From the NCBI GenBank assembly GCA_029781035.1, contig JAKOXK010000046.1, positions 1-50,707 on the forward strand: 50,707 nucleotides of DNA, in the 5' to 3' direction. The DNA is from Armatimonadota bacterium (GTDB lineage Bacteria; Armatimonadota; Fimbriimonadia; Fimbriimonadales; Fimbriimonadaceae). Shown here one piece after another: positions 1 through 50,707 of this stretch. Within the stretch, counting starts at the first letter, position 1. Each line of letters opens with the position of its first letter. The position numbers and the translations under genes are program-made. A model generated the notes under the pieces. The model did not search any database, was not told the DNA's origin, and worked only from the letters and a program-made list of their open reading frames with translations.

Positions 1-1
1 G

Positions 2-661
2 CTGGGTAAGTTCGCCAAGACCTCTGGAGCCAAGGATGAGCCTGCACTCAGCCTGGTGCCTCCGAAGGGAGAGCCTCTGGCCAAGCCGGGCCCTCTGACC
101 CTGCTGAAGACCCCGAAGAACCTTCTGCTTTCGGGTTCGCTGGCCGTCGTGCTGATCTTCATGAGCGCGATGTCGCGAAACCCCTCATCCCTCTTTGGAC
201 CGAGGGCATCGGCTTCTCTTGCGCCTCAAGCACCCAAAGCGGCAGAGACGTCCGATTCCGCCAAGCCTGAGACAAGCAAGGACACCACCCCGCCCGCCAG
301 TTCCGAGCATTCGAGCTCTGAACCCGCCACTCCGTCCTCAGATGTCCACGACGTCCCGAAGGTGAAGACCAAACCGACGCCCTCAGGCGGGAAAGAGCCG
401 GTCTCTCGACCGCCCGTGTCCAAGACGCTCCCTAAGATAGAGACGAAACCCAAGCTCGGTGGCCCAGTCGTCATCGCAGATGGCGACGAACCGGTGCCTC
501 CGCCTGCCAAGCGCGCGAGCGCCAAAGCCCACCGAAATCAAACCTCCACCAAGGGGATCCGTAACCGACCGAAAGCCCATACCGTTAAGCCAGCAAAACG
601 GGCTGGCAGCTCGGCGCGGATCCGTGTGTACTTGCCTGACGGCACCCTCAAACGACCATGA
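2..661 (+). CDS. Membrane-anchored low-complexity protein, 5' end outside window
   Basis: I do not recognise this protein. The reading frame is open to the left edge of the window, so the true start probably lies outside; an internal GTG at 56 is possible but has no clear ribosome binding site. About 40 residues into the visible part is one hydrophobic segment (around NLLLSGSLAVVLIFMSAM), followed by some 140 residues rich in Pro, Ser, Lys and Thr and a short C-terminal stretch ending in RVYLPDGTLKRP. This looks like a single-pass inner-membrane protein with a long disordered extracytoplasmic linker. Its stop overlaps the ATG of the next gene (ATGA at 658-661), so the two are translationally coupled. 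The neighbour carries secretin-type N domains, so a pilus or secretion locus extending leftwards is conceivable but not shown. Confidence 0.6.
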   Translation: MGKFAKTSGAKDEPALSLVPPKGEPLAKPGPLTLLKTPKNLLLSGSLAVVLIFMSAMSRNPSSLFGPRASASLAPQAPKAAETSDSAKPETSKDTTPPASSEHSSSEPATPSSDVHDVPKVKTKPTPSGGKEPVSRPPVSKTLPKIETKPKLGGPVVIADGDEPVPPPAKRASAKAHRNQTSTKGIRNRPKAHTVKPAKRAGSSARIRVYLPDGTLKRP

Positions 662-1311
662 AATCAACTTTAGCCCTCCAACGCACCCTCGTCTGCCTCG
701 GCCTCGCCTTCTCGCTGGCCGCTCCCGTGCTCGCCCAAGACAAACCAGACGAAGCAAGCGGCAACGTAACGGTCACGTCGAACCAAGTGACGATCGCCTC
801 AAACGGCAAGGACATTCGTGGCATCCTGTTCGACCTCTTCACGCAAGCCAAGAAGAGCTTCGTGCTGGAGCCGAACACCCACTTCGTGCTGTACTTGGCC
901 CTGACCGGGGTCGAGTTTGACGAAGCGCTCGAAATCGTTTGCCACACTGCTGGACTCAAGTACGAACTCAACAATGGCATTTACTTCTTGTCGAAAGACG
1001 CAACGCAGCCTGCCGTAGTCAAGCCGGAAATCAAGGCTGAGCCCAAGCCCCTCGGACAGGTGACGGAAAGGGAACTTCAGAAGAAGTTGACGACCCGACT
1101 CTCCAAGACGGACATTCGCGAGGTCTTCGCCGAGTTCGCGCGACAGTCTGGGATCGCGATCGAGGTCGACAAGAAGGTTCCAGCCTACAAGGTGGACGCG
1201 TTCTTGATCGACACTTCGCTCAAGTACGCGCTCGACGTAGTGACCCGGGCTACAGGGCTTGAGTACGTGAAGACCGAGAACCGGACACTGCTCATCAAGC
1301 TCAAGAGCTAG
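658..1311 (+). CDS. Secreted protein with two STN/secretin-N-like domains
   Basis: A 217-residue protein with a clear signal peptide (hydrophobic core, cleavage near PVLA-QD). The mature part holds two similar modules, about residues 35-112 and 128-217. Each runs strand, then helix with an 'I..IL..L' or 'IREVFAEFA' pattern, then 'FD.AL/LKYALD.V...TGL.Y' and a closing strand that ends in a leucine-rich tail. This is the pattern of STN or secretin N1-type domains found at the N-termini of secretins and TonB receptors. No secretin barrel follows, so the protein is either a stand-alone periplasmic adaptor or part of a split system. The start overlaps the preceding stop. Its last 11 bases overlap the 3' end of the convergent gene. 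The domain call rests on pattern recognition only. Confidence 0.65.
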   Translation: MKSTLALQRTLVCLGLAFSLAAPVLAQDKPDEASGNVTVTSNQVTIASNGKDIRGILFDLFTQAKKSFVLEPNTHFVLYLALTGVEFDEALEIVCHTAGLKYELNNGIYFLSKDATQPAVVKPEIKAEPKPLGQVTERELQKKLTTRLSKTDIREVFAEFARQSGIAIEVDKKVPAYKVDAFLIDTSLKYALDVVTRATGLEYVKTENRTLLIKLKS

Positions 1312-3088
1312 TCCGATCTGGGACGAACTCGTCGATCATCTGGATCAGACTCTGAATCTGCGGATCATCTGGGAACCGCCGTGCGACCAGCCGAATCGAG
1401 CGCACTTCGAAGGGTCGGAAGGGAAACGGTGGCTCTAGCGGTGAGAGCCCAGCACGCCTGACCTGCTCCGATACCTCGGCGGTCATGGTGCTGGACTCCA
1501 GCAAGCACGCCGTATAGAGATAGCGGACCATCGCGGACTCCCGGTGTTGCAGGCACTCGTTGATGAGCCGGGCGGCATCATGAACCAGGCCTGAGCCGAT
1601 CAACAAGCCCAGAACGTCGTAGAGGCTGTCCACTTCTTCGGCCAGATGGAAGACCAACGGGCTCGCACCCAGCGCGTCGGGCGCGATCGGCGTGGCCAAG
1701 TAGGCCTCAGCACGCAACACGGGGTCGAGCGGAGCCAAGAACCGGGCGTTCAAGAGGCTGGTCCTTTCCTCCTCTTCCGTGTCGGACAGCCTGTCAGCGA
1801 CAGCCCGAAGCCACCAAGTGAGCTGGTCTTCGCTGTTCGTCATCAGCGATATGTCTATGTAATCTCGGCATTCCTTATACTGAGTCGACTTCATGGCTGA
1901 CATGGCTCTTTGCAGGGCAGCGACGGCCTCGAGTCCATACGGGACGGGAGCCAGAACTGTGCCGTTCTGGAGTGCGGAGAAGAACTGACGCTCCAGCGTT
2001 TGCGACTCGCCGCTCTTGCAGGACGCGGCTTCGAGCATGGTCCGAGCGATCTCTGACGGGAGCGCATTGGGCCGCGTCGGGGAAGGCTTCCCTTCTTCGA
2101 GCCGGACCAGCTCTCTGCCTTCGGCATCCCGCACTGCGAGTCCTGTGACGGGAACCCCAAGATCCTCTGCGAACGGAACCTGGGGGTGTAGGTCGGCTGT
2201 AGCTTCAAGAGTGTCGCCCGGACCGGTGTTGACGAAGATCTTGCACGCGTGCCTCTTGCTGTCTGCCTGAATGCCAACGCGCCCTCCTTGGACACTGACA
2301 GCGACTCCTTCGGAGAACGCGTCCAGGCTCGAAAGCCCCGTTACGGGCGACAGCTCAATGGTATGGCTCTGGGTCGCTCGGGGCCCGAGGAACGCGTGCA
2401 ACCAGGGCGCTAGTCCGATCTGAACGACCGCTTGGTCTTCGCTGACTGACTCAAGGTGCCCGTCCTGGACTGCGATTGCGAGTCCGCACCCGTGATCGGG
2501 GCGCCACAAGCCCACAGAGTGCCCAAAATCCCGGACCGTCGATCCGCACCGATCGACGAGGAGCGAGGCTCGCACATCTACAGGCACTAGTTGACGGTTG
2601 TGGATCCGGACTTCGACGAGCAAGGCAGAAGAAGAAGGGCGGAGGCTGGCGCAGAGGCTCCAGTCAACACCTTCGCGGGTCAGACCAAAGAGGAGCACCC
2701 CTGCGCTCGATTCCTCGTGCGAGGGATCGTAGGACTGGAACGACACAGGCCCCATTCCGGTCTGGAGGCTCGAACCGACGGAGAGTTGGAATCCGTCTGG
2801 CAAGACGAGGATGCCGTCGTCCCGGGCCATGGCCATCAAAGGCTCTGAGGTGCACAGACATTCGGACCCGGTCCGCTTGTCGAGGACCGAATGGACACGA
2901 CCGCCGAGATCAGGAACGATCGTCACGACTGTCCAATCGTTCTCGAGCACGATTGTCCTAAACTCGGACAGCACGGTTCGGCCCGTCTTGTGCAGGGCCG
3001 GCCTCGGGTAGCTCGCCTTGTCGGGGGCACCTGGTTCAAGGACTTCGCAAGTGAGCCTTGTCCGACTTTCTAGAACTTTGACCGCCAT
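1301..3088 (-). CDS. DUF5107-like protein of unknown function
   Basis: A 595-residue protein without an obvious signal peptide. The N-terminal third contains 'VTIVPDLGGRVHSVLDKRTG', which matches the opening of DUF5107-type beta-sandwich domains (aldose-epimerase-like fold, 'LPELGGR...DKRTG'). The C-terminal half (about residues 340-590) is helical and could be TPR-like, as in many DUF5107 proteins. I chose the ATG at 3088: the methionine precedes AVKVLE, and AAGGCGGG lies just upstream. A frame extension to 3169 would give a Cys-rich leader overlapping the divergent gene. The 3' end overlaps the convergent STN-domain gene by 11 bases. The function is unknown; carbohydrate binding is a family-level guess. 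Confidence 0.55.
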   Translation of the reverse strand: MAVKVLESRTRLTCEVLEPGAPDKASYPRPALHKTGRTVLSEFRTIVLENDWTVVTIVPDLGGRVHSVLDKRTGSECLCTSEPLMAMARDDGILVLPDGFQLSVGSSLQTGMGPVSFQSYDPSHEESSAGVLLFGLTREGVDWSLCASLRPSSSALLVEVRIHNRQLVPVDVRASLLVDRCGSTVRDFGHSVGLWRPDHGCGLAIAVQDGHLESVSEDQAVVQIGLAPWLHAFLGPRATQSHTIELSPVTGLSSLDAFSEGVAVSVQGGRVGIQADSKRHACKIFVNTGPGDTLEATADLHPQVPFAEDLGVPVTGLAVRDAEGRELVRLEEGKPSPTRPNALPSEIARTMLEAASCKSGESQTLERQFFSALQNGTVLAPVPYGLEAVAALQRAMSAMKSTQYKECRDYIDISLMTNSEDQLTWWLRAVADRLSDTEEEERTSLLNARFLAPLDPVLRAEAYLATPIAPDALGASPLVFHLAEEVDSLYDVLGLLIGSGLVHDAARLINECLQHRESAMVRYLYTACLLESSTMTAEVSEQVRRAGLSPLEPPFPFRPFEVRSIRLVARRFPDDPQIQSLIQMIDEFVPDRTSS

Positions 3089-3138
3089 AATCCCGCCTTC
3101 AGTATGGACGTCTGCCAAAATAGTCCGGCAACCGGCGC

Positions 3139-3642
3139 ATGAGTATGAGAGCCAGACCCGAGCGGGCACCGTGGGTACCTTGGATTTGGGGCGTTTTTCT
3201 TTGGATCTGCGTCCCGGCTGCCCTGTTCTTCCTGGGCTTCAAGATTCTAGGCCCCAACATCGGGCAAGTGGCCCCGATCAAGGCGGAGGCTGAGAAGATC
3301 GAAGGACTGGTGTCGGCTCGACCCGACAATCCTCCTGCGCCAGTCCAGAGCAGTGACACGCCAAAAGGACCGAAGGTGGACATCGTTGTCGAGAGGTCGT
3401 CCGGCCGGAAGCGCAAGACTCAGAGCGAAGACGGCCAAAACCCCACCACAGGTCGGCCAAGAAGCAACAAGAAGCCCACAAAAAGCCAGACCGAAGAATC
3501 GCCGACAGTCCCCGACCACCCGATCGACGAGGCGAGCGGAGACGCGGCGATGGGTGGAGACCTGACGCGGCCAGGGCCGACACGTCACAGGAAGAAGTCG
3601 TCAGACGACGCCCATGTCACCAAAGAAGGCCAAGGCGTTTGA
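3139..3642 (+). CDS. Small membrane protein with charged tail, unknown
   Basis: Hypothetical protein of 167 residues. A basic N-terminus is followed by one strong transmembrane segment (about residues 14-36, WGVFLWICVPAALFFLGFKI) and then a roughly 120-residue tail rich in Lys, Arg, Pro, Ser and Thr with no predicted globular core. Its layout resembles the protein at 2-661. The gene lies divergently from the DUF5107-like gene, and its last 42 bases overlap the 3' end of tatD on the other strand. The long antisense overlap and low-complexity tail lower confidence, but the membrane segment and ATG start support a real gene. Confidence 0.5.
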   Translation: MSMRARPERAPWVPWIWGVFLWICVPAALFFLGFKILGPNIGQVAPIKAEAEKIEGLVSARPDNPPAPVQSSDTPKGPKVDIVVERSSGRKRKTQSEDGQNPTTGRPRSNKKPTKSQTEESPTVPDHPIDEASGDAAMGGDLTRPGPTRHRKKSSDDAHVTKEGQGV

Positions 3643-4374
3643 CGTCGTCAACTGAGCGCAATCCTCGTCGCTCAGGCCCAAAGCTTCGGCCAGTCCCTTG
3701 TTGACTTCGGTAACCCATGCTGGCTTGTTCCTCTGTCCCCGATAGGGGATGGGTGCCATCCATGGGCTGTCCGTCTCGATGACGATCCGATCGCGTGGCA
3801 AGGTCGCCAGCACATCCCGCAAAGGCCCTGAACTCTTGTAGGTGACCGGGCCATCGACGCCAAACCAACCTCCCAAAGCAATGCCGCGACGGGCAGCATC
3901 AACGCTTCCAGCGAAACAGTGGAACAGGTACTTGTGGGCTGGTCGGCTCTCAAGCACGGTGAGGAGTTCGTCGTAGGCGTCACGGCAATGGAACACGACA
4001 GGCTTGCCGGTTTCGACGGCCAGGTCGAGTTGTCCGCTCAAGCACTCGAACTGGTCGGCACGAGACGCATGGTCTCGGTAGAAATCAAGCCCGATCTCAC
4101 CAAGGGCCACGACTTTCGGATGTGCCAACAATGTTCGGATCGTAGGCAGCTCACCGGCTCGATAGTCTGAGGCGTGGTTTGGGTGCCATCCGACAGCGGC
4201 ATAAAGCTCGGTGAACTCCTCTGCCAGACTGACTGCCCGCTCGCTCGAAGCGGTGTCCACGCCGACGACGATCATACGGGCGACACCGGCCGCCATCGCT
4301 TCGTTCACGGCCATGCCGACGATCGGAAAAGCGTCCCTATCGTTGAGGTGGCAGTGCGTGTCGATCAGCTGCAT
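3601..4374 (-). CDS. tatD: TatD family metal-dependent deoxyribonuclease
   Basis: 257 residues, the normal length for TatD/YcfH hydrolases. These cytoplasmic TIM-barrel metal enzymes have 3'-5' exonuclease or DNase activity. Diagnostic elements are the N-terminal metal-binding motif DTHCHLND (H7, H9), ALGEIGLDFYRD (metal Glu), the KPVVFHCRDAYDE segment, YLFHCFAGS, and the C-terminal RIVIETDSPWMAPIPYRG, which carries the conserved Asp and the 'PYRG..N.P' TatD ending. The ATG at 4374 gives the typical MQLIDTHCH start. The 3' end overlaps the convergent small membrane protein gene; a divergent membrane protein gene starts 74 bases upstream. Family assignment is secure, the exact substrate is not. 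Confidence 0.93.
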   Translation of the reverse strand: MQLIDTHCHLNDRDAFPIVGMAVNEAMAAGVARMIVVGVDTASSERAVSLAEEFTELYAAVGWHPNHASDYRAGELPTIRTLLAHPKVVALGEIGLDFYRDHASRADQFECLSGQLDLAVETGKPVVFHCRDAYDELLTVLESRPAHKYLFHCFAGSVDAARRGIALGGWFGVDGPVTYKSSGPLRDVLATLPRDRIVIETDSPWMAPIPYRGQRNKPAWVTEVNKGLAEALGLSDEDCAQLTTSNALAFFGDMGVV

Positions 4375-4448
4375 CGTCTCATACGTGTACCCGCACGCCC
4401 CAACTTCGAGGACCCTTTGGACGTATTCTTTCCGTACAGGCCCGTGAT

Positions 4449-5300
4449 ATGCGCCTTAACCGCAAGTTCCCTAACCTGACGCTCTACCTGCAGCACCTCT
4501 CCAATGAGTCTGCCCGCAGGAGCGTCACGGCTGTTCCTGCGTGGACGCTCCTGATCTCGGTGGGCCTTCTCGTGCTCGGAGGAACCCTAGGGCCCTGGGG
4601 CTTTCTGGGAGGCGCTGCCCTCGGGCTGGCCTTGATGGGAACCGTTACGGCCATAGCCAACCGTGCCAAGGCAAAGGATCCCCACGAGCAGCGACGCCGG
4701 GACGTCTTTCGGACAGCCGCGGAGCTTCGACAGCTTGAAGTCCACCACAAGTTGCACCGATGGATGGATCCCGTGGCGCTCCAGTTGCTCGAGGCAGGGG
4801 CCTATCACTGGTCCCGTGTCCGGTCTTCGCTCACCGGGCCCCAATGGGGGGCCAAACAGCTGCCCGAGTACTGGCAGAGCCTTCGCAACCAGGTCTCCGT
4901 CGCTTCCGACGAAGGGATGTCCGATCTGCTCTTGCTGGCAAGAAACTGCCTTGGCCCTCCTCAGAAGGACAAGCAGAGCGACATTCAAGGCGTGATCGAA
5001 AGCTTCATCGATCTCGACATCGCCGACGCGCTTCAAGGACTCAAGCAGATGGCCTCAGCCGATTGGACAGCCTACGCCCATCAGAGCCCCCAAGCGCAGA
5101 TGGTGGCTCAACATGGTCGTGAGATCGCTGAGCGTCTGAAGGCCCTTGCCGACGATGTGGAATCGAAAGCCGGCGAGATCTCGATGGAGTCGAGCATGCC
5201 GGGTGAGCTCTCCAGTCTCGAAGCCCTGGACGGTGTCCTTGGTGAACTGCGGACAGTCCGCGAAGCGGAAGAAGAGCTGCAACAGCGGCTTGGGCAGTAG
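4449..5300 (+). CDS. Unknown membrane protein with helical cytoplasmic domain
   Basis: A 283-residue protein I cannot assign. Residues about 30-70 form two hydrophobic segments linked by a Gly-rich turn (LLVLGGTLGPWGFLGGAALGLALMG), and the remaining ~210 residues are charged and predominantly helical, ending in a coiled-coil-like EAEEELQQRLGQ. This suggests a hairpin membrane anchor with a cytoplasmic helical domain. The gene ends directly against the 3' end of the convergent acyl-CoA ligase with no gap. A possible -10 (TATTCT, 4424-4429) lies 19 bases upstream of the ATG, so a short leader is likely. Confidence 0.65.
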   Translation: MRLNRKFPNLTLYLQHLSNESARRSVTAVPAWTLLISVGLLVLGGTLGPWGFLGGAALGLALMGTVTAIANRAKAKDPHEQRRRDVFRTAAELRQLEVHHKLHRWMDPVALQLLEAGAYHWSRVRSSLTGPQWGAKQLPEYWQSLRNQVSVASDEGMSDLLLLARNCLGPPQKDKQSDIQGVIESFIDLDIADALQGLKQMASADWTAYAHQSPQAQMVAQHGREIAERLKALADDVESKAGEISMESSMPGELSSLEALDGVLGELRTVREAEEELQQRLGQ

Positions 5301-7007
5301 TCACTTCTTGAGAGTGTCGATCTCGGACGCAAACTTCTCCCGGACGAACTTACGACGCACCTTGAGGGACGGTGTCAGTTCGCCGGTCTCGATGCTGAAG
5401 CTCGAACCGATCAGCGTGTGGCGCTTGACCTTTTCGAAGTCAGCCAGCTGCTTGTTCGCTTTGTCAACCTCGGATTTGATCAGGGCCCTGACCGCGTCAA
5501 GGCTGACAATCTTCGATGGATCCTTCTCGTGCACGCCTTCTTTCGCGAGCCAGATCTTGACGCGCTCGAACTCAGGAACGATCACGGCGATGCAGTACTC
5601 AAGGCCGTCGCCGAACAGAACGGCTTCACCGATGTACTCGCTTTCCTTGAGTTTGGCCTCTATCCTTTGAGGGGCAATGTTCTTGCCGTTGGCCAAAACA
5701 AGGATGTCCTTTTTCCTGTCCGTTATTTTCAGGTTCCCACGATCAAACTCACCAATATCGCCGGTATGGAACCAGCCTTGGGCATCAATCGCCTCAGCCG
5801 ACGCGTCGGGGAGCCTGTGGTATCCCGTCATGACGGCTGAACCACGAACGAGGATCTCGCCATCGGATGCGATCCGGATTTCGACGCACGGTATGGGCGG
5901 CCCGACCGTATGGGGCCTGTTGTCCTCGGGCAAGTTCAAGCAGGTAGCGGCAGTCGTCTCGGTCAGGCCGTAGCCTTGGAGCACGGTGAGCCCGAAGGCG
6001 ATATAGAACTCAGAGACTTGCGGTGCCAATGCTGCACCACCACTCACGAAGAACCGGATGTTGCTACCCGTCCTGTCGCGGATCTTCTTGCCCACGAGCG
6101 CGTCAGTGACTGGGAACAAAGGCGCGAACTGACCCCGAGCCTTCAGCAGGCCTTGCGACAAGGCAAGGTGAAAGAGGATCTGCCTCCACCGAGGTTGTTT
6201 TTCGACACCTTCGAGTATCCGGAGCCGAAGGCTTTCGAAGAACCTCGGCACGCCGGTCATGATCGTCGGCCGTATCTTGGGAAGGTCGTTAAAGAGTGCC
6301 GCCAAGGACGAGACGTAGGCCACGGTGGCACCGACGGCGAAGGCAAGCACGTGGCCGGCGTACCTTTCAAAGACGTGGGACAGCGGCAAGAAGCTGAGGA
6401 AGGTGTCGTTCTCACCGATGGCGTAGGTGTCATGGATCGACTGACTCAGATCCAGGAACCCCGCATGAGTCAACATCGCCCCTTTGGGCTGACCGGTCGT
6501 CCCGCTCGTGTAGATGATGGTGGCTAGGTCGGTCCGGGACACCTCTTGCGTGCGTCGGTCCCACTCCTCGCGCGTCAGAGCAGAAGTCCGCTCCGACAGG
6601 CCGGCTCCAATCAGAACGACGTTGAACTCCGGGAACTTCGCCGCCTGAGTGGCGTCTTGAGCCACAACGAGCTTGGCTCCGCAGTCAGAAGCGATGTACT
6701 GGGCTTGATCTGCTGGAAGTGTGGGATAAATCGGAACGAGGACGATTCCCAGCGTCTGTGCCGCCCAGTCGGTAAGTGCCCAATCGACGCTCGTCTCGGC
6801 CACCAAGGCCACACAGTCTCCCTTCTGAAGTCCAAACGAGTCGAGACCCTTGGCGTATGCGAAGGCGGTTTCGAGGGCCTCCGAGTATGGAACCGGAACG
6901 TGCCCCGACTTCGTGGGACGCAAGTAGGCGGCCTTGTCTGAGTAGTACCTGCAGTTCGTTTTGAAGAGGTCGCCCAGGGATCGGGCTTCTGCGATTCGGG
7001 GTGTCAT
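5301..7007 (-). CDS. fadD: Long-chain fatty acid-CoA ligase (AMP-forming)
   Basis: A 568-residue member of the ANL adenylate-forming superfamily. It activates long-chain fatty acids with ATP and CoA for beta-oxidation or lipid synthesis. The AMP-binding loop YTSGTTGQPKG is at about residues 166-176, followed by GYGLTETTA (A5 motif), GWFHTGDIG and KITDRKKDILVLANGKNIAP (A7/A8 with the hinge Asp-Arg). The order and length match the bacterial FadD15/long-chain group. The frame extends to 7169, but the ATG at 7007 gives the normal N-terminus (MTPRIAEARSLGDLF) and avoids reading through the terminator hairpin at 7071-7098. A likely -10 (TATAAG, minus strand, 7027-7032) fits this start. Chain-length preference cannot be read from the sequence. 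Confidence 0.92.
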   Translation of the reverse strand: MTPRIAEARSLGDLFKTNCRYYSDKAAYLRPTKSGHVPVPYSEALETAFAYAKGLDSFGLQKGDCVALVAETSVDWALTDWAAQTLGIVLVPIYPTLPADQAQYIASDCGAKLVVAQDATQAAKFPEFNVVLIGAGLSERTSALTREEWDRRTQEVSRTDLATIIYTSGTTGQPKGAMLTHAGFLDLSQSIHDTYAIGENDTFLSFLPLSHVFERYAGHVLAFAVGATVAYVSSLAALFNDLPKIRPTIMTGVPRFFESLRLRILEGVEKQPRWRQILFHLALSQGLLKARGQFAPLFPVTDALVGKKIRDRTGSNIRFFVSGGAALAPQVSEFYIAFGLTVLQGYGLTETTAATCLNLPEDNRPHTVGPPIPCVEIRIASDGEILVRGSAVMTGYHRLPDASAEAIDAQGWFHTGDIGEFDRGNLKITDRKKDILVLANGKNIAPQRIEAKLKESEYIGEAVLFGDGLEYCIAVIVPEFERVKIWLAKEGVHEKDPSKIVSLDAVRALIKSEVDKANKQLADFEKVKRHTLIGSSFSIETGELTPSLKVRRKFVREKFASEIDTLKK

Positions 7008-7065
7008 GGGCGCAATGCCAGACCGGCTTATACCAGAAACAACGGGTGTCTCGGCCCGGTCAGAG

Positions 7066-7098
7066 TGAAGAAAACCCTTCCCCATGGCAGGGGAAGGG
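7066..7098 (-). terminator. Rho-independent terminator after the DUF58 gene
   Basis: On the minus strand a 9-bp perfect stem (CCCTTCCCC/GGGGAAGGG, arms 7090-7098 and 7075-7083) with a 6-nt loop is followed by TTTTCTTCA. It lies downstream of the minus-strand DUF58 gene and upstream of the acyl-CoA ligase start, so it separates the two transcripts. The rest of the gap 7099-7225 is comparatively AT-rich and holds nothing else I can name. Confidence 0.8.
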
Positions 7099-7225
7099 AT
7101 GGCAGTCCAGGTTCTGTTGCGTCGATGCGCATGGGAGTAGTGCCGTAGCACCACATCCTCTTCAGTCACAAGATATCCCAGGTTCGAGAGAAAATGTACT
7201 TTTTATTACTCCTTTCGGCAAAACG

Positions 7226-8542
7226 TTAAAGCAGGGCCCGTTCCTTGACTCTGAGATAAGCGGTCACAAGCGTAGCCGCTAGGTCTTGTGGCTCTGATTC
7301 GACGGTGTGGAAGCCTGCTGTGGCGAGGATTGTTTCTGCCTCCTGGCGATCCGCCTGATACCATGTGGCGGATGCCCTCAGGGCCAAGGTGCGCGAATCA
7401 GTCGTTCTCAGCGCCAAAAGCTCTTTGAGTCGTGGATCCCTGACGCGGACAACCATGAGAAGGTGGTGACGCTGCACGTGGTCGAGCGCCGATACGAGTT
7501 CTCGCGCTTGGTCGTCGTTTTCGGCGTCTGTGAAGAAGACGACAAGGGAGCGGCGCTTCCACTTGGATCCCAGATAGGAAAAGGCCTTTCCGTAGTGCGG
7601 CTGGACGGGCTCGGCCACAAGATCATGGGCGGCACTGAGGATGGCCGCCACCTGGGCTCGGCCACGTTTCGGCGCGACATAGCCCCGGACTGCGTCGTTG
7701 AAGGCGTACAGCCCAACCATGTCGCCAGCGCGCTCCGCGGCGTGGAGGAGCATGAGGGCGGCGTCCAAGGCGTGGTCCAGTTTGGTGACCCCATCGATTT
7801 CGCCAAGCATATGCCTCCCAAGGTCGAGAACAACGATCACAGCTTGGTTCCTCTCTTGCTCGTAGTTTCGAACGACGAGCTTTCCCCTCCGAGCTGTCGA
7901 CTTCCAATCCACGAACCGGAAGTCGTCGTCGTTGTACTCGCGGAGGCTCTCAAAATCAGTACCCAGGCCCCGGATGCGAGCGCGCCTGAGTCCGACTTCG
8001 CGCAGACGCCCTTTCTGCTTGAGCAGTTCAAAGTCCCGTATCTGCCTCACGTTTGGATAAACGCGAACGGGCTGGGCCGTGTCGAGCCACTTCTCCACGG
8101 TAGCCAGACCCAGGGGGGCGGCGTACCGGACGTACGTGCCCCGGAACGTGTCCTCTCCCCGTTCACTCGGTTTCACGCGATAAGCGTGCGTTTTCAGGTC
8201 TCCCGGTTCGATCGTCAGTTCAAACTCGTTGTCAACGGCCTGGAACGACTCCGGCGCCTCATCCCGGACGCGCAGTCTTAGAGACACCGGTGCGTCACTC
8301 TCGACGTCGACAGTGACCACGTTCTGGACTCGGACAGAGAGGACGGGATCCATACGCCGGTCGATCCTGACGGGAGCCCATTTGGAGGCGACGCGACCGG
8401 AGACGAAGAATAAGACAAGGAGAGCCAGGTCGTAAGGAAGCACCAGGCGCTCGAGCCCACTCACGGCCAACCCCGCGAATGCAGGTACAAGGCCACAAGC
8501 CAAGGCCAACCAGAGCCTCTTCGTGGGCAGAAGCCTTGTCAT
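7226..8542 (-). CDS. DUF58 domain protein (vWA-like)
   Basis: A 438-residue protein with two N-terminal membrane segments (about residues 10-50) followed by a beta-rich region and a C-terminal DUF58/von Willebrand A-like domain. The DUF58 signature is clear: GLGTDFESLREYNDDDFRFV followed by DWKSTARRGKLVVRNYEQE, then the MIDAS-like strand AVIVVLDLGRHM. DUF58 proteins usually sit beside MoxR ATPases and transglutaminase-like proteins and are thought to take part in chaperone-like or cell-envelope functions. Here the MoxR partner is not adjacent; the divergent neighbour is an RDD membrane protein, a gene commonly found near DUF58 genes. The ATG at 8542 lies 8 bases after a TATGCT -10 candidate. 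Confidence 0.88.
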   Translation of the reverse strand: MTRLLPTKRLWLALACGLVPAFAGLAVSGLERLVLPYDLALLVLFFVSGRVASKWAPVRIDRRMDPVLSVRVQNVVTVDVESDAPVSLRLRVRDEAPESFQAVDNEFELTIEPGDLKTHAYRVKPSERGEDTFRGTYVRYAAPLGLATVEKWLDTAQPVRVYPNVRQIRDFELLKQKGRLREVGLRRARIRGLGTDFESLREYNDDDFRFVDWKSTARRGKLVVRNYEQERNQAVIVVLDLGRHMLGEIDGVTKLDHALDAALMLLHAAERAGDMVGLYAFNDAVRGYVAPKRGRAQVAAILSAAHDLVAEPVQPHYGKAFSYLGSKWKRRSLVVFFTDAENDDQARELVSALDHVQRHHLLMVVRVRDPRLKELLALRTTDSRTLALRASATWYQADRQEAETILATAGFHTVESEPQDLAATLVTAYLRVKERALL

Positions 8543-8549
8543 GCAGTGG

Positions 8550-8556
8550 TAGCATA
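8550..8556. promoter_or_regulatory. Overlapping divergent -10 elements (DUF58 and RDD genes)
   Basis: Plus-strand TAGCAT (8550-8555) ends 6 bases before the GTG of the RDD gene. Minus-strand TATGCT (8556-8551) ends 8 bases before the ATG of the DUF58 gene. Both genes are therefore predicted to start from one shared, nearly symmetrical -10 region, giving leaderless or nearly leaderless transcripts in both directions. No convincing -35 is visible on either side. Confidence 0.5.
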
Positions 8557-8561
8557 CATCT

Positions 8562-9305
8562 GTGACCGACCCGTTCCTCGTGCTTACGCCCGAGAAAGTG
8601 GTCGTCAGCTACCGGGTCTGTGGGTTCGGAACGCGGTTCTGGGCCCACGCCTTGGACGTGGTGATCGCAGGTAGCTTCGTCTTCGCTGTGCTTTTCGTGG
8701 TCAGTTTCTTTGCCCGTGTATTCGGGCCAGAACTGATGTTCATCGGTGTTTTGATCGGCCTCGTTGCGTTCCTGGCCTACTTCGTCCTGTTCGAGGGCTT
8801 GTGGCGGGGTCAGACCGTCGGGAAGAAGGCGTTCGGCCTCCGCGTGGTCATGGTCGACGGTACGCCGGTCACGTTCCTCGCAGCGCTGTACCGGAACCTT
8901 CTGAGGCCCGCAGACATGGTGCCCGCGCTCTATCTGGTCGGCATCCTCGCTATGTTCCTAAACCCACGATCGCAACGTTTGGGAGACCTTGTCGCCGGCA
9001 CCGTCGTGATCGGCGACCCTACTCCGAGCCTCGGGTTCACGCCTGCGCCCCACCGGGTCGGCATTCATCGTTATGAGAGCACGGTGGGAGAACTCCGGCG
9101 GATGTCGATCGAGGAGTACCAGGCGCTCAAGCGACTGTGCGACCGGTTTCCCCTGCTTCCCGCCGAGACTCAGCAGTGGGCCGTCGACTCGATTTGGGCG
9201 CCTTTTGCCGAGCGTCACGGTATCCAGACCCTGACCGATGTGCACCCCATCTATCAGATGCAGGCCGTCGTGATGAAGTACGGACGGTTGCACAAGCTCA
9301 TCTAA
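8562..9305 (+). CDS. RDD family membrane protein
   Basis: A 247-residue protein. The RDD domain covers about residues 15-150. It has the opening 'GFGTRFWAHALDVVI' (the position of the family's Arg-Asp), hydrophobic segments around residues 32-55, 62-82 and 108-130, and the typical 'LWRGQTVGKKAFGLRVV' and 'QRLGDLVAGTVVI' motifs. The ~90-residue C-terminal soluble extension is unassigned. RDD proteins are poorly understood; some have been proposed as transporters. The GTG start is supported by the -10 element exactly 6 bases upstream and by alignment of the RDD domain. It is divergent from the DUF58 gene, a frequent pairing. Confidence 0.85.
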   Translation: MTDPFLVLTPEKVVVSYRVCGFGTRFWAHALDVVIAGSFVFAVLFVVSFFARVFGPELMFIGVLIGLVAFLAYFVLFEGLWRGQTVGKKAFGLRVVMVDGTPVTFLAALYRNLLRPADMVPALYLVGILAMFLNPRSQRLGDLVAGTVVIGDPTPSLGFTPAPHRVGIHRYESTVGELRRMSIEEYQALKRLCDRFPLLPAETQQWAVDSIWAPFAERHGIQTLTDVHPIYQMQAVVMKYGRLHKLI

Positions 9306-9474
9306 AGGCTGGGGAAATGCTGTCGAAAGTCGTGTGCACAGCGTGGAAAGGGAAAAGCGTCCGTTCTGCGATCCACTTTTCCCCTGGTTCTGCTCAGGGA
9401 CTCGACGAGCCCGGTTGAACTGAGGAACACTGTGTTTTCCCTATGATGCGGTGGTTTATAAAGGTAACAGAAAT
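9306..9474 (+). promoter_or_regulatory. recF upstream region with -10 candidate
   Basis: This 169-base gap holds TATGAT at 9442-9447 and, after a roughly 20-base leader, AAGG (9461-9464) before the tandem ATGs at 9475/9478. I searched for DnaA boxes because recF often lies near the origin, but found only weak, imperfect matches. No -35 at standard spacing is evident. Confidence 0.4.
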
Positions 9475-10590
9475 ATGATGTCAAGAGACTTATCTGAAGA
9501 GGAAGGTGTGGGGAAAGTCCCGTTGCTGTTCCTCTCACGGTTGTCTCTCACCGACTTTAGAATCTACGACCAGTTGGAGTTGGAGCCGTCACCTGGCCTC
9601 AATCTTGTCGCCGGACCGAATGCTCAAGGGAAGACCAGTCTGATCGAGGCCCTTGCGCTCGTGTCGACGGGCCGCTTGCTCCGGGGTTCGAAAGACGTTC
9701 AAGCGATCCGACACGGATGTGAAACCGCTTCTGTCGAAGGCATTCTTGGGCAGAGCTTGACTCGTCTGACTGTCGAGCTGCGCCGTGGCACAAGGAAAAG
9801 GGCCTTGCTCAACGGGATGGGTCTACCACGTCCGTCTGACCTGCTCGGTCGGCTCCCCTCGGTGTCCTTCTCCGCGACCGACTTGGAAATCGTGAGTGGA
9901 GAGCCTCAGGACAGGCGGCAGTTCCTGGATTGGGAGATCGCCCAACTTTCACCTGCTTACTTGCGGCACCTAACCGTGTACAAGCGGGCTCTGGAGCAAC
10001 GCAACGCTCTCCTTCGGCAGGCTCAAGACACTCCTGTCTCCGCCAGTGTCTTCGAACCTTGGGAGTCGCAACTCTCGGATCATGGTGGGGCACTCCGCGA
10101 GACTCGGACTGCCTGGATCGACGAGCTCTCGCGCGATGCCGCAGAAGCACACGCACGTCTTGGCGGTGGAGAGGAACTCTGTCTCCAGTACGATATTAGG
10201 GACGAGGGAGACGTGCGGTCGTCTCGTGCCATCGACATTCAGCGGGGCTCGACCAGTGTGGGGCCCCACCGGGATGACCTCGTGATCCGAGTCGCAGGCC
10301 AAGAGGCGAGGTATTTCGCCAGTCAAGGGCAACAGAGGACGGCCGTGATCGCACTCAAGCTAGCCGTCTTGGCCGCAGCCGAGCGACATTTCAAACAGTC
10401 TCCTGTACTGCTTTTGGACGACGTGTTCAGTGACTTGGACCGTTCGCGTCGATCACAGTTGATGGAACTGACTCTCGGTCGGGGAGGACAAGTCTTTCTC
10501 ACCTGCACAGAAGCCGATCAGGTCGGTTTCGAGTTGATCGAGTCGTCCACGATCTTCCAGGTAGAGTCAGGGAGGGTGTCTCGTCGATGA
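9475..10590 (+). CDS. recF: DNA replication/repair protein RecF
   Basis: A 371-residue SMC-like ABC ATPase that helps load RecA at gaps in duplex DNA. It shows the N-terminal strand and 'LTDFRIYDQLELEP' opening, Walker A GPNAQGKTS (about residues 47-55), the RecF signature 'SVGPHRDDL', the ABC signature region 'YFASQGQQRTAVIALKLA', and Walker B with D-loop 'PVLLLDDVFSDLD'. I chose ATG 9475 (9478 is equivalent); a GTG at 9451 would sit only 3 bases after the -10. Compared with RecF from other phyla, the N-terminus carries roughly 15 extra residues before the first strand, so an internal GTG or TTG start remains possible. The stop overlaps the ATG of dciA (ATGA). dnaA and dnaN are not adjacent in this window. 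Confidence 0.93.
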   Translation: MMSRDLSEEEGVGKVPLLFLSRLSLTDFRIYDQLELEPSPGLNLVAGPNAQGKTSLIEALALVSTGRLLRGSKDVQAIRHGCETASVEGILGQSLTRLTVELRRGTRKRALLNGMGLPRPSDLLGRLPSVSFSATDLEIVSGEPQDRRQFLDWEIAQLSPAYLRHLTVYKRALEQRNALLRQAQDTPVSASVFEPWESQLSDHGGALRETRTAWIDELSRDAAEAHARLGGGEELCLQYDIRDEGDVRSSRAIDIQRGSTSVGPHRDDLVIRVAGQEARYFASQGQQRTAVIALKLAVLAAAERHFKQSPVLLLDDVFSDLDRSRRSQLMELTLGRGGQVFLTCTEADQVGFELIESSTIFQVESGRVSRR

Positions 10591-10895
10591 AACGTGTCGC
10601 TGACATGTTAGGAAGTGCGGTGGGTCAGAAGCAGGTGTTGCGTGCAGCACGTGCCCAGGCGCTCTTCGGCCGATGGTCCGAGGTGGTCGGCGAGACATTG
10701 GCGGCCAAGTCCACGCCCGACCGCTTCGAGGATGGGACGCTTTGGGTCGTCGTCAAGGGTGCAGCTTGGGGTCAGGAATTGCGCCTTCGCGAGGATCTCG
10801 TCCTAGCCCGATTGAACGACTTGGCTGGCGAGCCTGGCCTCTTCCTGGAAATGCGCGTGGCGGTCGGCCCTAAGCGCCGCGACATGTTGGGGTGA
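10587..10895 (+). CDS. dciA: DciA-like (DUF721) helicase loader
   Basis: A 102-residue DUF721/DciA protein. DciA is the ancestral loader of the replicative helicase DnaB in bacteria lacking DnaC/DnaI. The DUF721 pattern is visible: 'ALFGRWSEVVGETLAAKSTPDRFEDGTLWV' (W..vVG..la.hs.P....g.L.V), then 'WGQELRLREDLVLARLN'. The length is close to the minimal domain. Translation is coupled to recF through the ATGA overlap, and comEC follows after 6 bases, so the three form one operon. DUF721 genes next to recF are common in many phyla. Confidence 0.82.
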   Translation: MKRVADMLGSAVGQKQVLRAARAQALFGRWSEVVGETLAAKSTPDRFEDGTLWVVVKGAAWGQELRLREDLVLARLNDLAGEPGLFLEMRVAVGPKRRDMLG

Positions 10896-10901
10896 TCGAG
10901 A

Positions 10902-12281
10902 GTGAAGCGGGAGTTGGAGGCTCGACCGCTCGTCGTGGCGTTCCTTGGGCTCTGTGCCGGCCTTGCTTCGGGCTTCTGCTGGTGGAACTTCCTGTTCGCG
11001 CTGTTGTTGGTTCCGGTCTTGGGTCGATCACGACAACTGGTGACACTGGCGGTGGCGGTCAGCCTGGGATGGGTGCTCCGTCCCGCCCCTATGCCCGAGG
11101 TCAGGGTTCCAGGCGGACACTTTGTCGGCCGTGCAACAGTGTTGACCGTGCCTGCGACGACTCGTTATGGCCTTTCGGCTGTCGTCGACACCAAAGGCAA
11201 ACGGTACCGTCTCTATCTACCTGCGGACTCGAGCGCGAACCGGGGCGACGTCCTCGATCTCGACGCCGACATCGTCCCACTGCCAGACCGCTCTGTCAAT
11301 CAACACTTGGAGGTGGCCGCTTTGCGACCCACAAGCCCCGTGCGGACTGTTTCGCAGGGCTTTGTGGGTTGGAAGTGGGGTCTCGCCTTGAGACGCTCCT
11401 TCCTGGCCTTTGTGGGACGCCACACGTCAACGGTGGCAACGGGCCTCGTTGAGGCGCTGTGCCTCAACGTGACGGCAGAGCTGGGCGATCGGGTTTACGA
11501 GCATCTTCGCAACACGGGGACGATCCACATCGTGTCGGCTTCAGGGCTCCATGTCGCGATCGTCGCGGCCTTTATGGCCCTTGGGCTCTTCCTTTTGCCG
11601 ATCCCTCGTTGGATGCAGATATCGCTCTTGGGTGTCGCCCTGTTTCTCTACGCCGCTGCAGCAGGGTTCCACGCGCCGATGATGAGGGGTGTCCTGATGG
11701 TTTTGGTGGCTTCTCTTGCCTACCTCGTTCGGCGCGAGCCAGACGGCCTTTCAGCAGTGTCTTTAGCTGGGATAATCAACCTTTTGGTTGAGAAGGAAGC
11801 TGTTGGAACGTTGGGGTTCCAGCTCTCATACCTGGCGGTTGCGGCGCTGCTCATGTTTGGGCACAGCGAGCGCGTTCGCTCGCAGGATACGTTGGTTCGG
11901 ACGGTCGGTGTGAGGGCTCAGTTCTTGGCACGCAGCAGTCTCGTGGCCTCTCTGGCCACGGCTCCGCTCTTGGCGTACACCTTTGGCCAGGTGCCTCTGG
12001 CTTCTGTCTTAGCCAACCTTTTGGTTGTGCCGGTGTTACCTTTGGTCGTCGTGGCTAGTATTTCGGCGTGGTCTATGGCGCCGTTGTCGCTGGCCGTGGC
12101 GGTTGGAGTGATCAAGACGGTCATCGAGCCGTTGACGGGGTGGGTCCTCGCTGTGGTGGAAACGATGGGGTCATGGAGTTGGTCGATCCTCCACGTCCCC
12201 CCGTTTTCTCCATATTGGCTCGTCCTGGTCTACGGTCTGGCCGCGGCACTCTACGCGCCAAGAATGCGGCCAGCGGACTAG
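10902..12281 (+). CDS. comEC: ComEC/Rec2-type DNA uptake channel lacking the MBL domain
   Basis: A 459-residue polytopic membrane protein. Two N-terminal hydrophobic segments are followed by a soluble OB-like region (about residues 70-150). The Competence domain comes next, with its hallmark 'TGTIHIVSASGLHVAIVAAF' and then about eight transmembrane helices, including 'GFHAPMMRGVLMV' and 'GFQLSYLAVAALL'. ComEC forms the inner-membrane channel for transforming single-stranded DNA. Full-length homologues carry a C-terminal metallo-beta-lactamase domain; here the gene stops after the last helices and overlaps the convergent valS by 4 bases, so that domain is absent. GTG start 6 bases after dciA. 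Confidence 0.87.
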   Translation: MKRELEARPLVVAFLGLCAGLASGFCWWNFLFALLLVPVLGRSRQLVTLAVAVSLGWVLRPAPMPEVRVPGGHFVGRATVLTVPATTRYGLSAVVDTKGKRYRLYLPADSSANRGDVLDLDADIVPLPDRSVNQHLEVAALRPTSPVRTVSQGFVGWKWGLALRRSFLAFVGRHTSTVATGLVEALCLNVTAELGDRVYEHLRNTGTIHIVSASGLHVAIVAAFMALGLFLLPIPRWMQISLLGVALFLYAAAAGFHAPMMRGVLMVLVASLAYLVRREPDGLSAVSLAGIINLLVEKEAVGTLGFQLSYLAVAALLMFGHSERVRSQDTLVRTVGVRAQFLARSSLVASLATAPLLAYTFGQVPLASVLANLLVVPVLPLVVVASISAWSMAPLSLAVAVGVIKTVIEPLTGWVLAVVETMGSWSWSILHVPPFSPYWLVLVYGLAAALYAPRMRPAD

Positions 12282-14884
12282 CCTTCGAACATCTGGATAC
12301 TGGCTCGCACCTTGTCGAGCTCATCAAGGAGCCGAGCCAAGTCTCCACGGGCTTTGTCGACGACTTCGGGCTTGGCGCGGTCGACGAAGTTGGGGTCTGC
12401 CAGCCGCTTCTCCAACCCTTCGGCCTGCTGTGCTGTCTTTGCCTCGACTCCTCTCAGCCGTGCGATTTCAGCTTCCGGATCGACCAATCCTTGAGTTGGA
12501 AGGTAGAGGTCGACGCCTTGGCAGGTTGTCGAAATGTGCTTTCCGGTCGGTCTTCCCGATTCGAGCGTTTCGACCCAAGCTTGGCCGCGTAGAGTCTCTT
12601 CGCCGCCCTCGAGGTCGCCGGCATAGCAGACGAGCGGAACGACTGTACCTGGCGTGATCCTTAGTTCCGCTCGGAGGGCGCGAAGGGCCCTGACAACGTC
12701 GAACCAGCGCTCCACTTGGGCTTCTGTGGCCGGCTCAGCCCAGTCGGAAGGGATGGAGGGCCAGGTGGAGGCCATCAAGAGACGCCCTTCCTCGTGACGG
12801 GGCAGATGACTGTAGACCTCTTCGGTGATATGCGGGATCACAGGGTGCGCGATCTTGAGGAATGTCTCCAGAGCTTGCAGGAGCACCCACTGGACAGTCC
12901 CGCGGCTCTGGGGGTCGGCGAGGCGGACCTTGGAGACTTCGATATACCAGTCACAAAGCTCGTTCCAGAAGAACCGGTAGAGAGCCTGTGTGCCGGCCTG
13001 GATGTTGTAACCATCGTAAGCTTCCCGAACCGACTGCTCGGTTCGGGCAAGACGGCTAAGCAGCCACCGGTCAAAGACTCCGAGACGGTCCGGCCGGTCA
13101 CCGTTGAAGCCCTCCAGGTTCATCAGTACGAACCGTGAGGCGTTCCAGATCTTGTTACAGAAGTTCCGCGCGTCCACCGTTCGGCGCTCGCTGTACCGGA
13201 TCTCCTGGTTTTCGCCCGTCTGGCTGAATAGGGTCCAACGGAGGGCGTCGGCTCCCTTTTCCTCGATGATGCCCATGGGATCGACGCCGGTTCCCAGGCT
13301 CTTGCTCATCCGTTTCCCGTCCTCGGTCAAGACCGTGGCGTAGATGTAGACCTCCTTGAAGGGGATCTTCTTCATGAAGTCAGTGCCCATCATGACCATG
13401 CGGGCGACCCAGAGGTAGATGATGTCTCGGGCTGTGACCAGGACGCTCGTGGGGTAGTAGCGCGCGAGGTCTCCGGTCTGTTCCGGCCAGCCCAAAGTGG
13501 CAAAGGGCCAGAGTCCGCTGCTGAACCACGTGTCCAAGACGTCGTCGTCCTGCCGTACGATCTTCTGGTGACCCGCCTGTTCCTGGGCGTCTTCCCAGTT
13601 CATAGCGGCAAACGGGATACCATCTTCGGTGTAATAGACGGGGACGCGGTGGCCCCACCACAGTTGACGGCTGATGCACCAGTCACGGATGTTTTTCATC
13701 CAATCGAGGTACACCGCGGCGTACCGGTCTGGGACGAACCGGACTTCCCCTTCCTCCACGACTTTGATCGCTTGGGCTGCAAGTTCGCGCTGGTTGACGA
13801 ACCATTGTTCGCTCGCCATGGGTTCCACGACTTCATGGCTCCGTTCACTGATGATAAGGGGTACTTCGTAGTCCTCGATCTTCACCAGGCTGCCTTCAGC
13901 CTCCAAGTCGGCGACGATCATCTTGCGGGCTTCGTAACGGTCGTGTCCGGAGTACTTGCCACAGCCGGAAGCCACATGGGCTGTCTCGTCCAAGACGACG
14001 AGGACGTCGAGCCCGTGCCGTTGTCCGACCTCGAAGTCGTTGGCGTCATGACCTGGCGTAATCTTCACCGCGCCGGTACCGAACTCCGGATCGGGGTAGT
14101 CGTCCGCGATCAACGGGATCTGGCGGCCGACGAGGGGCAGGATCAGCCCCTTTCCCACGAGCCCGTGGTAGCGGGCGTCAGACGGGTGGACGGCGACGGC
14201 CACGTCACCGAGCATGGTCTCGGGCCTTGTCGTGGCCACCGTGACATAGCCACTCCCGTCAGCAAAGGGGTAACGGACATGGTAGAGCTTCCCCTTTGTG
14301 ACCTGCCTCTCGGTCTCAATGTCGCTAACGCTGGTTCGCAGTACCGGATCCCAGTTCACGACTCGCTTTCCACGATAGATCAGCCCCCGTCGGAACCAGT
14401 CGATGAAGACCTTCAAGACAGCGTCGTGGTATCGGTCGTCGAGAGTGAAGCGCTCGCGGTCCCAGTCAAAGGCGCAACCCAGTGCCCTGAATTGCCGCAG
14501 GATCTGCCCGCCGCTCTCATGCCGCCACTGCCAAACGCGCTCCAGGAACTTCTCCCTTCCGATTTGAACGGGGCTCAATCCCTCCTTCTTGAGCAGTTTG
14601 GTGACGACGCCCTGGGTGGCGATGCCGGCGTGGTCTTGTCCAGGGAGGATGAGGACTTCGTGCCCGGTCATGCGTTTGTACCGGCCAAAGAGGTCTTGGA
14701 GTGGGTAGCAAAGCGCATGGCCCATGTGGAGTGAGCCGGTGACGTTCGGCGGCGGGATCGTGATGGCGTAGACGGGTTTGTCGCTTCCTGATTGCGGCTT
14801 GAACAGCCCGGCTTCTTCCCAGGCGGAATACCATTTAGACTCGACGCTCGAGGCGTCGTAACGGGACGAGAGCTCTGTATTCAC
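12278..14884 (-). CDS. valS: Valyl-tRNA synthetase
   Basis: 868-residue class I aminoacyl-tRNA synthetase that charges tRNA-Val. It shows 'PPPNVTGSLHMGHAL' with the HIGH-type HMGH at residues 53-56 and the CP1 editing domain (about 190-370, TTRPETMLGD, the threonine-rich editing loop). It also has the catalytic 'DVLDTWFSSGLWP', KRMSKS at 524-529, the anticodon-binding helical domain, and a C-terminal coiled-coil arm (about 800-868, 'AEIARLRGVEAKTAQQAEGLEKRL'). Complete and of normal length. The GTG start at 14884 follows AGGAAAGAG at a loose spacing; a TACAAT -10 lies 33 bases upstream, so this gene has a true leader. The 3' end overlaps comEC by 4 bases. Confidence 0.97.
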   Translation of the reverse strand: MNTELSSRYDASSVESKWYSAWEEAGLFKPQSGSDKPVYAITIPPPNVTGSLHMGHALCYPLQDLFGRYKRMTGHEVLILPGQDHAGIATQGVVTKLLKKEGLSPVQIGREKFLERVWQWRHESGGQILRQFRALGCAFDWDRERFTLDDRYHDAVLKVFIDWFRRGLIYRGKRVVNWDPVLRTSVSDIETERQVTKGKLYHVRYPFADGSGYVTVATTRPETMLGDVAVAVHPSDARYHGLVGKGLILPLVGRQIPLIADDYPDPEFGTGAVKITPGHDANDFEVGQRHGLDVLVVLDETAHVASGCGKYSGHDRYEARKMIVADLEAEGSLVKIEDYEVPLIISERSHEVVEPMASEQWFVNQRELAAQAIKVVEEGEVRFVPDRYAAVYLDWMKNIRDWCISRQLWWGHRVPVYYTEDGIPFAAMNWEDAQEQAGHQKIVRQDDDVLDTWFSSGLWPFATLGWPEQTGDLARYYPTSVLVTARDIIYLWVARMVMMGTDFMKKIPFKEVYIYATVLTEDGKRMSKSLGTGVDPMGIIEEKGADALRWTLFSQTGENQEIRYSERRTVDARNFCNKIWNASRFVLMNLEGFNGDRPDRLGVFDRWLLSRLARTEQSVREAYDGYNIQAGTQALYRFFWNELCDWYIEVSKVRLADPQSRGTVQWVLLQALETFLKIAHPVIPHITEEVYSHLPRHEEGRLLMASTWPSIPSDWAEPATEAQVERWFDVVRALRALRAELRITPGTVVPLVCYAGDLEGGEETLRGQAWVETLESGRPTGKHISTTCQGVDLYLPTQGLVDPEAEIARLRGVEAKTAQQAEGLEKRLADPNFVDRAKPEVVDKARGDLARLLDELDKVRASIQMFEG

Positions 14885-14917
14885 TGCTTTCTCTTTCCTG
14901 TCTTGAAAGACACCTCG

Positions 14918-14923
14918 ATTGTA
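14918..14923 (-). promoter_or_regulatory. valS: -10 candidate for valS
   Basis: TACAAT on the minus strand, 33 bases before the valS GTG. The leader of about 26 bases contains a purine-rich stretch (AGGAAAGAGAAAG) that can serve as ribosome binding site. No T-box leader is seen; the space is too short for one. Confidence 0.45.
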
Positions 14924-14942
14924 CCGGCGTGGCCTGTGGGCC

Positions 14943-15266
14943 TTAGAGACGGTAGCGGTGCTTCATGTCCAGGTAACGCTCGTGGACCTTCGAGCTCAGA
15001 GTCGAATCGAGCCGTCGATCCAGGATCGGGACTAAGTGGTCGCGCAACGCTGACCCTCGCACCATCCATTGGAAGTACCGCCGGCCGCTGTGATCGTAGG
15101 GCCCGTACAGCCGTCCCCAGGGACACTTCGTCTCGAGCCACCGGAACAGATTCTCATGATCCGTGTGCATCCGGAGCGTCACGTGCGCCACTTTGCCGTC
15201 ACCGCCAAAGTGGCCCTCACCCAGCAACACTCCCACCAAAAAGCCCTCCTCAAAGTCGTTCAACAT
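14943..15266 (-). CDS. LAGLIDADG-like mini-protein
   Basis: A 107-residue protein whose N-terminus 'FLVGVLLGEGHFGGDGK' has the shape of a LAGLIDADG helix (hydrophobic, small, then acidic E before H/F and a Gly-rich turn), as in single-motif homing endonucleases and their domesticated relatives. It is followed by a beta-rich 'VTLRMHTDHENLFRWLE', 'RLYGPYDHSGRRYFQWMVRG' and a helical end. One copy only, so it would act as a dimer. It lies between two ordinary chromosomal genes with no intron or intein nearby, which argues for a domesticated DNA-binding role rather than a mobile one. The ATG at 15266 lies 10 bases after TACATT, inside an inverted repeat. The motif reading is mine and untested. 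Confidence 0.65.
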   Translation of the reverse strand: MLNDFEEGFLVGVLLGEGHFGGDGKVAHVTLRMHTDHENLFRWLETKCPWGRLYGPYDHSGRRYFQWMVRGSALRDHLVPILDRRLDSTLSSKVHERYLDMKHRYRL

Positions 15267-15294
15267 GTTTCACCGTAATGTAGCACGTGAAACA
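15266..15294. promoter_or_regulatory. Inverted repeat spanning the mini-protein promoter
   Basis: TGTTTCAC (15266-15273) and GTGAAACA (15287-15294) form an 8-bp perfect inverted repeat with 13 bases between. The interval holds the minus-strand -10 candidate TACATT (15282-15277) of the LAGLIDADG-like gene, and the repeat ends 20 bases upstream of the divergent GH127 -10. It has the geometry of an operator. Confidence 0.45.
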
Positions 15295-15313
15295 ATCAGA
15301 ACCGAAGCACAGG

Positions 15314-15319
15314 TAGGAT
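15314..15319 (+). promoter_or_regulatory. -10 element of the first GH127 gene, leaderless
   Basis: TAGGAT ends exactly 6 bases before the GTG at 15326, so transcription should start at or next to the start codon. No -35 match at 17 bases. Confidence 0.5.
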
Positions 15320-15325
15320 CACGCT

Positions 15326-17590
15326 GTGATCGCAGCGGCGGTCCTCGTATCGATGTTGCCGTTCTCTGGCCAGCCGATCCTTCCTGTGGCGGACAAGGTG
15401 GTCGCCAAGAAGCCGGACTGCTTTGTGCCGGCCGACCGCGTCGAGCTGGGTGGCTACTTGGGGCGGCGAATCGAGGCGAACGTAGCCCGATTGAAGTCTG
15501 TCGACCTGGAGCCCCTCCTCAACGGTTTCAGGCACCGTCCAGGTTCGCACCCATGGATCGGCGAGCACATCGGCAAGTGGATGCACGCCTCAGTTCTTGC
15601 GTGGGCTGAAACGGGCGATCCTGTGCTCAAATCGCGCCTGGACTACGCCGTAGCCGAGTTGTTGAAGACACAGGAGCCGGACGGATACCTGGGGACCTAT
15701 GCCCCCGACCAGCGGTTTGGGCTGTTCGAGGGTGCTGACTGGGACGTGTGGTCGCACAAGTACTGCCTGATCGGGTTGCTCGCCTACTACCGCTACACGG
15801 GTTCGCAGGCTGCATTGCGGGCCTGCGTCCGCGTGGGAGACTTGTTGTCGTCAACTTTCGGCCCAGGTCGGCGCAGCATCCTTTCGGCGGGCACCCACAT
15901 GGGAATGGCTGCGACAAGCGTATTGGAGCCGATCGTCCTCCTGTACCGTGCGACGGGCGAGCCGAGATACCTGACTTTCGCTCGAGAGATTGTCAGCAGT
16001 TGGGACGAGACGGGTGGCCCGCGAATCCTTTCGGGCCTTCTTGCTGGGAGCCATGTGGGTCACATCGCCAACGGGAAGGCTTACGAGATGCTCTCCAACC
16101 TGGTGGGTCTGTGCGAGTTGGCCCGGACAACAGGCGAAGACAGGCTGCTGAAAGCCGCGCTGCGGGCATGGGAGGATGTGCGGAGGAACCAGCTTTACAT
16201 CACGGGTACCGCCAGCTACTTTGAGCACTTTCACGAAGACCACGATCTTCCTGACGCCGAGGGCTCCAACGTCGGTGAAACGTGCGTAACGGTCACCTGG
16301 ATGCAACTCACTGAGCAGCTCCTCCGGATGACCGGCTCTCCTCAATACGCGGACGAACTAGAGCGGTCGGCCTATAACCACTTGGCCGGCGCTCAACGTC
16401 CTGACGGTGCCGCGTGGTGCTACTACACACCGTTGAAAGGCGGCAAGCCATACACGGACGAAACCTGCTGCTGTCTGTCCAGTGGGCCACGGGGAATGGC
16501 CCTCGTTCCCCGGTCCTCCTTCTATGTGACCAACCAGCGAGAAGGGCCCGAGGTCGTGGTGAACACGTTTGAGACGGCCCAAGCCCAGGTTACAGTAGGA
16601 GGCTCGACGGTACGGATCCTGCAGCGGTCTGGCTTTCCTGAGTCGGGTTCGGCCACTCTGAGGATCAAGACGGACTCGCCGACACCATTCGGCCTGCTAA
16701 TCCATGCACCGCCTTGGGCGAGAAACCTCCACGCCGTCAGTGAGGGTGTCGGCGTGCTCAAAGGTGGTTGGCTCCACGTGCGCGCCCGGGATTGGACGAA
16801 GTCAAGGTCGGTCAAGCTTGCATATGAGATCGGATCCAGCCTGATCAGGGGCGGGCCCTCCCAGCCCGATTCCGAGGCACTGACGTGGGGACCGTTTGTC
16901 CTTGCCTATGACGGGAAGCGGAACGTGAATCTCGGGCCGCCCGTTCAGTTTGCGGTTGAAGGAGACCGACTGCAACGGCTCCATGGCCTGGAGTTTCGGG
17001 CCCGCTTGATGGGTGGAACGAAGCGGCCACTGGCCACGTTTCGACCGTTCGCCGACGTCGGGTCCGACGGATCATCGTTCCGAGTCTGGATGAGGAGGCC
17101 GGACGTTTCCAATCCGTACGCCGATGCGCTCTTTCTAGGTGCGCAGGAAGGGCGCTCTTCTGAAGGAAACGTCACAGGTTCAGTCTGTGACGGTGACCCC
17201 GGCACCTTCGTCGTCACTTTCGACGACAAGCCGCAGCAAGAAGCTTGGTTCGAGGTCAGGCAGTCAAAGCCCCGAAGGGTTGGAAGGATCGTCTTTTGCC
17301 ATGGCAGGACGTTCCACGATGGAGGCTGGTTCGACACTTCAGAGGGTAAGCCGCGTGTGCAAGTGAAAGAGCACCCCGGATCTTCGTGGGAAGATGTGGG
17401 CGTTCTCACCAGCTATCCCGACGCGTCAGCGGCCAATCCTGCGCGCCTTGAGAACGGATCGGCCTTTACCCTGGTTCTGAAGAGCCCTGTGAAAGCGTTG
17501 GCCATTAGGGTCATCGGCAAGCCTGCGTGTGGTGACAGGCCGACTCAGTCATTCGCTTCGTGCGCCGAACTGCAGGCTTACGGTCGGTGA
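15326..17590 (+). CDS. Secreted GH127-type glycosidase (DUF1680)
   Basis: A 754-residue protein. A short hydrophobic N-terminus (IAAAVLVSMLPFSG) looks like a signal peptide. The (alpha/alpha)6 barrel of DUF1680/GH127 spans about residues 35-400. The metal/catalytic set known from beta-L-arabinofuranosidase HypBA1 (E-x-C plus a Cys pair) is present as GETC (E318, C320) and CCC (C381-C383). A beta-sandwich follows, and the last ~160 residues resemble an F5/8-type C (discoidin) carbohydrate-binding domain. The likely substrate is a beta-L-arabinofuranoside or related glycan; specificity in this family varies. The GTG start is set by a -10 element 6 bases upstream. The gene ends 6 bases from the convergent ABC ATPase. 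Confidence 0.85.
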   Translation: MIAAAVLVSMLPFSGQPILPVADKVVAKKPDCFVPADRVELGGYLGRRIEANVARLKSVDLEPLLNGFRHRPGSHPWIGEHIGKWMHASVLAWAETGDPVLKSRLDYAVAELLKTQEPDGYLGTYAPDQRFGLFEGADWDVWSHKYCLIGLLAYYRYTGSQAALRACVRVGDLLSSTFGPGRRSILSAGTHMGMAATSVLEPIVLLYRATGEPRYLTFAREIVSSWDETGGPRILSGLLAGSHVGHIANGKAYEMLSNLVGLCELARTTGEDRLLKAALRAWEDVRRNQLYITGTASYFEHFHEDHDLPDAEGSNVGETCVTVTWMQLTEQLLRMTGSPQYADELERSAYNHLAGAQRPDGAAWCYYTPLKGGKPYTDETCCCLSSGPRGMALVPRSSFYVTNQREGPEVVVNTFETAQAQVTVGGSTVRILQRSGFPESGSATLRIKTDSPTPFGLLIHAPPWARNLHAVSEGVGVLKGGWLHVRARDWTKSRSVKLAYEIGSSLIRGGPSQPDSEALTWGPFVLAYDGKRNVNLGPPVQFAVEGDRLQRLHGLEFRARLMGGTKRPLATFRPFADVGSDGSSFRVWMRRPDVSNPYADALFLGAQEGRSSEGNVTGSVCDGDPGTFVVTFDDKPQQEAWFEVRQSKPRRVGRIVFCHGRTFHDGGWFDTSEGKPRVQVKEHPGSSWEDVGVLTSYPDASAANPARLENGSAFTLVLKSPVKALAIRVIGKPACGDRPTQSFASCAELQAYGR

Positions 17591-17596
17591 GAATGG

Positions 17597-18571
17597 TTAG
17601 GAGCCGCCCCCAAAGAGGTCCCTTATCACCTCCTCAGCGGAGACATCTTCGACTGCAATGTCCTTGACGGGGTAGTTCTGTAGAATCTGGCTCGTGACCG
17701 CTGCGGTCTTGGCCCTGGGTACGGCGAGTACGAGGCTTTGCTCCTGGGTTTCCACGACCTCGCCAAAGCGGCCTAGATCGGGGAGTTCGTCAAGATCGAA
17801 GGTCAGCCGGAGCCTTCTAGAGTCCGAGTACCGGCTCGTCAGTTCCTCGAGCGTGCCTTCAAAAACCAGAACTCCGTGATCGATCACGATGACCCGCTTG
17901 CAGAGTTCCTGGACGTCCTGCATGTAGTGGCTGGTGAGCAGGATCGTGCACTTTTCGCGATGATTGAACTCACGCAGAAAGTCTCGGATCCGCTTCTGGC
18001 TTACAACGTCCAGACCGATCGTTGGCTCGTCGAGGAAGACGACCCGAGGCAGATGGATGAGCGCCGCCACGAGCTCGCACTTCATGCGTTCGCCCAGACT
18101 CAGTTTTCGAACCTGGGTGTTGACTTTGTCCGTTATCTGAAGGGCCTCGAGCAAGTACTCTACGCGCTGGTCAAAGTCCTTGACGGGAACATCGTAGAGT
18201 TCGCGGAGAACGACAAAGCTGTCCCATGCAGGGAGGTCCCACCAGAGCTGCTGTCTGTTTCCCATGACGAGGGCGATCTGGCGGAGCATCTCGGGTTTTC
18301 GGTCGAACGGCGTGAAACCAAGCACGCTTGCGTCGCCTCCGCTAGGATGGAGGATGCCCGAGAGCATCTTGAGTGTGGTCGTCTTTCCCGCACCGTTGGG
18401 ACCGAGGAAACCGACGACTTCCCCTTCTTCCAGGCAAAACGAGATGTTCTTGACCGCCTCAACGATCGACTTCTCCCGACTGACGAGGGCCTTGACCGAT
18501 CCCCAGACCCCTGGCTGCTTTTGAGGAGTCGCGTAAACCTTGCTCAGGTTCCGGACCTCGATCACGGGCAT
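17597..18571 (-). CDS. ABC-2 type transporter ATP-binding protein
   Basis: A 324-residue cytoplasmic ATPase with Walker A GPNGAGKTT (57-65), Q-loop region 'ALVMGNRQQLWWDLPAWDS', signature LSLGERMK (157-164), Walker B VVFLDEPT (177-184) and switch-region His in TSHYMQD. The insertion before the Walker A strand (residues 14-40) and the 'MGNRQQLWWDLP' Q-loop are typical of the group that partners with DUF990-type/ABC-2 permeases, near NatA. The C-terminal ~90 residues form the regulatory extension. No permease is next to it: the neighbours are a GH127 gene and cdsA. ATG at 18571 lies 6 bases after TATCAT, so a leaderless single-gene transcript is likely. Confidence 0.9.
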   Translation of the reverse strand: MPVIEVRNLSKVYATPQKQPGVWGSVKALVSREKSIVEAVKNISFCLEEGEVVGFLGPNGAGKTTTLKMLSGILHPSGGDASVLGFTPFDRKPEMLRQIALVMGNRQQLWWDLPAWDSFVVLRELYDVPVKDFDQRVEYLLEALQITDKVNTQVRKLSLGERMKCELVAALIHLPRVVFLDEPTIGLDVVSQKRIRDFLREFNHREKCTILLTSHYMQDVQELCKRVIVIDHGVLVFEGTLEELTSRYSDSRRLRLTFDLDELPDLGRFGEVVETQEQSLVLAVPRAKTAAVTSQILQNYPVKDIAVEDVSAEEVIRDLFGGGS

Positions 18572-18577
18572 ATGCCG

Positions 18578-18583
18578 ATGATA
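18578..18583 (-). promoter_or_regulatory. -10 element of the ABC ATPase gene, leaderless
   Basis: TATCAT on the minus strand ends 6 bases before the ATG at 18571. It lies in the 24-base gap after the cdsA stop codon, so the ATPase can be transcribed independently of cdsA. Confidence 0.5.
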
Positions 18584-18595
18584 CCGGACGTTTGT

Positions 18596-19426
18596 CTAGT
18601 GCCAGAGAGTCATGTGGAAGAACGTGTGGCTTCCGTCAAAGAGCCACATGACCGTCGCGCTGGGGACTGACGAGAGGAGGAAGGAGTCCACCCGATCCAG
18701 CAGTCCTCCGTGTCCGGGCAGGATCCCGCCGCTGTCCTTGAGCCCGGAGACCCGTTTGAGAGCGCTCTGAGCCAGGTCTCCAATCTGGCCGAACAGTCCA
18801 GAAATGGCTCCGACCATGACCGAAGCCGCCAATGGCAGCTCCAGCCAATGTCCAATCAGTGCCGCGGTGGCCACGCAGGCCAAGAAATTGCCGATGGCAC
18901 CCTCCCACGTCTTGTTGGGTGAGATATTGGGGGCCAGCTTGTGGCGTCCGATCGCCTTGCCGACGAAGAGTGCGACCGAGTCGCCCGCCCAAAGGGGTAG
19001 GACCAGCATGAGGGAGAGGTTGCCGGCAAAAGCCCCTGGGCCGTGCACTGTCTGCTGGTGCGTCACGAGGATCGTCGCCAGAGGCGCGCCCAGCCAACCC
19101 GCAGACATCGGTGTGGCGTATCCTCGTTTGAGCCCCTGGTACACACCGAAACAGCCCGCCAGATAGGCTGCCCACACGGTCGACCAGAAGGGCCAACTCC
19201 CCGGTCGCGTCGCCCAGGCGACGAACACCGGTGCGACATAACAAAGCAGTCCGATCGTAAGGCCGGCAAGTGGCCGATCCTCGAGGCCGGCGATCTTGAC
19301 CAACTCTATAAAGCCGAAGACTCCGGCAGCTATAACGAGCAGGAACACGGGGAACGCGTGGGTCGTGAAGAGGGCACCCAGTACGATCGCGCCAGCTGCG
19401 ATGGCGGTCAGTATGCGTTTGGCCAT
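18596..19426 (-). CDS. cdsA: Phosphatidate cytidylyltransferase
   Basis: A 276-residue polytopic inner-membrane enzyme that makes CDP-diacylglycerol from phosphatidate and CTP, the entry point for phospholipid synthesis. About seven to eight hydrophobic segments are present. The CdsA signature is near-perfect at the C-terminus: 'GLFGQIGDLAQSALKR', then 'SGLKDSGGILPGHGGLLDR' and 'DRVDSFL', with metal-binding Asp residues. 'PNKTWEGAIG' is also typical. The frame runs up to 19573, but ATG 19426 has GGAG six bases upstream and begins MAKRILTAI, as expected. It lies downstream of the terminator of the PKD gene. Confidence 0.93.
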   Translation of the reverse strand: MAKRILTAIAAGAIVLGALFTTHAFPVFLLVIAAGVFGFIELVKIAGLEDRPLAGLTIGLLCYVAPVFVAWATRPGSWPFWSTVWAAYLAGCFGVYQGLKRGYATPMSAGWLGAPLATILVTHQQTVHGPGAFAGNLSLMLVLPLWAGDSVALFVGKAIGRHKLAPNISPNKTWEGAIGNFLACVATAALIGHWLELPLAASVMVGAISGLFGQIGDLAQSALKRVSGLKDSGGILPGHGGLLDRVDSFLLSSVPSATVMWLFDGSHTFFHMTLWH

Positions 19427-19572
19427 CGTTCGCTCCGGCATCGACTGCACGACGGCCGCCGAAGGTGGTTCGCCCGTCGGCCGAACCGACTCTGCCACCA
19501 CACCTGCTGACTTTGCCGCGATTTCAGTGCACCTCCCAGGATTGACGAAGTATCGCACACGAGGACGTGGCA

Positions 19573-19610
19573 CAAGAAAAGGCCCTTGCTCGGTTCTGGC
19601 AAGGGCCTTT
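19573..19610 (-). terminator. Rho-independent terminator of the ymdB-PKD operon
   Basis: A 12-bp perfect stem (AAAGGCCCTTGC / GCAAGGGCCTTT, arms 19599-19610 and 19578-19589) with a 9-nt loop is followed on the minus strand by TTTTCTTG. It begins 6 bases after the stop codon of the PKD protein gene and insulates cdsA. The rest of the gap to cdsA (19427-19572) holds nothing I can identify beyond an expected promoter. Confidence 0.88.
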
Positions 19611-19616
19611 GTCGGC

Positions 19617-20618
19617 TCACGGATTGACTTCGACGTTGAGTGTCGTCACAAAGGGCTTTTTCAGGCCGTAGACGTCCGAAATCGTGCACGTAATGACATA
19701 CTTGCCCGGCTTTCGGAACTTCCTTTTGATCACGGGCCCAACCGCATCCACTTGAATGCCGTCCTTGGAGTCAAAGTCCCATTCGTATTTGAGGGGGCTC
19801 GATCCGCCGTAGCCGTTGGCGATCAAAGTCCGCTCGTCACCGAGGGCGAGGTTCATATCCGTCTCGTTCAGTTCCCCGTAAATCGGCGTCGAGTCGTTGA
19901 GCGTGTTGATCTCCCCAACGTAGAACGTGGCGACCGCGTCACCAGCGAGTGCGATCGACTGGACGATTTTGTTCGTCCGGTCAAAGCCGGTGATCGCTTG
20001 CAGGGGGATTCCCGTCTTGATCCAACCTCGCTGGTCGGCGACTTTGTCCTTAATGTTCATGTAGCCTTCGGAACGCAGCCCATCCGTGGTCGTGACCACG
20101 ATTCGGAGTGTCTCGAGGTTCTTGTCGCTCGTCATGGTTGTGACGATCGGTGTCGATCCACCGGCTCCGCCCGCAGAACCGCCTCCCAAGGTGCCACCAC
20201 CTTCATTGCCGCCGCCACCGGCGAGACCGCCGCCGCCTCTGCCCGGGCCGCGACCTGAACCGCCGCCGGAGGTCTTGCCGCCGCCGGGCGCCGTCGTGGT
20301 CGTATTGCCTGTCGTGACAGGCACGCGGAGAACGAACTGAAGCAGGTTGTTCCGGTCGGAATAGGCCGACGCGAGGTTCACGGGAGTCGAGAACGTGGCG
20401 ATGCCTCCCTGGAAGAAGTTTCGAGACGAAACCCTGATCGACGTCGTTCCCTCAAACGCCGTCTCGTCGGTCTCGGCGATCGTGCCTCCACCCCACGAGG
20501 AGAAGCTGATGCCTTGATCCTTTGCGGGTCGGGTCGGGTTATAGACGCTCTGAGCGACAGCCGCCAGGGCGGAACTGAGCGCCAAGGCGCCAAGGGCGAA
20601 TCTTAAGGTCTTTTTCAT
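19617..20618 (-). CDS. Secreted PKD-domain protein with glycine-rich insert
   Basis: A 333-residue exported protein. It has a signal peptide (MKKTLRFALGALALSSALAAVAQ), a beta-sandwich-like region in two halves (about 25-105 and 155-240), and a C-terminal PKD-type domain (about 250-331; 'KYEWDFD', 'FRKPGKYVITCTISDVYG'). Between the two halves is about 48 residues of low complexity, almost all Gly, Ser, Arg and Thr (GGGSGRGPGRGGGGLAGGGG). The domain therefore appears split by a flexible loop. A role in cell-surface or polysaccharide binding is a guess. Its ATG overlaps the stop of the ymdB-like gene (ATGA), and a strong terminator follows. Confidence 0.8.
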   Translation of the reverse strand: MKKTLRFALGALALSSALAAVAQSVYNPTRPAKDQGISFSSWGGGTIAETDETAFEGTTSIRVSSRNFFQGGIATFSTPVNLASAYSDRNNLLQFVLRVPVTTGNTTTTAPGGGKTSGGGSGRGPGRGGGGLAGGGGNEGGGTLGGGSAGGAGGSTPIVTTMTSDKNLETLRIVVTTTDGLRSEGYMNIKDKVADQRGWIKTGIPLQAITGFDRTNKIVQSIALAGDAVATFYVGEINTLNDSTPIYGELNETDMNLALGDERTLIANGYGGSSPLKYEWDFDSKDGIQVDAVGPVIKRKFRKPGKYVITCTISDVYGLKKPFVTTLNVEVNP

Positions 20619-21418
20619 GTCTGTCGGGCCGTCCTGTCGTTGGGAGCGCGAGTGATCCGTTTGATCGCGGTCGCGCGGCCTGTCTCTTGTTTGACGTCTA
20701 TCAGCACCCCTGAGATTACACCAGGCCCGTCGGCAACTTCAAACCTTGCAGGCAACTGAGTGAGGAATCGTCGCAATACGATGTCTTTGTCCATGCCGAT
20801 GACGCCGTTTGCTGGGCCGCACATGCCGACATCCGTGATCGTGGCAGTGCCTCCCGGCAGAACACGCTCGTCAGCCGTGGCGACATGGGTGTGGGTTCCA
20901 ACGACAACAGTGGCCCGCCCGTCCACGTGATAGCTGAAGGCGACCTTCTCACTCGTCGCCTCGGCATGGAAGTCGATGAAGATGTGGTCCGTGTCCAGGA
21001 TAGGCAGCAAGTCGTCAATCCACTCGAAGGGATCTCCATAGCCGTCGAGAAAGACCCGTCCGCACAGGTTGATCACAGCGAGGTTCACACCGTGTCGCTC
21101 GATCGTGCAAAACCCCATACCTGGGACACCGCGGGGCATGTTGCCCGGTCTGACGATCGGCTTGCCCTGATCCAGATAGTGGTTGATCTCCCTTTTGTTG
21201 AAAGCGTGGTTCCCCAGTGTGATGGCGTCCACTCCAACCTTGAAGAGCTCTTCGGCGATTTCGGGAGTGATCCCGACTCCTGAAGCACTGTTTTCGCCGT
21301 TCACGATGACGAACAAGGGGTCGTGCTCGTTGATCAACATGGGAAGGGCACTGACGACAGCCTCCCGGCCTGGGCGGCCGACGATGTCCCCAAGGAAGAG
21401 AATGCGATAGCTAGGCAA
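20615..21418 (-). CDS. ymdB: YmdB/TIGR00282-family metallophosphoesterase
   Basis: A 267-residue cytoplasmic calcineurin-like phosphoesterase. Family members hydrolyse 2',3'-cyclic nucleotides and (in Bacillus) influence biofilm and sporulation decisions. Metal-binding motifs in order: FLGDIVGRPGR (D10), VNGENSASG (the family's N/E pair), TLGNHAFNKREI (N, H), FIDFHAEATSEK and VVGTHTHVATADERVLPGGTA. These match the TIGR00282 pattern closely, except that the usual 'GNHxWD' reads GNHAFN. TTG start at 21418, supported by family alignment (MPSYRILFLGD) and a TACCAT -10 seven bases upstream. Coupled by ATGA overlap to the PKD gene. Confidence 0.92.
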   Translation of the reverse strand: MPSYRILFLGDIVGRPGREAVVSALPMLINEHDPLFVIVNGENSASGVGITPEIAEELFKVGVDAITLGNHAFNKREINHYLDQGKPIVRPGNMPRGVPGMGFCTIERHGVNLAVINLCGRVFLDGYGDPFEWIDDLLPILDTDHIFIDFHAEATSEKVAFSYHVDGRATVVVGTHTHVATADERVLPGGTATITDVGMCGPANGVIGMDKDIVLRRFLTQLPARFEVADGPGVISGVLIDVKQETGRATAIKRITRAPNDRTARQT

Positions 21419-21425
21419 GAATCTA

Positions 21426-21431
21426 ATGGTA
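21426..21431 (-). promoter_or_regulatory. ymdB: -10 element of ymdB-PKD operon
   Basis: TACCAT on the minus strand, 7 bases before the TTG start, predicting a leaderless message. It sits just downstream of a 9-bp inverted repeat. Confidence 0.4.
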
Positions 21432-21433
21432 CT

Positions 21434-21476
21434 CGCTCAAGACACAGCAGGCTAGTCGCTTCTCACTTCTTGAGCG
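21434..21476. repeat. 9-bp inverted repeat between recX and ymdB
   Basis: CGCTCAAGA (21434-21442) and TCTTGAGCG (21468-21476) are perfect inverted copies separated by 25 bases. The repeat begins directly after the recX stop codon and ends 2 bases before the ymdB -10. No T-run follows, so it is either a weak (possibly Rho-assisted) 3' hairpin for recA-recX or an operator for ymdB. Confidence 0.45.
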
Positions 21477-21920
21477 CTATCCATCCCACTCCGGAAAGCG
21501 CTTCGCCAGAGCAGCCCGAACAGCCTCCTCAGAGTAGCCTCGAGAGGACAGGGCCCGTATGGCGTGCGCGACATCGTTGACCTGTTTCTTTTCGAGGAGG
21601 GCGATGGCGTTTTCAGTTTCTTGATCGAGTGTGTATCCGCCAGGTTCAGCCTCATCGTCGAGTAGACCCCTCGAGACTAACCTTTGCTTGAGTTTCTCCC
21701 GTCCAGCGCGTTTGACGTTCCGGGCGAGATCCGTTTCCCGGTCTGCGACCCGCTGATCATTCACAAATCCTCGCTCGAGGCAGATGGCTAAGGTGAGATC
21801 GATTTCGGCGGACGACCGACCTTTCGAGGCCAGATAGGCCCTCAGTTCATCCACCGTCCGCTCTCGCCTCCTCAGATAGGCGAGAGCGAGCGCCAGGGTT
21901 GGATCGGACGGCGTCTTCAC
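21477..21920 (-). CDS. recX: Regulatory protein RecX
   Basis: A 147-residue, all-helical RecX protein that binds RecA filaments and modulates recombination. The three-helix repeat pattern is visible: '[25 protein letters not shown]', then '[18 protein letters not shown]' (the conserved 'gfinD..ya' block), '[17 protein letters not shown]' and '[17 protein letters not shown]'. GTG start overlapping the recA stop (GTGA), so translation is coupled to recA. This recA-recX order is common and fits RecX as a brake on RecA. Confidence 0.9.
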
Positions 21921-22939
21921 CCTTCGATGGCCGCAACGGCCGTCGTTTGCTCCGGCTTGGTGAGGAGTTTGGTTCTCAGGGCCAGATCGAGCTCGGACAT
22001 GATCTCGGGATTACTGAGCAGAAACTCTCTGGCATTGTCCCGGCCCTGACCAAGCCGTGTCTCACCGTAGTTGTAGTACGTTCCGGCCTTGGTGACGAGG
22101 CTGTGTTCGACCGAAAGATCCAAGACGTCGCCTGCCCGGCTGATTCCTTGACCGAAGATCATGTCGAACTCGGCCTGCTTGAACGGTGGCGCGACCTTGT
22201 TCTTGACGACTTTCACTTTTGTCCGGGCTCCATAGGCGTCCGTTCCCGACTTGAGGAACTCGCCACGCCTGACCTCGAGACGGACTGACGCCCAGAACTT
22301 GAGGGCGCGGCCGCCGGGGGTCGTCTCCGGGTTACCGAACATCACGCCAATCTTCTCACGAATCTGGTTGATAAAGATCGCGGCCGTCTTTGTCTTGTTG
22401 AGGGAGCCGCCGAGCTTCCTCAGCGCCTGGCTCATCATCCGGGCCTGAAGACCAACGAAGCTGTCTCCCATGTCCCCTTCGATCTCACTCTTGGGGACCA
22501 ATGCTGCCACGGAGTCGAGCACAACAATGTCCATGGCTCCAGACGCGATCATCGCGTCCATGATCTGGAGTGCCTCCTCACCCGTTGTGGGTTGCGAAAC
22601 GTAGAGCCGATCGACGTCGACTCCCAGCGTCTTGGCATACTCGGTATCCAGTGCGTGTTCGGCGTCGACAAAGAGTGCCATGCCCCCGTTCCTCTGTGCC
22701 TCGGCAATGCAATGGAGGGCCAAAGTCGTCTTGCCGCTGGATTCAGAACCGTATATCTCGGTGATCCGGCCACGGGGGATGCCGCCAATTCCCAAAGCGA
22801 CGTCCAAGGTGAGCGAACCGGTGGAAATCGCTTCTACCGATTCGGACGTCCCTTCGCCGAGGCGCATGATCGTTCCCTTCCCAAAGCTCTTTTCGATCTG
22901 CTGTAGGGCTAGTTCTAACGCCCGTTCCCGATCCGTCAT
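21917..22939 (-). CDS. recA: Recombinase RecA
   Basis: 340-residue RecA, full length and without an intein. Walker [10 protein letters not shown] is at 64-72. Other family marks are '[11 protein letters not shown]', '[21 protein letters not shown]' (Walker B), the L1 loop and '[22 protein letters not shown]' (L2, DNA binding). The short C-terminal tail ends without the long acidic stretch of E. coli RecA. The frame is open to 23005, but ATG 22939 gives the normal N-terminus ([20 protein letters not shown]) and has GGAG nine bases upstream. The TATACT -10 at 22964-22969 leaves an 18-base leader. Confidence 0.98.
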
Positions 22940-23228
22940 ACCGTTTTTCTCCGTCGTGGCCAAAGTATAGTCGTACCTCTCTAAGGGTAGACACGACTGT
23001 ACCATAGATGCTCAAGACTAGTGCAGTTTTCAGAGCGTTTTCTGGGAAAAACGGTCCTACCAGTGGTTGACGCTGAGCCTCCTTGTTGCGCCCCTGTCCA
23101 CAAAACTGCTGACAAAGAACGTCGTGTTGTCGCGGACGGGCTGGCGGACTGAAGTCGGACGGGTCGGAGCATCAATTCTGCCAGTCCACCGTTCTGGGTG
23201 GGCCGGAGCACACGTATACTAGGCCCGC
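22940..23228. promoter_or_regulatory. Divergent recA / sugar-binding fusion intergenic region
   Basis: This 289-base gap holds the recA promoter (minus strand TATACT, 22964-22969). Just upstream is an imperfect palindrome GGTAnAnnCGnnTnTACC (22986-23003) that overlaps the -35 region and is a candidate SOS operator. A second partial dyad, GACAA...TTGTC, lies at 23111-23131. At the other end TATACT (23215-23220) serves the plus-strand fusion gene. No gene is convincing in between. Confidence 0.4.
23215..23220 (+). promoter_or_regulatory. -10 element of the binding protein-permease fusion
   Basis: TATACT ends 8 bases before the proposed CTG start at 23229. An in-frame TAG at 23220-23222 means translation cannot begin further upstream. 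No ribosome binding site lies between, so a leaderless transcript is predicted. Confidence 0.5.
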
Positions 23229-25637
23229 CTGAAACGACTCCTTCCCTTTGCGCTGCTGGCTTTTGCCGGACAGGCCTTCTCGCAGCAGACCGTCATCCGA
23301 ATGATGGCGGGGCCCGCGTTCGGCATCCCGGCCAAGGACGACCCAAACCCGCGCAACATGACCCGCCGGGCTGTGTTCGATGCGTTCCATCGTGAGAACC
23401 CGGACGTCCAGGTCGTCAACGCCGGAGGGCTCGAGATGACGGGCGACCGTGCCGAAGTGAACTTCCTCATGTCCATGGCTGGCGACACAGCCCCGGACGT
23501 GTTCTACGTCAACTTCCGTCAGTACTTTAGCTACATCGACCAAGGCTTCTGCCGACCGCTCGACGACCTTCTGAACAAGGATCCCGATTCCAAGAGACGG
23601 GTGCTTCCCGAAATCGAGAAAGTCTTGCGGAGCTACGACGGCCAAATGTACGCGATGCCGTTCTACCAGGTCGCGCAGGCCCTCTATTACCGCAGAGACT
23701 TCTTCAGGGAGGCTGGGCTTGATCCTGAAAAGCCTCCAAAGACTTGGGCCGAGTTCTACGCAGACGGACAGCGTCTCACGGAGAGCAAACCGGGTCGGTA
23801 CGGGTTCGTTTTCGAACAAGGGCTGGGTGGTAAGGCGTACTGGTGGACCAACTTCGTTTGGCAAGCTGGCGGCGACGTCCTGAAACCGGCCGAAGGCGGT
23901 TACGCGAGGGCCGTGGTCGCTACCCCCCAGGCGGCCAAGGCTCTCGATTTCTACCGTCACATGGTGAAGGACACCTGGGAAGGGGGTGACGGCAAGACTT
24001 ACGGGCCCATGGCGCTCATTTCCCCCGATTGGGCCAGAGACGTCCGCGAGGGCCGGATCGGCATGTGGTTTTCGTACACGAACGACGTCTTGCTGAGCAT
24101 CAGTGACCTCCCACCATCTCAGATTGGCGTCTCGTCCATGCCCGCCGGGCCCGCTGGGCCTGCGAACGAGATCAACGCGGGAATGTGGGCGATCAACGCC
24201 AGCGTAAAAGACCCGAAGAAGCTGGACGCATGCTGGCGTTTTATTAAGTTCTTCGTGAGCCAAGAAGCCGCTCGGATCCAGACGCAGAAGCTCGTCGAGT
24301 TGGGCCTCGGAGGTCTCGTGAACCCCGTCCTTCTCAAGCAGTTCGGCTACGAAGACTTGGCCGAGCGGGTCGATCCTGAGTACGTCGCGGCCAACGAGTC
24401 GCTCTGGACGACCGGGCACCCAGAGCCTTACGGAAGGAACTCGGCACAGGTCTACGAAGTCCTCGACAGCGCACTTGACCGGGCCAAGCTCGAGAACACG
24501 CCTTCGCTGAGGATTCTGCAGGATGTGCAGGACGAGATGAACCAGAGGCTTCTCGGCTACATCCCATCCAAGGAGATGGCCATGAAGCGAGTGTGGGCTG
24601 CGGTCGTTGCCGCCGTCGTCGGTCTGATCATCCTGGCGATTGGTTGGCTCGGGATTCGACGCGCCAGGCGCTCTCTCTCCGTCTTTGAAGACCGATTACC
24701 GGCTGGATCAGACCGCAAACGGATCCTCCGGTTTGTCGGCATTTGCCTCTTTCCAGCTCTAGCGAGCATCGTGGTGTGGGCTTACTATCCTCTCTTGGCT
24801 GGACTGGTGATCGGATTTCAGGATTACCGAATTGTACAAGGCACTCGATGGGTCGGCCTGGACAATTTCATTTCGGTATTCACGCAACCGGTCTTCTACC
24901 GGTCGCTCGTCAATTCGCTGCTGTACGTGGTCTTGAGCGTTGGGATCGGCTTTCTGTTGCCCATCCTCCTCGCCGTTGCGCTGAACGAGATTCCCCGCTT
25001 CAAACTCCTGTTCCGAACCCTCTTCTACCTGCCGGCTATGACGAGCGGCGTGGTCATCGCTTTCCTCTGGAGACAGATCTACGACCCCTCGCCGGACGGT
25101 CTCCTCAATCAGATCGTCGCTCCGTTCGCTCCGCTTTTGAACCCGGTGCTGGGAGTCTTGGGCGGTCCTCACTTGACGCCCAGGAACGATTGGCTGGGAG
25201 ACCCCAAACTCGCCATGCTGGCCGTCGTCATCCCGGGCATATGGGCGGGAGCCGGGCCGGGCTCGATCTTGTATCTCGCGGCCCTTAAGAACATCCCGGA
25301 CGAGCGCTACGAGGCCGCGGACATCGATGGCGCCTCGTGGTGGAGCAAGTTAGTCCGCATCACGTTGCCTGGCCTGAAAGCGCTCATGCTGATCAATCTC
25401 TTGGGCGTTGTTGTCGGAGGGTTCAAAGCAATGGACAACATCTTCATCCTGACAGGGGGTGGTCCTCTGTATGCGACTCACACGATCGGCCTCGAGGTGT
25501 GGAAGAACGCGTTCATGTATCTGAAGTTCGGCTACGCAACGGCCGCAGCATGGGTGATGGGATCGATCTTGATAGGATTCACGGTTACGCAAATCCGCTA
25601 CTTGACGCGGCTCAAGTTCTCTACGGCCAAAGTCTGA
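23229..25637 (+). CDS. Sugar-binding protein fused to ABC permease (CUT1-type)
   Basis: 802 residues in one uninterrupted frame. Residues 1-20 are a signal peptide, but only if translation starts at CTG 23229 (KRLLPFALLAFAGQAFSQ). The first ATG, at 23301, would delete it. Residues about 21-445 form an extracellular solute-binding domain (MalE/UgpB type, e.g. 'MPFYQVAQALYYRRDFFREA' and 'AGMWAINASVKDPKKLDACW'). A transmembrane helix at about 455-476 follows, then a basic loop. Residues about 496-802 form a MalF/UgpA-like permease with six helices and the EAA loop EAADIDGASWWSKL..ITLP (about 695). The topology is consistent: binding domain outside, linker helix inward, permease. The partner permease (MalG type) and ATPase are not adjacent. 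An internal ribosome binding site sits at the junction. Confidence 0.85.
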   Translation: MKRLLPFALLAFAGQAFSQQTVIRMMAGPAFGIPAKDDPNPRNMTRRAVFDAFHRENPDVQVVNAGGLEMTGDRAEVNFLMSMAGDTAPDVFYVNFRQYFSYIDQGFCRPLDDLLNKDPDSKRRVLPEIEKVLRSYDGQMYAMPFYQVAQALYYRRDFFREAGLDPEKPPKTWAEFYADGQRLTESKPGRYGFVFEQGLGGKAYWWTNFVWQAGGDVLKPAEGGYARAVVATPQAAKALDFYRHMVKDTWEGGDGKTYGPMALISPDWARDVREGRIGMWFSYTNDVLLSISDLPPSQIGVSSMPAGPAGPANEINAGMWAINASVKDPKKLDACWRFIKFFVSQEAARIQTQKLVELGLGGLVNPVLLKQFGYEDLAERVDPEYVAANESLWTTGHPEPYGRNSAQVYEVLDSALDRAKLENTPSLRILQDVQDEMNQRLLGYIPSKEMAMKRVWAAVVAAVVGLIILAIGWLGIRRARRSLSVFEDRLPAGSDRKRILRFVGICLFPALASIVVWAYYPLLAGLVIGFQDYRIVQGTRWVGLDNFISVFTQPVFYRSLVNSLLYVVLSVGIGFLLPILLAVALNEIPRFKLLFRTLFYLPAMTSGVVIAFLWRQIYDPSPDGLLNQIVAPFAPLLNPVLGVLGGPHLTPRNDWLGDPKLAMLAVVIPGIWAGAGPGSILYLAALKNIPDERYEAADIDGASWWSKLVRITLPGLKALMLINLLGVVVGGFKAMDNIFILTGGGPLYATHTIGLEVWKNAFMYLKFGYATAAAWVMGSILIGFTVTQIRYLTRLKFSTAKV
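24570..24584 (+). promoter_or_regulatory. Internal ribosome binding site and ATG at the fusion junction
   Basis: AAGGAG (24570-24575) followed 6 bases later by ATG (24582) lies exactly where the binding domain ends and the linker helix begins. Initiation here would give a free 351-residue permease starting MKRVWAAVV. It is either a relic of two separate genes or a working second start. Confidence 0.5.
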
Positions 25638-25640
25638 CTC

Positions 25641-25949
25641 CTAAAAGCCTTCCGGCCAGTCAGTGCTGGGGGTCAGAAAAGCCAGTGGCCCTGTCGGTCG
25701 GTCGCCCGTGTCTTCGAGGTCGTCGTCAAGGCCACGACGTGCTTCGAGCACGAGCCACCTGGCCCGCAGTAAGGGATCGCGCCCGTAGGATGCTTCGAGG
25801 ATGGCAAAGACCTCGTCTCGCTGGGGACTCGGATCAAAGCCGAAGCGAGAGTAGACCGTCGACACCCATGCCACGAGCTTTTTGAAGCGTTCCTCGCCCA
25901 ATTCCTGCTGGAACACGGTCGCCACTCGGTCGAACTGCCCCCAAGTCAC
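25641..25949 (-). CDS. Small unknown protein
   Basis: A 102-residue soluble protein with no family I recognise. It is predominantly helical in the first 70 residues (VATVFQQELGEERFKKLVAW; AILEASYGRDPLLRARWLVLEARRG) and ends in a Pro/Asp-rich tail. It is convergent with the fusion gene (3-base gap) and divergent from priA. The GTG at 25949 lies exactly 6 bases after TAAAGT, the same start geometry as many firm genes here, which is the best evidence that it is real. Confidence 0.55.
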   Translation of the reverse strand: MTWGQFDRVATVFQQELGEERFKKLVAWVSTVYSRFGFDPSPQRDEVFAILEASYGRDPLLRARWLVLEARRGLDDDLEDTGDRPTGPLAFLTPSTDWPEGF

Positions 25950-25955
25950 GGTGCG

Positions 25956-25961
25956 ACTTTA
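25956..25961 (-). promoter_or_regulatory. -10 element of the small unknown gene, leaderless
   Basis: TAAAGT on the minus strand ends 6 bases before the GTG at 25949. Confidence 0.45.
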
Positions 25962-26007
25962 CATCGCAGGACACCCTTCAACGCAACGTCTGACTCGGGC
26001 CGACATC

Positions 26008-28467
26008 GTGTGTCATCCTCAGTGCATCGAACGTCTCCTCGTCGCCGATGTCGGCTTGGACTCACGCAGTGCTGGAGCCCAGGCCCTCTACACGTACAAA
26101 GTTCCCCAAGAGGAAGACGAGCCTGGTGGCCGGTGGACCAGAGTCCAACCCGGCCAAGCCTTTCTCGTCCCGCTGGGCCCGAGGCGTGCTATCGGCTTCG
26201 TGCTGTCCGTCCGTGAGGTGGATGCCGGGGAACTTGGTTTTCCCTCGTCCCTGCTGAAACCGTTGGGAGTCCAGGTTCAAGGCCTCGAACTCCCGACAGC
26301 AACGCTTGAACTTGTGCACGAAGTCGCGCGCCAAACCCTGACACCTGTTCCAGTCTCCCTGAGCCTGGCTGTGCCCCCTGGTGTCAAGGACCGGCTTGTG
26401 ACGAAGTGGACTCTGCCGCGGTCCAGACCCGGAGGAGCCGAAGAGCCGCTGTCTACGCCGCAGCAGGAGGTCGTTCGCACCCTTCATGAGGTCGGCGAGA
26501 TTGCTGACACGAAGTCGAAACCCGTCCCTGATGGAGCCAAACGCACCTTGCGGTCCCTGGTTCGAAAGCGCCTCGTCAACGAGAGTGTCGCCTTCGCACA
26601 GGCCCAGGAGAGGCATCGGCTGGAAGGTTTGTTCCGGTTGTGTCCGGATCAGGGCAAAGTGGAGGCGTTTCTGACTGGCGTCGGTCGGAGAAGGCCGGCT
26701 CAAGCCGTTACCCTCATGCGATTGCAGGGCTCAGAGAGCGCGAGTTTTAGCGTCCAAGAGATCAAGTCGCTGGGAGGCGTGACCGATCAAACGATTAAGG
26801 CGCTGGTCCAGGCGGGACTCCTGGAAGAGGCTGAGGCAAGTCAGACACCATCGCTGCCGCTTCCCGTCCCCAATCCGGCCCAACAAGCTGCCATCGACGA
26901 AGTCTCCGCTTCCATCGCTTCGGCCAAGCACGTTGAATACCTTCTGTTCGGTGTGACCGGTTCGGGAAAGACGGAGGTCTATCTTCGTTGTGCCGCCGAA
27001 GCTTTGAGGGCAGGAAAACAGGTTCTCTATCTCGTTCCTGAGATTGCGTTGACGGCCCAAGTGATCGCCCAGCTTCGAGAGCGGTTTGGCAACCTTGTGG
27101 CGGTCATGCACTCCAACATGACGCCTTCCGAACGGTTGGCCAACTGGCACAAAGTGCGAACCGGAGAGTGTCCCGTTGTTCTTGGCCCTCGGTCGGCCGT
27201 CTTTGCCCCTCTTGCAAACCTAGGGCTGGTCATCGTGGACGAAGAGCACGAAACGAGCTACAAGCAGGAGACTTCGCCCCGCTATCAGACCAAGAGGCTG
27301 GTGTCGTTCCTGGCTGGCCGCTTCGAGTGTCCTGTCTTGCTGGGATCGGCCACGCCGAGCATCGAGGCTTTCCATGCCGCAAGTGAAGGCAAACTGAAGC
27401 TTCTGCGGCTACCCCAAAGAGCGGCAATGGCCAAGTTGCCTGCGGTCGAGGTGGTCAATCTTGTCGAGCTCTATCGTGAGAAAAGGCCTTCTATCTTGGC
27501 TCCCCGGCTCGTCGACCATGTCAACAGTGCCTTGGAGCGGGGGGAGCAGGCAATCCTCTTCCTGAACCGTAGGGCTTACTCACCGTTTCTCTTGTGCCGG
27601 GATTGTGGGCACCGGTTTGAGTGTCGACACTGCGCTGTGTCGCTAGCTTTTCACCGCCGCGATCTGAAACTGCGTTGTCATCAGTGTGGCTATCAGGAGG
27701 CGGCTCCCGACCGGTGTCCCCAGTGCGAGAGCGACCGTGTCTCTCCCTTCGGAACAGGTACAGAGAAGGTCGAAGAAGCCGTTCAAGCGATGTTCGAGGG
27801 TGCCAGAGTCGTTCGTCTGGATCGTGACATCGCACGGCGTAAGGGAGCGCTGGAAGAGACGTTGGCAGCTTTTCGAAGCCGGTCCGCCGACATCCTGGTC
27901 GGCACACAGATGGTCGCCAAGGGGCTGGACTTCCCGAACGTGACGGTCGTAGGTGTCGTGGCTGCGGATGTCTCGCTCAATGTGCCGGACTTTCGATCTG
28001 GAGAACGGACGTTTCAACTGCTCTCGCAAGTTGCGGGGAGGGCAGGCCGCGGCGCGTCGCCAGGCGTCGTCGTCATCCAAACGATGAATCCCGAAAACGA
28101 AGCTGTGATCAGTGCCCAGGCACACGACTACGAGACCTTCTATCAGTCTGAGCTTGAACAAAGGCGCGAGGCCGGTTACCCCCCATTTACGCGTCTGGTG
28201 AACGTGCTCGTGACGGGAGAGAACCGGCATGACGTTCTTGGCCTGTCCGCCGTTGCGGCCCAAAAGCTGCGGGTCGCACTTGTCGGAGCTGAAGTCCTTG
28301 GCCCGGCCGACTGTCCGATCGAAAGGCTGCAAAACCTTTGGCGCCGGCACGTCTTGATCAAACTCAAGCCGGACGCAGACCCCGCACCCGTCCAGAGTGC
28401 GCTCGCAGACCTGAGGGCTCCAAAGGCAAGGGTCGTTGTCGATGTCGATCCTGTCTCACTGATGTGA
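26008..28467 (+). CDS. priA: Primosomal protein N' (replication restart helicase)
   Basis: About 819 residues from GTG 26008. PriA recognises stalled forks and reloads the replicative helicase. In order: the 3' DNA-binding domain with 'ADVGLDSRSAGAQALYTYKVP', a winged-helix region, and helicase motif I 'FGVTGSGKTEVYLR'. Then come DEEH ('VDEEHETSYKQ'), 'LLGSATPSIEA', the zinc cluster (CRDCGHRFECRHC ... LRCHQCGYQ ... CPQCES, eight cysteines), 'ILVGTQMVAKGLDFPNVT' and 'QVAGRAGRG'. The frame extends upstream to 25882. Family alignment places the start near residue 7 of this version; an ATC at 26026, six bases after CATCCT, would give MERLLVADVG and is a real alternative. The 3' end overlaps the convergent redoxin gene by 12 bases. 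Confidence 0.94.
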   Translation: MCHPQCIERLLVADVGLDSRSAGAQALYTYKVPQEEDEPGGRWTRVQPGQAFLVPLGPRRAIGFVLSVREVDAGELGFPSSLLKPLGVQVQGLELPTATLELVHEVARQTLTPVPVSLSLAVPPGVKDRLVTKWTLPRSRPGGAEEPLSTPQQEVVRTLHEVGEIADTKSKPVPDGAKRTLRSLVRKRLVNESVAFAQAQERHRLEGLFRLCPDQGKVEAFLTGVGRRRPAQAVTLMRLQGSESASFSVQEIKSLGGVTDQTIKALVQAGLLEEAEASQTPSLPLPVPNPAQQAAIDEVSASIASAKHVEYLLFGVTGSGKTEVYLRCAAEALRAGKQVLYLVPEIALTAQVIAQLRERFGNLVAVMHSNMTPSERLANWHKVRTGECPVVLGPRSAVFAPLANLGLVIVDEEHETSYKQETSPRYQTKRLVSFLAGRFECPVLLGSATPSIEAFHAASEGKLKLLRLPQRAAMAKLPAVEVVNLVELYREKRPSILAPRLVDHVNSALERGEQAILFLNRRAYSPFLLCRDCGHRFECRHCAVSLAFHRRDLKLRCHQCGYQEAAPDRCPQCESDRVSPFGTGTEKVEEAVQAMFEGARVVRLDRDIARRKGALEETLAAFRSRSADILVGTQMVAKGLDFPNVTVVGVVAADVSLNVPDFRSGERTFQLLSQVAGRAGRGASPGVVVIQTMNPENEAVISAQAHDYETFYQSELEQRREAGYPPFTRLVNVLVTGENRHDVLGLSAVAAQKLRVALVGAEVLGPADCPIERLQNLWRRHVLIKLKPDADPAPVQSALADLRAPKARVVVDVDPVSLM

Positions 28468-29124
28468 GAACTCGAATTTGCAGCCAGATGACATCTTTAT
28501 CGGGGCCATCGTGAGATCCAGCTTGACGGGCTCGCTCATGCTGGCCCGCGCGAGGGCGTCGTCAAGTTCCATCAGCGAGTCCTTGCTGTATCCAGGCCAC
28601 TGTTTGATAACGGTCCCGTCGCTCCCGATCAATGTCGTGTAGACCGACTGCCCAGCATCGAAAGACTTGAAGACAGCGCCGTCGCCAGCGAGAAGCATCG
28701 CATAAGGGACGCTGAAGTCGTGCTGGTACTTGTCTGCGACCTGCTGGTCCGCATCGATGATCCCCAGGAAAGTCGCTCGTCCTTCGAAGCCCTTGGCCAA
28801 TTGGTTGAAGAACTGCTGGGCCTCAATGCTACAGGGGCAGCCGTCCTTTGTGAAGATCAATACGACAGGGCCGTTCTTGCACGAATCGCTCAATCTGACA
28901 AGGCTGCCGTCCGAACTGCCCAGCTCAAACATGGGCGCGAGTTTGCCGGTCAGTGCCCGTGACTTGCGCCACATCGGATCTGTGACCGGATGGCGCGGCT
29001 CGTAGAGGAGGTTCTTGCTGTTCGCAAGCGGCATGGCCGACCGGGCCATGACGGCCATCAAGGTTGCGGAACCCAGCATCCCGACGATGGCAACTGCAAA
29101 CGCGATCTTGAGCCCCAAGCCCAT
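28456..29124 (-). CDS. Membrane-anchored thioredoxin-fold redoxin (AhpC/TSA-like)
   Basis: A 222-residue protein with an N-terminal hydrophobic anchor or uncleaved signal (residues 5-27) and a periplasmic thioredoxin-fold domain. 'KLAPMFELGSSDGSLVRLSD' and 'GPVVLIFTKDGCPCSIEAQQFF' are typical of AhpC/TSA and TlpA-type redoxins. The active site reads C-P-C rather than C-x-x-C, with a Thr three residues earlier as in peroxiredoxins. It probably reduces peroxides or disulfides at the membrane; the exact activity is not clear. Divergent from lipA, with a CACAAT -10 candidate 8 bases upstream of the ATG. Confidence 0.8.
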   Translation of the reverse strand: MGLGLKIAFAVAIVGMLGSATLMAVMARSAMPLANSKNLLYEPRHPVTDPMWRKSRALTGKLAPMFELGSSDGSLVRLSDSCKNGPVVLIFTKDGCPCSIEAQQFFNQLAKGFEGRATFLGIIDADQQVADKYQHDFSVPYAMLLAGDGAVFKSFDAGQSVYTTLIGSDGTVIKQWPGYSKDSLMELDDALARASMSEPVKLDLTMAPIKMSSGCKFEFSHQ

Positions 29125-29132
29125 CAGGGTCT

Positions 29133-29138
29133 ATTGTG
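29133..29138 (-). promoter_or_regulatory. -10 candidate of the redoxin gene
   Basis: CACAAT on the minus strand, 8 bases before the ATG at 29124. The remaining bases to lipA hold a GC-rich stretch without other signals. Confidence 0.35.
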
Positions 29139-29194
29139 GGCGCAACTGGGGTCTGGGGACGGGCCCGCCCCCGGGGCAGCACCGGAGTCACCGC

Positions 29195-29200
29195 TATAAT
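29195..29200 (+). promoter_or_regulatory. lipA: Consensus -10 of lipA, leaderless
   Basis: A perfect TATAAT ends 6 bases (CACACC) before the lipA ATG at 29207. No ribosome binding site is possible in this space. This is the clearest example of the leaderless layout in the window. Confidence 0.65.
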
Positions 29201-29206
29201 CACACC

Positions 29207-30097
29207 ATGTCCCAGCGGCTGCCCGACTGGCTGACGATCCGCCTTCCTCGCCCCGACACCATTAAGGACGTCGAGGTCATGATGCGGTCGAAGAACCTTC
29301 ACACCGTCTGTGAAAGTGCCCGGTGTCCCAACCTCCCTGAGTGCTGGAACAAGAAGACGGCCACATTCATGATCTTGGGTGACACGTGCACCCGAAGCTG
29401 CGGCTTCTGTGCGATCAAGGTCGGCAAGGGTGAAACGCTGGATTCGTTCGAGCCTTTGAACGTCGCGCTCACATCCAAGAAGATGGGCATGAGGCACGTG
29501 GTCGTGACCAGCGTGGCACGAGACGATCTCAAGGATCAAGGAGCGGGCCAGTTCGCCAAGACCATCGAGCAACTTCATCACCATCAGCCCGACGTCATCG
29601 TCGAAGTGCTCACCCCTGACTTTCAGGGTCGGCGCGACCTGGTCGAGATTGTGTGCAAAGCCCATCCTGAGATCTACAACCACAACATCGAGACCGTCGA
29701 GAGACTGCATACGATCGTTCGACCCCAAGCCCGCTATGAACGGACCATGAGCGTGCTTGAGATGGTCAAGGAGATGGATCCGACCATCTACACGAAGAGC
29801 GGACTCATGTTGGGGCTGGGCGAGACGAAGGACGAAGTCCTCAAAGTGCTGAGCGACTTGCGTGCCCGAGGCGTGGACGCCGTGACGATCGGGCAGTATC
29901 TGCGCCCGACCATGAAGCACCTGCCTGTCGTCGAGTACGTCCATCCGAGCGTGTTCAAGGAGTACGAGCAGATCGGTCAGGACATGGGATTCGCCTTTGT
30001 CGCGAGCGCTCCGTTCGTCCGGTCCAGCTACAACGCGATCGAGTTCAGCAAGAAGGTCATGGCCGAACGGTTGGCCCGAGTGGCCGCGACCGCCTGA
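29207..30097 (+). CDS. lipA: Lipoyl synthase
   Basis: A 296-residue radical SAM enzyme that inserts two sulfurs into protein-bound octanoyl chains to form lipoyl groups. Both iron-sulfur sites are present: the auxiliary cluster CESARCPNLPEC (C35, C40, C46) and the radical SAM CTRSCGFC (C61, C65, C68), plus the C-terminal 'RSSYNA' that donates the serine ligand. Other family marks are 'TFMILGDTCTR', 'VVTSVARDDLKDQGA' and 'KSGLMLGLGET'. The frame extends to 29015 on an earlier start, but 29207 is the family start and lies next to the promoter. lipB is not in the window. Confidence 0.97.
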   Translation: MSQRLPDWLTIRLPRPDTIKDVEVMMRSKNLHTVCESARCPNLPECWNKKTATFMILGDTCTRSCGFCAIKVGKGETLDSFEPLNVALTSKKMGMRHVVVTSVARDDLKDQGAGQFAKTIEQLHHHQPDVIVEVLTPDFQGRRDLVEIVCKAHPEIYNHNIETVERLHTIVRPQARYERTMSVLEMVKEMDPTIYTKSGLMLGLGETKDEVLKVLSDLRARGVDAVTIGQYLRPTMKHLPVVEYVHPSVFKEYEQIGQDMGFAFVASAPFVRSSYNAIEFSKKVMAERLARVAATA

Positions 30098-30108
30098 CCG
30101 ATCAGCCG

Positions 30109-30132
30109 GTCTAGAACGTCTATGATCTAGAC
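30109..30132 (+). promoter_or_regulatory. tamB: Promoter and inverted repeat of the outer-membrane cluster
   Basis: GTCTAGA (30109-30115) and TCTAGAC (30126-30132) form a 7-bp perfect inverted repeat with 10 bases between. The -10 candidate TATGAT (30121-30126) lies between and touching the arms, and the GTG of tamB follows 11 bases later. This is the only intergenic space of size before the tamB-lpxC genes except the one before bamA. It could be an operator; as a hairpin it could also end the lipA transcript, but there is no T-run. Confidence 0.5.
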
Positions 30133-30137
30133 AGACC

Positions 30138-33100
30138 GTGTCCGCCGCCCGCCACGACAACCGGCCCGACTGGGTAGTGACGCTCGCCAGCCTTGGAGGC
30201 TGGGTCGTGACCGCCGGCCTCTTCGTGTGGGGAGCGGCGTACCTCGTTCGATGTGTCGATGTTTTGAGGCAGCCCCGCTTGCCGCTCGCCGTCAAGTACG
30301 AGGCTTCCGGCGGTGAGCACATCTTTCGGGCCGAGAGCTTCACTTGGAATCCCTGGGACCTTACAGCCGACTTGTCGGGTGTGACACTCGGGGGACCAGG
30401 CGGCACCACGTTGGCAAGGGCCGAGTCTGCCACCGCAGCGGTACGGAAAGGAGTCGTCTCGGTCGAGACCGTCGGGCTCTCTGTTCATCTGATCCGTGAG
30501 CGCGATGGAAGTTTCAACCTGTCAGCGGCAATCCCACCGAAGCAGCCGTCGGCCAAGCCGCCCACGGTGGTCTTTCATGCCGAAAGGGTACGTGTGGCCT
30601 ACACCGACTTGACCCGATCTGAAGTGCTAGAAGAGCCGTTGACACTGTCCAAAGTCGACTTGGCGCAGGGCGAGTCGGGCACGTTGGTCACGTCCCGACT
30701 AACGTTCAGCGAGCAACTTCCGGTCGTTGCGACGGCGCAATTGGGGCCGTCTGGAGAGTTTTGGTTGCAGCTGTCCGACGTGTCGCTCGAAGCCTCTCAT
30801 TTGCTGCCGGTGGCCGAACGTTTTGTTGATCCAGCCATTTGGAGGAAATGGGGCGTCGCCAAATGTACCAACTTGGGCGTCAGCGGACAGGTCGAGGTCG
30901 CCAAGGCGCCCAATGCGCCAGTCTATGTCGGAGGACGGCTCCACGTCGTCAGCGATCAGATTACAGTGGCGAACGGCCTTTTCGCCGGTCGAGCGAACGT
31001 GGAGATCGAAGGATCCCTGGGCGCGACGAACCTTCGGGCCCAGCTAGCTGACCGCAGCACAACCCTGAACTTCACTGGAGCCTGCTCGCTTGGATCCGAG
31101 CCCGAAGTCTCGGGCCGTTTCGCGGTTTCGCTTCCCGACTCCAGCCCACTTTCCCGCTTCCAGGCCCGACTCCCCTCGGACGTTGCTTTCCACACGGCGA
31201 AGGCCACGGGGTACGTGTCGTACTCACGGGGCAGGGCCTCTCTCAGCGGGACGGCCACCGTGGCATCGGCCACGGTCAAGGGAGAGACTTTGCGCCAACT
31301 GGCGGGCCGCTTCTCGTATTCAGACGAGGATCTGGCCATTGCCGTAGACCGCTCGTCCTGGCGCGGTTCTTCGCTTAACGGCGCACTGGAGACCAACCTG
31401 AAGTCGGGTGCTTTGTCGGCTGTGGTCAGGCTTGACGACTCCTCGCTGGCTCAGGCGCTGCGGCCCTTCGGTGTCGACTGGATTCAGGGCCATGGCAAGG
31501 CTCGCGCTGCCGTGACAGGGACCGTCTCCAAGCCCGTTGTGGAAGTCCTCGTTGACGGCTACGCGGACGTTCACGCCCCGGGCCAAGAGCCTGTCAACGG
31601 TGGGCCGTTCGAAGCAAGATTGCGGGCTGATCAACAAGGCGCACGGCTTTCACGTTTCACTCTTTCCGGGCCGAATGGTCTGGTCGCGGCCGAGGGCTCT
31701 GCTGACTGGAAGTCCAAGCGGGTTGCCGGGACGTTTCTATTTGGCGCGGTACCGCTTCAAACGGTCAGTAAGGCCACATCGGGAACGCTTTTCGCTCGAG
31801 GGAGCGTGAGCGGAACCACCGATCAGCCCCACTATTCGGCTCGCGTCGAGGGTTACGGCCTCGAGTATCAGAAGAGAACGATCGCGCAAGTCGTCGGGTC
31901 TGTCCACGGGGACAAGGAGAGCCTCGACGTCGATAGCCTCAGGGCTCTTTCAGGCACGGGCGCCCTCTCCGGCCAGGGCAGTGTCGATTGGAAGAGCCAC
32001 AAGATAAACGGCAGATTTGAAGGGCAAAACATGTCGTTATCGGAATGGCTTGGATCGGACTTTCTGGGAACGGTCAACGTACGGAACGGATCGGTGACCG
32101 GAACCCTCGAGGATCCACGGATCGAAGCAAACGCTGACGGGCGCCGACTCTCGGCATATGGGACGATTGTGCGGGAGTTCACTGCCAAGGGCCGTGTCAC
32201 GGCGAAACAGGCTGAGCTCGAATCCGCCACTCTTACGATCGGAGACGGCCACGCGACGTTTTCGGGGACCTATGCTTTCGAGACGAAGGTCGGAACGGTA
32301 GACGGACGGCTCGACGCAGTTCCACTGGAGCGGTTGGCTCCGCCCAAGACCGACCTCGACCTGGTTGGCAAACTTGACGGCACCTTGTCGGGTCGAATCG
32401 ACGGCGATAACTGGAAGGGCGCTGGAAAACTCAGCGTTTCGGGAGTTGCAGTCAACAAGACTCCCTTGGGGGCGGGCGACATCGAGGTCGATGCCGACAA
32501 AAACCGGTGGAGCGTCAAGGGTGATGTCGGGTCGGTCGACCGGTTCCTCAGCGTCAGTGACCTCACTTATTCAACGGAGGACAGGTCGCTTGACGCCAAG
32601 GTTGCGGCCTACAATCTCAAACTAAGAGACTTGATCGCCGCGACTAAGCCCTATTGGTCGGCCCAATGGACTCAGCCGCCTGACTGGTTTGAGGACACCG
32701 ACGGATCATTCTCTGGAAGTGCGCAGTTCTCGGCAATCGGTGACGACTGGGAGGTCGATGACAGCGACATGGCGATCGACGGACTCGTGATTGCGGGCCG
32801 AGACGCCGGCAAGCTGACAGCCAAACTTCAGGAAAAGGGCAAGAAATGGTCCGTGCCCTCTGTGACGTGGATCGACGGGGAGTCGAGCTTCCAGGGAGGG
32901 GGCTCATATGACGAGTCAGGTCAGGTCGAGGCGAACGGCAATTTGACCGATTTCGACCTCAGTTGGATCAAGGCGTTTCTCCCCGATACTCCGCTGGTCA
33001 CAGGTAAGGCGAGTGCTACCGTCGTGGCATCTGGACCGCACGACGACCTTTCTGGCCGTGCGTCACTGTTCGTCGATCACGCCGTCGTAACCTATGCCGA

Positions 33101-34661
33101 GGGGCAGCGAACGTCGCCCCCGGTCCAACTTCTCCTGGATGACGTCTCGTTTGGCCACAAAACGCTATCGGCGACAGGCAAGACGAACTTCGCTGGGTTC
33201 ACGGGCTCGATTTCAGCAGACGTGCCGTATTCGGCTCTCGCCCCTTCAACGTCTCAGGAAGCCCGGCGACCCCTGTCAGCCAAGCTCCTCTTTGAGGAGC
33301 GGCCAATCCAGGACTTTCGCAACCAATTCCCCGATTTCGACTTTGACGCCTCAACGGGCAAAGTAGACCTGTCGGCTACGGTTCAGGGCTTTCTCGATGA
33401 ACTCAACATTTCGGCCTCAGCGTCATTGAAATGTCCAAGGTTAGTCTCCAAAAGTATCGATACAAATCTCCAAGACGTCAGTGTCGAATTCAGCCAGAAG
33501 GATAGACGGGCCAGCTTGTCGATGTCGGCGAAGTCATCGCGAGGGGGAAGTGTCCTGGCCCATATCAGTGCCAACCTGGCTCACGTCTTTGGATCCGATT
33601 TCGATGTTGACGCTCTCCTGGACGACAGCACCGTGCAAGGCTCTGCGAGCGCTGAAGCCTTCACGTGGCTGCAGCGGCTACCCGGTGCGAAAGACCCGAC
33701 CGTCGGAAGGGTGAGCGGGACTCTCGACGTTTCGGGCTCCTTGCGGTCGCCCGTCATCAAGGGGGACATTGGGTTCGGCGGAGTCGTCGTCAACTTGCCG
33801 CAAGACGTCACCTCGGGAACGGCTCCTTCCTTTTGGATCGATCCAAAGTTCGATGTTTTGGCGCTTACAGTCGAGCCTGGATCTCGAATTGAGAGTGGTC
33901 TGGGCCCGCTTGTCGTGCGGGGCGACGGGCGCCTGACCGGTACGTTGTCGCAGCCAGACTTGAATTTGCCACTGACTCTTCAGTCGGGGAGCTTCCGGTT
34001 GCCAAGCGGCAAGATCACACTAGAGCCGGGAGGTCGTATCCTGTTCTCATACGCTTCCGTCGGTGGCGGTGAGCCTCTGGCTCGGGCCGACATCGACTTA
34101 GAAGGCAGAACGACAGTCATCTCGAAACGCGCGGGAGGCAACTACGAGCCGTTCCAGGTGACACTGGGAATCCATGGAAACGCCATGGACGACAAGAGCG
34201 TCCGTCTCACGGCGTTTTCGGATCCGCCCGACCTTTCGCAGGACGAAATACTCGCCATCATCGGACAGCGGGATTTGATCACAGGACTAGCCCAGGGAGT
34301 TCTCGGAGGCACTCAGGAATCGGCTTTTTGGCGCGACACCTTCTACTCGCTTGCCGTCCCCAATTTAACGCAATCGGTGACGCAAGGACTGGCCAGCGGC
34401 CTGAAGCTCGATTACCTGAGTGTGGATTACAACCCGTTCGACCAATTCATGGTCAGTGCGGGCAAGACCCTCACCAAGGGGCTGATGTTGCAGGTGTCCC
34501 GACAACTTCAGGAAACTCCGACAGGCCCTTTGCGGTACGAAGTCAAGTTGTTGTACCGCCTGCCCACTTCTGACCGGTTTTTCAGTCGCGTCAGGCTCGG
34601 ACTCGGGTTCGATCAGACCGTTCCGTGGAAGTTTTCGGTGGGGTGGTCCACGAGGTTTTGA
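30138..34661 (+). CDS. tamB: TamB-like translocation/assembly protein
   Basis: A 1507-residue AsmA/TamB-type bridge protein. Residues about 15-40 form an inner-membrane anchor, and the rest is a very long periplasmic run of repeating beta strands (G.l...g.v...d.......l.a), as in TamB, YhdP and related lipid-transport bridges. The C-terminal ~350 residues match the DUF490/TamB domain: 'SGSFRLPSGKITLEPGGRILF', 'SDPPDLSQDEILAIIGQ', then 'LSVDYNPFDQFMVSAGKTLTKGL' and a terminal Phe. TamB works with a BamA-family barrel in outer-membrane biogenesis and phospholipid transport, and bamA is the next gene. GTG start just after the promoter. Confidence 0.93.
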   Translation: MSAARHDNRPDWVVTLASLGGWVVTAGLFVWGAAYLVRCVDVLRQPRLPLAVKYEASGGEHIFRAESFTWNPWDLTADLSGVTLGGPGGTTLARAESATAAVRKGVVSVETVGLSVHLIRERDGSFNLSAAIPPKQPSAKPPTVVFHAERVRVAYTDLTRSEVLEEPLTLSKVDLAQGESGTLVTSRLTFSEQLPVVATAQLGPSGEFWLQLSDVSLEASHLLPVAERFVDPAIWRKWGVAKCTNLGVSGQVEVAKAPNAPVYVGGRLHVVSDQITVANGLFAGRANVEIEGSLGATNLRAQLADRSTTLNFTGACSLGSEPEVSGRFAVSLPDSSPLSRFQARLPSDVAFHTAKATGYVSYSRGRASLSGTATVASATVKGETLRQLAGRFSYSDEDLAIAVDRSSWRGSSLNGALETNLKSGALSAVVRLDDSSLAQALRPFGVDWIQGHGKARAAVTGTVSKPVVEVLVDGYADVHAPGQEPVNGGPFEARLRADQQGARLSRFTLSGPNGLVAAEGSADWKSKRVAGTFLFGAVPLQTVSKATSGTLFARGSVSGTTDQPHYSARVEGYGLEYQKRTIAQVVGSVHGDKESLDVDSLRALSGTGALSGQGSVDWKSHKINGRFEGQNMSLSEWLGSDFLGTVNVRNGSVTGTLEDPRIEANADGRRLSAYGTIVREFTAKGRVTAKQAELESATLTIGDGHATFSGTYAFETKVGTVDGRLDAVPLERLAPPKTDLDLVGKLDGTLSGRIDGDNWKGAGKLSVSGVAVNKTPLGAGDIEVDADKNRWSVKGDVGSVDRFLSVSDLTYSTEDRSLDAKVAAYNLKLRDLIAATKPYWSAQWTQPPDWFEDTDGSFSGSAQFSAIGDDWEVDDSDMAIDGLVIAGRDAGKLTAKLQEKGKKWSVPSVTWIDGESSFQGGGSYDESGQVEANGNLTDFDLSWIKAFLPDTPLVTGKASATVVASGPHDDLSGRASLFVDHAVVTYAEGQRTSPPVQLLLDDVSFGHKTLSATGKTNFAGFTGSISADVPYSALAPSTSQEARRPLSAKLLFEERPIQDFRNQFPDFDFDASTGKVDLSATVQGFLDELNISASASLKCPRLVSKSIDTNLQDVSVEFSQKDRRASLSMSAKSSRGGSVLAHISANLAHVFGSDFDVDALLDDSTVQGSASAEAFTWLQRLPGAKDPTVGRVSGTLDVSGSLRSPVIKGDIGFGGVVVNLPQDVTSGTAPSFWIDPKFDVLALTVEPGSRIESGLGPLVVRGDGRLTGTLSQPDLNLPLTLQSGSFRLPSGKITLEPGGRILFSYASVGGGEPLARADIDLEGRTTVISKRAGGNYEPFQVTLGIHGNAMDDKSVRLTAFSDPPDLSQDEILAIIGQRDLITGLAQGVLGGTQESAFWRDTFYSLAVPNLTQSVTQGLASGLKLDYLSVDYNPFDQFMVSAGKTLTKGLMLQVSRQLQETPTGPLRYEVKLLYRLPTSDRFFSRVRLGLGFDQTVPWKFSVGWSTRF

Positions 34662-34679
34662 GGACGTGTCCCGACCGCT

Positions 34680-34703
34680 GCATAACGCTTCGCGTTGAGA
34701 TGC
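34680..34703 (+). other. Small stem-loop upstream of bamA
   Basis: GCATAACGC TTC GCGTTgagATGC folds into a short hairpin in the 79-base gap before bamA. No T-run follows, so it is not a standard terminator. TAAACT at 34706-34711 could be a second -10; GGAGGA (34725-34730) ten bases before the TTG is the bamA ribosome binding site. Confidence 0.3.
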
Positions 34704-34740
34704 GTCTAAACTACCGGTCATCACGGAGGAGTCAGACCTG

Positions 34741-36543
34741 TTGATAAAGCTTTGGATGCTCGCCTTGTTCGTGTTCGCTCTGGCAGTGGGCTGCTGGGCT
34801 CAAACAACCTCGACGGTGAAGTCGATCACCATCACGGGGAACCAGAACATCACTACGGATGCGATCGCGGCCACCATGCGCATAAAGGTCGGGAGGGCCC
34901 TGCTTCAAAAGGATCTGCTCGACGACGAGGCAGCCATCCGCAACCTCGGTTTCTTCAAGGACGTCAAGCTTCTGACCCGGGCTGTCTCGGAGACCGAGGT
35001 CGACGTGATCGTGAACGTCTCGGAGTATCCAGTTGTGAAGGAGGTCAAGGTCGTTGGCAACTCGGTGTTGAAGACGGACCAAATCACCAAGATCGTCGAA
35101 TCGGCGCAACAAATGGGCTTGGTCTGGAACAACCGTAACGCGAAGACCATCCGCGACGGCATTACTAAGGCCTACGAGGACAAGGGCTACTTCGTCCAGG
35201 TGGACAATGTCGGTCCTGACGACTCCTCGCCCGAGACGCTCTTGGTTTCGGTGATCGAGCCGACAGTTGGCGACATCAAGCTGATCGGTCTGCACAAAAC
35301 GGAAGAAGGCGTGATCCGACGGATCATGAAGACCAAGCCGGGCAAGCCGTTCAGCGCCAGATTGTGGCGGCGGGACATCGAGGAGCTGTACTACACCTAT
35401 TGGTTCGAGAACGATGGTGTTAAGCCAGCCTTGCCTGAGCCGACCGAGAAACCTGGGCAGTACAACTTGTCGATCGAGTTCAAAGAAGCCAGGACCGGCT
35501 TGCTCAATGCTGGTGTTGCCCTAGACCCGCAGAGCCGGCTAGTAGGCACTCTCAGCTACAGTGACTCCAATTTCCTGGGTCGAGGCCAAAGCGTGGGCGT
35601 GCAGCTGGCCCAAGCGACTGTCGGAGGTGGACCGTCTGCCGAGTTCGCTTTTGGCAACAGGTTCTACGATTCGCGAGACACGTCGATGAACGTCCAAGTG
35701 TTCTCCCGCGTTGTCTACAATTTCACGGGCAGTGGAAGCGACCCGTTCGGTGGCTCTGAAAGCACAGGAAAATTCGACGAGCGCCGCACGGGCGCGTCGG
35801 TCTCGTTCTCTCGGCCCTCAGGCGATTTTCGAGCCTCCGTCGGGTTTCGGGCTCAGAACATCAAGACGTTGACGCTGAACCCATCACCGACCGACGAGTA
35901 CATCCAGCAGGACGGTGACCTGGTCACCCTACAACTCGGTGCCGCGTACGACACTCGCGAGCCGAGCGTGGAGCCATACAAGGGACAAAGCTTGTCCCTG
36001 ACTGTCGAGCCAGGATTCGCCAACATCAACTCGATCGGTGGCAACGTAAAGAACTACACGAACGTTCTCGGAAAGAACTTCTACGTCAAGACGAACCTGG
36101 AGTACCGTCACTTCTGGTCCAAGAAGCTCCCGGACGACACACCGGTGGACAAGCCCAGGCCCGTCGTTGCGTTCCGAGCAAAGTACGGCTTCATTTCTGG
36201 AACCGTCCCCTTCTTCGAGCAGCTGTTCGTCGGAGGCTCGGACTCTTTGCGCGGCTACGACAACCAGAGGTTCTGGGGCAGGCAGTCATTCTTGTCCACT
36301 CTGGAGTACCGCTATCCGGTCCAGCGCTCCTTTAACCTCATCGGCTTTGCGGACTATGGTGGTGCTTGGGATGGCTACGGGGTCATCCGCGATTTCGAGC
36401 AGAGCAAGTCACCGTCGCTCAAACTCGGATATGGAGTGGGCGTGGCGTTTCGTGTCCCGCAACTCGGGTCGATTCGGATCGACTTCGCCTTCAATCAGGA
36501 GGGCCAGAGCCGCACTCACTTCTCGTTTGGTCAAAGTTTCTAG
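34741..36543 (+). CDS. bamA: Outer membrane assembly barrel BamA
   Basis: A 600-residue Omp85 protein that folds and inserts beta-barrel proteins in the outer membrane. Signal peptide (IKLWMLALFVFALAVGCWAQ), then three POTRA domains: about 26-95 ('VKSITITGNQNITTDAIAA'), 96-175 ('VKEVKVVGNSVLKTDQI') and 176-255 ('GDIKLIGLHKTEEGVIRR'). The 16-strand barrel follows, with the lock motif in GGSDSLRGYDNQRF and a C-terminal aromatic signal ending in FGQSF. E. coli BamA has five POTRAs; three fits other diderm phyla. TTG start with a strong GGAGGA ten bases upstream. The cluster shows no bamB-E homologue. Confidence 0.95.
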   Translation: MIKLWMLALFVFALAVGCWAQTTSTVKSITITGNQNITTDAIAATMRIKVGRALLQKDLLDDEAAIRNLGFFKDVKLLTRAVSETEVDVIVNVSEYPVVKEVKVVGNSVLKTDQITKIVESAQQMGLVWNNRNAKTIRDGITKAYEDKGYFVQVDNVGPDDSSPETLLVSVIEPTVGDIKLIGLHKTEEGVIRRIMKTKPGKPFSARLWRRDIEELYYTYWFENDGVKPALPEPTEKPGQYNLSIEFKEARTGLLNAGVALDPQSRLVGTLSYSDSNFLGRGQSVGVQLAQATVGGGPSAEFAFGNRFYDSRDTSMNVQVFSRVVYNFTGSGSDPFGGSESTGKFDERRTGASVSFSRPSGDFRASVGFRAQNIKTLTLNPSPTDEYIQQDGDLVTLQLGAAYDTREPSVEPYKGQSLSLTVEPGFANINSIGGNVKNYTNVLGKNFYVKTNLEYRHFWSKKLPDDTPVDKPRPVVAFRAKYGFISGTVPFFEQLFVGGSDSLRGYDNQRFWGRQSFLSTLEYRYPVQRSFNLIGFADYGGAWDGYGVIRDFEQSKSPSLKLGYGVGVAFRVPQLGSIRIDFAFNQEGQSRTHFSFGQSF

Positions 36544-36551
36544 CTAAGAAC

Positions 36552-37205
36552 ATGGATATAAAGATGACAAGGAACAAGTTTGCCACCGCTGGATGGCTTG
36601 TGGCAGCCGGTTTGGCCGGCGTATTTCTCGCCGGTGGCTTTCAAGGCCCAGCCGACAAGTTCGGGATGGTCGACGTCAACAAGGCTGTGAGCAACAGCGA
36701 TCTTGGCAAGAAGAACAAGGAGACGCTCGACACGGCTGTCAAGGCGCGTCAGGGGGTTATCGAGTTCATGCGGCAGCAACGCGTTTTGACCCGTGAGCAA
36801 GCGACCAAGATACGCGACCTCTCCCTCAAAGCGGCGCCCACGGATCAGGACAAGAAGGACCTCCAAAAGATCCAGAACGACGTCATCGCTTCGGCGAAGA
36901 ACTTCGATGGGCTCAACCAAAAGACGAACTTGACCGACGATGATCGGAAGCAGCTCCAGGAATACCATCAGTCGATCGACAACACTTCGAGTCTGGTCGA
37001 GGAGTGGAGCCAGTCTTTCGGACAGGAGCTGGACGCTCTTCAGACCCAACTCATTCAGGACTCGATCGCCAAAGCGGATGCAGCCATCAAGGACATCGGT
37101 AAGAAGGAAGGCTACTCCATCGTCTACTCCGCTCCCGGCGCCACTGTCTATGCTGCGAACGACATCACGGACGCTGTGACAAAAGCCTTGAATGCCCAAA
37201 AGTGA
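36552..37205 (+). CDS. ompH: Periplasmic OmpH/Skp-like chaperone
   Basis: A 217-residue protein: signal peptide (FATAGWLVAAGLAGVFLAGGFQ), then 'KFGMVDVNKAVSNSDLGKKNKETLD' (the Skp opening 'i.vVD...v...s..gk'), a long coiled-coil arm (about 60-175), and a C-terminal beta segment 'AIKDIGKKEGYSIVYSAPGATVYAANDITDAV'. That last segment is the OmpH ending that docks the trimer. It holds unfolded outer-membrane proteins for BamA. ATG 36552 or 36564 are both possible; the ribosome binding site is weak, so reinitiation after bamA (8 bases upstream) is likely. The last 14 bases overlap the next gene. Confidence 0.88.
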   Translation: MDIKMTRNKFATAGWLVAAGLAGVFLAGGFQGPADKFGMVDVNKAVSNSDLGKKNKETLDTAVKARQGVIEFMRQQRVLTREQATKIRDLSLKAAPTDQDKKDLQKIQNDVIASAKNFDGLNQKTNLTDDDRKQLQEYHQSIDNTSSLVEEWSQSFGQELDALQTQLIQDSIAKADAAIKDIGKKEGYSIVYSAPGATVYAANDITDAVTKALNAQK

Positions 37206-38196
37206 AACGTCACTGGTTCTGATCTTTTCGCTCTGCGCGCTCGGGTGTGCACACGCACCCGAGCGCGTTTCCCTTGATTTTGCCGAACTAACGTCGAAGA
37301 CCCCGACCAAACCGGTCGTCGCTTCGGGGCCTTCAGGAATCCAACCCTTTCACGACACGATCGAAGTCCCTGCCATGCCGCAGCGGACGGTCTTCCTCGG
37401 TACAGGGGAACGTCAAGCCAAACTGGCCCTTGAGGCGGCCAAGGCCAACCAGAAGCGGGCCTATGAAGAGGCGCTGGCCGATTTCCGTCGTACATTTCGC
37501 GCCGAGGCAAGGATCGCTATTCGAGAGCGCGGCAAGGAACTCAGCGCCAAGTATGAGGCGCTTTTCGACAAAGCCTACTCAGACTTGAGGAAGCTCTTTG
37601 ACGCCCACGCTGACAGGGTGGGGCCGCTATGGGTGAAGCTTTCTGGGCTGGCCGGCTTTCCCGACAAGAAGCGAGCGAAAAGTGTTCCTCCTCCCGAGTC
37701 CGATTTCCTGGCTCGTGCAGACTATTTCGAGGCGGAGAAACTCAGGTCGGAGATCGCCCAATCAGACGCTGAATACCGCAAAGAAGTGGACGCAAAGCTC
37801 GAGGGCTTGAGGCAAAAGTGGCGGGCCGAAAAGACCGACCTTGAGGCAGACCGGATCCGGGCGCTGGACGCGGCAGAACAAAACGCCGAGGCTGAGGCCA
37901 AACGGCTGTCCGAAGAAGCGCTCAAAGCGCTTGAACAGTCGCTGATCCAAGACACAGAGCCATTGCCGGCCGTCCCCGGGGCCCGAGCCGCTGTCTCGTC
38001 TCCATCGATGGCCCCTGTTCCCGACTTCACCCATGCTGCGGAGCCGTGGGACGAAGGTTCGAGATTGAGGCAGATGGCCGCGTTGTTTGCGGAGGTTAAG
38101 GGGTACCGTTTGGTCGCGCCAGGACCGGGTGTCCGCGATGCGACAAAGGAGTTTGAGAATTGGCAGACCAACCTGGATGGACCCTCGCGCAACTAG
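37192..38196 (+). CDS. Coiled-coil lipoprotein of unknown function in the Bam-Lpx operon
   Basis: A 334-residue protein I do not recognise. The N-terminus (LVLIFSLCALGCAHAP) is a lipoprotein-type signal with lipid-accepting C19, although position -3 is Ala rather than Leu. Residues about 75-255 are highly charged helix with long Glu/Lys/Arg/Ala heptad-like runs, broken near 155-175 by a Pro/Gly stretch. A Pro-rich linker and a short C-terminal block follow. It overlaps ompH by 14 bases and lpxD by 37, so it is translated with both. An extra Skp-like factor, a BamD substitute or an envelope tether are all possible; none is shown. Confidence 0.8.
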   Translation: MPKSETSLVLIFSLCALGCAHAPERVSLDFAELTSKTPTKPVVASGPSGIQPFHDTIEVPAMPQRTVFLGTGERQAKLALEAAKANQKRAYEEALADFRRTFRAEARIAIRERGKELSAKYEALFDKAYSDLRKLFDAHADRVGPLWVKLSGLAGFPDKKRAKSVPPPESDFLARADYFEAEKLRSEIAQSDAEYRKEVDAKLEGLRQKWRAEKTDLEADRIRALDAAEQNAEAEAKRLSEEALKALEQSLIQDTEPLPAVPGARAAVSSPSMAPVPDFTHAAEPWDEGSRLRQMAALFAEVKGYRLVAPGPGVRDATKEFENWQTNLDGPSRN

Positions 38197-39194
38197 GGGA
38201 ATTGCTTCAGGCTGAAGTCCGGGGACCCGCCGAATTGATCCTGAAGCGGCCGGTTCCCGCAGGCTCTAACGATCCCCATGGAGTGACCTTCGCCGACTCA
38301 AAGCGGTATCTCGACAAGGTGCTCTTGAGCCGAGTTGGGGCGGTCATCGTCAGTCGAGGCACTCCTGAGATCGACAAGCCGGCTTTGGTCTGCGAGTCGC
38401 CGCGGAAAGCGTACTTCGTTCTCCTGTCGTTGGCCGAGAGGCAGCGCACGTTTGTCCCAGGAATCCACGAACAGGCGATCGTCGATCCGGGCGCGTCAGT
38501 GCACGCAAGTGCATCGGTCGGGGCCCTCGTCATAGTCGAAGAGGACGTCGTCATCGAGGCCGACGCCCGGATCCTTCCTTTCTGTTACATAGGGCCAGGC
38601 TGTCGAATTGGGAAAGGGGCGACCCTAATGCCGGGGGCTGTCTTGGTTCAGGACGTTACGCTGGGTGCTGGAGCCTTCGTTCACAGCGGCGCAGTCCTCG
38701 GTGCCGACGGGTTTGGATTCGTATGGGATGGGAGCCGTCAGGTGAAGATCCCTCAGGTAGGTGGCGTCTGTGTCGGTGACCAGGTGGAGATCGGAGCCAA
38801 CACCGCCATCGATCGGGCCACGAGTGGCCTCACTGTCGTGGCAGACGACGTGAAGATCGACAACCTCGTTCAGATTGGTCACAACTCGACCATCGGGGCT
38901 CACACCGTCATCGCAGGGCAAGTCGGGGTCAGTGGCAGCGTGACAATTGGCGAGCGGGCGATCATCGGTGGTCAGGCCGCCTTCGCCGACCACGTCTCGG
39001 TCGGAAACGACGTGGCGTTGGCAGGCCGGGCTGGAGTGATTGGTGATCTTCCCGATCCCGGTCAGTACTTCGGGCTGCCCGTCCTGCCTGTCAAGCAGGC
39101 GATGCGTATCCTGGCCGTCCAAAACCGGTTGCCCGAACTGCTGTCAAGGATTCGAGATCTCGAGAAGGAGGTCGCCCGTCTCAAAGGCAATTGA
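38160..39194 (+). CDS. lpxD: UDP-3-O-acyl-glucosamine N-acyltransferase
   Basis: 344-residue LpxD, the third step of lipid A synthesis, adding the N-linked acyl chain from acyl-ACP. The N-terminal uridine-binding domain (residues 1-100) ends in 'KAYFVLLSLAERQ'. The left-handed beta-helix of hexapeptide repeats follows (about 105-300), with catalytic His in NLVQIGHNSTIG and 'GADGFGFVWDG', and a C-terminal helix 'LPELLSRIRDLEKEVARLK'. TTG start at 38160 inside the preceding gene, with AAGGAG eight bases upstream. The stop overlaps the start of lpxC. Confidence 0.95.
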   Translation: MADQPGWTLAQLGELLQAEVRGPAELILKRPVPAGSNDPHGVTFADSKRYLDKVLLSRVGAVIVSRGTPEIDKPALVCESPRKAYFVLLSLAERQRTFVPGIHEQAIVDPGASVHASASVGALVIVEEDVVIEADARILPFCYIGPGCRIGKGATLMPGAVLVQDVTLGAGAFVHSGAVLGADGFGFVWDGSRQVKIPQVGGVCVGDQVEIGANTAIDRATSGLTVVADDVKIDNLVQIGHNSTIGAHTVIAGQVGVSGSVTIGERAIIGGQAAFADHVSVGNDVALAGRAGVIGDLPDPGQYFGLPVLPVKQAMRILAVQNRLPELLSRIRDLEKEVARLKGN

Positions 39195-40002
39195 GTTCAC
39201 CAGGAGGACCGTTTCCCGGCCTGTCGAATACGAAGGGCTGGGATTGCACTCCGGAATTCCTGTTCGTGTCGTGGTCGAGCCAGGGGATCAGGGAATCGCG
39301 TTTGTCTATGGCGACCACCGGACCGAGGCGAGACCCGAAAACGTGACGGACACGTCTCGTTGTACGCGGTTGGGATCGATTGCCACGGTGGAGCACCTGA
39401 TGAGCGCCCTTGCCGGCATGGGCGTGACAGACGCAGAGATTCGAGTCAGTGAACCGGAGCTTCCGGCCCTGGACGGGGCTGCCGGCACCTATGCGGCCGG
39501 GCTGTCTCAGGCGGGTCTTGTCGAGATCGGTCGGGCTACGTTCGACCTTTTCGAGCGAGTCTTCTTCGTCGAGGACGGGATCCGTATCGGCTTGTCAAAA
39601 GGTGATGGCCGTTGGCGCTTCGACTTTGAGTGCGACGAACGGTGGCCGCATTCGCAGAGCTTCGATTGCACTTTGGCCCCCAATGTGTTCGTTGATGACG
39701 TGGCAGGCGCCCGAACGTTTGCTTTTCAAGAGGAGGTTGAGGCGCTGAGGGCCGCTGGCTTGGCACAGGGGCTCGACCTGACTACAGCGTTGATCCTCGG
39801 AGAAAGCGGCTATGTCAACCACGCCCTGTGGGAGGACGAGCCAGCTCGCCACAAACTGCTCGACCTGATCGGAGACCTCTATCTGTCGGGCGTGCCGCCA
39901 ACGCTGATCAATGCAGTCTCCGTACGGAGCGGCCATCGGACGAATGTCCAAGCGGCCGTCCGACTTGCACAACACGCTCACATCGAGCGCTTGTCTGTGT
40001 GA
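39190..40002 (+). CDS. lpxC: UDP-3-O-acyl-N-acetylglucosamine deacetylase, ATT start
   Basis: 270-residue LpxC, the zinc enzyme that commits to lipid A synthesis. Zinc ligands are the His of VEHLMSAL and the His/Asp pair in ARHKLLDLIGDL; 'EYEGLGLHSG' opens the fold and 'SGHRTNVQ' precedes the end. No ATG, GTG or TTG exists in frame near the expected start. ATT at 39190 gives EFTRRTVSRPVEYEGLGLH with the GLH motif within one residue of its place in E. coli LpxC. The ATT overlaps the lpxD stop (ATTGA), mirroring the ATGA couplings nearby. The only in-frame conventional starts are a TTG/GTG at 39040-39043, which would add 50 unrelated residues. The usual next genes (fabZ, lpxA) are missing here. 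Confidence 0.93.
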   Translation: MEFTRRTVSRPVEYEGLGLHSGIPVRVVVEPGDQGIAFVYGDHRTEARPENVTDTSRCTRLGSIATVEHLMSALAGMGVTDAEIRVSEPELPALDGAAGTYAAGLSQAGLVEIGRATFDLFERVFFVEDGIRIGLSKGDGRWRFDFECDERWPHSQSFDCTLAPNVFVDDVAGARTFAFQEEVEALRAAGLAQGLDLTTALILGESGYVNHALWEDEPARHKLLDLIGDLYLSGVPPTLINAVSVRSGHRTNVQAAVRLAQHAHIERLSV

Positions 40003-40007
40003 GCGAC

Positions 40008-41561
40008 CTAGAGAGGATGGAGCTGCGGCCAGGCCAGTTCAACGCCCTCACTGGACAAGAGCTGCTGGAACTCGGCGACAAGAACCGTGTTCTCGTGCAC
40101 TTTCTGGGGAGACACGTCTCTGGCTAGGCAGAAGTGAGCAAGAAGCCCAGCGGCCTCACCAATGTTCCATTCGACCGGGTGGAGGCGAAAGCAACCGTTT
40201 GTGACATGAGTCGTCCCCAGGTTCTTGCAGGCCGGTAGAAGGTTCCTCACAGTTCGAGGCACCAGGGCACCCAACGGAATCTGAAAGGGGAGTGCGCCAA
40301 TGTCGATCGTTTTGGCACCGTTGGCGCTCGGGTGGAGGTCGATCCGATAAGCCCCGATACCCACGCTGTCGATGCGGTTGGGAGCGACAACAAGCCCGGG
40401 ATGGCAGTCTGGACTGACGTCGAGCTCGGTGACTGTCTCGAGAGCTCGAATGCGTCGGCTCTCCCGGTGATAGGGCGCCTTGGCGAGTCCGTCCTCTGTG
40501 CCGGTGATGTCCGGACGCAACCTCAACCCAGACAACCCCAGGTCGGTCTGAAGCCAATAGAGGACACTCAGCGTCAGTTGCTTGGCGGCCTCATAGTGCC
40601 GGACGGTCGTTTCCTCGTCGGTGCCGATGACTGAGCCCATCGTATAGTCGTTCTGCGGCCAGTTCATGATGGTCACTGGCTCGATCGGCGTTAGGAAGAG
40701 ACTTGGATCCAAGATCTGTCGATAGCCGAACAGTGTGAGCGTGTCCAAGTCGTCGAAGACGGGCAAGGTCATTGGCTCGCCTGTCCTGACGTTCGGAAAC
40801 GTCAAATCGAGGAGCTTGCCTGTCCAATGAGGGGGTACGAACTGGCGCCATAACTCATATTGATCAGGCTTCGAGATAGTATGATTCCCGACTGAATCGA
40901 ATCCAATTGCAGCGCACCAGGTAAAGGCCTGAACGTTCTCCCGCTCTGGCTGACCGTCCAAGGCGTGCGGCTCCTGGGTCTCGTGTTTGGATTCGGCACC
41001 GACAACGTGGTCCGTTTCCGAAAGGGCCAACACGTCTCCCAGTTCGGTCGCATCAAGGACGAACTCGGCCTCAATCCAGTTTTCAACGCCCGAGCGAAGG
41101 TCTCGCATCTTGACCGCGTCCACGCGGGCTTCTTGGACGCTGCATTCGATCGGGACGGTATGCAAGAACACTCGGTTCGGTGCCGAAGCTCGACCCGAGG
41201 GCGGCAACGACTCAAACCAGTGTGAAATAGCCTTGTGGAAGCACTCGGGTGGTGCCGTCAACCGGCTGACCCATCCGCCACCAGGATTGATGGTGGTGGA
41301 GTCCGCTCGTGCAGTTAAAGAGCCGTGGTGGTCGCTTCTGAACACCGACCGGGCCCTTTCGCGTAGCTGTCGATACCGGCGCGTGCTTCCAAACTGCTCG
41401 ATCCACGGGTGCTCATCGGGGGGGACGCACTGTGAAGTGAACTGCCCTCCGAGCCAGTCCGTCTCTTCGGTCAAGATGACGGTCAGGCCTTTCTCCCAAA
41501 GCGCAAGCGCCGCGGCGACTCCTCCAGTCCCGCCTCCAACGATGAGCACGTCGCACTTCAC
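40008..41561 (-). CDS. FAD-dependent oxidoreductase (FAD_oxidored family)
   Basis: A 517-residue protein beginning with the dinucleotide-binding fold 'CDVLIVGGGTGGVAAALALWEKG' (GxGxxG type, residues 9-14). It continues with 'TDWLGGQFTSQ', an ATELGD segment ('FVLDATELGDVLALSE') and the C-terminal 'CKNLGTTHVTNGCFRLHPVEWNIGEAAG'. This set defines the FAD_oxidored (PF12831-type) family, common in polysaccharide-degrading and planctomycete-like bacteria; substrates are mostly unknown. There is no signal peptide from the chosen start. GTG 41561 is supported by the motif position and by CATAAT six bases upstream; the longer frame to 41771 adds a basic, low-complexity leader. Convergent with lpxC (5-base gap). 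Confidence 0.88.
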   Translation of the reverse strand: MKCDVLIVGGGTGGVAAALALWEKGLTVILTEETDWLGGQFTSQCVPPDEHPWIEQFGSTRRYRQLRERARSVFRSDHHGSLTARADSTTINPGGGWVSRLTAPPECFHKAISHWFESLPPSGRASAPNRVFLHTVPIECSVQEARVDAVKMRDLRSGVENWIEAEFVLDATELGDVLALSETDHVVGAESKHETQEPHALDGQPERENVQAFTWCAAIGFDSVGNHTISKPDQYELWRQFVPPHWTGKLLDLTFPNVRTGEPMTLPVFDDLDTLTLFGYRQILDPSLFLTPIEPVTIMNWPQNDYTMGSVIGTDEETTVRHYEAAKQLTLSVLYWLQTDLGLSGLRLRPDITGTEDGLAKAPYHRESRRIRALETVTELDVSPDCHPGLVVAPNRIDSVGIGAYRIDLHPSANGAKTIDIGALPFQIPLGALVPRTVRNLLPACKNLGTTHVTNGCFRLHPVEWNIGEAAGLLAHFCLARDVSPQKVHENTVLVAEFQQLLSSEGVELAWPQLHPL

Positions 41562-41567
41562 GCCGTG

Positions 41568-41575
41568 ATTATGAG
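41568..41575. promoter_or_regulatory. Overlapping divergent -10 elements (FAD oxidoreductase and MFS)
   Basis: Minus-strand CATAAT (41573-41568) ends 6 bases before the GTG of the oxidoreductase. Plus-strand TATGAG (41570-41575) ends 9 bases before the GTG of the MFS gene. With only 23 bases between the two start codons, the promoters must share this AT-rich core. Confidence 0.5.
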
Positions 41576-41584
41576 AGGTCGCCC

Positions 41585-42886
41585 GTGCGGGTGGAGGCTC
41601 CTTGCCAGCACCACGGGTACGCTTCCAGCATCCGCGATCCGATTCGTCTTTATACAGGGCTGAGGTTCTTCCACGGGCTCGTCTACAGCTTGTTCGCGGT
41701 GTTGTTCCTCCCGTACCAAACCGATGTCGTGAAGCTAGAGCCATACCAGCTTCTGCTGATGGGGACGGCACTTGAGGTAACGGTCTTCCTGTTCGAAGTG
41801 CCGACAGGCATCGTGGCTGACCTCTACAGCCGGAGACTGAGCGTTTCGGTTGGTCTTGTACTGAATGGTGTCGCCGTCACCATGATGGCCCTGATGCCAA
41901 GGCTTTGGCCCTTTCTGGCCGCCCAGGTCGTCTGGGGCATTGGCGAAACGTTCATCAGTGGTGCCCGAGACGCGTGGGTAGCCGATGAGATCCCCCACGG
42001 TCCCCGACCAGCGATACCCGCCACAAGGGCTTTCTTGGCGTCCGAGCAGGGCTGGATGCTCGGGTCGGTGGTCGGCATGTGGGGCGGGACTTTCCTGGCG
42101 ACCCGCGCCCTGTCTCTTCCATTCCTGGTCTCAGGGCTCTCCTTTGTCGTTCTGGGGCTTGCCACCCGATTCGTGTTGCCAGAGAGGGGTTTTCACAGGG
42201 CCCAGAAGGAAGACCGCAACACTTGGAGCGCCATGGCCAGGCTGGCCAAGGACGGCTGGCGGCTCGCCCGGACCAAAGCTATATTTGGCTCAGTGATCCT
42301 CATGGTCTTCTTGCTCGGGATGGCGAGCGAAGGTGTCGACCGTCTTTGGGCGAAGCACCTGGAGGACTTCGGGCTTCCCCGACTCGGGCCGGTTCCCCAA
42401 GTGCACTGGTGGGCGATCATTGGGACGGCTTCGACGCTCCTGGCGGTCGGAATCACGGGCTACTTGCGGCGCAAGGCAGTCTCTATGGAGGCGAGCGCGA
42501 TGTTCCGCATCGTTGGATCCCTGACCCTTGCCCTCTCGATCGTCGTGCTCGTATTTGCCTTCTCCATGGGATTCTGGCTGGCTCTCGTTGCCTTCCTGGC
42601 ATTAAGGGGGATTCGACGGTCGATGGATCCCCTGATCACAGGCTGGATCAACCACCATGCCGACAAGTCAGTGCGGGCGACCATGTTGTCTGTCCAAAGC
42701 CAGTCACATGGGATCGGCGAGGTCGTTGGTGGGCCGACGGCCGCCCTTGTTGCGAAGCTCTCCACCGTTTCCCTTGCTCTGGCGGCCTCAGGTTTGATGC
42801 TGTGTCCAGCCCTAGTCGTGATCTGGCGCGGGAACAAGGCGAACCTTTTGCTCGAGCGGGCCGAAAAGGAGGCCGCCTTGGGCTGA
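41585..42886 (+). CDS. Major facilitator superfamily transporter
   Basis: A 433-residue membrane protein with about twelve hydrophobic segments in two halves. The loop 2-3 motif is recognisable as 'EVPTGIVADLYSRRLSVSVG' (MFS motif A variant, D..sRR), the half-way loop is basic (about 200-225), and the C-terminal half repeats the pattern. Proteins of this shape ('FEVPTGIVAD..SRR') are usually annotated as drug or sugar efflux pumps; the substrate cannot be read here. The GTG at 41585 or 41591 could start it; the first 20 residues are poorly hydrophobic. Divergent from the FAD oxidoreductase. Confidence 0.85.
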   Translation: MRVEAPCQHHGYASSIRDPIRLYTGLRFFHGLVYSLFAVLFLPYQTDVVKLEPYQLLLMGTALEVTVFLFEVPTGIVADLYSRRLSVSVGLVLNGVAVTMMALMPRLWPFLAAQVVWGIGETFISGARDAWVADEIPHGPRPAIPATRAFLASEQGWMLGSVVGMWGGTFLATRALSLPFLVSGLSFVVLGLATRFVLPERGFHRAQKEDRNTWSAMARLAKDGWRLARTKAIFGSVILMVFLLGMASEGVDRLWAKHLEDFGLPRLGPVPQVHWWAIIGTASTLLAVGITGYLRRKAVSMEASAMFRIVGSLTLALSIVVLVFAFSMGFWLALVAFLALRGIRRSMDPLITGWINHHADKSVRATMLSVQSQSHGIGEVVGGPTAALVAKLSTVSLALAASGLMLCPALVVIWRGNKANLLLERAEKEAALG

Positions 42887-42912
42887 CCTCAGTTCGCGGC
42901 TTGCCGGTACCC

Positions 42913-42918
42913 TATGAG
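42913..42918 (+). promoter_or_regulatory. alaS: -10 candidate of alaS
   Basis: TATGAG ends 7 bases before ATG 42926. The hexamer overlaps an earlier in-frame ATG at 42914, which is one reason to prefer the later start. Confidence 0.35.
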
Positions 42919-42925
42919 GCTGTCC

Positions 42926-45712
42926 ATGACCGTCCGTGACCTACGTCAGAAGTATCTCGCGTTCTTCGAGGGGAAGAACCATCGCCTCTACCCGTCGGGG
43001 TCGCTGGTGCCGTTCGATGTGACTGGACGACTCGATGAGTCGCTGCTGTTCAACGGCGCGGGCATGGTGCAATTCAAGCCGTACTTTCGTGGAATTGCGA
43101 GCCCACCCCATCCTCGATTGACGAACGCGCAGAAGTGCGTCCGGACCGGAGACATCGACGAGGCCGGCGATCTCTCTCACCTCACCTTCTTTGAGATGAT
43201 GGGCAATTTCTCCTTTGGCGATTACTTTAAGAAGGAGGCGATCGCCTTTTCATGGGAGTTCATCACATCGCCCGAGTGGCTCAATCTGGATCCGCACCGC
43301 TTGAGCGTTACGGTCTTTACCGAAGACGACGAGGCTTTCGAATGTTGGTCCGCCCACTTTCAGGCGGTGGGAATCGAACCGAGTACGAGGATATTCCGAC
43401 TTGGCGAGGAGACCAACTATTGGCCTGCCGGAGCTTTCTCCCAAGGGCCCCCGGGTCCTTGTGGGCCGAACACGGAGATGTTTTACTGGGTGACGGACGA
43501 GGCGCCACCGGCCGGGCCATACAGCAAGGAAGACTGGGAACGGGATGAGTCTAACCACAAATGGCTTGAGTTTTGGAACGACGTCTTCATCCAGTACGAA
43601 TGGCAAGGCGAACCCCAACCAGACGGTGGATTCCGCAAAACCGGAATGCCTAACCTGCCGTTCCAGTCTGTCGACACAGGCATGGGCCTTGAAAGGGCTT
43701 CGGCTGTGCTTCTCGGCCTGCCATCGGTCTATGACACGGATGCTTTTCAGCCGATTCTGGCTCAGATAGAGACCCTACAGGGGAATTCGGAACTCAAATA
43801 CGGAGTGGATCCCGTTAAAGATGGAGCGATGCGGATTATCGCTGACCATCTGAGAGCGGCCTGTTTTTGCATCGCCGACGGGATACTCCCCTCCAACACT
43901 GGACGCGGCTACGTTCTCAGGCGCCTGATCCGTCGAGCGGTCCTCAAGGGCCAACGAACACTCGGCTACGAACGGCCTTTCTTGAACCAATTGGTAGATT
44001 CGGTGGTTTCGAACTTCGGCGACCACTACCACGAGCTCCGAGAGAAGAGGCCGGTCATCGTCGAGACCCTCCGTAACGAGGAATCGCTGTTCCGGCGGAC
44101 TTTGCAGCAGGGCTCTGAGGTCTTGCGCAGCTATCGAGCCTCGCATCCCGGTGCTGGCACCAAGTTGCCAGGTGACGTGGCGTTCCAACTTTACGACACC
44201 TATGGTTTCCCGCTCGAGGTGACACAAGAAATCTGTGCCGAGGACGGGATCGAGGTCGATCTGGAAGGGTACAAGACGGCCCTAAAGGAGGCTCAGGAAA
44301 GGAGTCGGGCAGCCGATGAGCGCGAGACCGTCTACGGCGGCGTCGTCATTGGGCTCGTCTTTGAGACCGATGCCGAGAGACCGACGCCGACCGTCTTTCG
44401 CGGGTACGACACAACTGAAACACGGAGCCTGATTGTCGGTGCGTTGCCCGAAGTGAATGAGTCAGGAACAGCAATCGGCCCCTTTGCCGTCGCCTTGGAC
44501 GAGTCTCCGTTCTACGCTGAGAGCGGCGGACAAGTGAGCGACACGGGCGTCTTGAGGTTGGCAGGTCTCGAGCTGCCAGTGCTCGATGTGGCGAAACAGG
44601 ACAACATTATTGTCCATTTGGTGGAGCCGCGCCAACCGTTCGGTCACGAGGGCAAGAGCGAGGACGAGGCTAGGGCTGTCCTCACGGAGCGCCTGTTCCG
44701 TCAAGCTGCTGACGCCGTCGTCGACAAGGAGCGGCGTGCCGCGATCACCCGGCACCACACAGCGACCCACTTGCTCCATGCTGCCCTCCGTAAGGTGCTC
44801 GGCCCCCATGTCACACAGGCGGGTTCGCTGGTGGGGCCTGACCATCTCCGCTTTGACTTCACCCACGGGAAGGCTCTTTCTGCCGAGGAACTGGCCGATG
44901 TCGAAAGGATCGTCAACGAAGAGGTGCTCAAAGCGCAGCCTATGCGCTTCTACCTGGATGTCCCTCTCGACGATGCCAGAAAGATGGGGGCGATGGCCCT
45001 TTTCGGCGAGAAGTACTCAGAGCGGGTCAGGGTGGTCCAGGTCGGCGACATGGATCCCCAGGAGCCAAGCTACAGTCGAGAACTGTGTGGTGGAGTCCAC
45101 GTGCGGAACACGGGCGAGATCGGGCTCTTCAAAGTTCTCCACGAAAGCAGCGCTGCAAGCGGAGTGCGTCGAATCGAAGCTGTGACAGGGTTCAGGGCCT
45201 ACGACTGGGTACTGGGGCAGCAGAAGACGCTTCTTGAGGCTTCGGAAAGGCTGAGGTCGACTCCCAAGGACTTGGTCCATGCCGTGGAAAAGACTCTCGA
45301 GCAACTGCGCGAAGAGAGGAAGAGACGCGAGCGGCTGGCACAGCAAGGTGGTGTTGGCTCTCAAGAGACGGTCGCCTTGGGTCGAGTCCACCTTGTGGTA
45401 GAAAGATTGGCCGACTCCGATGCGAAGGACGCGCAGGCCCGGGCCGACAGGGTCGTCGAAGGAGGTGCCGACCGCGTCGCACTCATTGTGAACGCGACCG
45501 AAGGGCGGCTGGCCATCGTCGCAAAATGCGGTTCGGAGGCGGTGGCTGCAGGAGCCCACGCGGGGAACTTGGTGAAGGCGGTGGCTCAAGCCACTGGAGG
45601 TGGGGGCGGCGGACGGCCAGATTTCGCCACCGCTGGGGGCAAGGACGCAGGCAGGATCGACGCGGCGATCGCTGCGGGCAAAGAAGCGCTCGCCAGTATG
45701 GTCGGGACCTGA
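42926..45712 (+). CDS. alaS: Alanyl-tRNA synthetase
   Basis: About 928 residues. Class II synthetase for tRNA-Ala. N-terminal catalytic core: 'LRQKYLAFFEGKNHR', 'CVRTGDIDEAGDLSHLTFFEMMGNFSFGDYFK' region, 'GPPGPCGPNTEMFYW' and 'DTGMGLERASAVL'. The editing domain carries zinc-site motifs HHTATH and CGGVH, and the C-Ala domain ends in 'GGGGGGRPDFATAGGKD'. Full length. ATG 42926 (MTVRDLRQKYL) matches the usual N-terminus better than ATG 42914 and is preceded by a -10 at leaderless distance. Convergent with the APH-like gene after 6 bases. Confidence 0.97.
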   Translation: MTVRDLRQKYLAFFEGKNHRLYPSGSLVPFDVTGRLDESLLFNGAGMVQFKPYFRGIASPPHPRLTNAQKCVRTGDIDEAGDLSHLTFFEMMGNFSFGDYFKKEAIAFSWEFITSPEWLNLDPHRLSVTVFTEDDEAFECWSAHFQAVGIEPSTRIFRLGEETNYWPAGAFSQGPPGPCGPNTEMFYWVTDEAPPAGPYSKEDWERDESNHKWLEFWNDVFIQYEWQGEPQPDGGFRKTGMPNLPFQSVDTGMGLERASAVLLGLPSVYDTDAFQPILAQIETLQGNSELKYGVDPVKDGAMRIIADHLRAACFCIADGILPSNTGRGYVLRRLIRRAVLKGQRTLGYERPFLNQLVDSVVSNFGDHYHELREKRPVIVETLRNEESLFRRTLQQGSEVLRSYRASHPGAGTKLPGDVAFQLYDTYGFPLEVTQEICAEDGIEVDLEGYKTALKEAQERSRAADERETVYGGVVIGLVFETDAERPTPTVFRGYDTTETRSLIVGALPEVNESGTAIGPFAVALDESPFYAESGGQVSDTGVLRLAGLELPVLDVAKQDNIIVHLVEPRQPFGHEGKSEDEARAVLTERLFRQAADAVVDKERRAAITRHHTATHLLHAALRKVLGPHVTQAGSLVGPDHLRFDFTHGKALSAEELADVERIVNEEVLKAQPMRFYLDVPLDDARKMGAMALFGEKYSERVRVVQVGDMDPQEPSYSRELCGGVHVRNTGEIGLFKVLHESSAASGVRRIEAVTGFRAYDWVLGQQKTLLEASERLRSTPKDLVHAVEKTLEQLREERKRRERLAQQGGVGSQETVALGRVHLVVERLADSDAKDAQARADRVVEGGADRVALIVNATEGRLAIVAKCGSEAVAAGAHAGNLVKAVAQATGGGGGGRPDFATAGGKDAGRIDAAIAAGKEALASMVGT

Positions 45713-45718
45713 CTCGGT

Positions 45719-46645
45719 TCAGAAGGCCGGGGGGAGCCACCGACGCCAACGTCGGCCAGGTGAGTTCGCAAGCCAGCGGGTCAGATTGAGCCATCGGCTT
45801 GTCGTCAGAGGTTGCCAGGGTTCGGAAGTCTCGACCCAAGGTTCCGTTGTTGCGTCGAGCGCCGCCCCGATATCGTGCCAGACAAGTCGGCCCATGAATC
45901 CGTCGTCCACTTCTCCCATGACCTCTTCATATCCGCTCAGCACCCAGTCGATGGCCCAGATCGGAAGTGTGCCGAAGTCGAGGACCGGATCGCCCCAACC
46001 AGCGTCTCCCCAGTCCAGCACCGCCTCCAACCGTAGAGGATCGAGGGAGACCAGTGTGTTGAACGGATGGAGGTCGTTGTGGAGGAACACCCGAGGGGCT
46101 TCCGTCTCAAACGCAGGCTCCAACGAGTCTAGCCACGCTGCGATCCACTCATAGCTCACCGCTTCGATCTTCTGCGACTTTCGCGCACGGTCGAGTTCCG
46201 AACGAGCATCAAAGAAACAGGGCCGGTCGAGCCACCCTTGCGGATCGGGAACCGATTTGACCAAATGGTGCAATCTTCCGACCTCTCGACCGATGTCCTG
46301 GTACAAGGGGGGCAGTCTGATGGACTCGACATGGGTTTGACCCAGAGTCACTCCATTCGCACGCTTGTAGAGCGTGACGGTGGCCGAGAGACAAGCGTGG
46401 CTCGAGTCGAACTCAATCAGAGCCGGGGTCCGAAGGCCAGCCGAGCACACAGCGGGCACGGCCACGGCTTCAGTGCGGGCGTCTTCGTCGCTGATGCCTT
46501 CCTTGGTGATGCGCAACACGAGATCGTCGCCAACGAAATAGACCCAGTTCACGAAGCCGAGATCGGCATGCAACTGGAAGGGCGCGTCGATCCCATGGGC
46601 GATGAGCCAGGTTCGGACGCAAGAGTCCTCTGGAGGCTTGGGCAA
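45719..46645 (-). CDS. Aminoglycoside phosphotransferase-family kinase
   Basis: A 308-residue protein with the APH/choline kinase fold: nucleotide-binding 'YFVGDDLVLRITKEG', Brenner motif HNDLHPFN (catalytic Asp in HxDxxxxN) and metal-binding DWGDAGWGDPVLDFG. The family phosphorylates aminoglycosides, homoserine, methylthioribose, choline and other small molecules, so antibiotic resistance should not be assumed. TTG start at 46645, set by TAAACT exactly 6 bases upstream; residue 1 onward reads MPKPPEDSCV. It stands alone between alaS and the second GH127 gene. Confidence 0.85.
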   Translation of the reverse strand: MPKPPEDSCVRTWLIAHGIDAPFQLHADLGFVNWVYFVGDDLVLRITKEGISDEDARTEAVAVPAVCSAGLRTPALIEFDSSHACLSATVTLYKRANGVTLGQTHVESIRLPPLYQDIGREVGRLHHLVKSVPDPQGWLDRPCFFDARSELDRARKSQKIEAVSYEWIAAWLDSLEPAFETEAPRVFLHNDLHPFNTLVSLDPLRLEAVLDWGDAGWGDPVLDFGTLPIWAIDWVLSGYEEVMGEVDDGFMGRLVWHDIGAALDATTEPWVETSEPWQPLTTSRWLNLTRWLANSPGRRWRRWLPPAF

Positions 46646-46651
46646 GTCCGG

Positions 46652-46657
46652 AGTTTA
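46652..46657 (-). promoter_or_regulatory. -10 element of the APH-like gene, leaderless TTG
   Basis: TAAACT on the minus strand ends 6 bases before the TTG at 46645. Confidence 0.5.
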
Positions 46658-46724
46658 CGGCCACAATGAACCGCTTTCCATGGGGCGCCTCCTTTTGTGA
46701 CGCCGACCGAGCCTAAAGGGGCGG

Positions 46725-46730
46725 TTTAAT
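46725..46730 (+). promoter_or_regulatory. -10 element of the second GH127 gene, leaderless
   Basis: TTTAAT ends 6 bases before the GTG at 46737. The 91-base gap to the divergent APH-like gene holds both promoters about 70 bases apart and nothing else I can name. Confidence 0.5.
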
Positions 46731-46736
46731 GATGTC

Positions 46737-48869
46737 GTGAACGTGCCGTCCTTGATCTTCTGGCTGGTCAGTGGATCGCCCGGAACATTGCCGCACCCAG
46801 GGCTTGAGCCCTTCGACTTCCGTGGAGTTCGAATCAACTCAGGCATGTTCCGCGAACTCGCGGACGAAGCGAAGCAGTACTACCTCCGGATACCTGACGA
46901 CGATCTGCTTGTGGGTTTTGAAAAGCGGTCAGGGCGTCAAGCCGTGGGCCACGAACTGGGTGGTTGGTACTCCCAAGACGTTTTTTCTGTGTTTGGCCAA
47001 GTCCTGTCGGGGCTCGCCAGGCTCTATGCGGCGACCGCGGATGAAGCCTGCAGAACGAAAGCGAAAGCGCTCTTGGCTCGATGGGGCTCTTGTCTGGCAA
47101 AGGACGGGTACTTCTACTACTCGGACAAGCCGAACGCGCCTCATTATGTTTACGACAAGCTTGTGGGAGGTCTCGTCGACATGGCGGAGTACTGCGGCGA
47201 CAAATCCGCACTCGCCTATCTGTCCACCATTACCGAGTGGGCCGAGAAGCACCTGGACCGAAGCAACCTCTACGCCTTCAACTTCGTGTCGGGCCCGACG
47301 GAATGGTACACGCTAAGCGAAAACCTCTACCGCGCCTATCGCCTGACCGGTGACCAGAAGTATAAGGACTTCGCAAGGGTTTGGGAGTACAAGGACTACT
47401 GGAGGCTGTACGCCGTCCACAAGAGCATCTTTGGAAAGCGGTCCGACGGCGGGCAGACGACGGCCTATCACGCCTACAGCCACGTTAACAGCCTTGGCGG
47501 GGCGGCTCTCGCGTATGAGGTGACTGGCGATGCATGGTATCTCGAAACCCTGAAGCAGGCGTACAGCTTTCTGAGGGCGAACGAATGCTTTGCCACGGGT
47601 GGCTATGGCCCCAACGAAACGCTGGCACCCAAAGACCAGATTGAGCGATTGCTGACCGAGACGACGAACACGTTCGAGACCCAGTGCGGATCTTGGGCCG
47701 TGTTCAAGCTGTGCAAACACCTCATAGCTTTGACTGGTGACGCTCAGTACGGAAACTGGGTCGAAGAACTTGCCTATAACGGGGTCGGAGCCACGATTCC
47801 GATGACCAGTGCGGGACAGGTGATGTACTACTCTGACTACAACCCCGCAGGAGGTGTCAAGAAGAACTGCCCTGACGGCTGGTCGTGCTGTACGGGGACA
47901 CGGCCCATGGCGGTGGCCGACGTCACCGATCTTGTTTACTTCCATTCACCGAATGGTCTGTTTGTGAACCTGTTTGTCCCCTCTAAAGCGCGCTTGCGAC
48001 TCAGAGGCGTCCAAGCCGATGTTGTCCAGCAGACTCGGTTTCCGGACGTTCCCGGAACATCGCTGAAAGTGACTGTCTCAAGACCGGTCCGGTTCACTAT
48101 CGGTCTCCGTGCCCCGTCTTGGCTGACGGAACAGCCAACAGCAACTGTGAACGGCCGCTCCGTACCGCTGACCAAGAGCGGCTCGAACTGGCTGTGCGTC
48201 ACAAGAGTCTGGCGGCGGGGGGACGAACTGAAGGTCAACTTACCAATGGAGCCGCGCTCAGTGCCGTTCACGACCGGCAGGCCATACCCGACCGCCATCG
48301 CGGTCGGACCGGTCGTTCTGGCGTTCCGCTCTGACGCCGGCAACCCTGCATTGAAGCTGAATCTCGGGAAGCTCAGGTCGGAGCTCGAACCTGTTTCGGG
48401 TAGTTCGTTGACCTACCGCCTGCGCCAAGATCCCGCAGTGGTCGGACGCCCGTTCTATGACTACAAAGAGGGTGAGGAGTACTTTCTGTACTTGGATCCC
48501 GCCTACGCAGGTGTGCTCTCGTACAGACGGCTCGAAACGCACGGCCTTTGGCGCGACAGCGGCCAGTTCTGGTACTCCAACGAAATCGGGGCAACTTGCG
48601 AGGGATCCTTCGACGGTGACTCGCTTCGCGTCTTGGGAGGGCGGTACGACGACGGTGGACGGGCCGAGGTTCGGGTGGACGGAAAGGTCGTAGGGACTTT
48701 CGATCAATACGGGCCGGGCCGTCCCCTTCCTTTCGAATGGCACGTTAGCGGCCTCGGCGTGAGTCACCACAGGGTCCGGATCACCGTGTTGCCCGACAAA
48801 GACCCTGCCTCTACCGACCACTACATCAACGTCGCTGGTCTTAAGGTCGGATGTCGCCTGTCGGATTAG
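46737..48869 (+). CDS. Second GH127-like (DUF1680) glycosidase
   Basis: A 710-residue protein. A weak hydrophobic N-terminus (LIFWLVSG) may be a signal peptide. The helical barrel of DUF1680 covers about residues 30-400 ('GHELGGWYSQD', 'YVYDKLVGGLVDMA', 'TTAYHAYSHVNSLGG'). The metal/catalytic Cys pair is present (SCC, C384-C385), but the acidic partner motif reads E314-T-Q-C317, one residue longer than the E-x-C of the first GH127 protein. A beta-sandwich follows; residues about 600-705 form a further jelly-roll-like domain. It is diverged from the protein at 15.3 kb, not a recent copy. The stop overlaps the convergent isomerase-like gene by 4 bases. Confidence 0.8.
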   Translation: MNVPSLIFWLVSGSPGTLPHPGLEPFDFRGVRINSGMFRELADEAKQYYLRIPDDDLLVGFEKRSGRQAVGHELGGWYSQDVFSVFGQVLSGLARLYAATADEACRTKAKALLARWGSCLAKDGYFYYSDKPNAPHYVYDKLVGGLVDMAEYCGDKSALAYLSTITEWAEKHLDRSNLYAFNFVSGPTEWYTLSENLYRAYRLTGDQKYKDFARVWEYKDYWRLYAVHKSIFGKRSDGGQTTAYHAYSHVNSLGGAALAYEVTGDAWYLETLKQAYSFLRANECFATGGYGPNETLAPKDQIERLLTETTNTFETQCGSWAVFKLCKHLIALTGDAQYGNWVEELAYNGVGATIPMTSAGQVMYYSDYNPAGGVKKNCPDGWSCCTGTRPMAVADVTDLVYFHSPNGLFVNLFVPSKARLRLRGVQADVVQQTRFPDVPGTSLKVTVSRPVRFTIGLRAPSWLTEQPTATVNGRSVPLTKSGSNWLCVTRVWRRGDELKVNLPMEPRSVPFTTGRPYPTAIAVGPVVLAFRSDAGNPALKLNLGKLRSELEPVSGSSLTYRLRQDPAVVGRPFYDYKEGEEYFLYLDPAYAGVLSYRRLETHGLWRDSGQFWYSNEIGATCEGSFDGDSLRVLGGRYDDGGRAEVRVDGKVVGTFDQYGPGRPLPFEWHVSGLGVSHHRVRITVLPDKDPASTDHYINVAGLKVGCRLSD

Positions 48870-49735
48870 ACGTCGCAGAGCCGGACGGCTTCGCGCAGGG
48901 AGGACATCGGATCCCTTGTTGGGACGAATTCGTGAGCGACAAAGCCCTTGAACTCCGTCGCGACGATCGCCTCGCAGACTCTTCGGTAGTTGATCTCCTG
49001 TCCGGAATCGATTTCGTGTCTTCCTGGCACTCCGCCGGTGTGGAAGTGGGCGATGTACTCGATGTTCTCTTTGATGGTGTCGCAGAGGTCGCCTTCCATG
49101 ATCTGCATGTGGAAGATGTCGTAGAGCAGCCGAAACCGTGGGCTAGCGACTTCTTTGCAGAGTTCGACTCCCCAGTTGGTGTGGTCGCACATATAGTCGG
49201 GGTGCGACCGCTTGCTGTTCAGTAGCTCCATGCAGACGGTCACTCCATGGTCTTCGGCGATCTTGACGATATGCTTGACGCCGGCTGCGCAGTTCCTGAG
49301 TCCGACGTCGTCAGCCATGCCTTTTCTGTTGCCAGAGAAGGTGATGAGGTTGGGAAGTCCTGCCTTCGCGACCAGCGGGATCAGCCTCTCGGCTTCCTTG
49401 ATGAGAGCCGAGTGGTTCTCGGTGTGGTTCCAGCCATCGGCGATCGTGCCCAGCCCCATGGCCATCGTGCACACCAGTCCGTGCTGCTTGACGGTTGCCC
49501 ACTCGTTCTCCCCCAAGAGGTCGATGCCGACCAGCCCGATTTCCTTGCCTTTGACGCACAGGTCTTCGAGCGAAAAGCCACTGTAACACCACCGACAGGC
49601 CGACTGCTTGAGTCGTCCTTTGAGCCCGGATCCCTTCTCGTCGGCCTCACTCGGCAGATTCATGCCCAAAGCCAACGCCCCCGCTGTACTCGCAGCAGCT
49701 GCCAGGGCCGCTCTTCGCGTGATCTCATTCGTCAT
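48866..49735 (-). CDS. Tat-exported sugar isomerase/epimerase-like TIM barrel
   Basis: A 289-residue protein. A twin-arginine signal (EITRRAALAAAASTAGALALG) is followed by a xylose-isomerase-like TIM barrel of the hydroxypyruvate isomerase group: 'CMELLNSKRSHPDYMCDHTNWGVEL', 'RLLYDIFHMQIMEGDL', 'IAHFHTGGVPGRHEIDSGQEINY' and 'GFVAHEFVPTRDP' supply the metal-binding Glu, Asp, His and Glu. The reaction is probably aldose/ketose isomerisation or epimerisation of a sugar or sugar acid outside the cytoplasm. The frame reaches 49942, but ATG 49735 starts the Tat signal and follows a short purine-rich leader. The convergent GH127 neighbour suggests shared sugar metabolism. Confidence 0.88.
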   Translation of the reverse strand: MTNEITRRAALAAAASTAGALALGMNLPSEADEKGSGLKGRLKQSACRWCYSGFSLEDLCVKGKEIGLVGIDLLGENEWATVKQHGLVCTMAMGLGTIADGWNHTENHSALIKEAERLIPLVAKAGLPNLITFSGNRKGMADDVGLRNCAAGVKHIVKIAEDHGVTVCMELLNSKRSHPDYMCDHTNWGVELCKEVASPRFRLLYDIFHMQIMEGDLCDTIKENIEYIAHFHTGGVPGRHEIDSGQEINYRRVCEAIVATEFKGFVAHEFVPTRDPMSSLREAVRLCDV

Positions 49736-49758
49736 ACCGGTCTTCTCTTTGATAGCGC

Positions 49759-49764
49759 AGTGTA
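49759..49764 (-). promoter_or_regulatory. -10 candidate of the isomerase-like gene
   Basis: TACACT on the minus strand, 23 bases before ATG 49735. The short leader contains AAAGAGAAG as ribosome binding site. Confidence 0.35.
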
Positions 49765-49867
49765 CGCCATGCTCCCTTGTCGACTCACGAGTTCGCTGTG
49801 GTGCGCAACACTGACGGTCGGTGGGCCGGCTCTCTATTGGCCCCAACTCCGGGAATGCCTCTCGGCA

Positions 49868-49873
49868 TAAACT
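49868..49873 (+). promoter_or_regulatory. rnhC: -10 candidate of the RNase HIII gene
   Basis: TAAACT ends 11 bases before ATG 49885, leaving a leader of only a few bases. The rest of the gap 49736-49867 shows no other feature. Confidence 0.4.
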
Positions 49874-49884
49874 GGGGGCGCCAC

Positions 49885-50529
49885 ATGCCGGACCAAAGGA
49901 TTGGAGTCGACGAAAGCGGGAAAGGGGATTTTTTTGGGCCACTGGTGATCGCTGCCGTCTACGTTGGACCGGAGCACCTAGCCGAGCTTGAGGGCGTCAA
50001 GGACAGCAAAAAGCTCAAGGACGCGGCTTGCCTGGCCCTTGACGAGGTCATTCGACGCGTCTGTCCTTACTCGGTCGTCGCCATCGGCCCGACCAAGTAC
50101 AACGACCTCTACCAGAAGACACAGAATCTGAACACGTTGCTGGCCTGGGGACACGCACGCGCGATCGAGAATATTCTGGAGACGGTAGCTTGTGACTACG
50201 TGATCAGCGACCAGTTCGCCGATCCTGAAGGACTGATGCGTCACTTGATGGAGAAGGGCCGTCAGGTCCACTTGGAGAGCCGTGTCAAAGCCGAGTCCGA
50301 CTTGGCGGTCGCCGCGGCGAGCGTTGTGGCGCGAGCCGAGTTCATCAGACGGCTCCGGAAACTCGGCGAGGCGGCCGGGGTCGATCTTCCCAAAGGAGCC
50401 AACTGGAACGTCGTTGAAGCCGGAGCGGCGATTGTCAAGAAGAGGGGAAAGGATGTGCTCAAGGAGATGGCCAAGCTCCACTTCAAGACTTTGCAGGACG
50501 TGCTCAAGAAAGCTCGGAGTCTCGCCTGA
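49885..50529 (+). CDS. rnhC: RNase HIII-like protein lacking the N-terminal domain
   Basis: A 214-residue ribonuclease that removes RNA from RNA-DNA hybrids. 'RIGVDESGKGDFFGPLVIAA' has the DExGxGDxFGP signature of RNase HIII rather than the DExGRGxLAGP of RNase HII. Further conserved blocks: 'VKDSKKL', 'VISDQFADP' and 'ESRVKAESDLAVAAASVVARAEFI'. RNase HIII proteins are normally around 300 residues with an N-terminal TBP-like substrate-binding domain; the sequence upstream of ATG 49885 in this frame does not encode it. An earlier start (49777) would only add unrelated residues. Confidence 0.9.
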   Translation: MPDQRIGVDESGKGDFFGPLVIAAVYVGPEHLAELEGVKDSKKLKDAACLALDEVIRRVCPYSVVAIGPTKYNDLYQKTQNLNTLLAWGHARAIENILETVACDYVISDQFADPEGLMRHLMEKGRQVHLESRVKAESDLAVAAASVVARAEFIRRLRKLGEAAGVDLPKGANWNVVEAGAAIVKKRGKDVLKEMAKLHFKTLQDVLKKARSLA

Positions 50530-50587
50530 CCCGGGACGGCGCGTTGGCCAAGGTGCGGCCATCGCGACTGCCAGGTCGCGGCAGACA

Positions 50588-50605
50588 GTCCACTGAGTCG
50601 TGGAC
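50588..50605. repeat. Short inverted repeat between rnhC and pyrR
   Basis: GTCCAC TGAGTC GTGGAC (arms 50588-50593 and 50600-50605) forms a 6-bp stem with a 6-base loop. There is no T-run. It lies 17 bases upstream of the pyrR -10, so it could be an operator or a weak rnhC 3' hairpin. Confidence 0.3.
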
Positions 50606-50622
50606 AGCGCCCTCGCAACGGT

Positions 50623-50628
50623 CATAAT
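50623..50628 (+). promoter_or_regulatory. pyrR: -10 element of pyrR, leaderless
   Basis: CATAAT ends 7 bases before the ATG at 50636. Confidence 0.45.
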
Positions 50629-50635
50629 CTGAGCC

Positions 50636-50707
50636 ATGAGCGTAGTGTTGCTGGACGCAGGGGCTATGAAGCGTACCCTCGGTCGCATGGCGCACGAGAT
50701 TTTGGAG
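50636..50707 (+). CDS. pyrR: PyrR, 5' end only (cut by window edge)
   Basis: The first 24 codons of a protein beginning MSVVLLDAGAMKRTLGRMAH and ending EILE at the window edge. The pattern 'V.LD...M.R.L.R.AHEILE' is the N-terminus of PyrR, the bifunctional pyrimidine operon regulator/uracil phosphoribosyltransferase. Only the start is visible, so the call rests on this short match; the active site lies beyond the window. A pyrimidine operon probably follows. Confidence 0.7.
   Translation, partial: MSVVLLDAGAMKRTLGRMAHEILE

Follow-up and report, generated by a model that had tools for sequence, protein, structure and literature searches.

A stretch of 50,707 nucleotides from an Armatimonadota bacterium (the window) encodes, in one open reading frame, a binding domain of the sugar type joined to a permease domain of the MalF/UgpA (CUT1) lineage. 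The fusion is a genuine arrangement, conserved in much of the phylum and in several others. Very likely it supplies both the binding domain and one permease subunit of a type I, CUT1-class ABC importer that takes up a di- or oligosaccharide, in which an orphan MalG-type permease would be the partner and a single MalK/UgpC-type protein the ATPase, both encoded elsewhere in the window genome (G000). The features are collected in Table 1.

Table 1. Features of the fused gene, its neighbours and the predicted partner genes in the window genome G000 (positions with two dots are those of the window; the others give genome, contig and range)
Feature	Position	Strand	Evidence and remarks
Fused gene: binding domain and MalF/UgpA-type permease	23229..25637	+	802 aa, single open frame, TGA stop; Pfam; single-frame orthologues
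-10-like TATACT	23215..23220	+	8 nt upstream of the predicted CTG start; probable leaderless transcript
Signal peptide LKRLLPFALLAFAGQAFS	23229..23282	+	Direct reading; lipobox cysteine absent; CTG start
Type-1 carbohydrate-binding domain, residues 19-441	23283..24551	+	Pfam and structural match
Added helix TM0, residues 447-483	24567..24677	+	AlphaFold helix; hydrophobic core, then basic residues
MalF/UgpA-type permease domain, residues 496-793	24714..25607	+	Pfam, NCBIfam and PDB sequence relatives
EAA loop YEAADIDGA	25308..25334	+	Conserved in alignments of orthologues and fusions; ATPase contact in the family
recA, conserved upstream neighbour (context, outside the importer)	21917..23005	-	Adjacent in the G001, G010, G035, G034 and G023 stretches
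priA, conserved downstream neighbour (context, outside the importer)	25882..28467	+	Pfam PriA_C; adjacent in the G001, G010, G035 and G034 stretches
Orphan MalG-type permease	G000:C50:42861-44516		No MalF beside it; unlinked to the window fusion
MalK/UgpC-type ATPase	G000:C12:120968-122092		One match above the NCBIfam PRK11650 cut-off, over the full profile span

The frame runs without a stop for 802 codons (23229-25634, forward strand) and ends with TGA at 25635-25637. The initial annotation read it as an uninterrupted succession of signal peptide, MalE/UgpB-type domain, linker helix and MalF/UgpA-type permease with an EAA loop, and translation, Pfam and AlphaFold all agree with that reading. 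No ATG, GTG or TTG start was found in the frame ahead of the signal peptide. Because an in-frame TAG lies at 23220, the CTG at 23229 is the only usable start. The sister species G001 has a CTG at the same position, with an earlier GTG that is open in that genome; most other orthologues start with ATG and have a near -10 box. Of 15 orthologues, 11 have a TATAAT-like hexamer 5-12 nt ahead of the start, where 2000 shuffles gave a mean of 1.5 and at most 7, and only 1 of the 15 has a Shine-Dalgarno-like motif. The window start (23215-23231) has no Shine-Dalgarno motif, and no full sigma-70 match with a -35 element was found upstream of the gene. The -10-like hexamer so near the start, together with the scarcity of Shine-Dalgarno motifs, points to leaderless transcripts for the fused gene. 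Translation of the window gene would begin at the CTG on a transcript that is probably leaderless, and CTG initiation on such a transcript, if it occurs, would be unusual.

In Pfam, the fused protein matches SBP_bac_1 over residues 47-348 (E 4e-37) and BPD_transp_1 over residues 574-782 (E 3e-11), both above their gathering scores. The AlphaFold model, with 17 homologues in the input, has a mean pLDDT of 82 and a pTM of 0.71 and is divided into a binding domain (residues about 20-441), a long helix (447-483) and the permease helices (496-793). Residues 20-443 of the model superpose on 5ci5_B with a Z-score of 36.6 and a deviation of 2.9 Å over 374 residues, one of several sugar-binding proteins that match the domain at Z >30; the fold is common to dinucleotide- and glycerophosphodiester-binding proteins too. 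For the permease part, the best NCBIfam matches are UgpA, GlcT and MalF, all below their own cut-offs and hence assigning no specific substrate, and its sequence relatives in the PDB are AlgM1, SugA and MalF. Thus a type-1 carbohydrate-binding domain is present and both domains match sugar-importer families. Membership of the amino-acid or osmoprotectant importer families of GlnPQ and OpuA is ruled out by the same best matches. The EAA loop is kept in an alignment of 30 orthologues and in another of 17 fusions from several phyla.

The chain of a CUT1 permease starts on the cytoplasmic side. With the binding domain outside, a fusion to such a permease needs one extra crossing of the membrane, and TM0 is that crossing. 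The TM0 region has a hydrophobic stretch in 30/30 orthologues (19-residue mean Kyte-Doolittle value of at least 1.7; median 2.3 over the 30), followed by net positive charge in 29/30. Within the protein, conservation is lowest in TM0 and its flanks, where 75% of residues differ from the window sequence, as against 31-37% in the two domains. So little conservation of sequence is as expected of a plain anchor. It would also suit a chain that, once exported, is cleaved ahead of TM0 to separate off the binding domain and give an ordinary free binding protein and a permease, since little sequence then holds the halves together. We consider this improbable. Nearly all homologues keep the hydrophobic character of TM0 and the basic residues behind it, the joint that leads from the binding domain into TM0 (residues 438-454) is constant in length across 30/30 orthologues, and no conserved cleavage motif is visible around it in the orthologue alignment.

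The search for the same architecture proposed in the initial annotation found it across the phylum and in other phyla. Among the 61 genomes of near relatives, the orthologues are 50-79% identical and nearly all are full length, in single frames of about 800-890 codons. Phylum-wide, 144 of 291 genomes match the fusion at E <= 1e-60; more than 90 of the matches listed cover both domains in one frame, and some others reach only the C-terminal two thirds of the protein. Similar fusions were found in metagenome-assembled genomes (MAGs) of Lentisphaerota, Kiritimatiellota, Phycisphaerae, Cloacimonadota and Delongbacteria, in a MAG whose Actinomycetota label is doubtful, and in the isolate Oligosphaera ethanolica. 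A plasmid search gave no fused homologue that could be confirmed, and the annotated matches listed there are two genes. A sequencing or assembly error that joins two genes has a negligible probability and is ruled out by the same single frame in dozens of independent assemblies, single-contig ones included. Nor are the homologues always separate genes, the other doubt raised about the fusion at the outset: single-frame orthologues exist, and the attempt at refutation failed on both counts.

No partner permease or ATPase adjoins the window fusion, as the initial annotation had stated; the flanking genes are recA, on the opposite strand, and priA. The slot between these two genes is kept in several genera. 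Two GH127 beta-L-arabinofuranosidase-like proteins are encoded in the window, at 15326-17590 and 46737-48869.

That the gene stands alone between recA and priA, and has no gene of sugar metabolism as a neighbour, might suggest that the fused protein is a sugar sensor or regulator and not a transporter. This is very improbable, because the EAA loop needed for contact with the ATPase is conserved, because a dedicated MalG co-occurs with the fusion and lies next to it in other genomes, and because a MalK gene is adjacent in one locus (L130). In other genomes sugar-enzyme genes adjoin several of the homologues, among them a GH38 mannosidase, a heparinase-like gene and a GlcNAc-epimerase. Since these neighbours vary between genomes, no single sugar is fixed by them.

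The absence of any partner permease is ruled out by an orphan MalG-type gene in the window genome. Its discovery, with that of a single MalK-type ATPase gene, answers the suggestion in the initial annotation to look for both away from the fusion; the three genes lie on three different contigs. The orphan protein matches BPD_transp_1, and its PDB relatives are AlgM2 and MalG. Its EAA motif is degenerate (DSGQVDGA). A large extracytoplasmic insertion of about 265 residues separates its first helix from the permease core. In the E. coli maltose importer, the large periplasmic loop is on MalF, and MalG is without it.

The orphan MalG and the fusion keep company. In the 61 related genomes both are found in 36, the fusion alone in 0, MalG alone in 3 and neither in 22 (Fisher p 1e-13, a value that is overstated because the genomes are related). 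The three genomes with MalG alone are G003, G036 and G002. Since G003 and G036 also have no recA, the fusion region is probably missing from their assemblies. G002 (88% complete) has MalG and recA, with no fusion beside recA, and may have lost it. In a divergent relative (G004, locus L104) fusion and MalG are adjacent on one strand, a few bases apart. MalG is the next gene in most of the other phyla too: at loci L127 and L129-L135 it comes after the fusion, is about 640-770 codons long and has a core 41-59% identical to the orphan (52-59% in most of these other-phylum loci), and in L130 a MalK gene precedes the pair. The adjacency of the two genes elsewhere and their lack of linkage here indicate an operon that has been split in the window family.

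Other MalG-type genes exist in G000, so that the fusion could belong to an importer with one of them as partner, for example that on contig C94 or C92, and with the insertion-bearing orphan not used. The shared history of the genomes, which makes the co-occurrence counts overstate independence, leaves some room for this. We nevertheless regard it as improbable, on a par with cleavage after export: the C94 and C92 genes have a MalF of their own, and the orphan is the MalG type that stands beside this type of fusion in other phyla and in G004. The orphan is accordingly retained below as the preferred partner.

The insertion in MalG has no Pfam domain. An AlphaFold model of the Oligosphaera protein, made with only 8 sequences, has a poor permease core, and its insertion reaches a pLDDT near 90 over about residues 190-410 and is mostly helical. 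Foldseek gave no confident match to the insertion, the best (E 0.0075) being to MalG-type permeases; local resemblances of short length to glycoside hydrolases, such as 41 residues of 9whd at 34% identity, are a lead only. In the MalG proteins of L135 (7548-9449), L133 (7536-9479) and L134 (4874-7024), the insertion has about four tandem helical repeats of 70-76 residues. The repeat profile was built from motif matches, in part the same sequences as those it was tested on, and the outer copies are weak. In the MalG of the window genome the repeat is a trace only.

Related genomes, like G000, generally have one strong MalK/UgpC-type match each. The use of one ATPase by several sugar importers is established for MsmX and MsmK in Firmicutes (PMC7658222). 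The MalK-type ATPase of G000, a separate protein of the type that has a regulatory OB domain in CUT1-class importers, is presumably common to the fusion importer and the other CUT1 importers of the genome.

In the preferred reading, with the orphan MalG as partner, the signal peptide would be removed and the binding domain would come to lie outside the membrane, where TM0 would keep it attached while returning the chain to the cytoplasmic side. The loaded binding domain would dock on a heterodimer made of its own MalF domain and the separate MalG, and ATP hydrolysis by MalK2 would then let the sugar enter. The fused frame, its two domains and its conservation, the association with this MalG and the single ATPase are direct findings; the assembly, transport by it and a chain left uncut after export we infer. 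The substrate, to go by fold and family, is probably a di- or oligosaccharide. The covalent linkage would set a 1:1 ratio of binding protein to permease. Should MalF and MalG form a heterodimeric permease, each complex would hold one tethered binding domain, and with only one permease half carrying such a domain it would have a single binding site. A wider proposal is that the window fusion and the repeat-bearing MalG make up one importer family, which is widespread in Armatimonadota and also occurs in at least five other phyla, and that its single tethered domain acts together with a docking domain of helical repeats on MalG. We offer it tentatively, its chances falling just short of even.

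A second type of fusion is encoded twice in G000, at C88:47834-50350 (L059 5835-8351) and C50:28445-30844 (L060 6443-8908). After each copy comes a MalG gene whose product has extra N-terminal helices and a different extracytoplasmic insertion of its own. A third GH127 beta-L-arabinofuranosidase-like protein is encoded near the C50 fusion (L060 11607-13961). This second type matches in 219 of the 291 phylum genomes at E <= 1e-60, where matches near the limit may be unfused. In a tree of permease domains each type forms one clade, with separate permeases between the two. A single clade of both types was not rejected (p 0.44), and independent origins are for that reason not claimed. Fused binding-protein/MalF genes outside both main clades were seen in a proteobacterial MAG (L138:4407-6803), in Sumerlaeota (L159:4818-7169) and in Omnitrophota (L169:4788-7106); in the last two, the next gene after the fusion encodes a MalG shorter than the large-insertion type. 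A different joining, of MalF to MalG, is seen at L117:8885-10828 (in G038:C31), where a single frame of about 650 codons contains BPD_transp_1 twice and a MalK-type gene lies just downstream.

What is new here is the breadth of the fusion, its split locus, a conserved MalG partner in which helical repeats stand in tandem, and a putative CTG start on a probably leaderless transcript. No earlier description of such fusions in these phyla was found in the open-access literature. For tethered binding domains in the CUT1 family we found one characterised example; in much of this phylum they are standard. The outer domain of the partner permease, with its repeats, is undescribed and occurs together with the fusion. 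Should the docking reading prove true, the family would deliver its substrate in a manner distinct among CUT1 importers. The locus is also an example of a conserved operon split into unlinked genes whose members are kept together.

The initial annotation held that in the CUT1 family the binding protein is normally a separate lipoprotein; a fusion in this family is nevertheless not without precedent. PDB entry 6FFL, titled MalE from Bdellovibrio bacteriovorus and named there as a transport permease homologue, is presumably the binding domain of the transporter of Licht et al. 2019; its chain 6ffl_A matches the window binding domain with a Z-score of 31.6 and a deviation of 3.4 Å over 364 residues at 16% identity. 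According to PMC9045158, fusion of a binding protein to the permease does occur, and Licht et al. 2019 is cited there for a maltose/maltodextrin transporter with MalE fused to MalF. That precedent makes the CUT1 MalE-MalF fusion a kind already known. Like the window protein, the transporter has a single binding domain of the same fold on a MalF-type CUT1 subunit; the Bdellovibrio MalE-MalF is very distant in sequence from the window fusion, and the two were compared by binding-domain fold alone. E. coli MalEFGK2 and mycobacterial LpqY-SugABC belong to the same permease and binding-domain family, but their binding protein is a separate chain. Tethering forgoes the excess of binding protein over translocator that is otherwise usual (PMC9045158). 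The suggestion that it also removes the need for a lipid anchor is weak, as diderms usually have a binding protein that is free in the periplasm instead (PMC8025302). Sharing of an unlinked ATPase among several importers rests on experiment for MsmX and MsmK (PMC7658222), whereas in G000 it is deduced.

The order of domains in OpuA differs from that in the window fusion. OpuA has a covalently linked binding domain, a short linker and a membrane-anchoring hydrophobic sequence; it belongs to an osmoprotectant family and has two binding domains per complex (PMC11065425). In GlnPQ the binding domains are N-terminal to the membrane domain in one chain, as in the window protein, but this amino-acid importer is built on a GlnP homodimer with two binding domains per chain and four per complex (PMC8025302), whereas the window fusion is predicted to form a heterodimeric permease with one tethered domain. 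With the contrast between a complex with one binding site and those of GlnPQ and OpuA, questions of stoichiometry and delivery become open to test in isolates, for example Oligosphaera ethanolica.
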